Shown one piece after another: positions 1 to 64,000 of a DNA stretch of 64,000 nucleotides. The notes under the pieces are model-generated. The model saw only the letters and a list, made by a program, of their open reading frames with translations, had not been told where the DNA came from and did no database searches. Every line of letters begins with the position of its first letter. Within the stretch, counting starts at the first letter, position 1. A program made the translations under genes and the position numbers. The stretch is from Opitutia bacterium ISCC 52 (GTDB lineage Bacteria > Verrucomicrobiota > Verrucomicrobiia > Opitutales > UBA2995): assembly GCA_014529675.2 (NCBI GenBank), contig CP076040.1, forward strand, positions 496,001 to 560,000. Direction: 5' to 3'.

Positions 1-1124
1 TCTATGGGGATATGGCGCCAACATTTTTTCAAGAGATGGAGAATGTGGGGGTAGAGGTCGTCTATATGTATTTATGGGGGATGCCTGACTCAAACTGGAT
101 TTATGGTACCAATGCACGGTTTTATTCTAAGCTCGTTCCCAACAGCGACAAAGAAAACGCCTTTGTTAACAAGCCCTTGATTTCCAATCCATTTGTTCTC
201 GATGGTCCAAAAATCTCTTTGAAGCAAACGGGGAACTTATTGTTTCTTAAAGCCAATCATCGTAAAGTAGCCATTACATGCTCCACAAACGAAGGCCTTG
301 ATTTGCTCGTTTGTAGTTTCAATCCGGCTGATGGAAGTTCTGCTCATTCGAACGTGGCAGTACGGGTGAGAGGTGCAGTAGGCCTGGAAGCATTGGCTTC
401 TGAATTGAAGCTGATTCAGTGGTCTCATGAGTCAGCATTTCCTGAAATCTTATTGCCAAAAGAGGTGGATCAGATTCAGCAGATCGCTCAGCAGCTTCCT
501 ACTTCAAACAGAGCGGGTGGGGCTCAGGTTAAATGGATTACTGAAGGCGCGATAAGAGATAACTTAATCCGATTATTGAACGAAACCCAGGCGGGCGATG
601 AGGTAATGATCGCTCTTTTCTATCTATCAGATCGAGGCGTCGTAAATGCTATCAAACAGGCTGCCCGAAACGGGGCACAGGTGCGTATGGTTTTGGATGC
701 GAATCGAGACGCATTCGGGCGCGAAAAGAATGGAATCCCGAATCGGATGGTCGCTGCCGAATTTCGTAAGATGGCGGTTGAGCACAATATCAGCATTCTT
801 TGGGCGGATACGCATGGTGAACAATTTCACTCTAAAATCTTGGCGATTCACAATCCGCTAAATGGGAAGAATCAACTGTGTCTCGGATCAGCCAATTGGA
901 CCCGCCGGAATCTGGATGATTTGAATATGGAAGCGAATGTGTTGATCGAAGGTTCGGACGGCTCTATGCAGCGATTTAAGAGTTACTTCGACCGGAGCTG
1001 GAACAACTCCGATGGGTTGCATTACACGCTAGACTATTCGGCCTGGGAGGAAACAGGTTGGCGAGCTAAAGGGAAAGCACTGCTCTACCGATTCCAAGAA
1101 TGGTCCGGATTGTGTTCCTTTTGA
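1..1124 (+). CDS. Phospholipase D-like domain protein (5' end outside window)
   Basis: The reading frame is already open at base 3, so the first Met (base 12) is probably internal and the gene starts before the window. Two PLD half-sites are visible: NHRKVAI near residue 83 and FHSKILAI near residue 275, the latter followed by GSANWT and NLDDLNMEAN as in family members. Both keep His and Lys of the HxK(x)4D motif, but the Asp position is Cys in the first and His in the second. PLD-family proteins hydrolyse or transfer phosphodiester bonds (lipid or nucleic acid). The substrate cannot be told here, and activity is uncertain given the Asp changes. Confidence 0.8.
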   Translation, partial: YGDMAPTFFQEMENVGVEVVYMYLWGMPDSNWIYGTNARFYSKLVPNSDKENAFVNKPLISNPFVLDGPKISLKQTGNLLFLKANHRKVAITCSTNEGLDLLVCSFNPADGSSAHSNVAVRVRGAVGLEALASELKLIQWSHESAFPEILLPKEVDQIQQIAQQLPTSNRAGGAQVKWITEGAIRDNLIRLLNETQAGDEVMIALFYLSDRGVVNAIKQAARNGAQVRMVLDANRDAFGREKNGIPNRMVAAEFRKMAVEHNISILWADTHGEQFHSKILAIHNPLNGKNQLCLGSANWTRRNLDDLNMEANVLIEGSDGSMQRFKSYFDRSWNNSDGLHYTLDYSAWEETGWRAKGKALLYRFQEWSGLCSF

Positions 1125-1139
1125 TTTTCCTGGCTGGAA

Positions 1140-1388
1140 CTAGTGAAACGACTTTGGGTGCTGAGAGCGAATTTCTCGACCACGAAAGATCATCAGGCAT
1201 GCTACGGTTCCAAGCATAGCGATGAAAAGGTAGGTTCCGTAGGATCGTATTGTTTCGGTGTTTTCAGAGCCTGGTACCAGGCCAGAATTCATTGAGGCTG
1301 CGTAGCATTGAGTGCCAAGAATATACAAGGACAGCAGAATCGGGAGTACACGCTTCTGCGGGGATATTTTTAGACGGATAGGTGACAT
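1140..1388 (-). CDS. Small two-helix membrane protein, hypothetical
   Basis: An 82-residue reading frame from ATG at 1388. A TTG at 1442 would add 18 residues. It has a hydrophobic stretch near the N-terminus (VLPILLSLYILG) and another near the C-terminus (YLFIAMLGTVACLMIF) followed by a basic tail, as in a small inner-membrane protein. It is convergent with the PLD gene and stops 15 bases after it. I do not recognise a family. It could be a chance frame, since there is no clear ribosome-binding site. Confidence 0.4.
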   Translation of the reverse strand: MSPIRLKISPQKRVLPILLSLYILGTQCYAASMNSGLVPGSENTETIRSYGTYLFIAMLGTVACLMIFRGREIRSQHPKSFH

Positions 1389-1526
1389 AAGAGAAAGAAT
1401 TGCCCAAAAGGATAGGGTCCTGGGACCGATGGGCAAAACCAATTCAAAAAAGTTTCCCTTAAATTACCTCGAGTAGTGATGCTATGACTCTGCCGGGAAT
1501 CGCTGAGGGGTTTATAGTAGAATCAC

Positions 1527-2324
1527 TTAATTTTTGGGTTTCGGAGCAATGGGTATTTCGACCAAGACCGCATTGTGGTCCGACACTTTTCTTCGAATAA
1601 CTTCACTATGTGAAACATGATACGCCTCCGGAACGAAAATGTAGTCAATCGCCTTCCGGGGTAGATAGCTGGGGTAGGTAGCGGCCTTAACAGGGTAGGA
1701 TCGGTAGTGAGAATGGGTAGAGACTTCCTCGAGGAGAAATCGGGCCGCATCAAGCTGACTTTTCATTTGAGCATTAAAGTCGCCCATGACAAATGGCGTC
1801 ATGGGGCTGTAGATATCGTATTCTATTTCTTTGTTTAGAACGAATTTCTTAATCTCGTGGCACTGAATAAGGCGGCTCTTCTTTGATTTAAAGTCGAGGT
1901 GCACATTAATAAAGTCAAGTAGTCCAATAGGTGTGTCGCATCTGCAGTATAGAAAACCTTTGCTGCCAATTTTCTTTTTATCGAAGGCTACAACTTCATC
2001 TTGTATGATCGTGTGTTTTGATAAAAACGCATTGCCATAATTCAGGCGAAATTTCCCATCGTGACGGTTATGCATGCCATAGGCGGAGAAAGCTATTCCG
2101 GTTTTTTCTCTTAAGTACTCTAAAAGATCCAAGTGTCCGTTCCACCGCGAGTCTTCGTCGATCTCCTGCAGTGCTACAATATCTGGATCTAAATCAATCA
2201 GCAAAGTAGCGATTTTATCCAACCATTTGAGAATGGTTTTCTGCTTTACCAGACCTTGATGAAGGATAGGGCCTCGGGCGTGAGCAATATTGAGAGTTAA
2301 AAGCTTGAAGGTACTGGTTTTCAT
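1527..2324 (-). CDS. Endonuclease/exonuclease/phosphatase family protein
   Basis: 265 residues with the full DNase I/Mg-phosphatase fold signature in order: LTLNIAHARG at the start, IVALQEID (metal-binding Glu) near residue 55, NVHLD near 140, VMGDFNAQ near 180, and DYIFVP and SDHNAVLVEI at the end. These hold the catalytic Asn, Glu, Asp and His residues. Family members hydrolyse phosphodiester bonds in nucleic acids, phosphoinositides or sphingomyelin. No signal peptide is visible, so it is probably cytoplasmic. The substrate cannot be assigned from sequence. Confidence 0.88.
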   Translation of the reverse strand: MKTSTFKLLTLNIAHARGPILHQGLVKQKTILKWLDKIATLLIDLDPDIVALQEIDEDSRWNGHLDLLEYLREKTGIAFSAYGMHNRHDGKFRLNYGNAFLSKHTIIQDEVVAFDKKKIGSKGFLYCRCDTPIGLLDFINVHLDFKSKKSRLIQCHEIKKFVLNKEIEYDIYSPMTPFVMGDFNAQMKSQLDAARFLLEEVSTHSHYRSYPVKAATYPSYLPRKAIDYIFVPEAYHVSHSEVIRRKVSDHNAVLVEIPIAPKPKN

Positions 2325-2400
2325 GACTTCAACCTGATCTTAATAGTGCTTAAGTCGGGTTAAATAGCAAACTGCCCAGTCATCATTTTTCCTTGGGATT

Positions 2401-3765
2401 TTACTCTTTCCTCTTTTTTGGAGTTAACAGCTCTTGCTTCGTTTCGTCGGGCAGGTTGGAGGAATTAATCCATTCTGTAGCCTGTTCTGGATTCTTTTTC
2501 ATCCAGCTCTCAGTAATGGGGCTAAGCGTTTGCGCTTGTAGCGCTGGATCACCTATTGATTCTGCCCAAAGCATTGCCATTTCTGGATCTTCTCGGATGA
2601 GGCTTTGAGTCAATGTAGAGGCTGCTTGATCCTTGGTTACCCCTGCTTCCATTTCGATTACGTAGTCGGAAGCACTGTAAGGGTCTTCACGGGCCCAGGT
2701 GCCAAGCGCTGTTCGTGTGGCTTGAGATGAAACAGATGGGTCTTCGATATTCATGGCCCACTCCATGGCAGCTTGAGGATCTTCACGCGCCCAGCCAGAT
2801 GCGGTTCCTCGTAGAGCCTCCGCTTGGGCCTCAGGATCTGAAATGGCCTGTGACCAAAGTGCTGCATTTTCTGGACTGTCCCCCGCCATTGATCGAGCAA
2901 TCGTGCCAATAGCATCGTTTCTTGTTTCAGGATCAGGTTGGGACAGTGCCCATTGGCCTGCTGCCTGAGGATCTTCGTTCACGTAGCGAGCAATTAAGAA
3001 ATTCTCTATACCTCCACCACGACCGCGACCTCCTTGATCAGATGAGGAATCTATTTCGGTCATGGCATAGTTGATGGCCCCTTCTATATTGGTGTTGGCC
3101 CAGCCTTGCATGGCAGACAACATGAGTGGGTTGCGTCCACCGCGTGCAGAGGCTTCTCCATTTTCAGAAGCGTAAGCAACGGCGTTTTGTGGATCAACCT
3201 CTGCCCAGCCTGACATAACAGCAGTGCTGTTACGTAATATTGTACTTCCTCCGTCTCGTCCGCCTCTGCCTCGGCCTCCACGGCCGCGGTCTCCACCGGA
3301 GTCAGTGTCTTCCAAGCTGTTGACATACTCCATAGCCGCCGGGCCATCCAATTTTCCCCAGGTATTGTAGAGTAGGGCTTCCATTTGTCGCTTGAGCTGG
3401 CTGTCCGGCATGGAATCCAAAAGAGCGACTCCCTCCAATATATTGTCCTTAGTCAACTTGGAAAACGCGTCTGTGAGAAGGGACATTCGTTTAAGAGGAT
3501 CCGATTCTGTGATGGCACTCCGAATTTGGAGGAGCGGATCAGGGACGCCTTCAATCGCAATTGCTGATTCTTCTGGTGGAGGTGTATCGTAGCGTATATC
3601 TCTTAGCGACTTGGGTTCTGCTTTGTCACTAGATTCTAACAAGGAAGCTTGGTAGGTGGCGGAAGGATCGTTGGAAAGTGAAAGGCGACCGATAAAAAAC
3701 GCTACCAGTAAACTTGCAGGCCACAGGAAGAACAGGAGGGAGAATGAACGTTTCTTAGCTGGCAT
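2401..3765 (-). CDS. Membrane-anchored protein with DPxxAxxWA helical repeats
   Basis: 454 residues. An N-terminal signal anchor (LLFFLWPASLLVAFFIG) is followed by about ten imperfect 30-36 residue repeats built on 'W...DPQ.A..WA', for example GWAREDPQAAMEWAM and TWAREDPYSASDYV. Two Gly-Arg-rich inserts (GGDRGRGGRGRGG near residue 160 and QGGRGRGGG near 245) interrupt the array. The repeats predict an alpha-solenoid scaffold on the periplasmic side. Such repeats recur in Verrucomicrobiota proteins of unknown role. It is divergent from the sigma-54 activator, with about 130 bases shared between them, so a link to that system is possible but unproven. Confidence 0.75.
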   Translation of the reverse strand: MPAKKRSFSLLFFLWPASLLVAFFIGRLSLSNDPSATYQASLLESSDKAEPKSLRDIRYDTPPPEESAIAIEGVPDPLLQIRSAITESDPLKRMSLLTDAFSKLTKDNILEGVALLDSMPDSQLKRQMEALLYNTWGKLDGPAAMEYVNSLEDTDSGGDRGRGGRGRGGRDGGSTILRNSTAVMSGWAEVDPQNAVAYASENGEASARGGRNPLMLSAMQGWANTNIEGAINYAMTEIDSSSDQGGRGRGGGIENFLIARYVNEDPQAAGQWALSQPDPETRNDAIGTIARSMAGDSPENAALWSQAISDPEAQAEALRGTASGWAREDPQAAMEWAMNIEDPSVSSQATRTALGTWAREDPYSASDYVIEMEAGVTKDQAASTLTQSLIREDPEMAMLWAESIGDPALQAQTLSPITESWMKKNPEQATEWINSSNLPDETKQELLTPKKRKE

Positions 3766-3896
3766 GGTGATGGCTGTTTAGTTGTTCGGCTGAAACTTTA
3801 AATAGAGGTCTTACGTTCATATTAACGAGGACCCCAGATAGGGAGTTACACAATTTTGCTTGGATTGATACAATAGCTTTACTCATAGTGCGACAG

Positions 3897-5297
3897 ATGG
3901 ATGACTCCCCACTCAGTGATATTTCAATTCTTGTCATTGAAGATGACAAGCTACTTTGCCGTCGTGTTTCAGCCTATTTGGAATCTCGAGGTGGGGATGT
4001 GATGTCTGGGGCTTCGCTAGAGGAGGCCAGGAATTTGCTGGCAGACTATTCATTCGATGTCGTGTTGTCCGATGTTCATTTGCCTGATGGCAATGGATTG
4101 GACCCGCTTAGAGGGAAATCTTATCCAGCAACCACGCGTGTGCTGATCATGACCGCTGAAGGGGGTGTCGAAACAGCTGTAGAGGCCATGCGCCTGGGAG
4201 CGGCCGACTTTTTGACTAAGCCGTTTGAGCTCGATGAACTACCCTTGGTCATACTGCGAAGTCGCCAACAACAGAAGCAGGCAAGATTGGAAACCTTTCG
4301 TAAGGAGACTCGCTCCCAGGACTCGGGATTATTTTTTGGCGAGGCTATGTTGGGCATTCGGCAATCCTTGGACAAAATCCTTGAAACCGATCAGCGGCTT
4401 GGCGACTCGTTGCCGCCTGTCCTTTTGATTGGGCAGACGGGGACAGGAAAGACCTCCTTTGCTCGCTGGTTACATGAAAATGGCCCCCGCAGTTCGAACG
4501 AGCTAGTGGAAGTCAATTGTTCCGCTTTGCCGGAAACCTTGGCCGAGTCGGAGTTATTTGGACACGAGCGGGGTGCTTTTACGGATGCCAAGACCTCCCG
4601 GATCGGTTTATTCGAAGCAGCTGATGGAGGCACGTTATTCCTCGATGAGATGCCGAGCCTCTCGCTGCCCTTGCAGGCGAAAGTCTTGAAGGCCATTGAG
4701 GATCAGGAGATTCGGCGCTTGGGCGGTCGCAAGACGATCAAGATCAATATCCGCTTGATTGTTGCAGGTGGGGAAGACTTGAAAGATCGAGTGGCTCAAG
4801 GATTATTTCGTGAGGACCTTTATCACCGACTGGATTTACTCCGCATAGAGTTACCTCCTTTGAAACTCCGAGTAGGAGATCTACCAAGTCTCGCTCAATC
4901 ACTCCTCGACAAGTTGGCGCTACGATACAAAAGCGGTGCACGAAACTTATCGCAACTCGGCTTGCAGCGCTTGGTAAATTACGAGTGGCCCGGCAATGTT
5001 CGTGAATTGGCTCATGAGCTGGAGCGATCTTTAATCTTCGAGGATGGTGAAGAACTTGACCTGAATATGCTGGCCCATGCGGACGGAGATCCCGGGTCAG
5101 GCAGCTTATCACCTGAGCAATGGTTCAATCCCACATTTCAATTTCCAGAGGAGGGCTTCCAGATCGAAGAGGCAGTTTTAAAGATGATTCAGCATGCCCT
5201 GGATCAAACGAATCAGAATGTTTCCGCTGCTGCTCGACTATTGGGAGTCAACCGAGATTACATTCGGTATCGGCTATCACAGAAGAAAGAGTCTTAG
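3897..5297 (+). CDS. Sigma-54-dependent response regulator, NtrC family
   Basis: About 466 residues. The N-terminal receiver (1-120) has the acidic pair EDD, phosphoacceptor Asp in VVLSDVH, Thr in MTAEGG and Lys in LTKPF. The AAA+ domain (about 140-375) has Walker A GQTGTGKTSF, ESELFGHERGAFTDA (the sigma-54 contact loop, normally GAFTGA, here GAFTDA), Walker B GTLFLDE and WPGNVREL. A Fis-type helix-turn-helix (NVSAAARLLGVNRDYIRYRL) ends the protein. It should activate sigma-54 RNA polymerase when phosphorylated. ATG at 3897 is chosen; an in-frame GTG at 3888 is possible. Likely partner is the kinase at 7809, and a likely target is the promoter at 5963. Confidence 0.95.
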   Translation: MDDSPLSDISILVIEDDKLLCRRVSAYLESRGGDVMSGASLEEARNLLADYSFDVVLSDVHLPDGNGLDPLRGKSYPATTRVLIMTAEGGVETAVEAMRLGAADFLTKPFELDELPLVILRSRQQQKQARLETFRKETRSQDSGLFFGEAMLGIRQSLDKILETDQRLGDSLPPVLLIGQTGTGKTSFARWLHENGPRSSNELVEVNCSALPETLAESELFGHERGAFTDAKTSRIGLFEAADGGTLFLDEMPSLSLPLQAKVLKAIEDQEIRRLGGRKTIKINIRLIVAGGEDLKDRVAQGLFREDLYHRLDLLRIELPPLKLRVGDLPSLAQSLLDKLALRYKSGARNLSQLGLQRLVNYEWPGNVRELAHELERSLIFEDGEELDLNMLAHADGDPGSGSLSPEQWFNPTFQFPEEGFQIEEAVLKMIQHALDQTNQNVSAAARLLGVNRDYIRYRLSQKKES

Positions 5298-5390
5298 GTC
5301 CTGAAAGCTGGGCCGGAACTTGTGTATCTGGAATGCTAGTTTGACAGTGCATCTTATCTGAATAGGAGTAGAGCCGAATCCTAAGCGGCT

Positions 5391-5792
5391 ATGAAAAAGC
5401 TAATTTCTCTCCTTCTTGTCAGCGTTCTACTATTTTCAGGAGCCGTTGTTGCCCAGGATAGTCCAGAGAGACCGAGCGGAGGTCCTGGAGGTGGACCCGG
5501 TAGAGTTTCAGGACGTCCACCAGTTCCTAAGCTTGTCCGCGATAATACTGACTTCCAGCAATGGTCGACCGATTTTCGGACTGCAAGTGAAGCCTTCAAG
5601 ACTCGGCTTCAAGAAATGCGTAAGGCCCTCAAAAATGCGGAATAGGCACAGAAAGATGACATACGCGCTCAGATTCGTGAGCATTTGAAACTGCACCGGG
5701 CTGAGCAAAACGCCTTTCGTAAGCGTGTACGTGCACTCACTACAGAGATGCGTGAAGCGAAGTCCGCGACCAGTTCTGGCTCCGGTGGCTGA
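5391..5792 (+). pseudogene. Small secreted helical protein, copy 1, with in-frame amber stop
   Basis: Reads as 84 residues from ATG 5391: signal peptide KKLISLLLVSVLLFSGAVVA, a Gly/Pro-rich linker, then a helical segment. It stops at TAG (5643-5645). The frame stays open after TAG for 48 more codons to TGA at 5790. That tail (IREHLK, EQNAFRKRVR) matches the C-terminal half of the next gene (IRGLLREH, EQREFRKTVR). It is therefore a tandem paralogue of 6022-6399 interrupted by a nonsense codon. It may be a true pseudogene, a readthrough gene or a base-call error. Role is unknown; size and Arg/Glu-rich helices recall periplasmic Spy/CpxP-like stress proteins, with no claim of homology. Confidence 0.8.
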
Positions 5793-5824
5793 CCTGGAGG
5801 TATATTCATACCTCTGGTGGGGAC

Positions 5825-5870
5825 TATTTCCCATTCAAGGACGACACATTTCTAGAAATGGTGGGAAATA
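5825..5870. promoter_or_regulatory. Candidate enhancer (UAS): nested palindromes upstream of sigma-54 promoter
   Basis: A 9-base inverted repeat (TATTTCCCA at 5825 and TGGGAAATA at 5862) encloses a perfect 14-base palindrome CATTTCTAGAAATG (5847-5860). It lies about 120-150 bases before the predicted transcription start of the gene at 6022, the usual distance for a dimeric sigma-54 activator site. The inference is that the NtrC-type protein at 3897 binds here. It could instead be an RNA hairpin in the tail of copy 1. Confidence 0.5.
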
Positions 5871-5962
5871 ATGCCCGATTGCCAGAATTATGCTTTTCTG
5901 TGATTGTGCTTATAGATCTGTAAGTCGTTTTTGTACAAGGGGAAATATTAATGAAGCTCTGA

Positions 5963-5980
5963 TTGGCATACGCCTTGCAT
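5963..5980 (+). promoter_or_regulatory. Sigma-54 (RpoN) promoter
   Basis: The sequence TTGGCATACGCCTTGCAT matches the -24/-12 consensus (TTGGCAC-N5-TTGCA) with one mismatch in the -24 half. The invariant GG (5965-5966) and GC (5977-5978) have the required ten-base spacing. It sits about 40 bases before ATG 6022, with an NtrC-type activator gene encoded just upstream. A weaker look-alike (TGGGCCGGAACTTGT, 5309-5323) precedes copy 1. Confidence 0.8.
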
Positions 5981-6021
5981 AAAGAAGCGAAACGCCACGA
6001 ATAACCATTACCAATATAAAC

Positions 6022-6399
6022 ATGAAAAAATTAATTACATTAATGATCCTTAGCGGGGTAATTTTCTCAGGATCAGCTTTCGCTGAAGGAGACCGTCCAG
6101 TGCGCAACGGTGAACGTCTACGGGACGGACAATTTCGTATTCCTAAAGCCTTACGTGGTGAAGACAGCCCGATTGCGGATGCACTGACTGACTATCGAGA
6201 AGCAAGAGAAGCTTTGCGCGCAGCCATTGCGCCACTTCGTGCGAGCTTGGAAGGCGCGGATGAGGCAACGGTTGCAAGCATTCGTGAACAAATCCGTGGA
6301 TTACTTCGCGAGCATTCAGGTGAGCAAAGAGAATTTCGTAAAACAGTTAGACGTGAGATGCGCGCGCTTCGTGAAGTACGGGCAACTGATGGGGAATGA
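6022..6399 (+). CDS. Small secreted helical protein, copy 2
   Basis: 125 residues. Signal peptide with a clean AFA cleavage site near residue 21, then a highly charged Arg/Glu/Ala-rich region predicted to be almost entirely alpha-helical (EAREALRAAIAPLRASLE, IREQIRGLLREH, EFRKTVRREMRALREV). This suggests a periplasmic antiparallel hairpin, similar in size and character to Spy/CpxP-type chaperones or metal/envelope stress sensors, although the LTxxQ signature is absent. It has its own sigma-54 promoter and a strong terminator, so it is probably a single-gene transcript made in quantity on demand. It is a paralogue of the interrupted gene just upstream. Confidence 0.85.
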   Translation: MKKLITLMILSGVIFSGSAFAEGDRPVRNGERLRDGQFRIPKALRGEDSPIADALTDYREAREALRAAIAPLRASLEGADEATVASIREQIRGLLREHSGEQREFRKTVRREMRALREVRATDGE

Positions 6400-6453
6400 A
6401 GTTAAAGGTTAGGGTACTGACTTCCCTGAACTCCTAACTGTAAATTCGATCGA

Positions 6454-6490
6454 ATCAGGCGGCTCTCTTCGGGAGTCGCCTGATTTATTT
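6454..6490 (+). terminator. Rho-independent terminator after the copy 2 secreted protein gene
   Basis: A long GC-rich stem (ATCAGGCGGCTC paired with GGAGTCGCCTGAT, one G-T wobble) closed by a TCTTC-type loop, followed by TTATTT. It lies 55 bases after the stop codon at 6399. Confidence 0.85.
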
Positions 6491-6599
6491 CGGAGCCTGG
6501 ATTCGCTTCAAAAAAATATACTGTTGCCATAGTTTAAAAAGAAACCTCGATTGCCTCTTGGAATGGGTTTGAGGTAAAGGTTTCCTTCAGATTGATTCT

Positions 6600-7790
6600 A
6601 TGAATGCCACGATTCATATGGGTAGGAGAGTAGTTTGTCTGCTATCCTTTATCCTAGCCCTCACATTCAGTGTTTTGAAGGCGCAGGAAATTTCCGATGC
6701 AGAACTCGACGCTCTGCTCGACGATCCTGCTGCTCTGGATGTTTGGCTTGAGGAGGAATTTACCGGATGGAATTTTTCCGCCCTTGGACGTGTTGGTTGG
6801 GGACGGTCTGACAATGTTCTGCTCGCCACGGTAAACCCTCAGACTGGGGACTATGTCCGTTCGGAATCTGAGATGTTTCTTACTAAGCTGCCGGATGATT
6901 CCGGTGAGTTTTTTTCCTATTTATCTCTTACCGATCTGAGATACTCGGGAGTAGAAGACGCGGATAAGGAACAAATGTTTTTATCTTCCACTCAATGGAA
7001 GCGTTACCTTTCAGATCGTTTGAGTGGGGCATTGAAGGCTCAGTATGTCTATTTTGACCAAATCTTAGACCTGTCACTGACCGAGCGCCAAGAGACACGA
7101 GAGCGTATACAATTTCATGGTTATGGATCGGGATCGGATTTAGAATACCTGTTAACTCAGGTAGACGAACTCACATTCGGATTTATGGTTCTTCGAGAAG
7201 AATACGCGGAGGTACTCGGCAACGATTGGCTGGGGCGAGTCGAACTCGAATGGGAGCGACCTTTTTGGTTTTCCACCGAACTTTCTACAAAGTTACGGGC
7301 CGAGAAACGAGACTACGATGACCGCTCCCAGCGCGATATCTTTGGAAGATCTACGGAAGGTGAACGTTTAAAAGTAAATCGTAACTCTGCCATGATTGAG
7401 TTGTCGAAGGGCTGGGGAAAACAGAAGTTACTGGAATCTGCCCTGGAAGTTAGATTTTTAAGGAATCGCGACAATGGTGCAGGATATTACGACTACGACC
7501 AGTGGTCGATCGACCTGTCCCTTGAGGGAGAGTGGAAGGGGTTTGAGGCCAGAGCCTCAATCGGTGTAGATGATTCAGAGTTTCTCGTTCAAACGGTGGA
7601 GCGCTTCAATTCACTGCCAAGGAAGAAGAAAGATTATTGGGGAGAGCTGTTTTTACGGAAAGAACTTTGGGGGCGTTGGTCCATTTATCTGCTCGCCGAG
7701 TTTGAAGAATCAAATTCCAATATAGTCACTGATGAGTACGATGTCTTATCTGGATCATTGGGATTTCAATTTGATTTTGGAGAAAAGTAG
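6600..7790 (+). CDS. Predicted outer-membrane beta-barrel protein
   Basis: 396 residues. It has a signal peptide ending near KAQE (residue 30), an acidic linker (DAELDALLDDPAALD), then alternating aromatic/charged beta-strand-like segments (FSALGRVGWGR, WSIYLLAEFEES). It ends in a strand finishing GFQFDFGEK, with the terminal aromatic near the end as in barrel proteins. No family is recognised with certainty. It is 18 bases from the kinase gene, so probably co-transcribed. Context suggests an envelope component sensed or controlled by the two-component system. Confidence 0.7.
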   Translation: MNATIHMGRRVVCLLSFILALTFSVLKAQEISDAELDALLDDPAALDVWLEEEFTGWNFSALGRVGWGRSDNVLLATVNPQTGDYVRSESEMFLTKLPDDSGEFFSYLSLTDLRYSGVEDADKEQMFLSSTQWKRYLSDRLSGALKAQYVYFDQILDLSLTERQETRERIQFHGYGSGSDLEYLLTQVDELTFGFMVLREEYAEVLGNDWLGRVELEWERPFWFSTELSTKLRAEKRDYDDRSQRDIFGRSTEGERLKVNRNSAMIELSKGWGKQKLLESALEVRFLRNRDNGAGYYDYDQWSIDLSLEGEWKGFEARASIGVDDSEFLVQTVERFNSLPRKKKDYWGELFLRKELWGRWSIYLLAEFEESNSNIVTDEYDVLSGSLGFQFDFGEK

Positions 7791-7808
7791 GGTTCGAAAC
7801 GTTTTAGG

Positions 7809-9215
7809 ATGAGTAATAATCAACATAGCCAGCGATCGCTCGTAATATGGGTTATTGGGGGATTGTTGCTATTGTTTTTTTTAGTGACCGCTGTGCTTGC
7901 TATACAGATGCGGGCTCAGCTTCGGGAGCAAACCATTTACCGCGACGGGCCAGTTTTTATGGCCGTGGCTTCGGCGGAAGTGGATGATGTCCGGACCATC
8001 AACGAGGGTATCATCCCTCCTGGTGCGGAAGAGGAATTATTCGAAGTCGCATTGAACACTTCGGACATAAGAGGCGTGGTCGGAGTACGAGTATTTACCG
8101 AAGGTAATAAGTCCGTCGGTGGGGTGCCACTGTCTATCAAGCGAGGAAAGACTGAACCTTATGAGGAAGAGCTCCTGAATCAACGAATACCTATCAGTCG
8201 TTTTCATCCGGAATTTGAATTGTCCGATATCTTTTTGTTTGTTGAAGACGAACATACTGAGAAAGAACAATACCCCGTATTGGAAATTATAATACCGCTC
8301 TTTTCATTCGAAGACGAAAAGGTGTCAGGATATGCTCAGTATTATTTGGATGGAGCAGATGTTGAAGCGGAACTTGCTGAGGTGGATCGAAGTATTTTTC
8401 TTTATGCCGGTGGAGCCTTTTTATTCGGAGGGATTATTGGATCTGGGATTTTGATTTGGGCTTTTCGCAGATTGCGGAAAGTCAATGAATTGTTGGAAGA
8501 CCGAACACGTCATCTGGTATCTGCCAATCATAAGCTGAGTATGGAGGCGAGGACGGCGGCCATTGGCGCGATTACTTCGCACTTAATCCATGGTTTGAAA
8601 AGTCCGCTACAAGGAATACGTCAGTTTGTGACCGCCCAATCGAATGGTGAGGATGCAGATGGTGAGGAACTTGTTTGGCAAGATGCTGCTGATACAACCG
8701 AGCGTATGCAGAATTTAATCAATGAGGTCATCGAAGTCTTACAGGATCGGGGTGGCGACTTCTCCTACGAAGTGACTTTGGAAGAGCTCTCTGCACTGAC
8801 CAAAGATCGAGTTATGAGTTACGCGGATAGAAAATCGGTAAGATTTTCTGTTCGAGGGGCAGAGGGTGTTGAGGTGATGATTTCTAACGATCGGGCCAAC
8901 CTGATTGTACTTATTCTGGTAAACCTCATCCGGAATGCCGTTGATGCTTCTGGAAATGAGCAGGAGGTGACCCTGAAGATAATTTCGGAGCAGAAGGGTC
9001 GATTGACCTTTCAAGTTGCGGATCAAGGGCCTGGAATGCCTGAAGCGGTTCGCGAGAATCTTTTTCAACCCGTTGCCAGTGGTAAAGTCGGTGGAAGCGG
9101 TGTTGGTTTGTCATTGTGTCAGGAACTCAGTCGTCACTTAGGCGGCGACTTAGAACTTGCAAAAACAGGGCCCGACGGGACTGTTTTTGAACTCAGTATC
9201 TCAATCATTACCTAA
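7809..9215 (+). CDS. Membrane sensor histidine kinase
   Basis: 468 residues. TM1 (about 10-33), an extracytoplasmic sensor of about 160 residues, TM2 (about 197-218), a coiled-coil linker, then the dimerisation/phosphoacceptor helix SHLIHGLKSPL near 258. The ATPase domain shows the N box NLIRNAVDAS, the G1 box DQGPGMP and the G2 box GSGVGLSLC. The residues after the His are G-L-K-S instead of the usual E-x-x-N/T. No response regulator lies beside it except the sigma-54 activator 2.5 kb upstream, which is its likely partner, as in NtrB/NtrC pairs. Confidence 0.9.
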   Translation: MSNNQHSQRSLVIWVIGGLLLLFFLVTAVLAIQMRAQLREQTIYRDGPVFMAVASAEVDDVRTINEGIIPPGAEEELFEVALNTSDIRGVVGVRVFTEGNKSVGGVPLSIKRGKTEPYEEELLNQRIPISRFHPEFELSDIFLFVEDEHTEKEQYPVLEIIIPLFSFEDEKVSGYAQYYLDGADVEAELAEVDRSIFLYAGGAFLFGGIIGSGILIWAFRRLRKVNELLEDRTRHLVSANHKLSMEARTAAIGAITSHLIHGLKSPLQGIRQFVTAQSNGEDADGEELVWQDAADTTERMQNLINEVIEVLQDRGGDFSYEVTLEELSALTKDRVMSYADRKSVRFSVRGAEGVEVMISNDRANLIVLILVNLIRNAVDASGNEQEVTLKIISEQKGRLTFQVADQGPGMPEAVRENLFQPVASGKVGGSGVGLSLCQELSRHLGGDLELAKTGPDGTVFELSISIIT

Positions 9216-9226
9216 CTTAAATAACT

Positions 9227-10783
9227 TTGCGGAACTTAATATCATTTCTGTTGGCCTTGCTGTCTGTGAACAGTCTGGTTGCCCAAAATTCGGGCGAATT
9301 AAAATGGTCTTATACGACCGGTGGAGAGATTTATTCATCGCCAGCCCTGTCTATCGACGGAACCCTATTTATAGGTGTTAACGATCCGATGAATGATGAG
9401 GTGAACACCAATCGGGCCATCGCTCTGAATTCCGATGGTAGCTTGAAATGGGAATCGCCGTTGGGCGATTGGGCAGACTCCTCTCCAGCTATTGGAACGG
9501 ATGGGGTGCTTTATATCGGTTGCTGGGATGGATTTCTTTATGCATTCGATTGTGAGACAGGGGAAGAGCTTTGGAAGTTTGAAACCTTTGGTGTAATCGA
9601 AGCTTCTCCTGCGATAGGCAAAGATGGCATGATCTACTTTGGAAATGGCGAGAATATGTTCTACGCAGTGAATCCAGATGGTACCGCTGCCTGGGTGAAT
9701 GAGACGAACGGCGAAGCATCTCCTTTAGAGTTCAGTGATTGGGTAGATAGCTCCGCTAGCTTTGACGGACAAGGCAATGTTTGGGTTGCTGACCTCTTTG
9801 GAAATCTATCGCAGGTTGCTCCGGACAAATCGGTTATCTGGACAGTCGATTTGGGAGCAGGAATTCCCAGTTCGCCGGCCATTGCGGAAGATGGAACCGT
9901 CTACGTTGGAGATGAAGACGGCTATATCATCGCTATCACTCCGGGGAACGACATTCCTAAATGGTTTTTTAATACCGGGCTCGAAGGGATTGAGTCGTCG
10001 CCGGTTCTGGGGCCAGACGGAACGGTTTATATAGGCACTGGCGATGATCGAGTATTTGCCTTTGATGGACAGACAGGTGCAGTCAAAGCGGGATGGCCGT
10101 TTACTGAGCCAAACGATGTTATATACTCGAGTCCGGCTATTGCTGAGAACGGTACTGTTTATGTGGGGTCTGGAGATAAGAGCCTTTATGCTGTGAGCAG
10201 TACCGGCCAGAAGCTTTGGTCCTTCCCAACTGGGGGATTCGTCGACTCATCGCCAGCCATTGGCTATGATGGTACTGTCTATTTCGGTTCGACCGATGGA
10301 ATGGTCTACGCGGTTCATGGTGACAGCCCACTTAGTTTTTCACGCTGGCCTAAATGGAGAGGGAGCAATGAATCGACCGGACTGATTGATCCCTACCGCG
10401 CATGGGTCAAGGAACAGAATCTGTCCGATCCTGATCCCTATGCCGATGGTGACGACGACAAGCTCGAAAACGTGCTCGAATGGGCTTTTTGCACGGACCC
10501 TAAAGTTGCTGGATTGAGTGAGGTCAAGTTTCCCTACTCAACTTTCACAAGTGAGGGCCTTCAGCTAAAGGCCGAGTGGGTCGTCAGTGCTCGAGGATTA
10601 GGGTTTGATTATTCCGATGATCTGGTCACTTGGACTTCCATGAATCTAAAGGCTCCCGACGATTATCCTTGGTATGAATCGATGACCCAGGAGCCAGCCG
10701 TTGAAAAGACCTTAGTACGGCTTCACCTCAATGCGGCTGAATCGCCGCCCAAATTTTTCAGGCTGACAGCTAAGCAGCATTAG
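9227..10783 (+). CDS. Secreted PQQ-like beta-propeller protein
   Basis: 518 residues from a TTG start. No ATG fits, and the TTG gives a proper signal peptide (RNLISFLLALLSVNSLVAQ). Seven or eight WD40/PQQ-type blades repeat 'SSPAIGxDGTVYxG...YA' through residue 370. A C-terminal module (FDYSDDLVTW ... FFRLTAK) is common at the end of secreted Verrucomicrobiota proteins. It starts 11 bases after the kinase gene, so it is probably the last gene of that operon. The role is likely structural or ligand-binding in the envelope. No PQQ enzyme residues can be argued. Confidence 0.85.
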   Translation: MRNLISFLLALLSVNSLVAQNSGELKWSYTTGGEIYSSPALSIDGTLFIGVNDPMNDEVNTNRAIALNSDGSLKWESPLGDWADSSPAIGTDGVLYIGCWDGFLYAFDCETGEELWKFETFGVIEASPAIGKDGMIYFGNGENMFYAVNPDGTAAWVNETNGEASPLEFSDWVDSSASFDGQGNVWVADLFGNLSQVAPDKSVIWTVDLGAGIPSSPAIAEDGTVYVGDEDGYIIAITPGNDIPKWFFNTGLEGIESSPVLGPDGTVYIGTGDDRVFAFDGQTGAVKAGWPFTEPNDVIYSSPAIAENGTVYVGSGDKSLYAVSSTGQKLWSFPTGGFVDSSPAIGYDGTVYFGSTDGMVYAVHGDSPLSFSRWPKWRGSNESTGLIDPYRAWVKEQNLSDPDPYADGDDDKLENVLEWAFCTDPKVAGLSEVKFPYSTFTSEGLQLKAEWVVSARGLGFDYSDDLVTWTSMNLKAPDDYPWYESMTQEPAVEKTLVRLHLNAAESPPKFFRLTAKQH

Positions 10784-10797
10784 CACTCACTGCTGCT

Positions 10798-11670
10798 ATG
10801 TGGTACCTGGTTGTCGTATCAATTATCTGGGCCTTTTCCTTTGGCCTGATCAAAACCTACCTGGCCGGCATGGATCCATTCTTGGTGAGTGCTATGCGGA
10901 TTGGGGTGGCTCTAATGCTCTTTCTTCCCTTTCTGCGGCTGGGAACGGTTTCATTTAATCTATTCCTGAAATTGTTTTTGATCGGCGCCGTTCAGTTCGG
11001 ACTGATGTATGGTACCTACATTTACACCTATCAGTTTATGGAGGCGCATAAGATTGCCCTCTTTACTGTGACTACTCCGCTTCTGGTCACCCTGATAGAC
11101 GACTTCTTGGAGAAACGATTCCAGGCGCATCACTTTCTTTGTGCTGCATTGGCCGTACTCGGTGCGGTGGTCATTTACTACAAAACGATCGATCTTTCAG
11201 ACACGCTGATTGGAATTTGTCTTCTGCAACTTTCTAACCTTTGTTTCGCCATTGGGCAGGTATTCTATCGTCGGATCATGCTGCAAAATGATGACCTGAA
11301 GAGTCGGGATCATTTTGGTGTGCTTTACTTGGGTGGGTTTATTGCAACCGTCATACTGGTGCTTCTGGGTACTGACCTGGAAGCCGTAAGTATTTCGATG
11401 AAGCAATTTCAGGTCATCTTGTTCTTGGGAGTGCTTGCTTCTGGCATAGGCTTCTTCTTGTGGAACTATGGAGCCACCAAGACGAATGCAGGAACGCTGG
11501 CAGTGATGAATAACCTGAAGATACCTTTGGCGGTTGTGGTGAGCCTCATGTTCTTCGAATCCGTTTCAGGGGAAGCGCTCGTTCGTCTTCTCATGGGTGG
11601 CGCCATTATTGTAGGTGCCGTTTATTTGAACGAGCGGATCAGTGCTTGCGTGAAGCGTGAATCTTCTTGA
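10798..11670 (+). CDS. EamA-family DMT transporter
   Basis: 290 residues with ten hydrophobic segments arranged as two five-helix halves, the EamA pattern. It opens with WYLVVVSIIWAFSFGLIKTY and has the second repeat's NLCFAIGQVFYRR near residue 145. Members export amino acids, nucleobases or other small metabolites; the substrate is unknown. It follows the propeller gene by 14 bases and overlaps the convergent glycosyltransferase gene by 32 bases at the 3' end. Confidence 0.88.
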   Translation: MWYLVVVSIIWAFSFGLIKTYLAGMDPFLVSAMRIGVALMLFLPFLRLGTVSFNLFLKLFLIGAVQFGLMYGTYIYTYQFMEAHKIALFTVTTPLLVTLIDDFLEKRFQAHHFLCAALAVLGAVVIYYKTIDLSDTLIGICLLQLSNLCFAIGQVFYRRIMLQNDDLKSRDHFGVLYLGGFIATVILVLLGTDLEAVSISMKQFQVILFLGVLASGIGFFLWNYGATKTNAGTLAVMNNLKIPLAVVVSLMFFESVSGEALVRLLMGGAIIVGAVYLNERISACVKRESS

Positions 11671-12703
11671 GCGCTTTGAAAAAGTCTTTGGATCTTGCGT
11701 GGAAATCAAAACGCTTCTTGGCAAAGGCCTTGGCAGCATCGCTCATTGTTGAGCGCTTTTCAGAATCCATACTCAATAAGTGAATGGCATCGCGGAACGC
11801 GGCCTGTTCGCCAAATGGTATTCCAAATCCGGATACGCCTTCTTCGAAACATTCTTCCACGCCGTTCACCAAATAGGCGACAATAGGAAGACCAAAGATC
11901 TGTGCTTCGACCAAAGAGTTTGGCAACGATTCCTTGTCTGATGTATGAACGACAACGTCATGCGATTGATACAGCTCTTCCGGGTGTTTACTCCATGTAA
12001 AGGTGACCTTATCCCAGAGTCCAAGTTCGCGGGCTTTTGTATGGCAGGGTTTCAACATTTTTCCAGTGCCTGCAAAGGTGCAATGCCAGCGCACACTCTC
12101 TGGCAGACTGGCCAGGATTTCGAGCAGCTCTAACTGGTTCTTTTGCGGACGAAACATGGCCGTACAAAGAAGACGAAGCTGATCTCCCGCCACATTCTTG
12201 CTCTCTGCATGCTTGGGTGAAAGCAAACACCCATTGTGAATGGTGCGAATTTTCTCCTCGGGGATTCCCCAAGGGCGTATCAGTCGTTTGTGTTCAGCGT
12301 GACTATTTGTAATGACGCCATCTGACTCTTGAAGTGCCCTTCGATAATAGGCGACTGGAGGTTTTCCTGAGCGGTAGGTAGTAACTAGTGTGATAGAGGG
12401 AATGTATTTGCGAATGGAGGGATAGTAGAGGTGAGCAACCTTGCCCATAAACACGATCACATCCGGCTTAAAGGACTTGATCTTTCTGATAATTCCCGGT
12501 GCCCATTCATCTACGCGCGTGTTGAAAGGTTGAAGAACCTTGTAGAAGGCGAACTTTGAGGAATCCACAGCTAAGGTTCCCCCTGGACGAAATACGATCA
12601 CCCCTGCCTCGTGGCCATTTTTTTGCCCGTAAGCTGCGAGAGCAAGGGTCTGCTTCTCGGTGCCTCCCATTCTCAGATGGTCCTGTAGAAATAATACGCG
12701 CAT
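11639..12703 (-). CDS. Family 4-type glycosyltransferase (GT-B fold)
   Basis: About 354 residues from ATG 12703. A GTG at 12739 is possible but gives an unlikely leader. The N-terminal Rossmann half begins RVLFLQDHLRMGGTEKQ, and the GT1/GT4 C-terminal half has LLCTAMFRPQKNQ, HTSDKESLPNSLVEAQIFGLPIVA (the E-x7-E donor-sugar region) and GFGIPFGE. It transfers an NDP-sugar to an unknown acceptor, probably in a surface polysaccharide. It stands alone, 58 bases from tRNA-Ser on the same strand. Confidence 0.88.
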   Translation of the reverse strand: MRVLFLQDHLRMGGTEKQTLALAAYGQKNGHEAGVIVFRPGGTLAVDSSKFAFYKVLQPFNTRVDEWAPGIIRKIKSFKPDVIVFMGKVAHLYYPSIRKYIPSITLVTTYRSGKPPVAYYRRALQESDGVITNSHAEHKRLIRPWGIPEEKIRTIHNGCLLSPKHAESKNVAGDQLRLLCTAMFRPQKNQLELLEILASLPESVRWHCTFAGTGKMLKPCHTKARELGLWDKVTFTWSKHPEELYQSHDVVVHTSDKESLPNSLVEAQIFGLPIVAYLVNGVEECFEEGVSGFGIPFGEQAAFRDAIHLLSMDSEKRSTMSDAAKAFAKKRFDFHARSKDFFKALKKIHASRKH

Positions 12704-12761
12704 AAAAAAATCCGTGAATTGCGGACCTTTATTTGCCACCCCGAGCTCTTAAAGCAAAGAA

Positions 12762-12852
12762 TGGCGGAGAGAGCGGGATTCGAACCCGCGGTACCCTTGT
12801 GGGGTACGACGATTTAGCAAACCGTTGCTTTCGACCACTCAGCCATCTCTCC
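12762..12852 (-). tRNA. tRNA-Ser (anticodon GCT)
   Basis: The reverse strand folds as a class II tRNA. The acceptor GGAGAGA pairs with TCTCTCC, and the D-arm, anticodon loop TTGCTAA (anticodon GCT, reading AGC/AGU), a long variable arm (TACCC/GGGTA), and T-arm GGTTCGAATCC follow. It ends in an encoded CCA at 12762-12764. Confidence 0.97.
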
Positions 12853-12967
12853 GTCAAAAGGTGATGTAGAATTGGAACTATTCTCCTTCAGGCAACAAGA
12901 AAAATCGAATTTTGGTGATAGATTTTGATGGGTTTACTGCCTGCACTCTTGATATCTCTAAAATATC

Positions 12968-14365
12968 CTATCTACAGCCCCAGTAACCATTTGCTTCAAT
13001 TTTCTGGGCGACGAACGGGGTGACGCGGGTCTTCCAACTCTCGTCCCCGGATCGGATAGTATCTGCCAGATAGGCCGAGGTAAGTGATAGGGGTTTTGGG
13101 TTTTCGGTTTCAAGAGGCAAAATGACCTCGTTTTCCCTGAGATGGAGGTAGAGATGCTTCAGGTGATCCGCGACTTTTAGGTTGTCGGCGGTTAGCAGTT
13201 CTCCTGTTTCCTCATCGAGAGCTGGAAAGGCAAACATGCGAACGTTTGATTTAAATAATCGACCAAAAGATTCCAGAATGCCGCCGGGCAAGTCAGTGTA
13301 GTACTTTTGATCAACAATTTCCCGAAGCAATGCTACGCCGAGGACAAATCCGACGGGAGCATGGGTATAGCGGTTCAGATACCCGGCTAATCTGAAGAAC
13401 TCGCCATATTCCGAAATCATGACTGTTTTTCCCAATCCGGTTAAAATATCCAGGCGCGCAAGAAAGTCGTCATGATCAATCCCTCCAGATCCAAGGAGAT
13501 TGTTCATTGTTATCTCCATGATCTCCAGAATTTCGCTTTCCTCAAGCTCCAGATTCTTTGCAAAGGCTGCTCGCGCTGTTTCGATCATTTCCTCATTCAC
13601 ATTGGTCACTGGAGCAAACTTACCGCGCTCAAGAATAACCGGACGTTTATAGAGAAGCTCTGAGGCGTGTTGGACGGTTCCTTGGGGCGAGAAGATCACC
13701 GCACTGGTTAGCTGTTTCTCGACCAACGATAGATTGATCAAACGATTATCCAAGTTGCTATAGTCAGGCCCATCAAATAGAACTACGTCGATCTCGGTTC
13801 TATTTCTTGTTAAGCCGTTCATAAGACTGTCGATTACCTTGCTATAATCGTCGCCGAACTTGGAACACGCCCAAAGCAAGTTTATCCCCAGTGTTCCAAG
13901 AGCCTCTTGCTGTTGAAGATTGTCTTCATCGAATAAGCGGACGTGAACGAGAATGTCACTGGATGGTGTGCGGGGATTCTGTTGCATTCGTACCCCAATC
14001 CAGCCATGGCCGTCTGTTTGTCTTGAGAAGGATCGGGTAGCGACCGTGGCTGCATAGCAGAAAAACTTGGATGACTCTCCACGTTCCTCATCCAGTCGTT
14101 CGACGATCAAATCGTATTCCACACCGAGCATTTCACGCAATCGTTCGCGACTTACGTATTGTTCAGCTTCTCCGTAGATCGAATCGCTGAACTTCATATC
14201 GTAGGCCGACATGGTTTTGGCTACTGTACCTGATGCTCCTCCTACGCGGAAGAACCAGCGGGCTACCTCTTGGCCAGCTCCGATTTCAGCAATGGTCCCG
14301 TAGAGTGCCGGGTCCATGTTTAGCTCGAAAGCCTTTTGGTGTGTATTGGGATTCGTTTTCTTCAT
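12968..14365 (-). CDS. Large conserved hypothetical protein
   Basis: About 465 residues from ATG 14365, with AGGCAGG just upstream; an in-frame GTG at 14395 is also possible. No signal peptide or membrane segment. Notable conserved-looking stretches are GTIAEIGAGQEVARWFFRVGGASGTVAKT near residue 20, GWIGVRMQQNPRTPSSDI near 120 and VMISEYGEFFRLAGYLNRYT near 325. I recall uncharacterised cytoplasmic proteins with this N-terminus in Verrucomicrobia and Bacteroidetes, sometimes given transferase or TonB labels, but no function can be supported here. It lies 74 bases downstream of the RND remnant on the same strand. Confidence 0.75.
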   Translation of the reverse strand: MKKTNPNTHQKAFELNMDPALYGTIAEIGAGQEVARWFFRVGGASGTVAKTMSAYDMKFSDSIYGEAEQYVSRERLREMLGVEYDLIVERLDEERGESSKFFCYAATVATRSFSRQTDGHGWIGVRMQQNPRTPSSDILVHVRLFDEDNLQQQEALGTLGINLLWACSKFGDDYSKVIDSLMNGLTRNRTEIDVVLFDGPDYSNLDNRLINLSLVEKQLTSAVIFSPQGTVQHASELLYKRPVILERGKFAPVTNVNEEMIETARAAFAKNLELEESEILEIMEITMNNLLGSGGIDHDDFLARLDILTGLGKTVMISEYGEFFRLAGYLNRYTHAPVGFVLGVALLREIVDQKYYTDLPGGILESFGRLFKSNVRMFAFPALDEETGELLTADNLKVADHLKHLYLHLRENEVILPLETENPKPLSLTSAYLADTIRSGDESWKTRVTPFVAQKIEANGYWGCR

Positions 14366-14439
14366 CCTGCCTGCCAAGCTAGAGGCTTCCTTCACGCGTG
14401 CAAGTCTGACTCACTGAATTTCTAAGCTCAGTCTTATTT

Positions 14440-15342
14440 TTAAACCCCTTTGAAATGGTGAGGGAAAATCCAGCGTGCGATCGCTGTTAAAAGGAAGATC
14501 GCCCCCAGCATGTTTAGGAGAAACATGAAAGTTAGCAAAATGCCCATATCCGCTTGAAACTGGAGCGAGGAAAAGATCCAGGTAGATACCCCCAGTGCCA
14601 GGGTGACTCCGGTGAATACGACTGCACTTCCGGTTCTGCGAAGTGCCTTTGCCAAGGCGTCTTCAAAGAAATCTCCTTGCTTGATATAGATATCCAGCCT
14701 GGCGAATAGGTAGATGCCGTAGTCAACCCCAACTCCGATACCCAATGCGACAACCGGCAAAGTGCTGGATTTTAAACCAATGCCCAAGAAATACATCAGC
14801 GTATAGGCCAAGATAGATACGAGGGCGAGTGGGAGGACTATGCAAAGGGCTGCCCTCCACGATCGGAAAGTAATCAAACAAAGCAGTATCACCGCACCAA
14901 ATACGTAGATCAAAATTGGAAATTGAGCCTCCTCAACCACTTCGTTCTGAGCTGCCATGACTCCTATGTTTCCAGTCGCTAATTTGAATTCGATTTTATT
15001 AGACGGGTTGTTTTCGCGAAATCGTTTAACCGCGTTTATCAAACGTTGGATGGTTTCCGCTTTGTGATCGCCCAGGTAAATCATGATAGGCACGACGCTG
15101 CCATCTTCGTTTAGCAACCTGCTGGTTGGTTCAAAGGGGCTTATGGCTTGGGCGATTACGGCGGGGTGCTGAGGTAAAATCTGCCATTTGGGATAGCTCT
15201 CGCTAAATCCGGCATTGGATCGTTTGGCGATGGAAGCAAGGTTTACTACCGATTGCACATTGGGGACATTTTCCATGTGCCAAGCAAAACGATCGATGAG
15301 CTCCATGACCTCGTAGTCGATGACTCCGTCGGCTTGTTTTGC
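14440..15342 (-). pseudogene. C-terminal remnant of an RND/MMPL-family exporter
   Basis: About 300 residues match only the last third of COG1033-type RND exporters: the periplasmic loop (YEVMELIDRF, HMENVPNVQSVVNLASIAK, LATGNIGVMAAQNEVV) and the final six-helix half with ALGIGVGVDYGIYLFARL. Full-length members have about 780 residues. The homologous frame runs upstream past ATG 15306 to a TAG at 15343-15345, and no N-terminal half follows. It is a deletion remnant, probably inactive. A fragment of 288 residues could be translated from 15306. Confidence 0.85.
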
Positions 15343-15423
15343 CTACTTTGGGAGTTTGATGAATCTCTTCAGCTCGGTATCTCGCCCAATCAGGTCCTCT
15401 GGGTGGATGCCGGAAAGAGCGTT

Positions 15424-16425
15424 TTAAGGACGTTGGGGCTCTGGCTGAGTATTTACGTGTGTCAGTCCATTGGGGGCATCAAAAATACCAGGGTGTAAAG
15501 CTGAAGCAATTTGTTCGAAGGCGATTACATGCCTGGGGCCAGGTGTTTTCAGAGTCTCTCCATCTATGAGGTAAACTCGGTTATTCTTAAAAGCGGGGAG
15601 TTGAGACCAGTTCGGATCTTTAGCCAGATCTTTTATGCCCTGACGATTAGACGCTTTTGTGGAAATGAGAATAACATCCGGTTGTTTTTGCAAAAGCTCT
15701 TCAAAAGAAAAGATGGATGAGTGAGAGGAACCATCTGCCGTGATGTTTGACCCACCTGAGATAGAAATAAATTCATCAATGACGGAGCCGGCTCCTGCTG
15801 CTCGCAATGGGTTGAGGGAGTGGAGGACCACTGTCGATAGCGGCATAGAGTCTTCCAATGAATTTATTTCAACTTCGACGGTGGTTCGTTTCCGGGTCAG
15901 CCAAGAGACCAGGGTCTTTACATCTCCCTCGGCACCTAATATCTTTCCCAGCATTTCAAGATCGCGGAGAACGGAATTCCAATTCTGAAGATCAAATACC
16001 ACGATGGTAAACCCTTTGCCCTCGAGTTGGGTTATCTGGTGTTCCTCCATCATCTTGCCTACGAGAACAACGTCTGGTTTCAAAGCTACCAGTCGCTCAG
16101 ACGCTATGTGAGTGGGGCTTCCCACAACTTCGACTTCCAGAGCATTCTCAGGAAGCTCACATTCATCGGATCGTCCGATTAATAAATGCCCTCGATCCAA
16201 TGCAAAAATGTATTCGGTTACACTCGGAACCAGGGATACGATTTTGATGGCTGAGCGTTTTAATGCAATGAGCTCCCCTCTGGCATCCGCAAAGTGGATG
16301 GACTCCGAATAATAGGTATTGGATGGGTCCCTATTCGATTCCTGCTGCTTCTTATTACAGGAAATAGATAGGATGCCGCTCAGAAAAATGAGCGTGAAGT
16401 AAAGGATACGTTTGAGAAATTTCAT
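15424..16425 (-). CDS. Periplasmic-binding lipoprotein, cobalamin/iron-complex ABC type (BtuF/FecB-like)
   Basis: 333 residues. Lipoprotein signal with lipobox LSISC near residue 23, then the class III binding-protein fold: IVSLVPSVTEYIFAL, GRSDECELPENA, LKPDVVLV, FDLQNWNSVLRDLEMLGKILG and a C-terminal VYLIDGETLKTPGPRHV. It should bind a corrinoid or ferric chelate for import, but no permease or ATPase is nearby. ATG follows directly after the stop of the upstream permease-type gene (TGA-ATG), so the two are translationally coupled. Confidence 0.85.
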   Translation of the reverse strand: MKFLKRILYFTLIFLSGILSISCNKKQQESNRDPSNTYYSESIHFADARGELIALKRSAIKIVSLVPSVTEYIFALDRGHLLIGRSDECELPENALEVEVVGSPTHIASERLVALKPDVVLVGKMMEEHQITQLEGKGFTIVVFDLQNWNSVLRDLEMLGKILGAEGDVKTLVSWLTRKRTTVEVEINSLEDSMPLSTVVLHSLNPLRAAGAGSVIDEFISISGGSNITADGSSHSSIFSFEELLQKQPDVILISTKASNRQGIKDLAKDPNWSQLPAFKNNRVYLIDGETLKTPGPRHVIAFEQIASALHPGIFDAPNGLTHVNTQPEPQRP

Positions 16426-17490
16426 TCAAGCACCTGGGTTCTGCTTCCCAGGTGTATTGCTTTCGAAGCGATCCCAATTCCCAATGAGCTCATTAACCAC
16501 CGTACTACCTACTTTGTAAGCGGCTTCTTTTGCGGGTATGCTGTCTGCAGGGTAGTGGGCTGTGGTTGACCAGGCTGCATCTTCTCCTGGAGGAGGAGTT
16601 GAGAAGTTGCTGGCGGTCCGTAAAACAAGAACACGTTGCGGATCTACCAGTCCCGTACGAGACATACGATGCAATGCGGTGAGCGTGCCGTTGTCTTCCA
16701 TGTTTGTGGTCATGAATTTGGCTTCTCCATTGGAGTGAAGTTTCATCCAGTTATTGGCCCATTTGTTTAGGAGTTCACCATGCCAGTAGGTGCTTGATCC
16801 AAGTGTATCCCCAATGAGGACTTTGGGAGGGCGGGTAGCTTGCGGGAGGCCCTTGAATTTTTTTCTAAAAGCCGCGATTTCCGGGTCATCACCCAAATCA
16901 ATGTCCTTCGTTATGGAGTAGGCCCAGTCCACTAGATCGGAATTTAGACGAAAGGAAATAGTCTCAACGGTCCAGCCGTCTTCCAATGTGTCCGGCTCTC
17001 TTGCACCCAGGGCAATGAATCCATAGTCCCAGTCTTCTGGAATTTCGCGGGCATCGATTTCGTATGCCAGGTCACCATCTACTACCCATTTAGCCCAAAT
17101 AGCATCTCCTAGCGCAGCGTCTGTAGGGTCAGCCCCTCCAATACCGGCAATGATCCAGTATGCCTTGGAAAAATCAAACCGTGGGTCCATCCCGAGTGCC
17201 ATGATACTTGCTGTGGCATTGGTGACCCCTCCCCCCGTGCAGGTTAGTAGTGTGCCGTCGTTTCTATAGTAAAGATCATGGAGTCCCAGGGGGAAATCCA
17301 TCCGCTCGTCAAACCCGCCACGTTCAACCCAAAACTGCATCTCACCTGGTTGGTCGCCTGTATGCTCACCATTCTCAAACATAGAAACCACGACCACTTT
17401 GATTGGGATCTTGGATTCAGCGAAAATAGAAAGAGTTGAGATGGCAGGCAAGAATGTGGGCCAAATGAGAAATTTAATCGATGCTTTCAT
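16426..17490 (-). CDS. Purine nucleoside permease (NUP) family protein
   Basis: About 354 residues from ATG 17490, giving a signal peptide; the frame extends to 17526. Family signatures of PF06516 are visible: VVVVSMFENGEHTGDQPGEMQFWVER, LTCTGGGVTNATASIMALG, WIIAGIGGADP and FMTTNMEDNGTLTAL. The family name comes from a fungal nucleoside uptake protein, but the fold is that of a nucleoside phosphorylase and the protein is exported. Catalysis or binding of purine nucleosides in the periplasm is inferred. Coupled to the binding lipoprotein downstream. Confidence 0.88.
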   Translation of the reverse strand: MKASIKFLIWPTFLPAISTLSIFAESKIPIKVVVVSMFENGEHTGDQPGEMQFWVERGGFDERMDFPLGLHDLYYRNDGTLLTCTGGGVTNATASIMALGMDPRFDFSKAYWIIAGIGGADPTDAALGDAIWAKWVVDGDLAYEIDAREIPEDWDYGFIALGAREPDTLEDGWTVETISFRLNSDLVDWAYSITKDIDLGDDPEIAAFRKKFKGLPQATRPPKVLIGDTLGSSTYWHGELLNKWANNWMKLHSNGEAKFMTTNMEDNGTLTALHRMSRTGLVDPQRVLVLRTASNFSTPPPGEDAAWSTTAHYPADSIPAKEAAYKVGSTVVNELIGNWDRFESNTPGKQNPGA

Positions 17491-17534
17491 AGTAATGAAT
17501 GGCAGCACAAACGGTACCATGACCAATGTCGAAT

Positions 17535-18542
17535 CTAGTCGTTCAATCGTTTAGGGTTAAAGTCCACCAATAAACTGACCAACGAGTGAGGAATCATTAG
17601 TAGAATTAATGGCAGGAGGCATCCGAGAGACGCTTCACGGAAGCTCTGTCCAGTATACAATTGCCAGGCGAACCATAGCGCCATTGCAAATCCGGCCAAA
17701 AAGGTCATCAAGTTTGTGCGTTGAAAGAGATTGGGCAGGGCCCTCAGGATTCCCCCCGTATCGAGCAAGTTTCCTCGTTCCTCTGGGATATATGCCGATA
17801 CCCGAGTCATATGCCTGACGGCATGTAGTATGAGAAAGTAGAACGTTAGGCTTAGAATCGGGTTGACCCAAATAAAGGTTACCAGGAGCAGTAACGATTC
17901 GAGACCGTGTGCGGCCATAGATCGAGGTAATCCTCTGCCTTCGATGAACTTATTGGCCAGAAAAGAAAGGAGCTCTAGGAAAATAGCAAAATAGAGTAAG
18001 TATTTAGAGAATGAATACAGTGTCGATAATATGTGGCTATGGTCAACGCGGAGAATGGTTAGAATAAGACCCTGTGTCTCAAGTGGTTTAAAATAGAGAG
18101 GCGCTATGAAGACCAGCATGCCTCGTCCTATGGATCCTATAACCCATGCGGGCCCTCTCTCAGGATATAAATAGAGAGCATCCATACTTCCCCAGTGCCA
18201 GATGATCAGCCCGGTAAAAAGGGCTACAGCGAAGTTTATAGAAATCAAACTCAGCGCCCAAACGATTCCTCCCACCACCAAAAGAAAACAAAAGACTAAT
18301 AGCCAATAGGCTGGGCGGATTTCCCAGGGTGGATTCAAAATCCAAGCGGGTAAATATATGTCCGATGACCCATGGGGTATCGTGAATACCACCAAGCCAA
18401 AGAGAAAAAATATAAGATGTATGGTCTGAGCTGAATCTAAGAAGAGCCAACTTACCGCCCAGAATCCCACAAAGAGCAGCCAAAGCCACTTTTTCTCCCA
18501 TACCGGATTGACGAAGGTGTCGATGAGTAAAATGCGTAGCAT
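17535..18542 (-). CDS. blh: Brp/Blh-family beta-carotene 15,15'-dioxygenase
   Basis: 335 residues with about ten hydrophobic segments. The His motifs expected for the non-haem iron site are present: FTIPHGSSDIYLP near residue 55, IIWHWGSMDAL near 115, LHAVRHMTR near 240 and MIPHSLVSLL near 318. Blh cleaves beta-carotene to two retinals, the chromophore of microbial rhodopsins. It is eight bases upstream of the nucleoside-permease-type gene frame and likely in one operon. No rhodopsin or carotenoid gene is in the window, so the retinal user must be elsewhere. Confidence 0.87.
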   Translation of the reverse strand: MLRILLIDTFVNPVWEKKWLWLLFVGFWAVSWLFLDSAQTIHLIFFLFGLVVFTIPHGSSDIYLPAWILNPPWEIRPAYWLLVFCFLLVVGGIVWALSLISINFAVALFTGLIIWHWGSMDALYLYPERGPAWVIGSIGRGMLVFIAPLYFKPLETQGLILTILRVDHSHILSTLYSFSKYLLYFAIFLELLSFLANKFIEGRGLPRSMAAHGLESLLLLVTFIWVNPILSLTFYFLILHAVRHMTRVSAYIPEERGNLLDTGGILRALPNLFQRTNLMTFLAGFAMALWFAWQLYTGQSFREASLGCLLPLILLMIPHSLVSLLVDFNPKRLND

Positions 18543-18617
18543 GGGATCAAAAGAAAAACCAAGAATTGAACTTACGGGAATTGTTGGTCTCCGTCCAACT
18601 CAATAAATGCGGGATTA

Positions 18618-19745
18618 TTGGCTTTCGGTGTTCCATTGTTGAATGAAGTTCAATTGTCTAGTGCCGTGAGTAATTTGAAGGACCAGTATTTCCGGCCTGA
18701 GACGATTAAGAAGCTAGGTAACAGCCTAGAATCCGTGCATGCTGGCTTCTCTGCTCAAGCCTTCGTTTCTACCGTTTTATCAGATCCTTGGGGTTCGTTG
18801 GAGTTAATGGATCGAATGCGACGAGTGGCTGATTGTTTGAGGGAGTACCTTCCCCGCGATTATCCGGAGGCGCTTAGCTTATTGAGATCGGTTGCTACAG
18901 GGATTGAAGGATTCGACTGCCTCGTATTTCCGGACTTTGTTCAACGCTATGGATTGGAATATCCGGATGAGTCCATACCTGCATTGCAGGACTTCACCGA
19001 GTTATGTGCTTCGGAGTTTGCCGTGCGTCCTTTTATTCTGCGGTATCCGAAACGTATGTTCAAGCAGTTGGAGCGTTGGGCCAAATCCAAGAATTATGAT
19101 CACCGGCGCTTGGCCAGCGAGGGTTGCCGTCCAAGGCTGCCTTGGGCCGCAGCACTTAAAGACCTCAAGAAAGACTCTACGCCTATTTTCCCTATACTGG
19201 AAATCTTGAAAGAGGACCCTGAATTGTATGTTCGCCGATCAGTAGCCAATAACCTCAACGATATCAGCAAGGATCATCCAGACCGGGTGATTGAATTGGT
19301 TAAACGCTGGAAGGGTAAATCTGAGGACACTGATTGGATAATCAAGCACGCCTGTCGAACGCTGTTGAAGCAAGGTCGAACCGAGGTGCTACAATTATTT
19401 GGGTTTTCTTCACCCCATTCCATTCAGGTAACTCCCCTGAAATGGGACCGTAAGAGAATAGCGGTTGGCGACTCTACCGTATTCAGCTCCAAAATACAGA
19501 CTTCAAATGCCTCGCTGGGTAAGCTTAGGTTGGAATACATCGTTCACTTTGTGAAGAAGAACGGGACTACTTCTCCCATAGTCTTATAAATCTCTGAACG
19601 CGTGGAATCGGCCAAAGAAATGTCTATTGAGAAACGTCACCGTTTTGCCGATCTTTCGACCCGCAAGCATTACCCTGGCATTCATCGTTTTGAATTGCGC
19701 GTGAATGGGGTTGTGGAATCTGAAGGTGACATTGAATTGGCCTAG
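18618..19745 (+). pseudogene. AlkC-like DNA alkylation repair protein with in-frame TAA
   Basis: Reads 323 residues from a TTG start (18618) to TAA at 19587-19589. The HEAT-like helical domain with FAVRPFILRYP, WAKSKNYDHRRLASEGCRPRLPW and VRRSVANNLNDISKDHP is typical of AlkC/AlkD-type glycosylases, which remove alkylated bases. The same frame continues after TAA for 51 codons (KRHRFADLSTRKHYPGIHRF) to TAG at 19743. That tail belongs to the family's C-terminal Ig-like part. A single AAA-to-TAA change would explain it. The catalytic solenoid is intact, so the short product may still act. Confidence 0.82.
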
Positions 19746-19785
19746 AGTATCGACTTTTCGAGTTATCGTCATAACCCTTGGATCT

Positions 19786-20742
19786 ATGAAGCTATTGATC
19801 GCCCTATCATCTCTTTTTCTTCTGATTGCTTGTAGTCCTTCGGACGAAGAAGCCACTCGTCTGGTAATAGCTGCCGAAGGTGGCAAGCAGGTCGCAATTG
19901 CAGACTCAGATGGAAAGATCTTGTGGAAGCATCCGATCAAACAGGTGCACGATGTTCATCTGCTCGATAATGGAAATATCCTGGTCAATAACGGTTGGAC
20001 CAAAGTGATGGAGTTAAATTTAGCTGGAGAAACCGTTTGGGAATACGACAGCAGCAAAACGGAGGGCTTCAACGGACAGAAAATTGAGATCCACGCGTTT
20101 CAACGTTTAGCCAATGGAAATACTATGATCGCCGAGAGTGGGATCAGTCGGATTGTAGAAGTAGACAAGAATGGTAAGCTGGTATCCGAGATACCTCTAC
20201 AGGTTAAAGACCCTCACCCTCATCGGGATACACGACTTGTTCGGAAACTCGATAATGGAGACTACTTGGTTAGTCATGAAGGGGAGGAACGAGTTGCACG
20301 TTACAATACTTCCGGGGAAGTGGTTTGGAACTTTCAGGTCCCTCTTTTTGATAAGAAACCCGCCAAGGGTCATGGACCTGCGGGATACGGAGCAAAAACT
20401 TTTTCAGCTATTGTATTAAAAAACGGAAACTACCTCATCGCCACTGGAAACGGTCATAGTGTCCTCGAGGTCACCCCCGAGAAGGAGATCATCTGGCATC
20501 TCTCCCAAAACGAGATCCCCGGCGTAACCTTAGCCTGGGTCACTACTCTACAAGAACTTCCCAATGGCAACCTGGTTATCGGGAACTGCCATGCCGGCGA
20601 AGAGAATCCCCAAATCGTCGAAATCACCCGCGACAAGGAGCTCGTCTGGAGTTGGTTCAATTGGACGGAGTTTGGGGATGCTCTGTCTAATAGTTTAGTG
20701 GTGGATGGGCAAAGGGCGGTAGATCTTCTTGAGCACCTATAG
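19786..20742 (+). CDS. Propeller-type lipoprotein (PQQ/arylsulfotransferase-like repeats)
   Basis: 318 residues from ATG 19786, which gives a lipoprotein signal with lipobox LLIACS. The frame extends upstream, but that part overlaps the AlkC tail. Repeats of 'LDNGNILV', 'LANGNTMIAESG', 'LDNGDYLVSHEG' and 'LPNGNLVIGNCHAG' mark the blades. The fold is that of beta-propellers seen in extracellular binding proteins and arylsulfotransferases, but the catalytic His region of the latter is not clear. It is convergent with the FG-GAP gene, five bases apart. Confidence 0.8.
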   Translation: MKLLIALSSLFLLIACSPSDEEATRLVIAAEGGKQVAIADSDGKILWKHPIKQVHDVHLLDNGNILVNNGWTKVMELNLAGETVWEYDSSKTEGFNGQKIEIHAFQRLANGNTMIAESGISRIVEVDKNGKLVSEIPLQVKDPHPHRDTRLVRKLDNGDYLVSHEGEERVARYNTSGEVVWNFQVPLFDKKPAKGHGPAGYGAKTFSAIVLKNGNYLIATGNGHSVLEVTPEKEIIWHLSQNEIPGVTLAWVTTLQELPNGNLVIGNCHAGEENPQIVEITRDKELVWSWFNWTEFGDALSNSLVVDGQRAVDLLEHL

Positions 20743-20747
20743 CCTTT

Positions 20748-21995
20748 TTATCTGGTAGGATTCTCATACCAGATGAGTCCCAGGCCAGCTTTTCCGTCTT
20801 TAGCGTTATTGTTCTCCTCGGTGTTGATGACATCGAGGTCACCGTCCCCATCTAGATCGAGAAGGAGGTTGAGGTCGAACTTGAGGCCTTCTGGGCCGCT
20901 GATGTCATGAACAGACCAATTGGGATTGTCCCAGGATTTCAAATACTTCAGCCAGACCACGCCGCTACGGCCTTCGTAAGCTCCCTCAGTGCTCAGAACG
21001 AGATCTGATTGACCATCAAGATTGATGTCACCCACTGAGAGTGCTTTGGCTCGACCCATATCGGGAGGGTAGGAGATCTGGTTTTCTCTCCAGCCTAAAC
21101 GATCTTCCGAGCGGAAAATGCTCATTTGGCCTTGATTCGATTCGTCGTAATACGGAACGACCATTTCTTCAATCCCATCTCCGTCAAAATCGAAAGTATC
21201 AATGAACATCGCTTCACTGAGATGGTCTGCGATCCAATGGTTGGTCCAAGCTTTACGCAACTGATTCGACTTCTTTCCAGGATTTTCGAGCCAGCGGATA
21301 CCACCTAGTTTACTTTTTCTATCGGATATGAGGATGTCCGAATCGCCATCGTCATCCATGTCGATTTCGATCAGCGACATTATCCAGCCCGCTTCTGAAA
21401 GTGGGTGAAATTTCCAATCGGATATCTTTCGTGGATTTTCCGGAGATTCCAGCCATCCAATTTTCGCACCGTCCCCTTTTGCGCCTACCACGATGTCCAG
21501 TCCGTTCTGCCCATCGATATCCATCGCGATGGCATACATCCACATACTACCATCTTGAAATAGTGTTTCGGTTTCCCATTGCCTGGAGTCTTTGTAGTTC
21601 TTTAGATTTGAGGGTGCCCAATGAATGACCACCTCTTTGTTCTTTCCTTCGGTTGAGCTGATCACATCGACTGCTCCATCCTGATCTACATCGACCAGGA
21701 GGGCATCTTCGACTGATAATGCGGGGCCAACCCCAACAAGCGTCCAAGTGGGTTTTTGTCCCGGCTCACGAGTCATTAAATAGATTCTACTCACTCCGCC
21801 TTGCTCCCAACCTGCGACAATATCGGGCAAGCCATCTCCGTTCACGTCCATACTCCGTGCGCCATCCGCTCCGAGAGAGGTATTATCAATGGTATGACGG
21901 TGCCATGGTTCTGATGCTTCCTTGCCACTGCATCCCAGAGCCAAGAAGACGTTAAGAATGTGGAAGAAAATGATAGATCTCATGCGAGAGTTCAT
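20748..21995 (-). CDS. FG-GAP/VCBS repeat lipoprotein
   Basis: 415 residues. Lipobox LALGC near residue 22, then calcium-binding FG-GAP repeats: DVNGDGLPDIVAGWE, DVDQDGAVDVISS, DIDGQNGLDIVVG, DMDDDGDSDILIS, DFDGDGIEEMVV, DINLDGQSDLVLS and DLDGDGDLDVIN. It predicts an integrin-alpha-like seven-bladed propeller on the cell surface or in the periplasm. Last gene of an operon with the DUF1961 protein and sulfatase, so probably a polysaccharide-binding or scaffold partner of these. Confidence 0.88.
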   Translation of the reverse strand: MNSRMRSIIFFHILNVFLALGCSGKEASEPWHRHTIDNTSLGADGARSMDVNGDGLPDIVAGWEQGGVSRIYLMTREPGQKPTWTLVGVGPALSVEDALLVDVDQDGAVDVISSTEGKNKEVVIHWAPSNLKNYKDSRQWETETLFQDGSMWMYAIAMDIDGQNGLDIVVGAKGDGAKIGWLESPENPRKISDWKFHPLSEAGWIMSLIEIDMDDDGDSDILISDRKSKLGGIRWLENPGKKSNQLRKAWTNHWIADHLSEAMFIDTFDFDGDGIEEMVVPYYDESNQGQMSIFRSEDRLGWRENQISYPPDMGRAKALSVGDINLDGQSDLVLSTEGAYEGRSGVVWLKYLKSWDNPNWSVHDISGPEGLKFDLNLLLDLDGDGDLDVINTEENNNAKDGKAGLGLIWYENPTR

Positions 21996-22011
21996 AACGA
22001 TGGTGTATAAA

Positions 22012-23412
22012 TCAGCCTGGGTTGTAGTCTGGATTTAGTTCGGTGGGGATGACGGCTCGGGTGCGCTTCTGCCAATCCTCTAACTCGGCCAACAGGGCTT
22101 CAGCTTTTTCAGAATGGGCGCCCGCTAAATCGTTCTCCTCACCGATGTCAATCTTGAGGTTGTACAATTCGACCGAATCCGTTTCGAAAAACTGGATGAG
22201 TTTCCAGTCACCTTTGCGAATGACACTACAAGGTGTGGCCCGCCAGTAGGGCTTATCTGTTCCATAAACATTTACTACCTGGTTATAGTCTGAGCCCTGC
22301 AAGTAGAGTGGGTAATGCCAGAAGATAGAACGGTTTTTCGTCTCTTTGCCTGTGAGCAAAGGGACAAACGACTGGCCATCGACAGGTTGATTGTTTGGAA
22401 GACGTGCTCCTGATAGTTCAGCGAAACTTGGCATGTAATCTACACCGGTGATGGGGGTATCACAACCGGATCCCGCTTCTATAACTCCTGGCCAGCTCAT
22501 ACAAGTTGCTACACGAATGCCGCCTTCGTAAAAAGCACCTTTGGCTCCTTTTAGAGGATCACACCAAGTGGCAAATGAAGCTCCGCCGTTATCGGAAGTA
22601 AATACGATAAGCGTGTTTTCAAGTAATCCAGCCTCTTTCACCGCCTCACGGATTTGTCCAACGCCTTTGTCGACTGCTTCGATCATCGCGGCGTAAGTCG
22701 TATTCCATTTTCGATCCCAATCGCCGCTTGCCAGCTTTTCATTGTATTTGGCTTTGACATGGTCGTGAGCGCGGATCGGCGAATGCACATCCCAGTAGCA
22801 CAGATAGATGAAGAATGGGTCATCTTTGTTTTCTTGAATAAACTTTACGGTGCCCTCGCTGAGGGTCTCTGTAACTCCTACTTTGCCATAGTAGTTTTTT
22901 ACGGGTCCTCCTACTCCGTCTGGGTCGCTTACATCAAAGCCCTGGGTATCAGCACCCATATGCCACTTCCCAAAATGCGCGGTTCTGTACCCTGCTGTAT
23001 TCATGACTTCCCCAATGGAAGTGACCGAAGGATCCAGGTTCAGTTTCGAAGGCATGACACCTTCTCCTTTTTTGTCCCCTTTGCGTGGGACGAGAAACTT
23101 CATATATTCCTTCTTTCCCTTTGCTTCCGCGCCGGGAGTCCACATCTGCGTACGGGTAATATACATGCCGCTGATGATGCAGGCTCGGGATGGCATGCAA
23201 TTGGAAGCACCCGGATAGGCGGAAGTAAATTCCATGCCTGAGGCTCGCATGGCATCGATGTTTGGAGTCTCGTAGAATTTAGCTCCATTATAGCCGACAT
23301 CCGACCAGCCAAGGTCGTCTGCCATGATGTAAATGATGTTGGGCTTTTCTGGTAGTGACTGTGCCTGGAGGCTTATCGTCAGGGCGCAAATAAACAGAGT
23401 GAGTAAACGCAT
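22012..23412 (-). CDS. Secreted type I sulfatase
   Basis: 466 residues with a signal peptide (cleavage near LQAQS). Type I sulfatase signatures: NIIYIMADDLGWSDVG (metal Asp pair), the formylglycine motif CMPSR near residue 72, GKWHMG near 150, and VFTSDNGG near 270. It hydrolyses sulfate esters, most likely on algal polysaccharide after conversion of the Cys by a formylglycine-generating enzyme (not in window). Between the DUF1961 gene (seven bases upstream) and the FG-GAP gene (16 bases downstream). Confidence 0.95.
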   Translation of the reverse strand: MRLLTLFICALTISLQAQSLPEKPNIIYIMADDLGWSDVGYNGAKFYETPNIDAMRASGMEFTSAYPGASNCMPSRACIISGMYITRTQMWTPGAEAKGKKEYMKFLVPRKGDKKGEGVMPSKLNLDPSVTSIGEVMNTAGYRTAHFGKWHMGADTQGFDVSDPDGVGGPVKNYYGKVGVTETLSEGTVKFIQENKDDPFFIYLCYWDVHSPIRAHDHVKAKYNEKLASGDWDRKWNTTYAAMIEAVDKGVGQIREAVKEAGLLENTLIVFTSDNGGASFATWCDPLKGAKGAFYEGGIRVATCMSWPGVIEAGSGCDTPITGVDYMPSFAELSGARLPNNQPVDGQSFVPLLTGKETKNRSIFWHYPLYLQGSDYNQVVNVYGTDKPYWRATPCSVIRKGDWKLIQFFETDSVELYNLKIDIGEENDLAGAHSEKAEALLAELEDWQKRTRAVIPTELNPDYNPG

Positions 23413-23419
23413 GGGGTAG

Positions 23420-24244
23420 TTAGTTTGATTTTAGAGTAGAAATACGGAAATTCTTGTAGCGGGCACTTCGCATGAACATGTGGCGTAAGCCAATGGCTCC
23501 TTCTGTGATGGGAGGAAACTGAGTATTGTTCCAGTGGCAAAGGTATTCCTTTTCGGGGTTCTTGATCATCATGAAGATCTCTTTGCCCGTTTTGATGACC
23601 GTGATGTGATGAGGAACATCTGGGGCGAAAAGTGCTGTCCGTTTGAAAATATCCGGTTCAATCGCGGTGCCAGTCAGCCCTTTTTTCAACTGTGGCATGT
23701 ATCGTCTAGCGCGGATGTAATCATCGATTTCATCCACTGGATTCTTCCCGAATGCCGCGTAACTGATATGGTAGGTGTTCAGGTTATTGAAGTAGGTTCG
23801 CATGGCAGGGATCTCGCGTACGTCTGCCCAATCAGCTAAGTCGTAGGGAACTCCTATTTCCTTAGATCCGGTGGCTTGTATGTATAAAATGGTTACATTG
23901 CGGGTGACAGTCCCGGTTCGGGTGTATTCATATTCGATTTTAATGTCTCCTTTGAACCGGTCTTTGGTCCAGAGTACGGCGTGACTCGCATCCTTTTTGT
24001 CCACCCTGCCTGCGGAATAATCCATGCCGGTTTCGCTATTCGAGATCGTTGCTTTAAGTCCATCCAGCGCCCACTTGTCTTTCCAATCTTCTGTGCAGGA
24101 ATCAAAAAAGGCTTCCTCCCAGCTGGCCTTGTTTAGTTTCAAAAACTCCTGGCGTTTTTCTCCTCTGATCCCCACCTGGGAAAATAATCCCAGTGAACTA
24201 AGGAAGAGTGTAAAAACAGAGGCGTATATCAAAAGATATTTCAT
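23420..24244 (-). CDS. Secreted DUF1961-family protein
   Basis: 274 residues with a signal peptide. The core resembles the concanavalin-like jelly roll of DUF1961 (DUF1961/3-keto-disaccharide hydrolase-type folds): WKDKWALDGLKATISNSE, DIKIEYEYTRTG, YHISYAAFG, and ITEGAIGLRHMFMRSARYKNFRIS at the end. Such proteins are common in polysaccharide loci of Verrucomicrobia and Bacteroidetes; the reaction is not certain. First gene of the operon with the sulfatase, so a role in sulfated glycan breakdown is inferred. Confidence 0.75.
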   Translation of the reverse strand: MKYLLIYASVFTLFLSSLGLFSQVGIRGEKRQEFLKLNKASWEEAFFDSCTEDWKDKWALDGLKATISNSETGMDYSAGRVDKKDASHAVLWTKDRFKGDIKIEYEYTRTGTVTRNVTILYIQATGSKEIGVPYDLADWADVREIPAMRTYFNNLNTYHISYAAFGKNPVDEIDDYIRARRYMPQLKKGLTGTAIEPDIFKRTALFAPDVPHHITVIKTGKEIFMMIKNPEKEYLCHWNNTQFPPITEGAIGLRHMFMRSARYKNFRISTLKSN

Positions 24245-24338
24245 GCTAATTGTGCTGTTCGAGGACAGAGCTAGTGCGTTTCAATTTTAATGCTCTTGCC
24301 CAGTCGCTTGCCGATTTCCCGGCAGAATAGGGGCATGC

Positions 24339-25061
24339 TTATTCGGGCTTTTTGAAAATAACGATATGCTGTTGGGGTAGTGTGGGGATGGTTTCTACAA
24401 ACTCCAAGTTCTGTGCGGTCATTTCTTTTTTAACCTGGGCTTCGGTCATTTTATGCAGTCGTTTGATCCTTACACTCGGATCTTCTGCCCGGTATTCGAC
24501 AAATACCAATCGACCACCCGGCTTGAGTCCTTCGACCATGTTGAGGGTCATTTCGTAAGGGTGGCTGAGCTCATGGTAGACATCGATCATAATGGCCAGA
24601 TTGGTTGAGTTTGGTGGGAGTTTAGGGTCTTCGATGGTTCCGAGTATGCCTTCCACGCGATCAGCCACACCGCGTTTCTCCATTTGCTCAGCTAGTATTT
24701 CGAGCATCTCGGATTGGATATCCACTGCCAACACCTTTCCGGACTCGCCTACCTGATTTGCAAATCGCCAAGCGAAGTAGCCGCTGCCAGCACCAATGTC
24801 AGCGATAACATCGCCTTCTTTGATCTTGAGCGCTTCAACCAGCAAGTCGGTCCGCTCTTCTTGTTCACGCTCCGGACGCTCGAGCCAGCTCGCACCCTGG
24901 TGTCCCATGACGTGCGAGATTTCACGACCCAGGTAGAACTTTCCAATACCATCGCGGTTGGCTTCTGTGCGTTGTTCGTAAAGTGGTTCCGGAGGAGGTG
25001 GCTTGGTGGCTCCGAGCCAAAGGAATACTCCCAGGACGAGGAATGCGGCGGCTTTTTGCAT
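24339..25061 (-). CDS. Exported SAM-dependent methyltransferase-like protein
   Basis: 240 residues. Class I methyltransferase core: VIADIGAGSGYFAWRFA (motif I), VLAVDIQSEMLEIL (motif II acidic residue), LAIMIDVYHELSHPYE and LKPGGRLVFVEYR. The N-terminus (KAAAFLVLGVFLWLGATKP) is a signal peptide or anchor, and SHVMGHQGASWLERPERE precedes the core. A methyltransferase outside the cytoplasm would lack SAM, but such predicted-exported forms are widespread in Planctomycetes and Verrucomicrobia. It is separate from the sulfatase operon by 94 bases. Confidence 0.85.
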   Translation of the reverse strand: MQKAAAFLVLGVFLWLGATKPPPPEPLYEQRTEANRDGIGKFYLGREISHVMGHQGASWLERPEREQEERTDLLVEALKIKEGDVIADIGAGSGYFAWRFANQVGESGKVLAVDIQSEMLEILAEQMEKRGVADRVEGILGTIEDPKLPPNSTNLAIMIDVYHELSHPYEMTLNMVEGLKPGGRLVFVEYRAEDPSVRIKRLHKMTEAQVKKEMTAQNLEFVETIPTLPQQHIVIFKKPE

Positions 25062-25092
25062 CGCTTTATCTCAGGCCGATTCTCTGACGATG

Positions 25093-25359
25093 GCAATGCG
25101 GGAAACAGCACTTCTGATTTTTTTCCTCTATGTTTCTTTTGCCCATGTGGTGGCTTTGTTCTTCACGCGGATTGCGCCCAATGGGCAGCTAAGTGGCAAC
25201 GAATACAAAGCCTCCGTGTTGTGGTATAATGGTCCACCAGGACTCGTTCTGTATGAGAACGGAAATCCAACGACTGCCTTCAGTCTTAAGATCGAGGATG
25301 ATCGGATTGAGATGATCTTTGCTTTGAGAAACCCCGATAAGCTGGTGCAGTTGGTTTAG
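25093..25359 (+). pseudogene. Remnant of ECF41-type sigma factor (C-terminal SnoaL-like domain)
   Basis: On the plus strand, a frame ends in YNGPPGLVLYENG, AFSLKIEDDRIEMIF and NPDKL, the C-terminal signature of ECF41 (SigJ-like) sigma factors, whose SnoaL-like tail carries an NPDKV/L motif. The sigma2 and sigma4 domains are absent. Upstream of the tail is an unrelated hydrophobic stretch (LLIFFLYVSFAHVVALFF). Only about 55 codons are recognisable. It overlaps the convergent PQQ gene by four bases. Probably a deletion remnant, although a 88-residue protein could still be made from ATG 25093. Confidence 0.6.
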
Positions 25360-26681
25360 CCACCAATGCAATAAAGGACTTCTCTTCGACCGTCTGTTTC
25401 GTGATGAGCAACCCGTAGGTATATTTTGTCGCCACAAATAACCGGTGTAGCCCAGATCTCATTACCCAATTGGTTCTCGGCCACCAGTTCAAACGCATCT
25501 GGTGAGGCTTTGAAAATGATCGTCTTACCTTGCTCGCTAGAAGTGTAGAGATGGTCTCCAACCAATACTAAGGATGCGCTGAAGTCGCCTCCAAGCTTTT
25601 CACGCCACATGGTCTTTCCGGTTTCGGCATCCCAGCAGTAGGCAATGCCTTTGTCAGTCATGGTATAAACGTATCCATCTGTTACTAACATCGAAGGTGC
25701 GTATGTGCGTATGGAATTTCTCCATACAAGTTCACCTGAGCCATCGGCCAGGATACACGCTGTTTCATTTTTTGGCCAACCGCCACTGGCAAAGATGCGA
25801 GTGCCATCGGTGATGGCGCTACCTACGGTCTCTTGCGTTGTGACAGGGGAGGACCAGATTAACTTGCCGGTGTTGGGATCGTAGCCGCCGATCATCTCGC
25901 AGCCGGGTAGTACGATTTGATCCTGGCCGTTCAGATTGAAAATGATGGGTGATGCGTAGTTCGGTGTCTTGGGTCGCTTGGTCTTCCAAACGACTTCCCC
26001 TGTTACGCGATCAAATCCGGTCAGCTCTCCACCATCCTTATGATCTGCCGATGTGATGACTAAAGATTTGTAGATGGTTGGTGAAGTTGAGTAACCCCAA
26101 TGAGAAACAAAATCACTGGCTTTCTTTTGCCAGAGGATCTCTCCGGTTAGATCGATTGCTGAAATCCAGATTTTTTCGTCATGCATGAGTGTGGCGAAAA
26201 TGCGTTCACCGTCACAAGCAACGGTGGGGGTCGCCTGCGTGTTGCGTTTATGAATACGTCCTTGCCAGCCTCCTCGATGTATCTGCGTTTCCCATTTGAG
26301 AGTTCCACTGTTGCGATCGAAACATAGAGCGGATTGAGTCTGTTTTTCTTCGTCTGCTGTCAGTAAGAAGATGTTATCTCCCACCACGGTTGGAGTGCTA
26401 TGTCCGCGGCCAGGAATGAAAGTCTTCCATACAATATTTTGATTTTCACCCCATTCAGTAGGTGCTTCTTGCACGTTTGCGTAGCCGTTCCCGTTGAGGC
26501 CTCGCCAGTAGGGCCAATCAGTGTCTGAAAAGTTGAGTTCACCTGCAACTGGTTGCTCGGATGCTTCTTTCGTTGGTTGGCACCCTGCTTGGGTTTGGAG
26601 GATGGCCACCAGGAGAAGGGCAGTCAGGCTTGAGCGAAGAAAAAACGATTTATCTGGGCGCATCATTTTAGGGTGATTCAT
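25356..26681 (-). CDS. PQQ-like beta-propeller lipoprotein
   Basis: About 441 residues; ATG at 26681 is used, while the frame also offers TTG 26687 and ATG 26666/26663. Lipobox LQTQAGC. It has the 'WPYWRGLNGNGYANVQEAP' entry seen in secreted Verrucomicrobiota/Planctomycete propellers, then blades of the type 'TPTVVGDNIFLL', 'GTLKWETQIHRGGW', 'TQATPTVACDGERIFAT', 'GELVWRNSIRTYAPSMLV'. Similar in fold to BamB but no evidence of that role. Single gene with its own upstream region. Confidence 0.87.
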   Translation of the reverse strand: MNHPKMMRPDKSFFLRSSLTALLLVAILQTQAGCQPTKEASEQPVAGELNFSDTDWPYWRGLNGNGYANVQEAPTEWGENQNIVWKTFIPGRGHSTPTVVGDNIFLLTADEEKQTQSALCFDRNSGTLKWETQIHRGGWQGRIHKRNTQATPTVACDGERIFATLMHDEKIWISAIDLTGEILWQKKASDFVSHWGYSTSPTIYKSLVITSADHKDGGELTGFDRVTGEVVWKTKRPKTPNYASPIIFNLNGQDQIVLPGCEMIGGYDPNTGKLIWSSPVTTQETVGSAITDGTRIFASGGWPKNETACILADGSGELVWRNSIRTYAPSMLVTDGYVYTMTDKGIAYCWDAETGKTMWREKLGGDFSASLVLVGDHLYTSSEQGKTIIFKASPDAFELVAENQLGNEIWATPVICGDKIYLRVAHHETDGRREVLYCIGG

Positions 26682-26753
26682 CCGCAATCTACGGTGCGGT
26701 ATAGAGTTTTCGCAAGCGTGTAGTGTGTGAATGGAAGTTATTTGAGGACGGTG

Positions 26754-27197
26754 TTAATGATCTTTTTTGCCGTTACTAGCCTTTTCTAGCCAGCTATGTG
26801 CTCTTTTTATTACTTCAAAAATATGAGTTGGCAGTGCCGGTTTTGCAACAAAGTCGTGCATGCCTACCGCCTTACAGGTGTCTCGATCTTCCTGCCGAGC
26901 ATTGGCTGTAAATGCAGAGATAAATATGGAATGAGTGATGGTATCAGAATTTAGTATACGGGCAGTAGCTTTGTATCCGTCTAATACCGGCATTTTAAGA
27001 TCCATGAAGATGATGTCGTAGCGAATGCTTGTAAGTGCCTTCAAACACGCTTCTCCGTTCTCTGATACATCCGCGGAGTCTCCCATTTTTTTGAGAATAG
27101 TAACCAGCACTTTTGCGTTAATTGGATCATCCTCCACTATAAGGATCTTATGAGGATATTGTTCTGCGAAGTCGGGAGTCAGATCACTTGAGGTCAT
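26754..27197 (-). CDS. Single-domain response regulator (CheY-like receiver)
   Basis: 147 residues, only a receiver domain: acidic pair in ILIVEDDPINAKVL, phosphoacceptor Asp in IIFMDLKMPVLDGY, Ser/Thr in ISAFTAN, and Lys in FVAKPA. It has no output domain and so acts by protein contact or as a phosphorelay intermediate. The sequence (DDPINAKVL, DGYKAT, SAFTAN) resembles receivers from hybrid kinases. The partner kinase is not adjacent. It follows the membrane protein gene by 81 bases. Confidence 0.9.
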   Translation of the reverse strand: MTSSDLTPDFAEQYPHKILIVEDDPINAKVLVTILKKMGDSADVSENGEACLKALTSIRYDIIFMDLKMPVLDGYKATARILNSDTITHSIFISAFTANARQEDRDTCKAVGMHDFVAKPALPTHIFEVIKRAHSWLEKASNGKKDH

Positions 27198-27278
27198 TAG
27201 ATTTTGGGAGTGCCTTTCGTCTCTGATTTATCTCGGAAATGAGTCATGTCTTGGGGGCATTGTTTACCTAGTAAGCTC

Positions 27279-28082
27279 CTAACTTGCTGGTGCCGGGAAG
27301 GATTCGATATTGCCGTCTTCTTCAGAAGTGTCGTTTTCACGAATCTCCCCCAGCTTTTTCGTCAAATCATTGAGGTCAGGCGGGGCCTCCATATCAGCAT
27401 GCTTACAAAGCGCGTAGATGATATTGAGATTTGTGTGGAGTGCTTCCGCTTCACTGTAGATGGCACTTTCTCGTGCTTCCCATACCGCTTCGCCAGCGCG
27501 AACTGCCAGGTTAAGAGCGTATTGTTGCTCCCGCCCTAGGGGTGAATATTGTTGGACGAGTGTTTCGGCCTCCTTTTTCAACTCTTTGAACACGGTTTCC
27601 AGAAATACGGGGTTGTCGTCCGATTCGAAATTGATGAATTCGTCCGACCGGTCGGCTGATATATCTTCAAAGAGTTTTACAGAATCAGGGGCACTCATCC
27701 TCATTATCTGAATGTGCTGCAGATATCTGAAAATCCGTATACTGTGAGGTAGCTCAAACAAAACAATGAGCATATAGATGCCGTAAAGAACGGTCAGGAA
27801 TGTGGGAGCGCCAAATAAAATGCTGAATAGTAATAGGATGCCATTCAGCGTAATTCCCGAAAAGAGCAGCACGATTGCCAGAACGGCACGGTCAAACTGC
27901 ATAGAAAAGGGGATCGGAAAAGGCGCCAGTCCACTCAATTGATAGAAGCGGGATGGGACATCTCCATACATGATACCTAGAAAATAAAGCATCAGTGGGA
28001 CAAAAAGTAGAGGGCCCAACCACTGACCGTTTCCGTAGTTTTTACCTGTTATGTACGAAACAAAGGATAGCAGAAACAACAA
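27279..28082 (-). CDS. Multi-helix membrane protein with cytoplasmic helical tail, hypothetical
   Basis: 267 residues from a TTG at 28082. At least four hydrophobic segments (residues 1-130) are followed by a charged helical domain of 130 residues (ESDDNPVFLETVFKELKKEAETLVQQY, VWEARESAIYSEAEALHTNLN). The frame stays open 38 codons further upstream with coding-like content (VKKAAHAITPWKNVAFYL) but offers no ATG, GTG or TTG, so the true start is unclear or has been lost. No family recognised. Confidence 0.7.
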   Translation of the reverse strand: MLFLLSFVSYITGKNYGNGQWLGPLLFVPLMLYFLGIMYGDVPSRFYQLSGLAPFPIPFSMQFDRAVLAIVLLFSGITLNGILLLFSILFGAPTFLTVLYGIYMLIVLFELPHSIRIFRYLQHIQIMRMSAPDSVKLFEDISADRSDEFINFESDDNPVFLETVFKELKKEAETLVQQYSPLGREQQYALNLAVRAGEAVWEARESAIYSEAEALHTNLNIIYALCKHADMEAPPDLNDLTKKLGEIRENDTSEEDGNIESFPAPAS

Positions 28083-28332
28083 AATACATAGGTAGAAAGC
28101 TACGTTCTTCCACGGAGTAATGGCGTGAGCCGCCTTTTTTACTTTTTCCGGCCCAACTTGTTGAAATGGGAGTGGTTAATTGAGTCGGTCAGGACTTTGT
28201 CGAAATAATCCAAAAAATAAACGTTTTTCTGTATATAGTCCCCTCGATCGAATGACAGCCCCGTTTTAAGTGCAAAACATTTTGCGCACTTTGCTTGATC
28301 GTAGCCGAAATTTTTCTTTTGTTTTACGGCTT

Positions 28333-28839
28333 ATGTCAGAATCAACCAATCCAAAGGTCGCTATTGAGACCAAAAAAGGTACTATCACGATAGAGCTGTT
28401 CCAAGATCAAGCTCCCATCAGCGCTGAGAATTTTCTCTCCTACGTAGGGAAAGATTTCTTCGCGGACACCATATTTCATAGGGTAATTCCCAATTTTATG
28501 ATCCAGGGAGGAGGTTTTAAGGAAAACATGCTCCAGAAGGATACCGATGCTCCGATCAAGAATGAGGCTGACAACGGTGTGAAGAATGAAAAATACACAC
28601 TCGCAATGGCCAGGACTCAGGTTGTGGATAGTGCGACCTCGCAGTTTTTCATCAATACTGCTGACAATGCTTTCCTGGACCATGGTGGTCGTGATTTTGG
28701 GTATGCCGTGTTTGGTAAGGTGATTGAAGGAACGGAAGTTGTGGATGCCATTAGCCAAGTCGCAACTGGAAATAAAGGCATGCATCAGGATGTTCCCGTT
28801 GAGGCTGTAATTATACAATCAGCCAAGGTAGTTTCTTAA
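28333..28839 (+). CDS. Cyclophilin-type peptidyl-prolyl cis-trans isomerase
   Basis: 168 residues from ATG 28333; an upstream GTG at 28270 is unlikely. The fold signature is complete: VAIETKKGTITIELF, ISAENFLSYV, FHRVIPNFMIQGGGF (catalytic Arg), NEKYTLAMART, SATSQFFINTADN, and YAVFGKVIEGTEVVDAI. No signal peptide, so a cytoplasmic PpiB-like folding helper that isomerises Xaa-Pro bonds. Single gene. Confidence 0.95.
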   Translation: MSESTNPKVAIETKKGTITIELFQDQAPISAENFLSYVGKDFFADTIFHRVIPNFMIQGGGFKENMLQKDTDAPIKNEADNGVKNEKYTLAMARTQVVDSATSQFFINTADNAFLDHGGRDFGYAVFGKVIEGTEVVDAISQVATGNKGMHQDVPVEAVIIQSAKVVS

Positions 28840-28884
28840 AGAATCGGGGAAGCCTGGAATAGAGTAGTCGGGGAGGCGTCATGT

Positions 28885-29760
28885 ATGGTAAGGCACCTGT
28901 TCCCTATGATCTCTTTTTCAAACGTTTTGTCCATTGCTACACTGCTACTGACTTGCAGTGTAAGTTGGGCTGTAGACTTTGACCATGCACACAAGGATTG
29001 GGATAAGGTCCTCAAAAGCCATGTGCATGGTTCTCTTGTCGATTACGCCAGCCTCGCTAAAGATACTCAGCTACTGGATCGGTATCTAAAGCAACTTGAT
29101 TCTGTGCCACGTACCGTCGTCGATGATTGGTCGAGAGACAAGCAATTGGCTTTCTGGATCAATGCCTATAATGCATTCACCTTAAGAGTAATCCTGGATT
29201 ATTATCCTATCAGGACGTGGACATTTAAGGGGCTAGTGGTTCCCAGGAATAGTATCATTCAAATACCTGGCGTCTGGAAGAAGATTAAGTGGGAGGTTGC
29301 GGGCCAATCTTTGACCTTGGACCACATTGAGCACGGATTAATCAGGCCGACTTTTAATGAACCACGGATTCATTTTGCCATCGAGTGTGCCTCTATAGGA
29401 TGTCCCAGCTTAAGAGCAGAAGCGATCATTTTTGATAAGTTAGAAGATCAACTCGAGGATCAGGCACGTACCTATCTTTCGAATACGTCAAGAGGAGTGC
29501 TGTTAGATTACGAAAAAGGCCGTGTCTGTGTCTCGAAATTGTTCAAGTGGTTCAATGAAGACTTTGATGTGGAGGCACCCACAGGTTTTCAACTAAGCAA
29601 TCGAACTAAGAAGGAACGCAATGCCATTCATTTTATTGCTCGTTACCTGAAGGATCCCCGTGTGTGGGACTTTCTACAATCTCCGGATACTGACTTTGAC
29701 TTCTTGAGCTACGACTGGTCACTTAATGAACTACCTCGGAATCATGATACGGCCTCTTAG
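28885..29760 (+). CDS. Exported DUF547 protein
   Basis: 291 residues with a signal peptide (VLSIATLLLTCSVSWA). DUF547 features: HVHGSLVDYASLAKD, KQLAFWINAYNAFTLRVILDYYPI, IHFAIECASIGCPSLRAEAI (conserved Cys pair) and VSKLFKWFNEDF. Function is unknown. The family often occurs next to arsenosugar-type glycosyltransferases, and here it heads a run with an SRPBCC protein (overlap 17 bases) and a TIGR04283-type glycosyltransferase. Confidence 0.9.
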   Translation: MVRHLFPMISFSNVLSIATLLLTCSVSWAVDFDHAHKDWDKVLKSHVHGSLVDYASLAKDTQLLDRYLKQLDSVPRTVVDDWSRDKQLAFWINAYNAFTLRVILDYYPIRTWTFKGLVVPRNSIIQIPGVWKKIKWEVAGQSLTLDHIEHGLIRPTFNEPRIHFAIECASIGCPSLRAEAIIFDKLEDQLEDQARTYLSNTSRGVLLDYEKGRVCVSKLFKWFNEDFDVEAPTGFQLSNRTKKERNAIHFIARYLKDPRVWDFLQSPDTDFDFLSYDWSLNELPRNHDTAS

Positions 29761-30358
29761 CAGATTGCTATTTCTCTTCCTTTGTTCGATCTGCTTTCAA
29801 GTATGGGCAGAGGAAAAGACATTTTCCTTTGAGACGGATCAACTGGAGGCCCTTGAAAAAGGGGAGGTCATTTTTTTGGAACCTGAGGGTCAAAACATGC
29901 TTGCCGCTGTTGTCCGGATCGAAGCGAAGCCGGAGTTTGTATGGGAGATCATGTTGGATCACGAACGCGTAACAAATTATGTGAAAGAGCTACGTGAGAG
30001 TAAACTACTAGAAACCGGTGAGAACTGGAAAGTCGTTCAACACAAACTAAAGATGAGTCCCTTGCTTCCCCGCTTCGAATATGTGTTTAAAGAACAATAT
30101 GGGCCTGACTACACCATAGAGTTTAACCGAATAAGTGGGGCATTCCGCGAACTTTCGGGCCAATGGAAATTGGTTTCTGAACAAGATGATGACCATGCCC
30201 TGCTTCTCTATACAACCTATGTGGACTTTGGCTGGTACATACCCAAGTCCTGGGTAAAGAAGGGGATAAGCAAGCGAGTGCCCAATCTTCTCAATGCTTT
30301 CCGGGATGAAGTCTACCGTGAGAAGGAAATTCGTGAAAAAGAGAAAGAGAATTCGTGA
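29744..30358 (+). CDS. Exported SRPBCC/START-like protein
   Basis: 204 residues from ATG 29744, which gives a signal peptide (LLFLFLCSICFQVWAEE). It follows the helix-grip pattern: AAVVRIEAKPEFVWEIMLDHERVTNYVKEL near residue 50, a central strand region (FEYVFKEQYGPDYTIEFNR), and a C-terminal helix WVKKGISKRVPNLLNAFRDEV. Such domains bind hydrophobic ligands or lipids. Translationally coupled to DUF547 upstream and to the glycosyltransferase downstream (GTGA overlap). Confidence 0.8.
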   Translation: MIRPLSRLLFLFLCSICFQVWAEEKTFSFETDQLEALEKGEVIFLEPEGQNMLAAVVRIEAKPEFVWEIMLDHERVTNYVKELRESKLLETGENWKVVQHKLKMSPLLPRFEYVFKEQYGPDYTIEFNRISGAFRELSGQWKLVSEQDDDHALLLYTTYVDFGWYIPKSWVKKGISKRVPNLLNAFRDEVYREKEIREKEKENS

Positions 30359-31140
30359 GTCAAGTCATCTCCATTGTGATCCCTGTATTGAACGAGGCTC
30401 TTTGTCTCGATCGCTTGCTACGGTCATTTGATGAGCACAAAGACCTAGACGTAATTGTGGTTGATGGAGGGAGCTCTGATGTTACTCCTGCTGTGATGCG
30501 GAAATATCCATTCGTGCGATATGTGCATGCGCCGGCTGGAAGGGGGATTCAATTAAATCATGGAGCTACGATCGCCAAAGGTGATATCTTTTGGTTCCTC
30601 CATGCCGATAGTGAACTTAGCCAAGGATGGAAGCAGGAGATTCGCGAGACCATAAGTCTTTCCCGAGTGATAGCAGGGTGCTTTCGGCTGGAGTTTGACG
30701 ACAGGCACTGGCTGTTGCGTCTCTTTTGCTTTTTTAGTCGGTGGAATCACCCGTTGATGACCTATGGTGATCAGGGCTATTTCATGCGACGAGAGGTCTT
30801 TGAGAGCGTTGGAGGGTTCAAGAACTATCCCATTCTTGAAGACCTGGAAAAGCAGTGTCGCCTGCGGCGTCAGGGGCGCTGGTTCAAATCCCCCTTACCC
30901 TTGATCACCTCTGCCCGTCGATTCAGGACCATGGGTATTCTGCGCCAGCAACTGAAAAATATAGGCATTGTCAGTTTATACCTGGCGGGTGCTTCTCCAT
31001 TTTGGCTGAGCCGCTTCTACAAGCCCCAGTCTCAACTCAAAGCAACTGACCAGTCTGCTTCCTTAAACCCTACGGCATTGAGTGAGTCGCTTAGTAGGAA
31101 AGGCCGTTTTACAAAGTTCCCATTTTCGCTCAGGAGTTGA
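30355..31140 (+). CDS. TIGR04283-type family 2 glycosyltransferase (arsenosugar-linked)
   Basis: 261 residues from a GTG that overlaps the preceding stop (GTGA). GT-A core: ISIVIPVLNEALCLDRLL, VIVVDGGSSDVTP (Asp of the nucleotide site), GRGIQLNHGATIAKGD and FWFLHADSEL (DxD-like), MTYGDQGYFMRREVFESVGGF, and ILEDLEKQCRLRRQG. The TIGR04283 group is named for association with arsenosugar synthesis. The last 36 residues lie antisense over the arsC-like gene, a 109-base convergent overlap, and are probably a run-on after loss of the normal stop. Confidence 0.88.
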   Translation: MSQVISIVIPVLNEALCLDRLLRSFDEHKDLDVIVVDGGSSDVTPAVMRKYPFVRYVHAPAGRGIQLNHGATIAKGDIFWFLHADSELSQGWKQEIRETISLSRVIAGCFRLEFDDRHWLLRLFCFFSRWNHPLMTYGDQGYFMRREVFESVGGFKNYPILEDLEKQCRLRRQGRWFKSPLPLITSARRFRTMGILRQQLKNIGIVSLYLAGASPFWLSRFYKPQSQLKATDQSASLNPTALSESLSRKGRFTKFPFSLRS

Positions 31141-31385
31141 AAAGCTTCTAATTTACTCATGCTTGATAGCTTGTCTTTTAAGTTCTGTGCACGGTAGTCC
31201 AAGCCTGAAGTGTTAAACAACTTCCTCAACTCTCCCTCATATGCCTTGAGCATAGTCTCCAACTCTTTCTTAGTCGGCGGTGTGTCTCGTATAGCGCGTT
31301 CGTCAAATTCAAACCCTTGGGAGCTAAGCCATTGAGTGGCCTTACGGCAGGTACTGCATTTTTTGTAAGTATAAACTTTGATCAT
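31032..31385 (-). CDS. ArsC/Spx-family thioredoxin-fold protein
   Basis: 117 residues. Begins KVYTYKKCSTCRKATQWL (CxxC in the Spx/YffB-type position), with ERAIRDTPPTKKELETML, GLDYRAQNLKDKL, NGNFVKRPFLL and GFKEADW. The family includes arsenate reductases and the Spx RNA polymerase regulators. The CxxC favours the Spx/MgsR-like or glutathione-dependent type, but no arsenate residue test is possible here. Its neighbour is an arsenosugar-type glycosyltransferase, a suggestive pairing. Confidence 0.87.
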   Translation of the reverse strand: MIKVYTYKKCSTCRKATQWLSSQGFEFDERAIRDTPPTKKELETMLKAYEGELRKLFNTSGLDYRAQNLKDKLSSMSKLEAFQLLSENGNFVKRPFLLSDSLNAVGFKEADWSVALS

Positions 31386-31462
31386 CTTTTTTGATTAATT
31401 GCTCTACTTCAGTTCTGGAATTTCGAAACTGTAAAATCAATCCGATTCAACTTTTTCTTTTT

Positions 31463-32149
31463 GTGCCTGTCCAATACGAGTCCGAACTATACGAACCGAT
31501 TAAGCGTTACCTTGAAGCGCGCGGTTATACCGTCAAAGGCGAGGTTCATGATGTGGATCTGGTAGCGACCCATCCGGAGCACGAAACCATATTGGTCGAG
31601 CTGAAGAAATCCTTTAATTTGAAATTGGTTTTTCAAGGAATCGAACGTTTGGCTCTTTCCGATCGTGTTTACTTGGCGGTGCCCGCTTCATCCAGTCCCA
31701 ATAACATCCTGAATCAACAACGTAAGTCTGTGTTTAAGCTCTGTCGCAGACTAGGCTTTGGGTTACTTCAGGTCTACTTTGGTCCGCGAGTGACAAGGGT
31801 AGATGTGCTGGTAGACCCTGGGCCCTATAGGCCTCGGAAACAGTCTGCCAAACTGCAAGCTTTGCACGATGAGTTTATCACCCGGGAAGGCGATCCCAGT
31901 CCAGGTGGTACCACGGGGCGAAAGATTATGACCGCCTACCGTCAGCAGGTCATGCAAGTGGCCGTTTGCGTACAAGAGAATGGGGATTGTCCGCTCAAAA
32001 CGGTGAAAGCAAGTACGGGCCTCAAGAAGGCCGCCAGCATACTTCAAAAAAATCATTATGGCTGGTTCGAACGAGTTTCTCGGGGGTGTTATCGTCTTAC
32101 TGAGTTGGGGGAAAAGGAGTTGCAGAATTTTACGGTAGATGGGGTGTGA
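31463..32149 (+). CDS. DUF2161 protein, PD-(D/E)XK-like
   Basis: About 228 residues from GTG 31463; a TTG at 31391 is possible but adds an unlikely leader. DUF2161 pattern: YESELYEPIKRYLEARGYTVKGEV, DVDLVATHPEHETILVELKKSFN (D-x-n-ExK nuclease-like core), FQGIERLALSDRVYLAVP, and SPGGTTGRKIMTAYRQQ. A C-terminal winged-helix-like region (LKTVKASTGLKKAASILQ ... YRLTELGE) follows. Probably a nucleic-acid enzyme of unknown target. It is divergent from the ArsC/Spx gene with 77 bases between. Confidence 0.85.
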   Translation: MPVQYESELYEPIKRYLEARGYTVKGEVHDVDLVATHPEHETILVELKKSFNLKLVFQGIERLALSDRVYLAVPASSSPNNILNQQRKSVFKLCRRLGFGLLQVYFGPRVTRVDVLVDPGPYRPRKQSAKLQALHDEFITREGDPSPGGTTGRKIMTAYRQQVMQVAVCVQENGDCPLKTVKASTGLKKAASILQKNHYGWFERVSRGCYRLTELGEKELQNFTVDGV

Positions 32150-32214
32150 TTTTTTTTAATATTCTGGGAAATAAATCGGAACACCTGGCCTCTTTACATG
32201 TATTCAAAGCTTGA

Positions 32215-32320
32215 ATGGTTAGAGAGTTACCTACCGGGTTCACGCCCGGCTAGGAGATGGTGTCTAGCCGACACCTTTAGTGGCCCCGGGATAGTAGGTT
32301 CCTGGGGCCATTCTTTTTTT
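32215..32320 (+). ncRNA. Candidate structured RNA with interlocking stems and own terminator
   Basis: In the 227-base gap before the GH26 gene, three stems overlap in turn. CCGGG (32234) pairs with CCCGG (32245-32249). GGCTAG (32248-32253) pairs with CTAGCC (32264-32269). GGTGTC (32259-32264) pairs with GACACC (32270-32275). The last two can form an H-type pseudoknot, or the pairs can be alternatives, as in a switch. A strong terminator (32281-32320) closes the unit 56 bases before the next gene. I recognise no known class. It could be a small RNA or a riboswitch/attenuator for the GH26 gene. Confidence 0.5.
32281..32320 (+). terminator. Rho-independent terminator
   Basis: TGGCCCCGGGA (32281) pairs with TCCTGGGGCCA (to 32310), eleven pairs with one wobble, an eight-base loop, then TTCTTTTTTT. 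It can end the candidate RNA or the transcript of the DUF2161 gene, and could attenuate the GH26 gene. Confidence 0.88.
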
Positions 32321-32376
32321 ATTCGTAACCTTATCTCTGAATACCCAGTTTTTACTTTGGTAGTTCTCGCCTGATT

Positions 32377-33336
32377 ATGAAGCCGCGCATTTTCTCTCTT
32401 TTTGTTCTGATTATAAGTAGCCTTATGGTTTCTGCTGGCGAGGACTCAGTCGTGGGCGCACAGAAGAGACAAGTAGAGTGGGGTGTTTATGAGATGCTGA
32501 CGCGTCGATATTCCTGGGAAGATCGCTTGGATCAGGCTATTTATGACTTTGGTGCCAATCCGGAGTTCGTCCTTTTCTTCAGGGATTTAAACCGGACGCG
32601 GACCTTCCCAACTGAGAGAGTTCAAAACGCCCATGCCAGGGGTATGACTCCGGTCATCAGTCTAGAAATAAGTCAGTGGGGCCGTGGAGGTGATGCCGGC
32701 TACTTAGAGGAAGTGGCAAAAGGCGAGTTTGATGACTTTTTCCGACAATGGGCCAAAGATGCCAAAGCCTGTGATCTTCCGGTCATTCTGCGTTTCGGTT
32801 TTGAAATGAATGGCGACTGGTTTCCTTGGGGTGAACAGCCAAAGACCTTCATCCGAGCCTGGCGTAGGTGCTACAATATCTTCAAAGAGGTGGGATGCGA
32901 AAACGTTCAGTGGATGTTCTCTCCCAACATTCTGTGGGACAAGCGGACTGAAAAGAAGGATTTCTATAACTATTACCCCGGCGCAGCCTATGTGGATTTG
33001 ATTGGCCTAGACGGTTACAATTTTGGGGATCACCACGACAAATGGCACGAATGGCAAAGCTACGAGGAAGTCTTCGAGCGGACCATTAAGGCCAGTATGA
33101 AATTTAATAAACCGGTCTATATTTCGGAGATAGGCTGTGCAGACGATGAGCGTAAACCGGCCTGGATTAAGGACTTCCTTGAAAAAGTATCCAAGGACGA
33201 GCGGATTGAAGGCTTTATCTACTTCAATCACTTTAACCCTCGAAAGGGAGAGCCCAATTGGCGCTTCGACAGTGATCCTGAAACGCTGCGTATTTTTCGC
33301 GAATGGGTTAAGAAAAATGAAATGAGCTCCAAATAA
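32377..33336 (+). CDS. Secreted GH26 glycoside hydrolase
   Basis: 319 residues with a signal peptide (LFVLIISSLMVSAGE). GH26 features: WGVYEMLTRRYSWED, the acid/base Glu in ILRFGFEMNGDWFPWG near residue 145, VQWMFSPN, YYPGAAYVDLIGLDGYNFG and the nucleophile in VYISEIGCADD near 250. GH26 enzymes hydrolyse beta-mannan, beta-1,3-xylan or mixed glucans by a retaining mechanism; specificity is unknown. Single gene behind the candidate RNA and terminator. Confidence 0.92.
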   Translation: MKPRIFSLFVLIISSLMVSAGEDSVVGAQKRQVEWGVYEMLTRRYSWEDRLDQAIYDFGANPEFVLFFRDLNRTRTFPTERVQNAHARGMTPVISLEISQWGRGGDAGYLEEVAKGEFDDFFRQWAKDAKACDLPVILRFGFEMNGDWFPWGEQPKTFIRAWRRCYNIFKEVGCENVQWMFSPNILWDKRTEKKDFYNYYPGAAYVDLIGLDGYNFGDHHDKWHEWQSYEEVFERTIKASMKFNKPVYISEIGCADDERKPAWIKDFLEKVSKDERIEGFIYFNHFNPRKGEPNWRFDSDPETLRIFREWVKKNEMSSK

Positions 33337-33385
33337 TCTGAAACTTTCTCAGGGCTAACTGTGTAGTTCTTATAGAAAGTATATT

Positions 33386-33703
33386 ATGATTAAGCTCTCT
33401 TTAATTCTCTTAGGTTCCCTAGTCGCATTTTTCATCCTACCTGGAATCCTGGCAGCCATTGCCGGATTCGTGTTCATTGCGGCTTTATTCGGCCTTGTAT
33501 TTACCGGACTCGGTTATGTGTTCTCTGCCTTTGGATCTGTGGTGTCCACAGTCTTCGGAGCTCTATTCAGCGTGCTGGCAACTCTGGTGTTACTGGTCGT
33601 GCTTGGAGTTAGTCTGCCAGTGCTTCTGATTCTGGCGCTTCCCTTAGGAATGCTATTTCTCGTCGGATGCTTATTCTGTACCGTGGTTTGCGGCGTCGTT
33701 TAA
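33386..33703 (+). CDS. Small hydrophobic membrane protein
   Basis: 105 residues, nearly all hydrophobic with three or four transmembrane stretches (LILLGSLVAFFILPGILAAIAGFVF, VLATLVLLVVLGVSLPVLLILALPLGMLF). No charged loops of note. No family recognised. It converges on the SleB-like gene, nine bases apart. Strong codon bias toward hydrophobic residues and an ATG start make it a probable gene. Confidence 0.6.
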   Translation: MIKLSLILLGSLVAFFILPGILAAIAGFVFIAALFGLVFTGLGYVFSAFGSVVSTVFGALFSVLATLVLLVVLGVSLPVLLILALPLGMLFLVGCLFCTVVCGVV

Positions 33704-33712
33704 ACTTCTCAG

Positions 33713-34201
33713 CTAGCTCTTCCGAAGAAATTTGTGGCTCCCGATTACCACGGTGAGGCGCATGCTTCTCATCCAGCTTACGTGCTCGTTTACCAAGGAG
33801 TAGTGGGTGGCACCCTGTGTTAGGTCGCCTAATGATCCTGCGTACATCCGGTCGACCACTCCAAGAGCGATTTTCCAATTCGGATCGCGGGAGGCGCGTG
33901 TTACGTGACCAGCATACCCTCTGTTTCCAGTTCTACCTGTTGAGGCTGCATTTAAAGAAGTAAAAGCATAAGGCTTCTTAACTTCCCGGTAAATACGAGA
34001 CCGATTTCCACCGGCACGATTGTTCATCACATTTGCGACGGCAATCATACCCCGTTCACCTTGATCGGAGGCTTCAAGAATGAGGCAGGCGGCAATGATT
34101 TGGCGTGCCCATGGATCGGGTGAGTATGCCTGGGCAGCGTTTAAAATGCCAACCCCGAGAATGACCGTTAAGGCCATCTTATTTAGAATATGTGTTTTCA
34201 T
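33713..34201 (-). CDS. SleB-like cell wall hydrolase
   Basis: About 162 residues from ATG 34201, which gives a signal peptide ending AAQAYS; the frame extends to 34285. Hydrolase-2 (PF07486) features: AACLILEASDQGERGMIAVANVMNNRA near the start (catalytic Glu), YAFTSLNA, ALGVVDRMYAGSLGDLTQGATHYSL and ending RLTVVIGSHKFLRK. In spore formers SleB cleaves cortex; in Gram-negatives the family is thought to cut peptidoglycan. Probably periplasmic. Confidence 0.87.
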   Translation of the reverse strand: MKTHILNKMALTVILGVGILNAAQAYSPDPWARQIIAACLILEASDQGERGMIAVANVMNNRAGGNRSRIYREVKKPYAFTSLNAASTGRTGNRGYAGHVTRASRDPNWKIALGVVDRMYAGSLGDLTQGATHYSLVNEHVSWMRSMRLTVVIGSHKFLRKS

Positions 34202-34449
34202 AACTATTCGATGTATTCCCGGGGTAACAAAACTGAGAATCGAATAAAAGAGGGGGCAAGCTGTTCGGAATTTGAGTGAGTGCAACCCTAAAAGTTTCCT
34301 TTTTTCTCCAGCGCTAGAGTCGGCGATGAGGCCTTTATTTATCGAGATCTAGCTGTATCTCCCGTCCTGTCTGGGGTCTTCCGAAAACACACAATTCCCT
34401 TTGTGGGAAACCCTTAGTAGCTATACGAGCAATCTCCGCAAAAAAACAG

Positions 34450-35712
34450 TTATTTCTCCATGCCATACGCGCGGGCCAGGATCTGTACCGTATGCAAAAC
34501 GGGGGGTGGGGTCTCGTAAGATTCCAAGTGTTTCTGGATTTGTGTCATGCAGCCAATATTGCCCAGGGCAACTGCATCTGGCTGAGTTGACATCAAATTG
34601 GAGGCCTTTCGTTTTCCCAATGATTGGGCCACATCTGGCTTTTCAATATTGTAAATGCCTGCTGATCCGCAGCAAATTTCCCATTCAGGGGGTTCCAGTA
34701 GTTTCAAATTGGGGATGGCGTTGAGAATTGCTCGTGGGGCGGCTGTTTCACGCTGAGCGTGAGCCAGGTGGCAGGCATCGTGGTAGACTACGTGCATCGA
34801 GCTTTCCAGGCTCGGAGGGGAGATGAGTCCGACTTCTTGAAGGTAGGTACTAATATCCTTTGTTTTGGCCGCTAGAGCAGTTGCTTCCTCCTCATCTGGC
34901 TCGCCAGCAAGGAGGATCGAATATTCGCTGATACCCGATCCGCAACCTGCTGCATTGGTGATCAGTGCATCGACATCCTTTGGAATGGAGCGGATGAGCT
35001 GGCGGGCAGTCTTCCTCGCGTGCTCTTCAATTCCGGTATGCAAAGCGAGGGCTCCGCAGCATGCCTGGTCTTTCGGGATCACCGTTTCGATTCCATTGGC
35101 ACTGAGAACTTCCAAGGTTGCTTTGTTAATCTCTGGAGCCAACACTTGCTGCACGCAGCCGGTCAACAGTGCGACCCGTCCTCGCTTTTCACCGGTCGCT
35201 GGAAAAATGTCTGGTAAAGATTCCTGAGTAGGCAACTTCGCTGGCAATAGATCCAGTGCCGGACGCAATGACTTGGGCAGGATCCCTGCCAAGGGTCGAA
35301 CGAGACCTCCCATACGAAACGCCCACTTTGCTCGAGTAGCGTAGGGTAGCGTATTCAATATTATACTACGGAATAGTTTCCTGCCAAAAGGCTGCTTTCT
35401 TTCTGTTTCTGCTTTCGATCGAAAGGCAGTGATCAAGTGGTCGTATTCAACACCAGACGGGCAGGCTGTGATGCAGGCATCGCAACCCAGGCAATTATCG
35501 ATGGGGTCTAAAGCTTCCTCAATAGGTACTGTTCCTTCCAGCACTTCCTTCATGATGAAGATGCGACCTCTCGGAGAGTTGATTTCTTCGCCCAGTTCAT
35601 CGTAGGTCGGACAGGTCGGTAGGCAAAATCCACAATGGACACAGGCTTCAACGCCTTGGGTTAATGCATGTGCTTTGGGTCCGAGAGAGTTTTTATCAAT
35701 GACGTGCTGCAT
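34450..35712 (-). CDS. glcF: Glycolate oxidase iron-sulfur subunit GlcF
   Basis: 420 residues. Two ferredoxin-type motifs: CVHCGFCLPTCPTY near residue 24 and CLGCDACITACPSGVEY near 75. Two CCG-type domains follow (QACCGALALHTGIEEH near 210, HDACHLAHAQ near 300 and EICCGSAGIYNIE near 335). It passes electrons from glycolate oxidation to the respiratory chain, at the membrane with GlcD and GlcE. Last gene of the operon, two bases after glcE. Confidence 0.95.
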   Translation of the reverse strand: MQHVIDKNSLGPKAHALTQGVEACVHCGFCLPTCPTYDELGEEINSPRGRIFIMKEVLEGTVPIEEALDPIDNCLGCDACITACPSGVEYDHLITAFRSKAETERKQPFGRKLFRSIILNTLPYATRAKWAFRMGGLVRPLAGILPKSLRPALDLLPAKLPTQESLPDIFPATGEKRGRVALLTGCVQQVLAPEINKATLEVLSANGIETVIPKDQACCGALALHTGIEEHARKTARQLIRSIPKDVDALITNAAGCGSGISEYSILLAGEPDEEEATALAAKTKDISTYLQEVGLISPPSLESSMHVVYHDACHLAHAQRETAAPRAILNAIPNLKLLEPPEWEICCGSAGIYNIEKPDVAQSLGKRKASNLMSTQPDAVALGNIGCMTQIQKHLESYETPPPVLHTVQILARAYGMEK

Positions 35713-35714
35713 GA

Positions 35715-36827
35715 CTAGCTCGCTACCTCCGAGGTCGATGGGGAAAAAGTAAGAAAACGATTTTCGGGATCCAGGGCTTTTTGAACCCGGTTGATAAAGG
35801 GTACTGAAGAAGTATTCCCAATCAGGGGATGCGGATCTATCGGTCCTTTTATTTGAAGTCCGGTTAGTTTCTGAGTTTTAAGAATCTCGTCTAAGCTCGA
35901 ACTTTCATCGTCTGCAGGACCACTCAAATAAAGCGTTTTCCCACCGTTGGTCAGGTGAAGGTTCCAATTTTCAAGTTGGAGTGCATTAAGAAACGTTAAT
36001 GCGGAATGTGGATGTGTAGCGACTTTGAAGAGTGGCCGATTGTCTTGAGCCCACTTGAATCCTTTGATGGACTTCCATAGGTCTTGCTCGGGTTCGCCAA
36101 AGGTCAAGCTTAGGTCTTTATTGATCAGGGATTCGAGTCCCTTCTTGCGAGCATCCATCGTCGCCTCCTGGAATCCCAGTCTGAGTTGGAGGTTTAGCTG
36201 GTTGTCCAATTCGACTCCTTCGAGGTCATAGCCCTTGAGGATTGGGAGGATAGAAAGGGCGTCCTGGTGGCTTTCAAAACGGGTTTGTAATGTGACGTAG
36301 GATTGAGGTTCGGGAAATACTTTGAACGATACTTCCGTCAAAATGCCTAATCGACCCAAGCTGCCATTGAATAATTTTGGAAAGTCGAACCCCGCTGCAT
36401 TCTTAACAACTTTGCCTCCGCCTCGGACGAAGTTTCCCAGGCCATCTACAAACCGGACGCCAATTATAAAGTCTTTGAGTGGGCCGTAGCGGTAAGCGCC
36501 TGGACCTGATAGGCCTGCTGCTACAGTACCTCCTACCGTTGCACCTTCTTCAGCCATAGGTGGATCAAAGGGAAGGTATTGTCCGTTTTCTGCCAAAGCT
36601 TCGACTACCTCGCTAAGGAGGGTGCCTGCTTGAACCGTAATGGTGTATTCGGAGGGCTGGTATTCAACGATGCCGGAAAGTTGCCGGGTATCAATCAACG
36701 TGGTTGTCTCATGTGATTTCCACAGGGAAGGTTTGGTCCCGCTACCACGAGGGATAACTTCAGATAGGGACTTAACCTGCGATATGAGATCGTCAACTGA
36801 AGAGGGTATTTCGATTGGCTGCCCCAT
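35715..36827 (-). CDS. glcE: Glycolate oxidase FAD-binding subunit GlcE
   Basis: 370 residues. FAD_binding_4 domain: VIPRGSGTKPSLWK, YTITVQAGTLLSEV, PFDPPMAEEGATVGGTVAAGLSGPGAYRYGPLKDFIIGVRFVDG and GKVVKNAAGFDFPKLFNGSLGRLGILTEVSFKVFP. Shorter than GlcD, as is usual for GlcE. Sits two bases downstream of glcD and two bases upstream of glcF. Confidence 0.94.
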   Translation of the reverse strand: MGQPIEIPSSVDDLISQVKSLSEVIPRGSGTKPSLWKSHETTTLIDTRQLSGIVEYQPSEYTITVQAGTLLSEVVEALAENGQYLPFDPPMAEEGATVGGTVAAGLSGPGAYRYGPLKDFIIGVRFVDGLGNFVRGGGKVVKNAAGFDFPKLFNGSLGRLGILTEVSFKVFPEPQSYVTLQTRFESHQDALSILPILKGYDLEGVELDNQLNLQLRLGFQEATMDARKKGLESLINKDLSLTFGEPEQDLWKSIKGFKWAQDNRPLFKVATHPHSALTFLNALQLENWNLHLTNGGKTLYLSGPADDESSSLDEILKTQKLTGLQIKGPIDPHPLIGNTSSVPFINRVQKALDPENRFLTFSPSTSEVAS

Positions 36828-36829
36828 AA

Positions 36830-38269
36830 TTATTCGCGCGATATAATCCCCGCTTTTTCAAGAGGATGTGCTCCATGGGTTGTGAGAGCAGGTGCTTCTC
36901 CTCCCGGAAACATTTTTCCACGATTGGCAATTTCTAATGGGTCAATTGCTCGACGAACGCGTTTCATACATTCCATGTCCGTCTCGTTGAACATCTCTGG
37001 CATGTACTTTTTCTTTTCCATGCCTACTCCGTGTTCACCGGTTATGGATCCACCCATCTCAACGCACATTCTCAAAATTTTTCCTGCTAGTTCTTCTGCA
37101 TGGTGAAGGGCTCCTTCTTCCTTTCCGTTGAACATAATTAACGGGTGAAGATTGCCGTCGCCGGCATGAAAGACGTTCGCAACATCGAGACCGTATTCCT
37201 TGCTGTAGTTTTCGATCTTTACGAGGGCTTCTCCCAGTCGAGAGCGTGGCACAACCCCATCCTGGACGAGGTAGTCGGGGGAAAGGCGCCCAACGGCGGA
37301 GAATGCACTCTTACGACCTTTCCATATAGTCATTCGCTCTGCGTCGTCTTGAGCCACTCGTGTTTCGTAAGCTCCTGTGGTATCGATGAGTGCACGAAGG
37401 GTTTTAAAGTCTTCTTCTACGGCTTCTATCTCGCCTTCAAGTTCCACGATCAACAACGCTGCCGCATCTTGCGGATAACCCGCGTTGACTGCCGTCTCAG
37501 CGGCTTTGATGGACAGCTTATCCATTATTTCCATTGCTCCGGGCAACATGCCGGAATCTACCACTGCTGATACAGCATGACCTGCTTTCTCTAGTGAATC
37601 GTAGGCGGCAAGAAGTGTGCAGTAGCGTTGGGGTTGTGGAGTAAGTCTCAGGGTGACTTCCAGGGCTACGCCAAAAAGACCTTCGTTGCCGCAGAAAAAT
37701 CCCGCGGCATCCGGGCCTACGGTATCCCCTGATTCTCCGCCAAGTTCTACCACTTCACCGTCTGCTAATACCGCTTTGATGCCTAATACATGGTTAGCTG
37801 TCATGCCATATTTCAAACAATGAGCGCCGCCGGAATTAAAGGCGAGGTTTCCACCTATGGTGCAGATTTGTTGGCTGCTTGGATCTGGAGCGTAATAGAG
37901 TCCGTGAGGAGCAGCAGCCTGACTAACCTTGAGGTTGACGGTGCCAGCTTGCACCACTGCATAACGGTTTTCTGGATCGAGCTTAAGGATCTTGTTTAAG
38001 CGATTGAGGGTAATAACCACTCCACCTTCGACGGGCATGGATCCACCCGAAAGGCTAGTGCCGCTTCCACGTGCCATGAAGGGCACGCCTGCTTGGTGAC
38101 AAAGCCGGACAGTTTCAATTACCTGCTCATTAGTCTCGGGAACGACTACGGCAAGCGGCTCCGACCGGAATGAAGTCAAGCCATCCGTTTCGTACGCAAC
38201 GAGCTGAGACTTTTTAGTAAAGAGTTGCTTGGGGGTGAAGAGCTGCTCGAGTTGCTTGATTAGATCCAT
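36830..38269 (-). CDS. glcD: Glycolate oxidase subunit GlcD
   Basis: 479 residues. FAD_binding_4 ([49 protein letters not shown]) and FAD-oxidase_C ([37 protein letters not shown]) domains. It oxidises glycolate to glyoxylate, first gene of glcDEF. A marine role would be use of algal photorespiratory glycolate. Starts with ATG 38269; the RRM gene lies upstream. Confidence 0.95.
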
Positions 38270-38358
38270 TTGGGAATTCCATCCTCTTAAGCTGAGGATT
38301 TCTAATCAAGCCTCTTTGCGTATCATTTATTAGGACACGGTATGTCCGGAAGCTGTGT

Positions 38359-38715
38359 CTAACGATCCCAGTTTCTGCCGCCGCGTCGGCCTCCGCCTCC
38401 ACGACGATCTCCGCCGCCACCGCCTCCGCGGCATCCGCCGCGACCCCCGCCTCCTCCTCCACCGCGTTCGCGGTCAAGTGCGAGTTTGATGGCTACTTCG
38501 CTGCCTAAAAGCTCTTTGCCATTTAGTTCTTCGATAGCGGTTAAGGCATCGTTCTCACTGGCCATGGTCACAAAACCAAAACCTCGAGAGTTACCCGTGC
38601 TACGATCAGTCACTACTACGGTTTCCAAAACCGATCCATGACCGAGAAAGAAATCAGAAAGATCTTGCTGGGTTACCGCAAAGTTCAGGTTCCCCACATA
38701 CAGTTTATTGTTCAT
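38359..38715 (-). CDS. RRM RNA-binding protein with Gly/Arg-rich tail
   Basis: 118 residues. One RNA-recognition motif (residues 4-80): RNP2 KLYVGNLNF and RNP1 NSRGFGFVTM. The tail (about 85-118) is an RGG-like low-complexity run of Gly and Arg ending RRGGRNWDR. Resembles bacterial Rbp proteins that bind single-stranded RNA and are often cold-induced. The repetitive GC-rich DNA at 38375-38470 is this tail. Confidence 0.93.
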   Translation of the reverse strand: MNNKLYVGNLNFAVTQQDLSDFFLGHGSVLETVVVTDRSTGNSRGFGFVTMASENDALTAIEELNGKELLGSEVAIKLALDRERGGGGGGGRGGCRGGGGGGDRRGGGGRRGGRNWDR

Positions 38716-38891
38716 CGTTTATACTTGTTTATACTCCGCCTAAAAACGTGCGCCTGATATAATTAATCGAAATGAGGGGGCTAACTGCTGGGGAGTTTCT
38801 TTTGAAAGAAGTTAATTGAGGATGAGTTTGAGCGGCTATTGGGAACGCGAATGGTGAGAATCGCAATCCGAAATGCCCTGAATCTCCAATT

Positions 38892-41228
38892 TCAGGTGTT
38901 TTTTAACCAATTTTCAAGATCATCCTGATTGCGGATAGTATGGTCAGACTGAAAGTCCTCCATTAGTAGATCCTGATAGGAGGTTTCAGCAAACCGCTTG
39001 CAGTGAAAGAGAATGCGCGCCGTTTGCCCAGGAGCTCGTACGAGGCGCCCCAGTGCTTGATTGATTTTCTGCATGCCGGGTATCTGATAAACCTCTTCGA
39101 ATGCAGGGTCTCGACCCAAGTGCTTACGATCTTCCATACGCTTCTTTTGAAGTGCATTCACCTCGGGTAGAGCGGGTCCAACGATAATGGCCAAGTCAGT
39201 ATGACCTCCAAGGTGATCAATCCCCTCGGCAAATACACTGCCCAATATTAGAAATATCAGGTCTGATTCCGTAACTGCCTCGTCAATGAAATGGGTTTGT
39301 CTTTCCGTTGATCCTCCTCGGCTTTGAAGGGCGACAGCGAGATGAGGGAATTCGTTTTCGATAACCAGTTTAATCCTTTCTCCATATTTGTAGGAGGGAA
39401 AAAATACAACGACGGGTTGAGCACTTGACTGTACGCATCGAGCGAGGGTCTCGGCTGTGGTAAAGCTATGTCGATCTCGAGCCTTGTACCTTGTGTCGAC
39501 TCTTAGGTCGACAGAGCATTGGTAAGCGTTGTGTCGCCAAGGAGTGTTGGCCTCCACCCATATCGGTTTCGTTTTATTTGATACAAGGCCCAGTTGTTTC
39601 AGGAAATATGGCTGCGGCTCCAAAGTCGCAGACATGAGTAATACTTGCCGGCATTCATTCAACGTATTCCCAATCTCGTAGGATGCATCCAGGCAACTTA
39701 GGTTGAGGGTTCCCGGCTTGGAACTCCAAACTAGCTTCTCCAAATGATCGTTCTTGAAAAACGTTTCCGTATCGGCAAGTTCCCAGATGGAGTGTAAGGC
39801 ATCCTCCGTGAGTAATTGCCCATGAATTGGATAAGTCTCAAGCGCGGTTGCCAACTGCTCGGAACAGTCGCGAGCCTCGTATGATTTATAGTCGGCCATA
39901 CTGTCGGATGGCTCCACTGATTCCAACAGATCGAGCCAGGCTTCCAGCGCTCGACGAATGGTCGGATGTCCGTTTGTGAATTGGAGCTCAGCATGCCATT
40001 GTGACACTTCGTCGTGGGAAATCTGATACGAGAAAACATCGGCCACCCGGCTGGCAATGTTATGAGCTTCGTCTACGATTAACAGAGTTTGAGAAAGATC
40101 AAAACCAGGCTGCTCAAGAAACAGGTTCCGGTTGCGCGGAGAAAAAAGGTAGTTCAAATCACCCACCCAGATATCTGCATAAGGTAAGCTTGCTCGCATA
40201 AGCTCATAAGGACACAGGGCTTCTTTACTCCCTGTTTCCCTGAACCTTAATGGTTGGTCGATGGGGCTTTGGATGAATGAGTAGGGCGAAAGATTGCAGT
40301 TCTTCCATCGATTTCCATGCCTCAGCCTTTGATCATCAGGATCACAACGACAGGTAGGTGAGCTGCACAGTTCATCACGGTTGCGAACTTGAACGGCCGT
40401 AAGTTCGGAGTCTTCAGGAAGCATTGAGGCCAACTGCTTCATCACTTGGTGCTGCCCGCTGCTCTTACTGGTCAGGTAGAGGACTTGTTGATATCGGCCT
40501 GAAATGATTTGATTGATGGCATATTCCAGTGAGACGCCTGTTTTCCCGAATCCTGTGGGTGCTTGGAAGAATGCCAGCTTACTCAGCTCCGTCGCTTGGA
40601 GAAGGGCCTCCTGAATGTTTTCTTGTCCATCTCGAAGGACTCCGAAAGCGCGGACTTCCTTCAGCTTTGCAAATTTTGACTGGCGAGCTTTCTGGTTTTC
40701 TACGTACTCCCACAAGCTTCCAATTTGTGAATGAAATAGGTCGATGCAGTGCTGGTCATCGGTGACATGTTGCCGGATCCCATCACATATACTTATAAAT
40801 AAAAGCTCCCCCTTAAACGGTTTTTCCAGGTCCCGACGTTCGCTCAAGAGAGCCAAGTAGGTTCCTAGCTGAGCAAAATAGCTTTGATACTGATTTACCA
40901 GTTCGTCTGTTTCCGCAGGCAGTTCATGACCAGTGGTTTTTATTTCCCTGATTAATATGTGGTACTCCTGATCTATCCACTGATCGATTCTACCTTGTAT
41001 GTTAAATTTCCAACCTTTGTAGGGCCACGTTCTACGAAGACTCACTTCGTATCTCCCGATTTCGCCTGACTGTTTGGATGCTCGTTCCTGCTCTTGATGC
41101 CATTCCACTCCCACTTGAGTTCGCCAACGTCCCAACCTTCTCCGCATTCGATGACCGGGGCCGGTGCTGAACTCCGCGAGTTCGCCCACACTTATCGAAA
41201 CTTTCTTATTCTCCAGATCTACCTGCAT
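38892..41228 (-). CDS. XPD/DinG-like Fe-S DNA helicase fused to PD-(D/E)XK nuclease domain
   Basis: 778 residues. An N-terminal RecB/Cas4-like nuclease domain shows GRIDQWIDQ, REIKTT and QLGTYLALL (Asp, ExK and QxxxY motifs, residues about 70-150). The SF2 helicase follows: Walker A FQAPTGFGKTGVS near 225, Cys cluster CSSPTCRC / NC / CPY (4Fe-4S, residues about 290-340), VDEAHN box near 390, LMSATLEPQ and motif VI NQALGRLVRAPG. It should unwind 5'-3' DNA and may cut it. Last gene of a repair/RNA operon, six bases after the recO-like gene. Confidence 0.9.
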   Translation of the reverse strand: MQVDLENKKVSISVGELAEFSTGPGHRMRRRLGRWRTQVGVEWHQEQERASKQSGEIGRYEVSLRRTWPYKGWKFNIQGRIDQWIDQEYHILIREIKTTGHELPAETDELVNQYQSYFAQLGTYLALLSERRDLEKPFKGELLFISICDGIRQHVTDDQHCIDLFHSQIGSLWEYVENQKARQSKFAKLKEVRAFGVLRDGQENIQEALLQATELSKLAFFQAPTGFGKTGVSLEYAINQIISGRYQQVLYLTSKSSGQHQVMKQLASMLPEDSELTAVQVRNRDELCSSPTCRCDPDDQRLRHGNRWKNCNLSPYSFIQSPIDQPLRFRETGSKEALCPYELMRASLPYADIWVGDLNYLFSPRNRNLFLEQPGFDLSQTLLIVDEAHNIASRVADVFSYQISHDEVSQWHAELQFTNGHPTIRRALEAWLDLLESVEPSDSMADYKSYEARDCSEQLATALETYPIHGQLLTEDALHSIWELADTETFFKNDHLEKLVWSSKPGTLNLSCLDASYEIGNTLNECRQVLLMSATLEPQPYFLKQLGLVSNKTKPIWVEANTPWRHNAYQCSVDLRVDTRYKARDRHSFTTAETLARCVQSSAQPVVVFFPSYKYGERIKLVIENEFPHLAVALQSRGGSTERQTHFIDEAVTESDLIFLILGSVFAEGIDHLGGHTDLAIIVGPALPEVNALQKKRMEDRKHLGRDPAFEEVYQIPGMQKINQALGRLVRAPGQTARILFHCKRFAETSYQDLLMEDFQSDHTIRNQDDLENWLKNT

Positions 41229-41234
41229 CTTTTC

Positions 41235-41849
41235 CTAAAGCAGGATATCCGTGTGGTGTTGGATGTAATGCTTTAAATCGTCATTACATTTTCTCACTTC
41301 TTCTGGTTTCATCGTCAACTCGTTGAGCGGCGTGTTGAGAATAGATGCAACGGTTATACGATTCTGATGAGTCAATTTCTGGAACCAGTCGTGCTTCACT
41401 GGGTAACCTTCATTACGGGCATAAACAAACAGGCATTTGAAAAACACGGCTTCAGGTTGAATCCTTTTTTCCCAGGCATCTAATCCGCGTTGGGTAAGTT
41501 GATAGGCGGATCCTACATCCATGTCCCGTGGAAGGTTTTTCATCAGGATAGTCGACCATTCGCATGCGAGTTCTAATGCGATGAACGATTTGGCTAATCC
41601 GCGTCGTCGTTTCAGAATGGTGACTTCTTTGATAAAGCCGAATCCGCCATCTCCTTTTTTGTCCAGGACAGCCTCAATATCGTCAAAGAGATCTGGGGTA
41701 GAACCCGAACGGATATTCTTTTTAGACCTCCGCATCATGACCATGGTGTTGCCAGTTGTCTCGCTCAATACATTGAGTCGATGGAACTGCTCGCCCGATG
41801 CCTCGCGCTTCAGAATAATACCTCTGAGATGCACCGATTGCGCAACCAT
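41235..41849 (-). CDS. recO: RecO-like DNA repair protein
   Basis: About 204 residues from ATG 41849, four bases after the DUF502 stop; the frame extends into it. The N-terminal OB-fold pattern (VHLRGIILKREASGEQFHRLNVLSETTG ... MVMMRRSKKN) and helical remainder fit RecO, including its usual place beside ybeY and helicase genes. The zinc-binding CxxC seen in some RecO proteins is absent. Identity to RecO is likely but the family diverges fast. Confidence 0.7.
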   Translation of the reverse strand: MVAQSVHLRGIILKREASGEQFHRLNVLSETTGNTMVMMRRSKKNIRSGSTPDLFDDIEAVLDKKGDGGFGFIKEVTILKRRRGLAKSFIALELACEWSTILMKNLPRDMDVGSAYQLTQRGLDAWEKRIQPEAVFFKCLFVYARNEGYPVKHDWFQKLTHQNRITVASILNTPLNELTMKPEEVRKCNDDLKHYIQHHTDILL

Positions 41850-41853
41850 GGGA

Positions 41854-42558
41854 TCACGCCTCGGTGAGTTTTTCTTCGCTCGGGTTTTCGATTTTAACGG
41901 TCGTATCTTCTCCGTCTTCAATCGGGTAAGGTGGAACCACGGCTCCGCCAGAAATGATCAGTTTCATGCCATCGCCAATCGACATGTTAAGCTCATGCAC
42001 TTCTTCCTTGGGAATCATCAAAAGAAAACCACTCGTTGGATTTGGCGTGGTCGGAACAAAAATATTCCGCAACTCGCTATTCGTCTTAGCCTGTGTTTCT
42101 CCTTTGGTCTCACTGGTAAGGAACCCGAGGGCCCAAAGGCCCTTGCGTGGATATTCGATCAGAACTGTTTTCTTAAACACTGCCTTCTGCTGAGTGCTAA
42201 AAGTCTCCACGATTTGTTTGACCGTTTTGTAGACGGTATTGATGAAGGGGACCTTGTTTAAAATATTCTCTGCGAGTGACAGGATCCATTTGCCGACAAA
42301 GTAGCGTGATAGGTACCCGAGCACTGTGATTGCCAAGAATACGATGATCGTAGCCAGAATGTTCCAGATAAGTTGGAGGTCATCGATTTGTCGCCAATCA
42401 GCTGGAATGAAATAGAGCAGATTGTTGCTGACCCGGCCTCCCACGTTATTGACCAACCACACGAATACCCAAAGTGAAACAGCTAAGGGAGTAAGTAAAA
42501 GGAGACCGGTCAGGAAGGCGTTTCTTAGAGATCTCAGGAATGGATATTTTTCAGACAT
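41854..42558 (-). CDS. DUF502 family membrane protein
   Basis: 234 residues from ATG 42558. Two N-terminal helices (FLTGLLLLTPLAVSLWVFVWLV, WNILATIIVFLAITVLGYL), then the soluble DUF502 core with IPFINTVYKTVKQIVETF, VFLIEYPRKGLWALGFLTSE-like and FVPTTPNPTSGFLLMIPKEEV. Function unknown; an exporter role has been proposed for relatives. Overlaps ybeY by eight bases. Confidence 0.9.
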   Translation of the reverse strand: MSEKYPFLRSLRNAFLTGLLLLTPLAVSLWVFVWLVNNVGGRVSNNLLYFIPADWRQIDDLQLIWNILATIIVFLAITVLGYLSRYFVGKWILSLAENILNKVPFINTVYKTVKQIVETFSTQQKAVFKKTVLIEYPRKGLWALGFLTSETKGETQAKTNSELRNIFVPTTPNPTSGFLLMIPKEEVHELNMSIGDGMKLIISGGAVVPPYPIEDGEDTTVKIENPSEEKLTEA

Positions 42559-43030
42559 CAATGATGTATTTAAACAAGGGTACCTTACTGTTTGTTTCCA
42601 GCAAAGACATACAAACTTGTTCTTCTTTCTTCATGACTAGCCGGTCTTCTTCATTCAAGTCATTAAATCCAACTAAGTGCAACCAGCCGTGCACGAGGTA
42701 GAGGGTAAGTTCTTTCGAGAAGTCTATCATGTGCTCCTGGCTATAGTGGTGAGCTGTATCGATGGATACGCATATTTCGCCAGCCATGGCCTCGTCCGGA
42801 TCACCAGGGAAGGTGATAACATCGGTCGAGCTGGGATCATCCAGAAAATCAGCATGGAGCTGGTTATGCTGTTCCTCTTGCAGGAATGCCAGAGAAAGTT
42901 CGCCATCCGGGATGGAGTAGGGCGCGTGTTGATCGAGAAAATCAAAAACGGCTGACACGGCCTCTTCATTCAGTTCAAGCGCTGCGGCGGGGCTGTATAT
43001 CTGTACGTTTCTCTTTTTTACGTTCCTCAT
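42551..43030 (-). CDS. ybeY: Endoribonuclease YbeY (16S rRNA maturation)
   Basis: 159 residues. SFLQEEQHNQLHADFLDDPSSTDVITFPGD fold marks and the metal motif HGWLHLVGFND near residue 128. The family norm is HGxLHLxGYDH; here the third metal ligand His is Asp (position +10). YbeY trims the 3' end of 16S rRNA and checks ribosomes. It overlaps pgpH by 56 bases and DUF502 by eight. The His-to-Asp change could keep metal binding, as Asp serves as third ligand in some zinc proteases. Confidence 0.92.
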   Translation of the reverse strand: MRNVKKRNVQIYSPAAALELNEEAVSAVFDFLDQHAPYSIPDGELSLAFLQEEQHNQLHADFLDDPSSTDVITFPGDPDEAMAGEICVSIDTAHHYSQEHMIDFSKELTLYLVHGWLHLVGFNDLNEEDRLVMKKEEQVCMSLLETNSKVPLFKYIIDV

Positions 43031-45344
43031 TCTTGGCTTCTGCTTTTGCCTTTTCCTTATCTGGATATTCGACGCGGCTATGCAGGGTATTTAATAAGGC
43101 AAATGAGAAGCTATTGCGGATTTTTTTGATCTCTTCGAAAGTGAGCGGACACTCGCTCAGTTGATCATCGGCTATCTTGTCCTCAAAAATATTATCAATT
43201 AGCTCATCGATACTCTGGGGAGTTACTTTTCGTAAGGAGCGGCTGGCAGCTTCTACTGAGTCTGCAAAAAAGATGACCGCGCTTTCTCTGAATTGAGGTT
43301 TGGGGCCATTGTAGCGATAGGTGGATTCTTCGACTCGAATCTCATCTTGTTTACTACCCTTACCCTTTAAGGCTTGTACGTAGAAATAGGTGATCAGAGA
43401 AGTACCGTGGTGTTGCTTAATCACATCAATGATAATGCGTGGCAGCTTGTTCCGGATGGCCAGATTAACCCCTTCCTTCACGTGAGCTTTAATGACTAGG
43501 GCGGCCATCGAAGGATTTTGGAGGAGCAGGGGATTATCTCCATCGCGTTGGTTTTCTGCAAAGTACTCCGGTTTTATAAGCTTACCAATATCGTGGAAAA
43601 GTGAACAGGTGCGGCAAATCAGCGGATTGGCACCGATAGCGGAAGCCCCAGCCTCAGCTAAGTTGGCGACCATCAACGAGTGGTGATAACTACCGGGTGC
43701 CTCCAGTTGCAAGCGACGCAATAGCCGGTGATTGTAGTCAGTCAGTTCCAGCAGGGTAATGTTTGTGGTGAGCTGGAAAATGCCTTCGAAGAAAGGTAGA
43801 AGCCCGATAACCAGCATTCCAGTTCCGGCGCCTACGCCGATTGAGATGAGCATCTCCCATCCAATGGTTACCAGGTTTGTTTTATCGAGAATGCCGAGTA
43901 GGAAAGTACCTACCGCCAAGGTGGTTCCACCAAAAATACTGGCCCGTACGATTTGTCCCCGTTTGCGAACATCCTTACAGAAAACCACCGCAACCAGGCA
44001 GGCCAGGAACATGGCTGACATGAGAATGAACGACTCACCAAACATAAGGCTGGTGATGAAACAAACGACAGCGGATACGAAGATAGCCGCTCGTTGATTG
44101 ATCAACAGCGCGATCAGGATGGGGCCTAGGTAAACCGGTATGATATTTCGAAGAATGGAGTAGGTTTCCGGATTATTCGCTGCCACCGAAAGAATCAAGC
44201 GGGTGACCGCGATGTTGATCAGGATCACCAGGAAGAGCAGGCTGACTCGTCGATTATCTGTCAGGCTGGACCAACCAGCTAAAGATAAATAGACCACAAC
44301 ACCAATACCCAGGAGGAATATAATGAGTGCCTTTTCCCAAAAGCTTCTACCTAGAGAAAATGCGAAGCTTGAATCCTGATCGAGAAGGAAGTCCTGGTAA
44401 GCAACCAGCATCTCATACTTGTGGGCGAGGACGGTTTCTCCGGGTTCGATGATGATCTCACCAGCTAAGACGTCGATCCGCACAGTTTCAGCATTTTCCT
44501 CGGCTTCAATACGCGCTTGCTCATGTAGCTCTTGATCGTACCGGAGATTGGGCTGGATGGCTTGCCCCATTATCCGTTGCAGTGAAATGCTCAAGTCCTG
44601 CGAGATATCAAAGTAGGTGAGGTCGCGTTTCAAATCACTGTAGGCCATATCCTGGCTTTGGATTTCCAATCGCCGTGGCTGCCTATCTTCCTGGTGTACG
44701 TAAATAAAGTTCAGGTTTTCCGGCTCTTCAGATAGTACCGTGTCGGTTGGATCAAAGATGCCGCCACCCAGAATTCGTCTCACAGAAACGAGTGAGTTAT
44801 CTACGATGGTTCCGCGTTCTTCCTCGTCGGTTCTACCCAGTATGACCAGGACGTCCTCTACGTTCAATCTAACATCTGTTCGGCCCTCGAACCGCACAGC
44901 AAAATCTTCTACCTGTTCGAGTTTTTCATCGTTGGTAAGCTCTGCGATATCCTTTTCCAGTTGATTGATATCCTGAACCAGATCGGTGATATGGTCCCTG
45001 AAGGTCTCATAAGAACCCATGTCCAAGCGGTAAACAGGCGGGATCCGTTGCTTTTCCAGCTCCATTTTGCGAGCGGTCTGCAACTCACTGACATAGCTGA
45101 AATCTTTTTCAGCTACCACGCGCGCACGCGATTCTTGATCTTTTTGAACCTGAATTCCCGCTGGGGTAACTCCAGTAAATGCGAGCAAGATGGTCAGTGT
45201 TACCCAGCCCAGTAATATAAACCCTGTGACTACGGGGCTCGTACTAAAGAAGGTCTTTGTCCAGGTCTCCCGAAGCGCCCTGCGCTTTCGCCGTGAGGGC
45301 GAAGGCGTATCGGTGAGCTGCTTTCTCTTGCTGAAAAGTTTCAC
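42975..45344 (-). CDS. pgpH: 7TM-HD family phosphohydrolase (PgpH-like)
   Basis: 789 residues from GTG 45344. An N-terminal helix, an extracellular 7TMR-HDED domain of about 250 residues, a seven-helix membrane block (about 330-500), then an HD domain with SYHHSLMVANLAE, LFHDIGKLIKPEYF (HD motif) and QHHGTSLITYFY. In Gram-positives PgpH hydrolyses c-di-AMP. Substrate here is inferred to be a cyclic dinucleotide, not shown. Operon with phoH (24 bases upstream) and ybeY, a common arrangement. Confidence 0.93.
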   Translation of the reverse strand: MKLFSKRKQLTDTPSPSRRKRRALRETWTKTFFSTSPVVTGFILLGWVTLTILLAFTGVTPAGIQVQKDQESRARVVAEKDFSYVSELQTARKMELEKQRIPPVYRLDMGSYETFRDHITDLVQDINQLEKDIAELTNDEKLEQVEDFAVRFEGRTDVRLNVEDVLVILGRTDEEERGTIVDNSLVSVRRILGGGIFDPTDTVLSEEPENLNFIYVHQEDRQPRRLEIQSQDMAYSDLKRDLTYFDISQDLSISLQRIMGQAIQPNLRYDQELHEQARIEAEENAETVRIDVLAGEIIIEPGETVLAHKYEMLVAYQDFLLDQDSSFAFSLGRSFWEKALIIFLLGIGVVVYLSLAGWSSLTDNRRVSLLFLVILINIAVTRLILSVAANNPETYSILRNIIPVYLGPILIALLINQRAAIFVSAVVCFITSLMFGESFILMSAMFLACLVAVVFCKDVRKRGQIVRASIFGGTTLAVGTFLLGILDKTNLVTIGWEMLISIGVGAGTGMLVIGLLPFFEGIFQLTTNITLLELTDYNHRLLRRLQLEAPGSYHHSLMVANLAEAGASAIGANPLICRTCSLFHDIGKLIKPEYFAENQRDGDNPLLLQNPSMAALVIKAHVKEGVNLAIRNKLPRIIIDVIKQHHGTSLITYFYVQALKGKGSKQDEIRVEESTYRYNGPKPQFRESAVIFFADSVEAASRSLRKVTPQSIDELIDNIFEDKIADDQLSECPLTFEEIKKIRNSFSFALLNTLHSRVEYPDKEKAKAEAKNEERKKEKRTDIQPRRSA

Positions 45345-45368
45345 AGTAAGTTAGGGCTCAGGAGCGTT

Positions 45369-46340
45369 TCAGCGAGGGTGACCCTCGGAGCGAAAGTGCT
45401 CATAAGCCTCGATAATCTTTTGTACAAGTGGGTGACGCACAACATCAAAACTCTCAAAATAAAAGAGCTCGATTTCGGGTATATGCATCAGGATTTGAGT
45501 GATTTGCCGGAGACCCGACTCCTGTTTTCTGGGCAAATCAATTTGTGTTATGTCGCCAGTGACAATCATTCGACTGTTGTCTCCAAGGCGGGTCAGGAAC
45601 ATCATCATCTGTTCCGGTGACGTGTTTTGGGCCTCGTCCAGAATGACGTAGGCTTTAGAAAGGGTTCTACCCCGCATATAGGCCAGCGGCGCGATTTCAA
45701 TGACTCCTTTTTCCATGAGCTTTTCGGCGTTTTCCTTGCCGAGCATATCATGAATGGCGTCATAAAGAGGGCGGAGGTAGGGTGTGATCTTCTCTTCCAG
45801 GTCCCCTGGCAGGAATCCAAGGGCTTCACCGGCCTCGACAGCTGGGCGAGTAAGGATGATCTTTTCAATTTCCCCTTTAAGCAGAGCGTTGATGGCTGCG
45901 GCCATGGCCAGGTAGGTTTTACCAGTACCGGCAGGTCCGATTCCGAAAACTACTTCCTTTTTGAAAATCGCTTCCAGATAACGCTTTTGATTCAGCGTCT
46001 TAGGAATGATCTTTCGTTTTGGAAACTTTAGGACCAAAGGGTCTTTTATGAGTGTTTCGAGAGCTTTTGTCCGGCCGTTTATTACCTGTTGAAGAACAGC
46101 GTCGAAATCCGACTTACGTATGTCCATTCCCTGGGCACGTGCCTGGTCTAGAAAATCGAAAAAGGTCTCACATTGGTTCACAGATGCTTCGGGACCGTTC
46201 ACCTGAATCCAGTTTTCACGGGCAACAATGTTCACTGAAAGTTGCTTCTCAACTTCCTTCAATAGTTCCGGTTTTCCACAATACAGTTGGCTGGCAACGC
46301 GGGGAGTTTGGAACTTCAGTGTTTTTTCGATACTCGTCAT
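45369..46340 (-). CDS. phoH: PhoH family P-loop ATPase
   Basis: 323 residues. Short N-terminal KH-like part, then the PhoH ATPase with Walker A GIGPAGTGKTYLAMA near residue 140, PAVEAGEALGFLPGDLEEKITPYLRPLYDAI, MRGRTLSKAYVILDEAQNTSPEQMMMFLTRLGDNSRMIVTGD (Walker B) and DLPRKQESGL. PhoH proteins act with YbeY in RNA processing. It starts directly after the HIT gene stop. Confidence 0.96.
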   Translation of the reverse strand: MTSIEKTLKFQTPRVASQLYCGKPELLKEVEKQLSVNIVARENWIQVNGPEASVNQCETFFDFLDQARAQGMDIRKSDFDAVLQQVINGRTKALETLIKDPLVLKFPKRKIIPKTLNQKRYLEAIFKKEVVFGIGPAGTGKTYLAMAAAINALLKGEIEKIILTRPAVEAGEALGFLPGDLEEKITPYLRPLYDAIHDMLGKENAEKLMEKGVIEIAPLAYMRGRTLSKAYVILDEAQNTSPEQMMMFLTRLGDNSRMIVTGDITQIDLPRKQESGLRQITQILMHIPEIELFYFESFDVVRHPLVQKIIEAYEHFRSEGHPR

Positions 46341-46850
46341 TTAGTTGGATGTCAGAGCCTCTGTAGCTTCTTTTAGGCGTTCCCACATGGCCTCAAGCGA
46401 GGTGGGCAACACGCGCGTTTTGCCGATCACGGGCATAAAATTTGTGTCTCCGTCCCAACGAGGAACGATGTGGGCATGCATGTGGCTGGGGATACCGGCG
46501 CCAGCGGCTCCACCGAGGTTCATGCCTACATTGAACCCTTGGGGCCTCAGTGCTTCTGTCAGGATTTGCTTCGCCAAAATGATCAGCTCCAGGAATTCAG
46601 CTTTTTCCTCCTCTGCTAAATCTTCAAGATCAGCCACTTCACGATAGGGCAGTGCCAGAAGGTGCCCTGCGTTGTATGGATATCGGTTGAGGACCAAATA
46701 ACCCGTTTCCCCCCGGTACAGCAGCAATGATTCCCGTTCATTTTCAAGTTTGGGAATCTCTACGAAAGGATTCTTCCCTTTCAGGGCCTCAGGAGTCTCG
46801 ATGTACTCCATCCGCCAATAAGCGTGAAGCTGATCGTAAGGATTAGACAT
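46341..46850 (-). CDS. HIT family protein (Ap4A phosphorylase/hydrolase-like)
   Basis: 169 residues. The histidine triad HMHAHIVPR near residue 120 is inside GGAAGAGIPSHMHAHIVPRWDGDTNFMPVIG, the typical bacterial Ap4A phosphorylase II/FHIT type. N-terminal PFVEIPKLENERESLLLYRGETGYLVLNRYPYNAGHLLALP fits. It hydrolyses or phosphorolyses dinucleoside polyphosphates. First gene of the phoH-pgpH-ybeY operon. Confidence 0.95.
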   Translation of the reverse strand: MSNPYDQLHAYWRMEYIETPEALKGKNPFVEIPKLENERESLLLYRGETGYLVLNRYPYNAGHLLALPYREVADLEDLAEEEKAEFLELIILAKQILTEALRPQGFNVGMNLGGAAGAGIPSHMHAHIVPRWDGDTNFMPVIGKTRVLPTSLEAMWERLKEATEALTSN

Positions 46851-47175
46851 GAGTGACAGATAGGTTGTTTGCTCAGGAAATTAGGAGAAACGCGCTCAAA
46901 GTGTAGGAATTGCAGTTCCAGGCAATCTATTTTTCGAACCTGGTTTTGGGGCGAAAAGGCCATTCTTTCGTTAAAATTGGGCTCCAAGTCGTGTTTTTAA
47001 AGCAATTTGATTTGTTAGAGTTTGGATAAGAATAATTAAGAGGTAAGACGGCCTCTGAAGGGCTTGCGTTCAATGAATTTCCCCTTTTTTCTGCTGATTC
47101 CCCTTATGAACATTCAGATCACGATCACGAGTGGGAAAAAGGAAGTGAATGCCTAGGACTCCGGGCGTCCTCTAC
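46851..47175. other. Intergenic stretch of 325 bases, no gene found
   Basis: Holds the upstream region of the HIT-phoH operon (minus strand) and the 3' flank of the thioredoxin-like gene. A plus-strand ATG at 47106 opens only 16 codons. No convincing hairpin, repeat or tRNA was seen. Confidence 0.5.
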
Positions 47176-48246
47176 TCACTTAATAAGAGAAAGCTCTTCG
47201 GTGAGGTATTTGTCCTTTAACTTTAATTTGAGTGGCAATGAGACGACCGCAGAATTTTCTTCTCCCTCGGCCGATAAGGCTGGGATAAATTGCCATAGCA
47301 TGACCGCCTTTGAAATTTCCCGTTCCAAAGCTGGATTGCTCGAGTTTAACAATTCAACTTTCGTCACCATGCCCCGATTAGAAACACTCAGCTTTGTCTT
47401 TATGTCGATGAATTCAGCGCCCTCTTCCTCCAGAGATTTAAATAATTCCTTCGGGCCATAAGCAATTGAAGGTGCCGATGATTGACTCGCTTTCTGTGCG
47501 GCATCTTTGCGTTTTTTGAGTGCCACATTTAGTTTCTTCAAATCAATACCCTGAGTCGGTACTGATATACGGTCCTCCTTGTTGCCGCAAGCATGCATGA
47601 GTATTTCTCTGAATCTTTTGAGCGCAGATGTGGGGCCGAGGTATCCTTCAGAATTGTAGCTATGTGCGAGGACGAATCCGTTTCGATCAACGACTACCAG
47701 GCATGGTATTCCGTTGCCTTGGTATTTTCGCCAGAAGTTTGATTTCCGGCTCTTCCAGTTTCCATACCAAGACATGTTATCTTCGATCATGTAATCAATC
47801 ATTTCGGACTGACTTTGGTCCCAACTACAAAGAACAACCTCATACTGACCTTGGTAGAAGTCTTTGGTCGTATTGTAGAACGATACTAAACTGGGAGTGA
47901 ATCCGCGGCATGGCTTGCACCAGCTTGCGGAGGTATAGATCGCATAAAATTCGGGATCTCGCTTAGATTCATTCCACTCATTCTTAATGAGCTTTTCATC
48001 CTCCAGTCTAAATGCATCCCGTTTGAACTGGTTTTCAAAAGCGGTTTGATCAGTGGAAGGTTTGAAAATCTGTGCGTCGCGAACTCTGGACCAATAAACA
48101 ATCTCTGCCTGATCGTCGGGGCTGAGCGCAAGGATGTTGGCGAAGGTGGGCGATCCATTCTTGTCGGCAAAATAGACCGTCTTCCCGTAAGCGTTTTTTA
48201 ATTGGAGTTGTTGCACCTCTCCATTTCTAAAGGTCCAATCACGCAT
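47176..48246 (-). CDS. Thioredoxin-fold protein with TonB-like C-terminal domain; signal peptide start lost
   Basis: 356 residues from ATG 48246. A thioredoxin/nucleoredoxin-like domain with CxxC in SASWCKPCRGFTPSL (near residue 107), SWYGNWKS, GIPCLVVVDRNGFVLAH. A C-terminal TonB-like domain (FIDIKTKLSVSNRGMVTKVELLNSSNPALEREISKAVMLWQFIPA). The frame continues upstream with a good signal peptide (LALLLLLFPVSIFAD, 48247-48339) but has no ATG, GTG or TTG before TAA at 48340. Predicted periplasmic or membrane disulfide protein if that leader is translated. Confidence 0.82.
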   Translation of the reverse strand: MRDWTFRNGEVQQLQLKNAYGKTVYFADKNGSPTFANILALSPDDQAEIVYWSRVRDAQIFKPSTDQTAFENQFKRDAFRLEDEKLIKNEWNESKRDPEFYAIYTSASWCKPCRGFTPSLVSFYNTTKDFYQGQYEVVLCSWDQSQSEMIDYMIEDNMSWYGNWKSRKSNFWRKYQGNGIPCLVVVDRNGFVLAHSYNSEGYLGPTSALKRFREILMHACGNKEDRISVPTQGIDLKKLNVALKKRKDAAQKASQSSAPSIAYGPKELFKSLEEEGAEFIDIKTKLSVSNRGMVTKVELLNSSNPALEREISKAVMLWQFIPALSAEGEENSAVVSLPLKLKLKDKYLTEELSLIK

Positions 48247-48386
48247 CTCTCCTTCGACCGTTTGGAGGTTCGTATCGGCGAAGATGGATACGGGGAAAAG
48301 AAGTAGAAGTAGGGCCAGCCACTTGGTTGAGAATGAGCTTTATTTGAGGAACAGGGGATGCTTTATTGTAGGGGGAGGGTTTTCTT

Positions 48387-48416
48387 TTTTAGCGTATGAA
48401 TCTCCATACGCTAAAA
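48387..48416. repeat. Perfect 12-bp inverted repeat (terminator-like)
   Basis: TTTTAGCGTATG and CATACGCTAAAA flank a six-base loop between the 3' end of the sulfur operon and the thioredoxin-like gene. It has A/T ends within the stem but no T tail beyond it, so it may be a weak terminator or an operator. Confidence 0.5.
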
Positions 48417-48535
48417 CTTAATGGTCATGTCATTATGGCCATTATTCACACCGTTTCAAGCAATCCTTCCTAGGTAGAAAGGATGATTCCATACTTAAGC
48501 AATCGATAACCTAAATAAGAGGCAGCTAATTTCGC

Positions 48536-50416
48536 TTAGTACTTGTCGTACTTTACTACGCCGTAAGGGACGTTTTCCTTCTGCTTTTCTTCGAACTCTT
48601 CGGTTGAGCAACCACACTTCTCGGACTTCCGCATGGTGATGGCGCCAGTTGGGCAGATGCGTAAGCACTTGCCACAGCGAACACACTCATTGCTGTCGAT
48701 CCAGATGTAAGTTGCTTCATCAGCCAGGTTGGCTTCGAGGCTTGAGGTTACCGCGCCATCGTCGTCGTGGAAAAGACGGGATACACGGTTGATACAATCT
48801 CGAGGGGCCACACCGATACACCAATCGCAATGGATACAGGCGTCCTGGTTGATCTCGAATTTGTAGTGACAGAAATAACAACGGGTAGCTTGAACCAGCG
48901 TTTCATCCTCCGTATGTCCGAGTTCGACTTCGGATGTGCCATCGCGATCGAAAAGAGGAAGCTTCGGCATCTCGGGTGGAAATTGGATATCGTGATCACG
49001 CACTCGTCCGGTTTCACCGTTAGTATCCAACATAGTAATGCCTATGTGTTCTTTGCGTCGCTCCTTACCCATGAGCTGGGTGTCGATTTTCTTAGCGACT
49101 TCCTTGCCGTCGTTCACAGCTGTAATCACATCGAAGCTGCCGTAATTGAAGTCACCGGCCATCCACACTTTTTCATGGGTGGTATCGTGGCCTTCCGTTT
49201 GGCTTACGCCTTCTGGAAGAATTTTCAATTCACGTGTTTGACCGATAGCCATGATCAACAGGTCGCAGGGATACTCTTCTTCTGAATCTTCGATTGCGTG
49301 AACCTTTGGTTTTCCTCCATCACTATCGGAATCATCTAAGGAGTTTCTCTGGAAAGTAACACCTACCAGTTTGCCATCTTCCGTGCGAGCTGAGTGAGGA
49401 TTCATTAAAGTCTCAACTTCGATTTCCTCGAGACGGATCTCATTGATTTCGTCCGGATCGGCCGACATCTGGGCTTCCGTGCGGCGATACACGATCGTTA
49501 CACTTCCTTCTTCACCTACCAGTCGCTTGGCAGCCCGGGCGCAAGAACGTCCACAGTCAACCGCAGTAAATCCACCACCAACAATGATAACGTTTTGTCC
49601 ACGCATGTCGCCGATCTTGCCCATATTGTAATCATACATGAACTTCAGACCGGAAATGGTGTGACCGTCTCCTGGCAGGCCAGGGATTTTCAAATTGGAT
49701 GGGTGAACCGTTCCAACAGCCATCAATACCGCGTCGTTCTCATCGATGATGCCCTGGAGCATCACCGAATCGACATTAGTATTGTACTTCACGTCGATGC
49801 CGCTTTCGATAATGGCATTTACTTCTGCTTCCACGGTCTCTCGTGGAAGACGGAAAATAGGAATCCCTTGAACCATCATTCCACCGAGCATGCTGTCGCG
49901 TTCGTAGATGGTGACGTTGTGACCATAACGACGCAGTTCGCGCGCTGCGGTTAGACCGGCAGGGCCACCACCAATGATGGCGACTTTCTTAGAAGTATCC
50001 TCGAACCAGCCAGGTAATGGCTTGGGAGGATTTTCTTTATAGTCTGAAGCCGAACGTTTCAAGTGACAGATATGTACCGGGCCTGATGTGCCTGTCCAAT
50101 TGTGACGGCAGGCATCTTCACAAGGGCGCGAGCAAACGCGTCCAAGCACACCCGAAAACACATTATCTTCCTGGTTGATCAAGTAGGCTTTGTCCGGATC
50201 ACCTTTGGCAATCGCTTCAATGTAAGCAGGTACGTTGGTCTTCGCGGGACAGGCCTGCTGGCAGGGAATGTCTTTGGCGTAAGTTTTGAAATCCAAGGGC
50301 TCCGCTGTGACTCCAGTAAACACAGAGTGCTCCTGTGGATTCGGCGCCATGTCATAGGAGATATCGAGCTCCTCAATGGATTTTAGAAATTCGTCTAATG
50401 ATTTATCGTCGCTCAT
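48536..50416 (-). CDS. GltD-like NAD(P)H flavoprotein with C-terminal ferredoxin domains
   Basis: 626 residues. N-terminal Fe-S region CQQACPAKTNVPAYI and CSRPCEDACRHN; NAD(P)/FAD Rossmann pair VAIIGGGPAGLTAARELRRYG and VIIVGGGFTAVDCGRSC; FAD GDFNYGSFDVITAVNDGK. C-terminal ferredoxin cysteines CYFCHYKFEINQDACIHCDWC and CVRCGKCLRICPTG (two 4Fe-4S). Related to glutamate synthase small chain and NfnB, but the context is cysK and siroheme reductase, so it likely feeds electrons from NADPH to that enzyme. Starts four bases after it. Confidence 0.9.
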   Translation of the reverse strand: MSDDKSLDEFLKSIEELDISYDMAPNPQEHSVFTGVTAEPLDFKTYAKDIPCQQACPAKTNVPAYIEAIAKGDPDKAYLINQEDNVFSGVLGRVCSRPCEDACRHNWTGTSGPVHICHLKRSASDYKENPPKPLPGWFEDTSKKVAIIGGGPAGLTAARELRRYGHNVTIYERDSMLGGMMVQGIPIFRLPRETVEAEVNAIIESGIDVKYNTNVDSVMLQGIIDENDAVLMAVGTVHPSNLKIPGLPGDGHTISGLKFMYDYNMGKIGDMRGQNVIIVGGGFTAVDCGRSCARAAKRLVGEEGSVTIVYRRTEAQMSADPDEINEIRLEEIEVETLMNPHSARTEDGKLVGVTFQRNSLDDSDSDGGKPKVHAIEDSEEEYPCDLLIMAIGQTRELKILPEGVSQTEGHDTTHEKVWMAGDFNYGSFDVITAVNDGKEVAKKIDTQLMGKERRKEHIGITMLDTNGETGRVRDHDIQFPPEMPKLPLFDRDGTSEVELGHTEDETLVQATRCYFCHYKFEINQDACIHCDWCIGVAPRDCINRVSRLFHDDDGAVTSSLEANLADEATYIWIDSNECVRCGKCLRICPTGAITMRKSEKCGCSTEEFEEKQKENVPYGVVKYDKY

Positions 50417-50419
50417 GAT

Positions 50420-51976
50420 CTACAACCCCATGCGGTGAATACACTCGGATAAAGTTTCGTCGTCCTTCCTTACTCTGAGGAAGGTATCCAGGATTTTTTC
50501 CAGCACGCGTGGGCAGTCATCCGTTTTAAATTCTCCTAGCTTTTTACCAAGGCGATCGTGTTCGCCTCCAACCAGCATCTCGTAGGCTTGGGTTGATCCC
50601 ATCTGTTCGCGTATACGCATGCCACGGAAGCCAATGTCGGTGATGCGGTAAGGTGAGCAGCTGTTTGGGCAACCCGTGATGTTGATAATCGCCTTGTCCC
50701 AAATGTCTTTGTATTTCTCCTGACTCACGATTGGCATCAGGGTGTCGTAAAGAGAGCGTGTTTCGGTAACCGCTTTCGGGCAGTAGGTAGTTCCTACACA
50801 AGGTACGATATCACGGAGGCCGAAGAAACCTTCGGTTGAAAATCCGGCTGCTTGAATGTCGGCCGTAATGGCTTCCACCTTTTCCGGTTTTACTCCGTGG
50901 ATCTCAATATTTTGACGGTTGGTTAGGTAAACTTTTTTGTTTCCGTAAATTTCAGAAAGTTCAGCGAATCGCTTGAAGGCGATATGCGTCAGCTCTCCTT
51001 TGGGGATCATGGCGCGCACGGTTACTTTACCGTCCGTTCCCACTGGATTTTCCTCAAGTAGAGGACGATCGGGATAAGTAACACCCGTTTCTTCAAATGC
51101 TTCTGATTCGATGTCTTCGATAGAAACACCTTCGTCAGTCAAGTATTGCAGAACGATGCGACGGCACTCGTCGATACCCTTGCGATAAACTACAAATTTC
51201 AGACGCGACATCGTCCGGTCACGGCGGTCCCCGTAATCACGGAAGAGGAGGGCGATGGCCCGATTGACCTTAACGATCTTCTTAGGTGGGACGAATGAAA
51301 ACAGGTCCTTCCCAATAAATGGGGACCAGCCCATGCCACCACCGATAACGACTTTGAATCCGTGTTCAGTTTGGCCATCTACGCCCTTCCGCTCAACTGC
51401 AACGACACCGATGCAGTTGATGTAAGGTTGAGCACAGCCTGCTCCACAACCGGAGAAAGTGATTTTAAATTTCCTTGGTAGGTTGTCCAGGTCCCGCATA
51501 CTGGTGAGCACGCGAGCTGTTTCCTGCACGTAGGGTTGGACATTGAAGCGTTTGAACTGGCAGGTTTCGGCCAGCGGGCATGCCGTCACGTTACGGGTGA
51601 CATCACCACATCCGTGGAAGGTGGAGAGCGAGTCTTCTGCCAAGCCACGGATCATGTCGGCTAGAGAAGGCGTCTTCAACCAGTGCAGTTGGATACACTG
51701 CCGGGTTGTGATGGCCAATTTACCTTGTGCATAATCTTCAGCGATCTTGCACATCCGGCGGGCCTGACTTGAGCTTAGCACCCCTCCTGGAACCACCACG
51801 CGAGCCATGTGGTTGCCTGCATGACGGGAGGAGTAGATCCCGTACCATTTGGAGATGTTTTTCTCTTCAGCGGTCATCGCCCCTTTACGGGCGATCTCAT
51901 CGTAGTCCAGAAAGAGTCCCTGTTCTTTAATGATTTCGTCTTCGCTGACGAATCGTTTTCCTAGTGTCCACTGCAT
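50420..51976 (-). CDS. Siroheme-[4Fe-4S] nitrite/sulfite reductase
   Basis: 518 residues. Two ferrodoxin-like half domains and two siroheme/4Fe-4S domains: HGCGDVTRNVTACPLA and the C-terminal cluster cysteines in CVGTTYCPKAVTET and GCPNSCSPYRITDIGF. Sulfite-to-sulfide reduction (six electrons) is favoured over nitrite because cysK is adjacent. The protein would be soluble in the cytoplasm. Middle gene of the operon. Confidence 0.88.
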   Translation of the reverse strand: MQWTLGKRFVSEDEIIKEQGLFLDYDEIARKGAMTAEEKNISKWYGIYSSRHAGNHMARVVVPGGVLSSSQARRMCKIAEDYAQGKLAITTRQCIQLHWLKTPSLADMIRGLAEDSLSTFHGCGDVTRNVTACPLAETCQFKRFNVQPYVQETARVLTSMRDLDNLPRKFKITFSGCGAGCAQPYINCIGVVAVERKGVDGQTEHGFKVVIGGGMGWSPFIGKDLFSFVPPKKIVKVNRAIALLFRDYGDRRDRTMSRLKFVVYRKGIDECRRIVLQYLTDEGVSIEDIESEAFEETGVTYPDRPLLEENPVGTDGKVTVRAMIPKGELTHIAFKRFAELSEIYGNKKVYLTNRQNIEIHGVKPEKVEAITADIQAAGFSTEGFFGLRDIVPCVGTTYCPKAVTETRSLYDTLMPIVSQEKYKDIWDKAIINITGCPNSCSPYRITDIGFRGMRIREQMGSTQAYEMLVGGEHDRLGKKLGEFKTDDCPRVLEKILDTFLRVRKDDETLSECIHRMGL

Positions 51977-52015
51977 AATTAAATTCTAGTTTCCGCGTTG
52001 GGTGAGCCGAACGGA

Positions 52016-52942
52016 TTAATCGTGATAAAAGAGGAGGGTTGAAATGTATCGTTCCCCCGTATCGGGTTGCATGACGACGATGTTCTTTCCTTTGTTTTCG
52101 GGGCGACTGGCGACTTGGCGTGCAGCCAGGGCTGCAGCTCCGGATGAAATACCAACGAGAAGACCTTCGCTTGTACCGAGTTTCTGGGCCGTCTTAATCG
52201 CTTCGTGACTGTCGATGCGAATCACCTCGTCAACCACATCGCCATTGTAGGCTCCGGGAATGAATCCGGCTCCGATTCCTTGAATCATATGAGGTCCCAT
52301 TTTTCCGCCACTTAGCACGGGGGATTCTTCCGGCTCGACGGCGATGATCTGGACGTCGGGATTTTGCTCCTTCAGATAGAGTCCAACTCCTGAAACGGTT
52401 CCACCTGTTCCAACACCCGCGACAAAAATGTCTACTTTACCTTCGGTATCGTTCCAGATCTCCGGTCCAGTGGTGTCGTAGTGGACCTGTGGATTGGCCG
52501 GGTTGTTAAATTGCTGAGGCATGTAGGCTCCTGGAATCTTCTCAGTGAGCATTTCCGCTTCATGGATTGCTCCAGGCATCCCCTTATCGGCATCGGTTAG
52601 AACCAATTCCGCGCCCAAGTTTAAGAGCATCTTGCGTCGCTCGATGCTCATGGAGGAGGGCATAGTAAGAATGATTTTGTGACCTTTAACGGCGGCGGTC
52701 ATGGCCAGACCGATGCCTGTATTACCCGAAGTCGGCTCGACGATGGTCCCGCCCTCAGGAAGGCTCCCATCTTTCTCAGCAGCTTCAATCATCGACAGCC
52801 CGATGCGGTCTTTTACGCACCAACCCGGGTTATAACCTTCTAATTTGCCAATGATATGGCCGGGCAATCCGTCACTGAATTTGGATAGATGAACCAGCGA
52901 TGTGTTGCCGATCATCTCACATAAATTGTTGTATATAGCCAT
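52016..52942 (-). CDS. cysK: Cysteine synthase A
   Basis: 308 residues. PLP-binding Lys in [15 protein letters not shown] near residue 43, [26 protein letters not shown], and C-terminal [14 protein letters not shown]. It makes cysteine from O-acetylserine and sulfide, using the sulfide from the reductase next door. It is first in the operon; the siroheme reductase follows after 39 bases. Direct repeats upstream may be its operator. Confidence 0.96.
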
Positions 52943-53078
52943 GTTAGACTGGGTCTAGGCGCGCCCTCGTAGAAGATAGGGAGACTGGGACGCTATTTAC
53001 CAGAAGCGACAACGATGTGCATAGCCCCCGTAAGATCAAGTAGAAAGCCAGCTCGCGATGGATCGCCTATTCGGTGTT

Positions 53079-53151
53079 TAAATTAAGTATTTCTTAGTAT
53101 TTTGGGTAATAAACTAAAGACAAGACCAGAACTGCATCTAAATCAAGTATT
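53079..53151. promoter_or_regulatory. Pair of 13-bp direct repeats upstream of cysK
   Basis: TAAATTAAGTATT (53079) and TAAATCAAGTATT (53139) are 60 bases apart with one mismatch; a partial third, AAGTATTTCTTAGTATT, adjoins the first. They lie about 140-210 bases upstream of cysK. Spacing on one face of the helix suggests a dimeric regulator, possibly of an Rrf2/CysB-like sulfur control. No such regulator gene is in the window. Confidence 0.4.
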
Positions 53152-53215
53152 AGCGGCGATATTATTATAGTTAAGTTTGGCTTCTTTGGAGGCGAATAAC
53201 CTGGGTCAGTAAATG

Positions 53216-53962
53216 CTAATTAAAGTGGTGTGAATCAATCCAGGAAGCGGTGACCTGAAGCGGCTCAAAATCACCCCTTTTCGATACCCAAATTGCGATG
53301 CCGAATCGCTCTGCTTTTGATAGCTCTATCGACGGCAATTCCAGGGTCCATTTTCCTTCCTTTGAAAATGAGCTTTGGTGATCAAGAACGACGAATTGTT
53401 GCTCCAATTTTCTTCCTCGATTCTCACCACTCTTTACATCTGTCACTACATTCAGACCTAGAATCGCAACATTCAAGGTCAGGGGTTGTTCTTCTGAATA
53501 GCTTACTTTCAATCGACCATTTTCCGCTCTAGCTTGAAGGATGCCCGCTATTTCCTTCGATTTTGGAAGTAGATCTTTACTGAAATAACCCCGCCATTCT
53601 TCCCCGTTGGATACAAAGCAAGGAGTGTAGACTTGCCTTATGAGTCTCTCTTCAGCGTAGGCATGTTGCCTTTGCGTAAATGCTTTGGATGCAAAGGGGT
53701 CTTTCCAACCCAAGTGGTCCCAATAATCCACGTGATATACGACAGGGACAATTTCGGACCATAGCCCTGGGTAATCGGCAAACTGATTGATCCAGCGTTC
53801 GGCGGGTGGGCAGCTGCTGCACCCCTGAGAGGTAAATAGCTCAAGTAGCTGGCTTCGCTCTTCGGTACTTTGGAAGATGAGCGGATCTGCTCCCTTTGCT
53901 GAATTATATACAGATAGAAGTACTGTACTCAGGATTGCGATGAATTTGCTTATTCGATGCAT
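53216..53962 (-). CDS. Secreted DUF1223 thioredoxin-fold protein
   Basis: 248 residues with a signal peptide. DUF1223 pattern: LLELFTSQGCSSCPPAERW near residue 40 (CxxC), YHVDYWDHLGWKDPFASKAFTQRQHAYA, VYTPCFVSNG. Thought to be a periplasmic redox protein of unknown target. ATG 53962. It is convergent with nothing; the DUF3500 gene lies upstream on the same strand, 48 bases away. Confidence 0.9.
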   Translation of the reverse strand: MHRISKFIAILSTVLLSVYNSAKGADPLIFQSTEERSQLLELFTSQGCSSCPPAERWINQFADYPGLWSEIVPVVYHVDYWDHLGWKDPFASKAFTQRQHAYAEERLIRQVYTPCFVSNGEEWRGYFSKDLLPKSKEIAGILQARAENGRLKVSYSEEQPLTLNVAILGLNVVTDVKSGENRGRKLEQQFVVLDHQSSFSKEGKWTLELPSIELSKAERFGIAIWVSKRGDFEPLQVTASWIDSHHFN

Positions 53963-54010
53963 GCCAGTTGGACGTTGAATGTCCCTGGCTTATTCACTCA
54001 GGCCGAACGC

Positions 54011-55042
54011 CTAGTGCTGGTGATTGTGATGTTCGCGCAGAATGTCTCTTCCGAAGTCCCCATCGAAATCCCGCCACACGGCATGGATATGATTTCCTTG
54101 GTTTTGGATATTGTCGTACTCGATCAGGAACGTTGGACCTTGGATCCGGTAGTAGTGTTTGCCGCCCTTTTCGGTGGGTCCAGCCCAGGCGAAGGAAATG
54201 TTTTCGACTCCTGCGTTTCTCAGAACGGCTTGTCGGGCCTGGGACACATCCTCTGGCATGTTGTTGAGATACTCATCGATCACTGTCTTGAGCCCTCTCC
54301 TTTGTTCAGGAGTCATATCGGATGTAGAGAGTCCTTTTGGACTGAGAGGATCCGCTGTTTTATTCGCGCCGGTGTAAATATCCCTCGGAGCATTCTCGGC
54401 AATGATGGCCACAGCTTGTTGCTCCTTGGGCAACGATTGGATAAATGCTCGGGCAAGGTCCTCTTCTTGTTTCAGCGCGCGAAAGCCGGTGGTTGGACCG
54501 ACGTCCACTTTAGCAGGGTTGGCTCCCCAGAAATTGGGAGCCGTCGCCAATAGCTTCCCATTCACTACAGTAAAATTCAATGACAGGTGATGTCCTTCGA
54601 ATCGCCAGCCCCAGGTTCCTCCTTCTTTAGGTTCGCCGAAGATCGCGGTGTAATAAAGCTCCGGATCGCGGTGATCCTTGTTTTCCTTGATAAAGAGTAC
54701 GGCTTCGAGATCGATGATGTTCTCCACTTTCTCTTGTCCTTGGGCACTCAAGCTGGCTGAGAGTAGTTTCCAGAGTTTTGCCTCTTGCTCCTCGTTCAGG
54801 TCCTTTAGGTCCACACCCTTGCGCTCGCCTGTCTTGGGAATGAAGTGCCAGTTGAGCCGCTCCTCTTCATTCTCCATCGAGAAAGTGGCGCGATACTTGA
54901 GCTCAGTCGTTAGGGAATCGAGGAAATCAGCCGCTGCAGTCTGCATATTCGAAACCGTGGCCTCGACTGCAACGAGGCTGCTAAGTGGCGAAAGAATTAA
55001 ACTTAGGGTGAGAAAAACGGAGAATATAGATGTTTGTTTCAT
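54011..55042 (-). CDS. Secreted DUF3500 protein
   Basis: 343 residues from ATG 55042, giving a signal peptide (VFLTLSLILSPLSSLVAVEA); the frame extends to 55075. DUF3500 features: AAADFLDSLTTELKYRATFSM, RLNWHFIPKTGERKGVDLKDLN, WGWRFEGHHLSLNFTVVNGKL, YDNIQNQGNHIHAVWRDFDGDFG. Function unknown; common in Verrucomicrobia and Planctomycetes. It ends with a His-rich tail (REHHNHQH). Confidence 0.9.
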   Translation of the reverse strand: MKQTSIFSVFLTLSLILSPLSSLVAVEATVSNMQTAAADFLDSLTTELKYRATFSMENEEERLNWHFIPKTGERKGVDLKDLNEEQEAKLWKLLSASLSAQGQEKVENIIDLEAVLFIKENKDHRDPELYYTAIFGEPKEGGTWGWRFEGHHLSLNFTVVNGKLLATAPNFWGANPAKVDVGPTTGFRALKQEEDLARAFIQSLPKEQQAVAIIAENAPRDIYTGANKTADPLSPKGLSTSDMTPEQRRGLKTVIDEYLNNMPEDVSQARQAVLRNAGVENISFAWAGPTEKGGKHYYRIQGPTFLIEYDNIQNQGNHIHAVWRDFDGDFGRDILREHHNHQH

Positions 55043-55144
55043 AGGGAATAGTCGAAGATGTGGGTATTGAAACATGAAAGCAAGAAATCAAAAGCCAGCT
55101 TTGTGAGCTTGGCTTTTGAATCGACGAAATAAATTGTCGCTGAA

Positions 55145-55765
55145 CTAACGACCTAATCCGCGAACTCGACCGTGTTGCCCACGGCGATCAAAGCTGGGAT
55201 CGGGCTCTCCTCGTGTATAGCGCGGAATAAAGGGGTAGGTCTCGGTCAAATAATAGTGGTAGATGCCCTCCGGGTATTCCGGAGTAACCCCGAAGCGGCC
55301 ATTGCATTCATCGAGGTCACCGTATCCTTCGACATACTCCCAGTCTTGGACGAATGTACCGTCGTAATACCCTTTCGGTCCGTCGGGACGAATGCCTTCT
55401 TTGAGCTTAAAGCTGGGTTTTGCCTTGGTTAATGCACTCTTCTTGTCAGAAGGATCATTGTATCCGTGAAAAGCATACACCGGGAATCCGTCCGAAGCAT
55501 ACCCGACGAGGATCATGCCTTGAGAGTTATCGCTCAGTTTAACCAATCCATTGGGGATGCCATGGTAGTGATAAGCCCCAGTCGGTTGGACGTGGCCATT
55601 GCTGGAATCGATACCTAAGTTGATGTTTCCCGATAAAGCGTCATATATCCACCCAGAATCCATGTCGCCTCTCCAGTACTCCGCAGTACCAGGATCAAAA
55701 GGAACGCCATTGATGGCTACCCCGAAAGGCTGACGCTCAACCGGGGTGAATGTATGCAATGCCAT
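55145..55765 (-). pseudogene. YHYH-domain protein, 5'-truncated
   Basis: 206 residues. YHYH features: FGVAINGVPFDPGTAEYWRG, NINLGIDSSNGHVQPTGAYHYHGIPNGL, GYASDGFPVYAFHGYND and GIYHYYLTETYPFIPRY. It lacks a signal peptide and the first 80-100 residues usual in the family. Its start abuts the opposite-strand cytochrome fragment. The family may bind metals or act in predation-related surface structures; unknown here. Confidence 0.82.
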
Positions 55766-56626
55766 ACGCCGGCAGCTGGATACGCCTTATCGTTTAATAC
55801 AAGACAGCTCAATCGCGATCAGATGATTGATGGTCAGGAACGGAATCTCCTGGAGCATTTAAGTGATATTGGGATTCTGGATACAGGCATATCTGAGCCA
55901 GATGCCTTGCCGCAGTTTTCTTCGGCGGACGATGAAGAGGCATCGTTACTTGCACGAGTGCGGTCCTATCTCGCGGTGAATTGTGTGTCCTGTCATCAGC
56001 CAGGAGCGGTGGCTTCTACTTCGTGGGATGCCCGTCCCCATATTGGGCTTTTGGAAACCGGATTGATTGAAGGATTGCCTTTGAATGATGGAGGCGATTC
56101 CAATCGGCGCTTGATAAAACCAGGCGAGCTGGATCTCTCAGTCTTGCTTAGTCGGATCAGTGAGAGTCATGGATTCACCCGGATGCCTAATGTGGCGACC
56201 AATGAGTTGGATCAAGACTGGATTGATCTAATGACTGAATGGATCGATTCGGTGACTACGGGTTTTGTGCTTTGGCAGGATGATACCTTTGCGAATCCAG
56301 AATCCTTGGAAGCAGATCCACAGTCTGATCCCGACCTTGATCAGCAGACGAACACGTTTGAATACCTGGTCTCGACCGACGCTCTGGATGCTGGAAGCGT
56401 GTGGCCGCTCGAGGCCGCGGTGAACAGTGATCAAGTCACTTTGACGATACCGGTTACACAAAACCGTTCTCATGAGATCCAGGTTTCTGACGATCTCAAG
56501 AATTGGGATGTTTGGTCCTCGCCGGGAAACCCTTTTCAGGTTGGTGAAGAACTGGTGGCTTCCGTGCTAGTAACCGGGCCCTATTCGCCCAATCGATTTT
56601 TCCGTATTCAGGTGAGTGAGCAATGA
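55754..56626 (+). pseudogene. C-terminal fragment of a secreted diheme-cytochrome/PQQ-dehydrogenase-type protein
   Basis: About 290 residues. The frame is open from before ATG (ECMQCHTPAAGYALSFNTRQLNRD), a motif normally inside long proteins after a sugar-dehydrogenase-like part. Two haem motifs CMQCH and CVSCH. It ends in the Verrucomicrobiota module ...QVSDDLKNWDVW ... FFRIQVSEQ. No start or signal is present. It meets a 5'-truncated YHYH gene head-to-head, so a rearrangement removed both 5' ends. Confidence 0.82.
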
Positions 56627-57060
56627 TCGGAATTCAGGAGCAGTGTTACTTCGCCTCCTGTATTTATTGAATCTATTCTGGGTGCCAATATCTCTACAAT
56701 ATTCGGATTGTGGAAGTTCTCTACTTTCGTTTTGGGAGAGGGGTAGTAGACCATGCCTTCAAAGGTCTTTTGCTTGAAAGAAATTTGGCAATGACTGAAG
56801 AAAAAATCTTCCGGCGGGATGAGATTCGTCCAGGCGGTTTGCCGGGCTTCATAGTCACAGGCAATGAGCTCCATGGAGCGGGGCGATATGTCGATATTGA
56901 TCGTTCCGAGAAAGTAGTCGCTCAATGGAATGTTTAACTTCTCAAAGTAGGGGAGTTGCCGGATGAGCGATCCGCCTGTGTAAGGGCTCGTCTCGGATCG
57001 GCCCGATGCCACACCGTGGCCTTCGACAACGATTCCGGTTACTTTGATAGCTTTGCTCAT
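56608..57060 (-). CDS. DUF120/CTP-dependent riboflavin-kinase-like protein
   Basis: 150 residues from ATG 57060. The layout follows archaeal CTP-dependent riboflavin kinases: GIVVEGHGVASG, YFEKLNIPLSDYFLGTINIDI (compare GTLNL), then KTFEGMVYYPSPKT and NIVEILAPRIDSINTGGEVTLLL. Alignment is by eye to the Methanocaldococcus protein. The bacterial RibF is normally unrelated, so either this is a distant relative with another ligand or a transferred gene. Overlaps the cytochrome fragment by 19 bases. Confidence 0.55.
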   Translation of the reverse strand: MSKAIKVTGIVVEGHGVASGRSETSPYTGGSLIRQLPYFEKLNIPLSDYFLGTINIDISPRSMELIACDYEARQTAWTNLIPPEDFFFSHCQISFKQKTFEGMVYYPSPKTKVENFHNPNIVEILAPRIDSINTGGEVTLLLNSDHCSLT

Positions 57061-57198
57061 CAGGCTGTCATCTTTGAGAAGGTAATTTCGCTTAGCTACA
57101 ATTTATTTTTGCATGATAGGAGTCCACGGGTTTTGCTGGAAGAATAACTGAGGGTAAGGCGCCCTGCTAATTCCCATTTTCACAAACGCATCCCCATT

Positions 57199-57567
57199 AT
57201 GATCAACGTCAATCAACTCAATCATACCGCCATCCATGTCGCCAACTTGGACAAAAGCGTGGAATTCTACCGTGACGTCTTACAACTCGAGCAAATGGGG
57301 CGACCCGATTTCGATTTTCCTGGGGCATGGTTTCAGACAGGTCCCGATCAGGAGTTGCACCTTATCTGTAAAGACGCCCAGGACTACACGGTTCCATTGG
57401 AATGGCATACGGCTTATCGGATTCCGGATATGGCGGCAGCGGTGGCGCATCTTGAAAAGATGGGGATCGATTATGAGGGGCCACGGTATCGGCCGGATGG
57501 ACCGCTTCAGCTGTTTTTGAATGATCCGGACGGGCATGTCATCGAATTGACCCAGCTTGATGTTTAG
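57199..57567 (+). CDS. VOC (glyoxalase-fold) protein
   Basis: 122 residues. Pairs of beta-alpha-beta-beta-beta modules with NHTAIHVANLDKSVEFYRDVLQLEQM, GAWFQTGPDQELHLI, and FLNDPDGHVIELTQ. His, Glu and Glu metal ligands are visible. Members are dioxygenases, glyoxalases or resistance proteins; unassigned. Overlaps the mutarotase gene by eight bases. Confidence 0.9.
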   Translation: MINVNQLNHTAIHVANLDKSVEFYRDVLQLEQMGRPDFDFPGAWFQTGPDQELHLICKDAQDYTVPLEWHTAYRIPDMAAAVAHLEKMGIDYEGPRYRPDGPLQLFLNDPDGHVIELTQLDV

Positions 57568-58702
57568 GCGGCTGTTGAGTTTCAGTATTTTGGCAGTATG
57601 CGTATCAGCCTACTGGGGTTGCACTAAGCTCGGTACGGTGACTGAAGAAGCGTGGGGAACCCTGCCAACCGGAGAGGCCGTGACTCTCTACACACTGACC
57701 AATCCCAGTGGGATGGAAGTGAAGATCACTAATTATGGCGGGATCATCGTGTCCTTGGCCACCCCGGATCGGGAAGGTGAACTTGAAGATTTGGTACTAG
57801 GGTATCATACCCTCGATGAATATGTGGAGCGCAACCCGCTCTTCGGGGCGATCGTTGGGCTGTATGCCAATCGAGTGGAAACCGGACTGGTTGAGTTGGA
57901 TGGAGAACAAGTTCAGCTTTTCGTACGTGAGCTACCTGGACAGGTTCCAGTCCATACGCACGGTGGATCCGTGGGCTTGGACGAGGTAGTTTGGACGGCG
58001 ACGACTGGGAGAAAGCAAAAGGCGGTTTATTTGAATCTCCAATACTTGCACCCAGATGGACAGGATGGTTATCCCGGGCCTGTGCATGTCTCAGTCACCT
58101 ATGGTTTAACAAATGACAACAGTTTGGTCGTTTACTATGAGGCATCGACCGAGAAAACGACGGTCCTGAATCTGACCAATCACTCCTACTTCAACTTGAT
58201 AGGCGGTGGTATCGGCAATGTTAGAAACCATGTGGTTCAGCTCTATTCCGACGAACTGACGGAAGTTAAGCCAGGTCTTATACCCAACGGCAATTTTATC
58301 CCTGTGAAGGATACTCCCTTTGACTTCAATATGCCCAAGCGAATCGGTCTGGAAATCGACGACAGTAACGAGCAACTTCGCCTGGGCCGAGGGTATGATC
58401 ATAATTATGTGCTGCGTAAATCAGATCAAAAAGGAGCGGAACTTTTTGCCACGGTTTATGAACCTACAAGCGGTCGAATAATGGAAGTGTTTACCGATCA
58501 ACCGGGAGTGCAGTTTTATACTGCGAATGGCATGCGAGGCATCACCGGAAAGTATGGAGTCGAGTATGGACCGCGGAGTGGATTCTGCTTTGAGACACAA
58601 CATTATCCAAACTCGCCTAATCATCCTCATTTTCCGAGCACGGTTCTTCGCCCAGGTGAAATCTTCAAATCGACCACCGCCTTTACCTTTAGCGCGGAGT
58701 AA
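57560..58702 (+). CDS. Aldose 1-epimerase lipoprotein
   Basis: 380 residues from ATG 57560. Lipobox YWGC. Galactose mutarotase fold: LTNPSGMEVKITNYGGIIVSLATPDREG, HTHGGSVGLDEVVW (His base), LNLTNHSYFNLIGGG, RGYDHNYVL and GVEYGPRSGFCFETQHYPNSPN (Glu). It interconverts alpha and beta sugars. Periplasmic placement is inferred. Confidence 0.93.
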   Translation: MFRRLLSFSILAVCVSAYWGCTKLGTVTEEAWGTLPTGEAVTLYTLTNPSGMEVKITNYGGIIVSLATPDREGELEDLVLGYHTLDEYVERNPLFGAIVGLYANRVETGLVELDGEQVQLFVRELPGQVPVHTHGGSVGLDEVVWTATTGRKQKAVYLNLQYLHPDGQDGYPGPVHVSVTYGLTNDNSLVVYYEASTEKTTVLNLTNHSYFNLIGGGIGNVRNHVVQLYSDELTEVKPGLIPNGNFIPVKDTPFDFNMPKRIGLEIDDSNEQLRLGRGYDHNYVLRKSDQKGAELFATVYEPTSGRIMEVFTDQPGVQFYTANGMRGITGKYGVEYGPRSGFCFETQHYPNSPNHPHFPSTVLRPGEIFKSTTAFTFSAE

Positions 58703-58703
58703 A

Positions 58704-58820
58704 GTAGCCCAGGCATCTTGCCTGGGTAGATTCGGAGAATCGAGTAATGCTTGGTGGCATTAATCTTTAAGGTCTGATGGAAAGCCTCTTGGGAATAAAC
58801 AGGCGAGACGCCTGTTCTAC
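58704..58820. repeat. Inverted pair of REP elements (REPIN/BIME-like)
   Basis: GTAG followed by CCCAGGCATCTTGCCTGGG (8-bp arms) at 58704-58726, and AACAGGCGAGACGCCTGTT (8-bp arms) followed by CTAC at 58798-58820. The two are related reverse complements (GTAG + hairpin), the hallmark of REPs mobilised by TnpA-REP (RAYT) transposases. About 71 bases lie between. It lies just past the mutarotase stop. Confidence 0.75.
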
Positions 58821-58881
58821 TATTTTAGATACAGCCCTATAAAACTTGCCGAAGCATCGCCTCATTTACTTAATCAGCATT

Positions 58882-59886
58882 ATGCCTTACACCGCCGATC
58901 CTGAGTTTGAATCATTCATTCGAGATCTCCCCAAAACGGAGACGCATTTGCACATGGAAGGGGCCTGCCCTTACGAATTATTGAAAGCCATGGATCCGGT
59001 GAAATACGCAAATCCACCCGCGTTCTGGGCGGACGATTTTCGCTACGAGAGTTTTGACCAATTCATGGGATGGTATGTGGAATACTGCTTGGCCTTTTTT
59101 AATTCTGCCCAGCGTTACCATGAAGCAATGAAGATCGTGCTGGGCAACTGTGTCGCCCAAGGCTGTCGCTACGTGGAGACCAGTTTTCATTTGCCGGTGG
59201 TATTGGGAATGGAAGATTCGGGGCCTACCTTGATTGATGCTGTTCGCAGTGCTGCGCCGCAAGGATTGGAACTGAGGATTTTTGCCGGTATGAGTCATGA
59301 TGATTACAAAGATGCTGGTGCAGAGCTCATTGAAGAATGCCTGACCTGGAAGGGGCTGGATGGCATTGATCTGCATGGTCAGGAGTATCTTCCTCTGGAG
59401 CCTTGGACCGCCGATGTTTGGCAACGTGCGCGTGCTGCGGGGAAATTTACCAAAGCGCATGCAGGGGAGTTTATGCCCGCCTCATTTGTCGATAAAGTGC
59501 TGGATGAAATTGGTGCCGAACGGATTCAACACGGAGTTCGTTCCGTGGAGGATCCTTCTACGGTTCAACGTTTGGTCGATGACCAAATCGCATTAGACGT
59601 TTGCCCCATCAGTAACCTCAAGCTCGCTGTCCAGGGTGTAACCACCATGGCTGATCACCCCATTCGCCAACTCTTTGACGCCGGTGTGAAAGTGACCATC
59701 AACTCCGATGATCCTTTCTTCTTTGGCAATCGCTTGAGTGAAGAGTACTACGCGCTCAATCAAGATTTGGGTTTTTCCAAAGAGGAGCTTACCCAGATTG
59801 CTGGTAATGGTTTTGATATTGCCCTTGTTGATGAAAGTATTCGGCAGCGGCTGAAGGACGAGTTGGCGGACTATTGTGCAGGTTGA
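58882..59886 (+). CDS. Adenosine/adenine deaminase family protein
   Basis: 334 residues from ATG 58882; a TTG at 58846 adds an unlikely leader. TIM-barrel metal site: KTETHLHMEGACPYELL (HxH), THAGEFMPASF, RIQHGVRSVEDP, DVCPISNLKLAV and VTINSDDPFFFG (metal Asp). Hydrolyses adenosine or adenine; the size and ETHLHMEG entry fit adenine-type as well as adenosine-type enzymes. Single gene. Confidence 0.9.
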   Translation: MPYTADPEFESFIRDLPKTETHLHMEGACPYELLKAMDPVKYANPPAFWADDFRYESFDQFMGWYVEYCLAFFNSAQRYHEAMKIVLGNCVAQGCRYVETSFHLPVVLGMEDSGPTLIDAVRSAAPQGLELRIFAGMSHDDYKDAGAELIEECLTWKGLDGIDLHGQEYLPLEPWTADVWQRARAAGKFTKAHAGEFMPASFVDKVLDEIGAERIQHGVRSVEDPSTVQRLVDDQIALDVCPISNLKLAVQGVTTMADHPIRQLFDAGVKVTINSDDPFFFGNRLSEEYYALNQDLGFSKEELTQIAGNGFDIALVDESIRQRLKDELADYCAG

Positions 59887-59986
59887 GATTGTTGATAATT
59901 GACCCCTGACCCTGTTTTTTAACTCCCTGGAATTGTTTTGAAAGGTCATTGCTTTTGGGACGACCTAGTCTCTGTATTGCATCATT

Positions 59987-60751
59987 ATGTCTCAAACGCC
60001 TTTCTACGAGACGGATAAAGCCGTCGCTGAATATTTGCTTTTTCACTATGGGTCTTCGGAAGAGATCTTGCCGTATCCTGGTGGGCCTACGAATGCCTTA
60101 CATTATCCTGTGCGTTGCATCGTGGAGTGTTTTGATTCGGCCTTGCTGCCTTCCAATGCACGGGGGTTGGATCTGGGTTGTGCGGTTGGGCGATCGAGTT
60201 TTGAAATGGCTCGCATTTGTGGCTCGGTCTTGGGGATTGATTATTCGCATCGATTTATTGAGGCGGCTGACCGCTTAAAAAATGATGGCGTTTTGAGCTA
60301 TGAGCGGACGGACGAAGGTGATTTAAGCACCACCTTGGAAGCATCGATCCCGGAGGGGGTGGATGGGACGAAAGTTACCTTTGAACAAGGTGATGCCACA
60401 GATTTGCCAGCAGGCATTGGAAGCTTCGATGTGCTGTTGGCTGCAAATCTCATTGATCGATTGGAGGATCCTAGACGCTTTCTGGATTCCCTGCCCGATT
60501 TGCTCAATCCAGGTGGACAGTTGGTTATCACATCTCCCTACACTTGGCTGGAGGAATATACGCCAAAGTCCAACTGGTTAGGAGGATTTGAACGTGACGG
60601 ATCCGTCGTACGAACCCTCGAGGGATTGGAATCCGCTTTGGAATCTCATTTTGTGAAGGTTAAGGCTGTCGACCTTCCATTCCTGATTCGCGAACACGCG
60701 CGAAAGTTTCAGTGGAGCGTGGCTCAAGGGACGATCTGGGTTAGGAAGTAG
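59987..60751 (+). CDS. Putative 4-mercaptohistidine N1-methyltransferase (ovothiol type)
   Basis: 254 residues. TIGR04345-like: YETDKAVAEYLLFHYGSSEEILPYPGGPTNALHYPVRC at the start, SAM motif GLDLGCAVGRSSFEMARI, VLGIDYSHRFIEAA, LAANLIDRLEDP, SPYTWLEEYTPKSNWLGGFERDG and LIREHARKFQWSVAQGTIW at the end. This stand-alone domain adds the methyl group in ovothiol A made by OvoA. No OvoA gene is in the window. Confidence 0.88.
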   Translation: MSQTPFYETDKAVAEYLLFHYGSSEEILPYPGGPTNALHYPVRCIVECFDSALLPSNARGLDLGCAVGRSSFEMARICGSVLGIDYSHRFIEAADRLKNDGVLSYERTDEGDLSTTLEASIPEGVDGTKVTFEQGDATDLPAGIGSFDVLLAANLIDRLEDPRRFLDSLPDLLNPGGQLVITSPYTWLEEYTPKSNWLGGFERDGSVVRTLEGLESALESHFVKVKAVDLPFLIREHARKFQWSVAQGTIWVRK

Positions 60752-60755
60752 TCGG

Positions 60756-60778
60756 TCAGGAACATTTACAGTTCCTGA
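60756..60778 (+). terminator. Short hairpin after the ovothiol-type gene
   Basis: TCAGGAAC and GTTCCTGA, 8 bp, loop ATTTACA; only weak T content follows, so it may be a processing or termination hairpin. Confidence 0.4.
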
Positions 60779-60880
60779 TAAGGGGTAACATCTTTGGTAA
60801 TGATGGCCCGAGCGATTTGCTCCCGGGGGGGTATCAGGTATATTATCAGCAAAGCGTTAATCCATTTACTTCTTCTTATC

Positions 60881-61602
60881 ATGAGTGCACCACAATCTAC
60901 TTTAAACAGGTGTCATTCCTTTGTCGTTTGTCATCTGAACGATGAACAGAAATCGGATCGGCCTTTCAAAGTTCAAATGCCGTTTATAACCATCTCGCGG
61001 CAAACAGGAGCCGGCGCTCGAACTCTTGGGCAACGACTGCAAAGGCTCTTGGATGCCGATATGCCCTTGGTCGAAAACCAATGGACCTTGTTTGATCGAG
61101 ATCTTGTGCAGACGGCTATGCGTGAGCATGGTCTGCCCGAGCGCTTCGCCCGATACCTGCCGGAAGCACATGTTTCCGAAATTGGTTCGTTGATCAGTGA
61201 GCTGCTGGGATTGCACCCGCCGATCTGGGAATTGAATCAGGATGTATTCGAAACCTTGATTCATTTAGCCAATCTTGGCGGAGTTATTCTTGTCGGCCGC
61301 GGATCAATGTCGTGACAAGAAAATTGAATCATGGGATCCATCTGAGATTGGTAGCAGGTAAGGAGACGCGAATTAAACGTTCTGCTGACTACTACCGGAT
61401 TAGCCGTGATGAAGCTGCTGAGTTTATTGAGCATGAAGATAAAGCTCGAAGCGTTTGGGTGCGTGAGAACTTTGGAGAGAATATAAACGATCCCAGTTGT
61501 TACGATCTATGTATCAATACGGATCGGATTTCTGTCAGCGATGCGGCCCATATGATCGTGGAAGAAATGAAACGGAAATTTCCGGTACCTGCGGAACATT
61601 GA
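60881..61602 (+). pseudogene. Cytidylate kinase-like protein, frameshifted
   Basis: ATG 60881. The first frame reads FITISRQTGAGARTLGQRL, LVENQWTLFDRDLVQ, GGVILVGRGS and then stops at 61313. The second frame (from 61312) reads TRKLNHGIHLRLVAGKETRIKR and continues to 61602. Restoring one A in the CAA run at 61305-61307 gives GRGSNVVTRKL, as in PF13189 proteins. Either a real one-base deletion or a sequencing error. The role in the family is probably a nucleotide kinase, not proven. Confidence 0.85.
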
Positions 61603-61759
61603 GATAAAATCGGACGGATACTTTTTGGCTGAAAATAAAGTTGATTAGGCAGGTTTGGAAGTTCCTGATGCAGGCTTCGTCTCTGAATCCTGCAATGCAC
61701 TCTCCTAGTTTGTTCTACCGCCACCGAATTTCAATTTTTGGCGGATTCTGTTACCGGGT

Positions 61760-63109
61760 ATGAAAAAACCGGAAGGCAGATTCTGGCAGCCGAATTTCCC
61801 TCATGCTCCCGATCGCTGGCCATTCTTTTATGGGTGGGTGATCGTGATCGTAGGAACCCTTGGCATTCTCTGCAGCATTCCTGGGCAGACGATGGGTGTG
61901 AGTGTCTTCACGGATGTATTAATTGAGAAGTTGGGATTAACGCGGATGCAACTAAGTATTGCTTACCTGGCTGGCACTACCATGAGTGGTTTTCTTCTGC
62001 CCAAAGGGGGTCGAGCATTTGACCTGTATGGAAGTCGGAGAACGGCCTTTGTGGTTTCTTTGTTGTTGGGCGGTGTGCTTATCTTTTTCAGCTATTCTGA
62101 TTATGTGACTGTGGGTGCCCAACGTTTGGTCGGAAGCTCGAACTGGATCATTGCCTTCGCCATCATTCTGCTGGGGTTTTTTGCGCTTCGGTTTACAGCC
62201 CAAGGAATGATCACCATGGCGTCCCAGGCAATGATTGGGAAGTGGTTTCACGAACGGCGAGGCCTGATTATGGCTATCAGTGGCGTGTTTGTAAGCGTGG
62301 CTTTCTCCATGACCCCTTTGGTGTTCAACTGGATGATTGAACAGTTCACCTGGAGGGGTGCCTGGTTGGTGATGGCGGGGATCCTGATCTTTGGGCTTAG
62401 TTCGGTTTGTTACATTTTTTATCGAGACAATCCGGAAGAGAGTGGACTGGAGATGGACGGTCCGCTTAAAGGCACGGGTGCCAAAACAACGCATCCCGAC
62501 AATGTCATCGTGCGTGACTTTACCCGCAATGAAGCGGTTCGCACCGTGGGCTTCTGGGCCTTTGCCAGTGCCTTCATCTGGTGGGCCCTATTTGGCACGG
62601 GATATACTTTTCACGTAGTAGCGATCTCCGGAGAATTGGGTATGGAAAAGTCGACTCTGCTTTACCTGTTCTTTCCAGCATCTATCGCGAGTATGATCGC
62701 CAACTTCCTGATCGGCTACGTCAGCGACTACATCCGTATTAAATACGTGCTGATGGCTATGTGCCTGGGGATGCTGCTGGTTCCGGCCGGACTTTTGCTC
62801 ATGCCAGAAACACTTGGGTTCGGACTTTTTATTGTGGGGATGGGAATCACCAATGGGGCTTTCGCCAACTTGAGTGGAAACATCTGGCCTCGCTTTTTTG
62901 GGCGCACTCACTTGGGAGCCATCCATGGGTTCAATGCATCCGTCACGGTGATTGGCAGTGGAATCGGTCCTGCTCTGTTTACGACCTTCAAAGATTATGG
63001 AGCGGGGTTCAACGGTATGTTCTGGATGGGATTGACTGTTCCGTTCCTTGTGCTGCTTTTGAGTCTCTTCGCCGACAATCCCCAGCGGAAGTTGGCAGAG
63101 AACAGCTGA
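61760..63109 (+). CDS. MFS transporter
   Basis: 449 residues with 12 hydrophobic segments. Opens RWPFFYGWVIVIVGTLGILCS, with LYGSRRTAFVVSLLLGG (motif A region), WFHERRGLIMAISG and WMIEQFTWRGAWLVM, a pattern of the oxalate/formate-antiporter-like or monocarboxylate branch. Substrate unknown. Followed by a REP hairpin and the convergent GNAT gene. Confidence 0.92.
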   Translation: MKKPEGRFWQPNFPHAPDRWPFFYGWVIVIVGTLGILCSIPGQTMGVSVFTDVLIEKLGLTRMQLSIAYLAGTTMSGFLLPKGGRAFDLYGSRRTAFVVSLLLGGVLIFFSYSDYVTVGAQRLVGSSNWIIAFAIILLGFFALRFTAQGMITMASQAMIGKWFHERRGLIMAISGVFVSVAFSMTPLVFNWMIEQFTWRGAWLVMAGILIFGLSSVCYIFYRDNPEESGLEMDGPLKGTGAKTTHPDNVIVRDFTRNEAVRTVGFWAFASAFIWWALFGTGYTFHVVAISGELGMEKSTLLYLFFPASIASMIANFLIGYVSDYIRIKYVLMAMCLGMLLVPAGLLLMPETLGFGLFIVGMGITNGAFANLSGNIWPRFFGRTHLGAIHGFNASVTVIGSGIGPALFTTFKDYGAGFNGMFWMGLTVPFLVLLLSLFADNPQRKLAENS

Positions 63110-63210
63110 CTTTTTCAGGTGCTGCTTTTTTGAACAGAAGAGAACGAAGAAAACGAAGGGTATTGAAAGCGGCATTGCCGGAGGCAATTACCCTACCATT
63201 CATGATCGAG

Positions 63211-63239
63211 GTAGGGCCATCGCGTCCTCGCGATGCCGC
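63211..63239 (+). repeat. Single REP-like hairpin (GTAG type)
   Basis: GTAGGGCCATCGCG, loop TCCT, then CGCGATG, GC-rich, beginning with GTAG. It lies between the MFS and GNAT genes. Sequence differs from the pair at 58704, so it belongs to another REP type. Confidence 0.55.
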
Positions 63240-63264
63240 AGAATGTCCGTGTGGTGAATGTCTT

Positions 63265-64000
63265 CTAGGATGTCCGCGGCCTCAGCTGTACATGTTTCGA
63301 CTCACCGATCAACCGGTAGCCGATCTTTTGGTAGATGCTGTTTGAGGTCGGATTGTCCAGGTCAGTGAACAGGGCGGTAAATTTCCAGCCATCGTCCAAT
63401 AGCTTCCGGGTCAATTGCGCGACACCACTCGTTGCGTATCCTCTTTTTCGGTACTCTGGAGGTGTGTAGACCATATTGACAGAGATTCCATTCACCATGG
63501 GGCGAGCGGTTGCCAGGGTGGATAGAACTTGTCCGTCTTCCTCGTAGAAATAATAGAGATCCTGTTCAGTATCGGTTTTCAGCTTGTCTCGAGCTTCGGA
63601 ACGCAGGGGCTCTTGATTGAGCGACTCAATGTGAAAAGCAATCATCCAATCAGTAAGCTTTTCAATTTCATCCATGGTAACCGGACGTATGGTTCCTGGT
63701 CCCAGCAATGTCGGATCAACCTTCCGGCATTCATAGATGCCCTGGTTCATGGTGAAGGTGTTTTCCAGTCCGAAGCGTGGCATGGCCAAAGCCGTATAGG
63801 ATTCAACAAGCGCGGGTTTACCTACAGCGCCGACAATGTCCATGCCTTCTGTCTCCAAAAAATTGATGAAACATTGTAGCGCCTGGGTTGTTTCGATTTT
63901 GGGAGACCAGAGTCCGTAATCAAAGGGTGGGGTGCGCCAGCCAGCTAGTTCAATCTTCCCGCCATCCTCAACTGTGACCCACAGGTGTTCGTCCGACTGT
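63265..64000 (-). CDS. GNAT N-acetyltransferase (5' end outside window)
   Basis: The frame is open from the window edge (64000) through GWRTPPFDYGLWSP and the later Met/TTG at 63858, so the start is beyond the window. GNAT features: MVYTPPEYRKRGYATSGVAQLTRKL (acetyl-CoA loop, RxxGxA) near the C-terminus and LFTDLDNPTSNSIYQKIGYRLIGE. Acts on an unknown amine. It converges on the MFS gene. Confidence 0.9.
   Translation of the reverse strand, partial: QSDEHLWVTVEDGGKIELAGWRTPPFDYGLWSPKIETTQALQCFINFLETEGMDIVGAVGKPALVESYTALAMPRFGLENTFTMNQGIYECRKVDPTLLGPGTIRPVTMDEIEKLTDWMIAFHIESLNQEPLRSEARDKLKTDTEQDLYYFYEEDGQVLSTLATARPMVNGISVNMVYTPPEYRKRGYATSGVAQLTRKLLDDGWKFTALFTDLDNPTSNSIYQKIGYRLIGESKHVQLRPRTS

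Follow-up and report, generated by a model that had tools for sequence, protein, structure and literature searches.

We identified a structured RNA of about 105 nt in a 64,000-nucleotide stretch of the Opitutia bacterium ISCC 52 genome (hereafter, the window), which probably represents a stand-alone small RNA (sRNA) gene with its own putative, ECF-sigma-like promoter and its own intrinsic terminator. The RNA is real, previously unlisted and, as judged from seven sequences in two genera, restricted to one family of Opitutales; it is otherwise an ordinary kind of sRNA gene. Homology among relatives, covariation of hairpin A and the terminator, and independence from the neighboring GH26 gene were demonstrated at the level of sequence. 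The features of the locus are as follows.

32170–32205, + strand: putative ECF-type promoter of the RNA, read from the homologue alignment (AATAA; -35-like GGAAC at 32178–32182; 16-nt spacer; -10-like TGTATTC at 32199–32205)
32203–32215, + strand: palindrome TTCAAAGCTTGAA where transcription is predicted to start; the sister genus has an imperfect version
32213–32320, + strand: small RNA, predicted transcript, with a presumed 5′ end and a 3′ end taken from the terminator
32217–32231, + strand: 5′ segment GGTTAGAGAGTTACC, proposed interaction region, with GGTTAGAGAGT invariant in the alignments of all homologues
32230–32254, + strand: hairpin A, with changed bases and pairing kept (4 pairs altered on both sides)
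32248–32269, + strand: possible alternative pairing of GGCTAG (32248–32253) with CTAGCC (32264–32269), compensatory in relatives G002 and G001, broken in G006, G007 and G003
32259–32264 with 32270–32275, + strand: hairpin B, GGTGTC-TAGCC-GACACC (GGUGUC/GACACC), nearly invariant, 95% of cells paired
32281–32320, + strand: intrinsic terminator, a stem (32281–32310) with conserved loop GTAGGTTCC, then a T-run
32325–32352, + strand: putative separate GH26 promoter, GTAAC-N16-CAGTTTT, with the same 16-nt spacing in five loci of the genus
32377–33336, + strand: GH26 gene (Pfam Glyco_hydro_26, E 1e-15), a neighbor and not part of the RNA gene

The sequence-only reading had described three stems (CCGGG/CCCGG, GGCTAG/CTAGCC and GGTGTC/GACACC) and a strong terminator just ahead of a GH26 gene, and all of these elements were found in place, with the stems overlapping. 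By reading of the sequence, CCGGG/CCCGG lies within hairpin A, the strands of which are CCUACCGGG and CCCGGCUAGG, and GGCTAG/CTAGCC overlaps both hairpin A and hairpin B. The region 32180–32360 folds at -66.1 kcal/mol (z = -4.8), a stability reached by 0 of 200 dinucleotide shuffles. The excess is common to hairpins A and B (z = -3.2 on their own; 3 of 500 shuffles) and to the terminator (z = -5.0 on its own). A short upstream ATG inside hairpin B was rejected, as its reading frame is not conserved.

Homologues were present in all seven family genomes with a readable locus (G000, G001, G002, G003, G005, G006 and G007), that is, in five of the six genomes of the genus and in both genomes of the sister genus (G006 and G007). 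When 53 genomes were searched at the DNA level, clear matches came from G001, G002, G003 and G005 of the genus and from the two sister-genus genomes, while the best matches in other families were at chance level. A model built from three sequences (R1) recovered the same set of homologues with 59–154 bits, and its search of 372 genomes of the order found nothing convincing beyond the family (approximately 360 other genomes). The weak R1 matches outside the family (E 0.004–0.08) that were inspected proved to be other terminators or unrelated, and one-mismatch 15-mer matches outside the family lacked the structure. G004 gave no match, probably owing to an assembly gap, since its GH26 gene sits 20 bases from a contig end. 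Each genome carries one copy, apart from two contig-end fragments in G002 that probably represent one locus. These fragments (L031 and L009; contigs C749 and C443) differ in sequence, perhaps through strain variation or contig-end errors. The contigs of two relatives (C749 and C443 of G002; C899 of G004) end in or beside the locus. In G003, the terminator hairpin has been lost; its role could be taken by hairpin B with the T5 that comes after it. The GH26 gene of the same genome (G003:C11:23565-24487; L199, L200) is split over frames with internal stops, and is apparently either a decaying gene or the product of assembly errors.

In Rfam 15, the RNA fell below the gathering threshold of every family, as did its homologues; the only gathering-level match in the window was a tRNA elsewhere. 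The earlier description of an unidentified structured RNA was confirmed, since the homologues covary and no family matches. The weak Rfam matches scored well under threshold and differed from one homologue to another. The best of them, ctRNA_pGA1 (RF00236), reached 17.3 bits against a gathering threshold of 45, was not found in the homologues and is ascribed to chance, the likeness consisting of hairpins followed by a terminator. A limited search of the literature retrieved nothing on this RNA and no experimental work on sRNAs of this order.

Covariation was assessed in an alignment of the seven sequences (A7), fitted to the R1 structure, which favors that structure somewhat. In A7, 92.4% of cells were paired and 16 cells were changed on both sides, compared with a shuffle mean of 7.3; 0 of 500 shuffles reached 16, and slid controls gave 1–4 two-sided changes. 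Compensatory changes were also visible by eye in MAFFT alignments. Two-sided changes occurred in four pairs of hairpin A (such as the sister-genus replacements of CG by GC and of CG by UA) and in 4 of the 11 pairs of the terminator, where 98.5% of cells were paired. The helices of hairpin A and the terminator are supported by this covariation; that of hairpin B, which is nearly invariant, is a predicted one.

The evidence on the pseudoknot proposed earlier was mixed. The pairing GGCUAG/CUAGCC showed 3 two-sided changes with 73.8% of cells paired, and a one-column slide also gave 3. Compensatory changes retain the interlocking pairing in G002 (GGUAAG/CUUGCC) and, in the same register, in G001 (AUUG/CAAU), but it is broken in both sister-genus genomes and in G003. 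Because its bases are shared with hairpin A, this pairing would be an alternative fold. Alternative folds are near-equal in energy in this genome (-51.0 vs -52.2 kcal/mol), but such a bistable fold was not found in G001 or G002. A third pairing, of 5′ GGUUAGA with UCUAGCC, gives, by a small margin, the most favorable fold in this genome and in G005, and is unfavorable in G001 and G002; no covariation across the homologues was seen for pairing between the hairpin B loop and the 5′ segment. The 5′ segment is unpaired or weakly paired in the fold containing hairpins A and B, and sequestered in the alternative fold. An sRNA acting as a conformational switch, in which the hairpin B loop (UAGCC) would pair either with hairpin A (its 3′ strand) or with the 5′ seed GGUUAGA and so open or hide the seed, is conceivable but unlikely.

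The earlier suggestion of an sRNA agrees with the covarying homologues and with the result of the Rfam comparison; a riboswitch for GH26 did not withstand comparison between genera. A cis-acting riboswitch or attenuator, in which ligand sensing would control transcription past the terminator into GH26, is consistent with the terminator's position 57 nt before GH26 in the same orientation, with the overlapping stems and with the near-equal folds. However, a riboswitch is expected to lie in the 5′ leader of conserved or related genes, and here the downstream gene differs between genera. The gene order in the genus is DUF2161, RNA and GH26, whereas in the sister genus, where GH26 was not found, the RNA persists with a UbiA gene and a gene for either a beta-carotene dioxygenase-like protein or a methyltransferase as neighbors. 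In G006, UbiA is on the opposite strand; the next gene downstream has that orientation, leaving no codirectional gene after the RNA. Moreover, each of the five loci read in the genus conserves the block G(T/G)AAC-N16-CAGTTTT between the terminator and GH26, and the bistable fold is absent from two relatives. On this evidence, a riboswitch is very unlikely. The RNA is regarded as a separate gene and GH26 as its neighbor because the context changes between genera, GH26 is absent from the sister genus, and UbiA of G006 is on the opposite strand. The two sister-genus genomes carry the UbiA gene in opposite orientations (L202 7412-8242; L203 7450-8280). In the window, GH26 is followed by a small hydrophobic protein of 105 aa (33386-33703) with no Pfam match; GH26 has a similar protein after it in G001 and G002 as well.

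Upstream of the RNA, the ungapped homologue alignment revealed AAATAA-N3-GGAAC-N16-TGTATYC at fixed spacing, with a diverged spacer; the exceptions are GGGAC in G003, AAATAT in G007, and a departure in the -10 element of the second G002 fragment. The promoter of the ECF sigma factor SigW of Bacillus is TGAAAC-N16-CGTA. The block shares with ECF sigma promoters such as this an AAC-type -35 element, a 16-nt spacer and a GTA-containing -10 element. From their layout, both this block and that ahead of GH26 are putative ECF-type promoters. The extended pattern had no other perfect copy in the genome, the four loose matches were mostly inside genes and near chance, and no regulon sharing the pattern was found in the genome. 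The palindrome TTCAAAGCTTGAA is a possible operator or RNA 5′ end. In the genus, the DUF2161 stop codon lies approximately 60 nt upstream of the RNA on the same strand, as would suit a 3′-UTR-derived product or plain terminator region of that gene. In the sister genus, however, no DUF2161 gene lies upstream, yet both the RNA and its upstream block are kept, making this origin highly improbable. A DNA-level nature of the stem cluster, as a protein-binding site or a mobile repeat, is scarcely credible: the palindrome at the start and the contig ends in or near the locus in two relatives would fit it, but there is a single copy per genome (two contig-end fragments in G002), and the compensatory changes and the T-run fit an RNA.

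The stand-alone sRNA gene is the reading that we favor. Its promoter-like block, terminator and changing context, all recognized from sequence alone, are those expected of the gene for a trans-acting sRNA. The RNA resembles trans-acting bacterial sRNAs, which have an unstructured 5′ seed and an intrinsic terminator, in size, in its own promoter-like block, in a conserved segment that precedes the hairpins and in the terminator hairpin; the likeness is one of architecture, with no sequence or Rfam relation. The RNA would be transcribed from its own promoter, of presumed ECF type, and ended by its own terminator hairpin with the conserved loop, giving a predicted layout of invariant 5′ segment GGUUAGAGAGU, covarying hairpin A, near-invariant hairpin B and terminator. 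The 5′ GGUUAGAGAGU suggests an interaction site because it is the most conserved stretch of the RNA, precedes the hairpins and is largely unpaired in the fold containing both. Through this segment, the RNA may act in trans, either by base-pairing or by binding a protein, a mechanism that we infer from the conservation of a short segment.

Exact complements ACTCTCTAAC occur at three other places in this genome, two of them within a few bases of a downstream start codon. Judged by eye from sequence, one of these two genes encodes a symporter of the SSS type and the other a membrane protein; neither is supported as a target, as the one readable orthologue of each (in G005 and G001, respectively) lacks the site. 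Across eight genomes, complements before ATG were at plausible starts, judged by a simple ORF rule, in 6 of 15 cases compared with 3 of 30 for the reversed control, a small and uncorrected difference, and raw seed-match totals were lower than those of the reversed control. No target is established, because the orthologues read do not conserve the complement sites.

With its homologues, covariation and predicted promoter, this RNA provides a compact, well-bounded and easily testable candidate. Its position beside GH26 also serves as a caution against inferring cis regulation from gene neighborhood.
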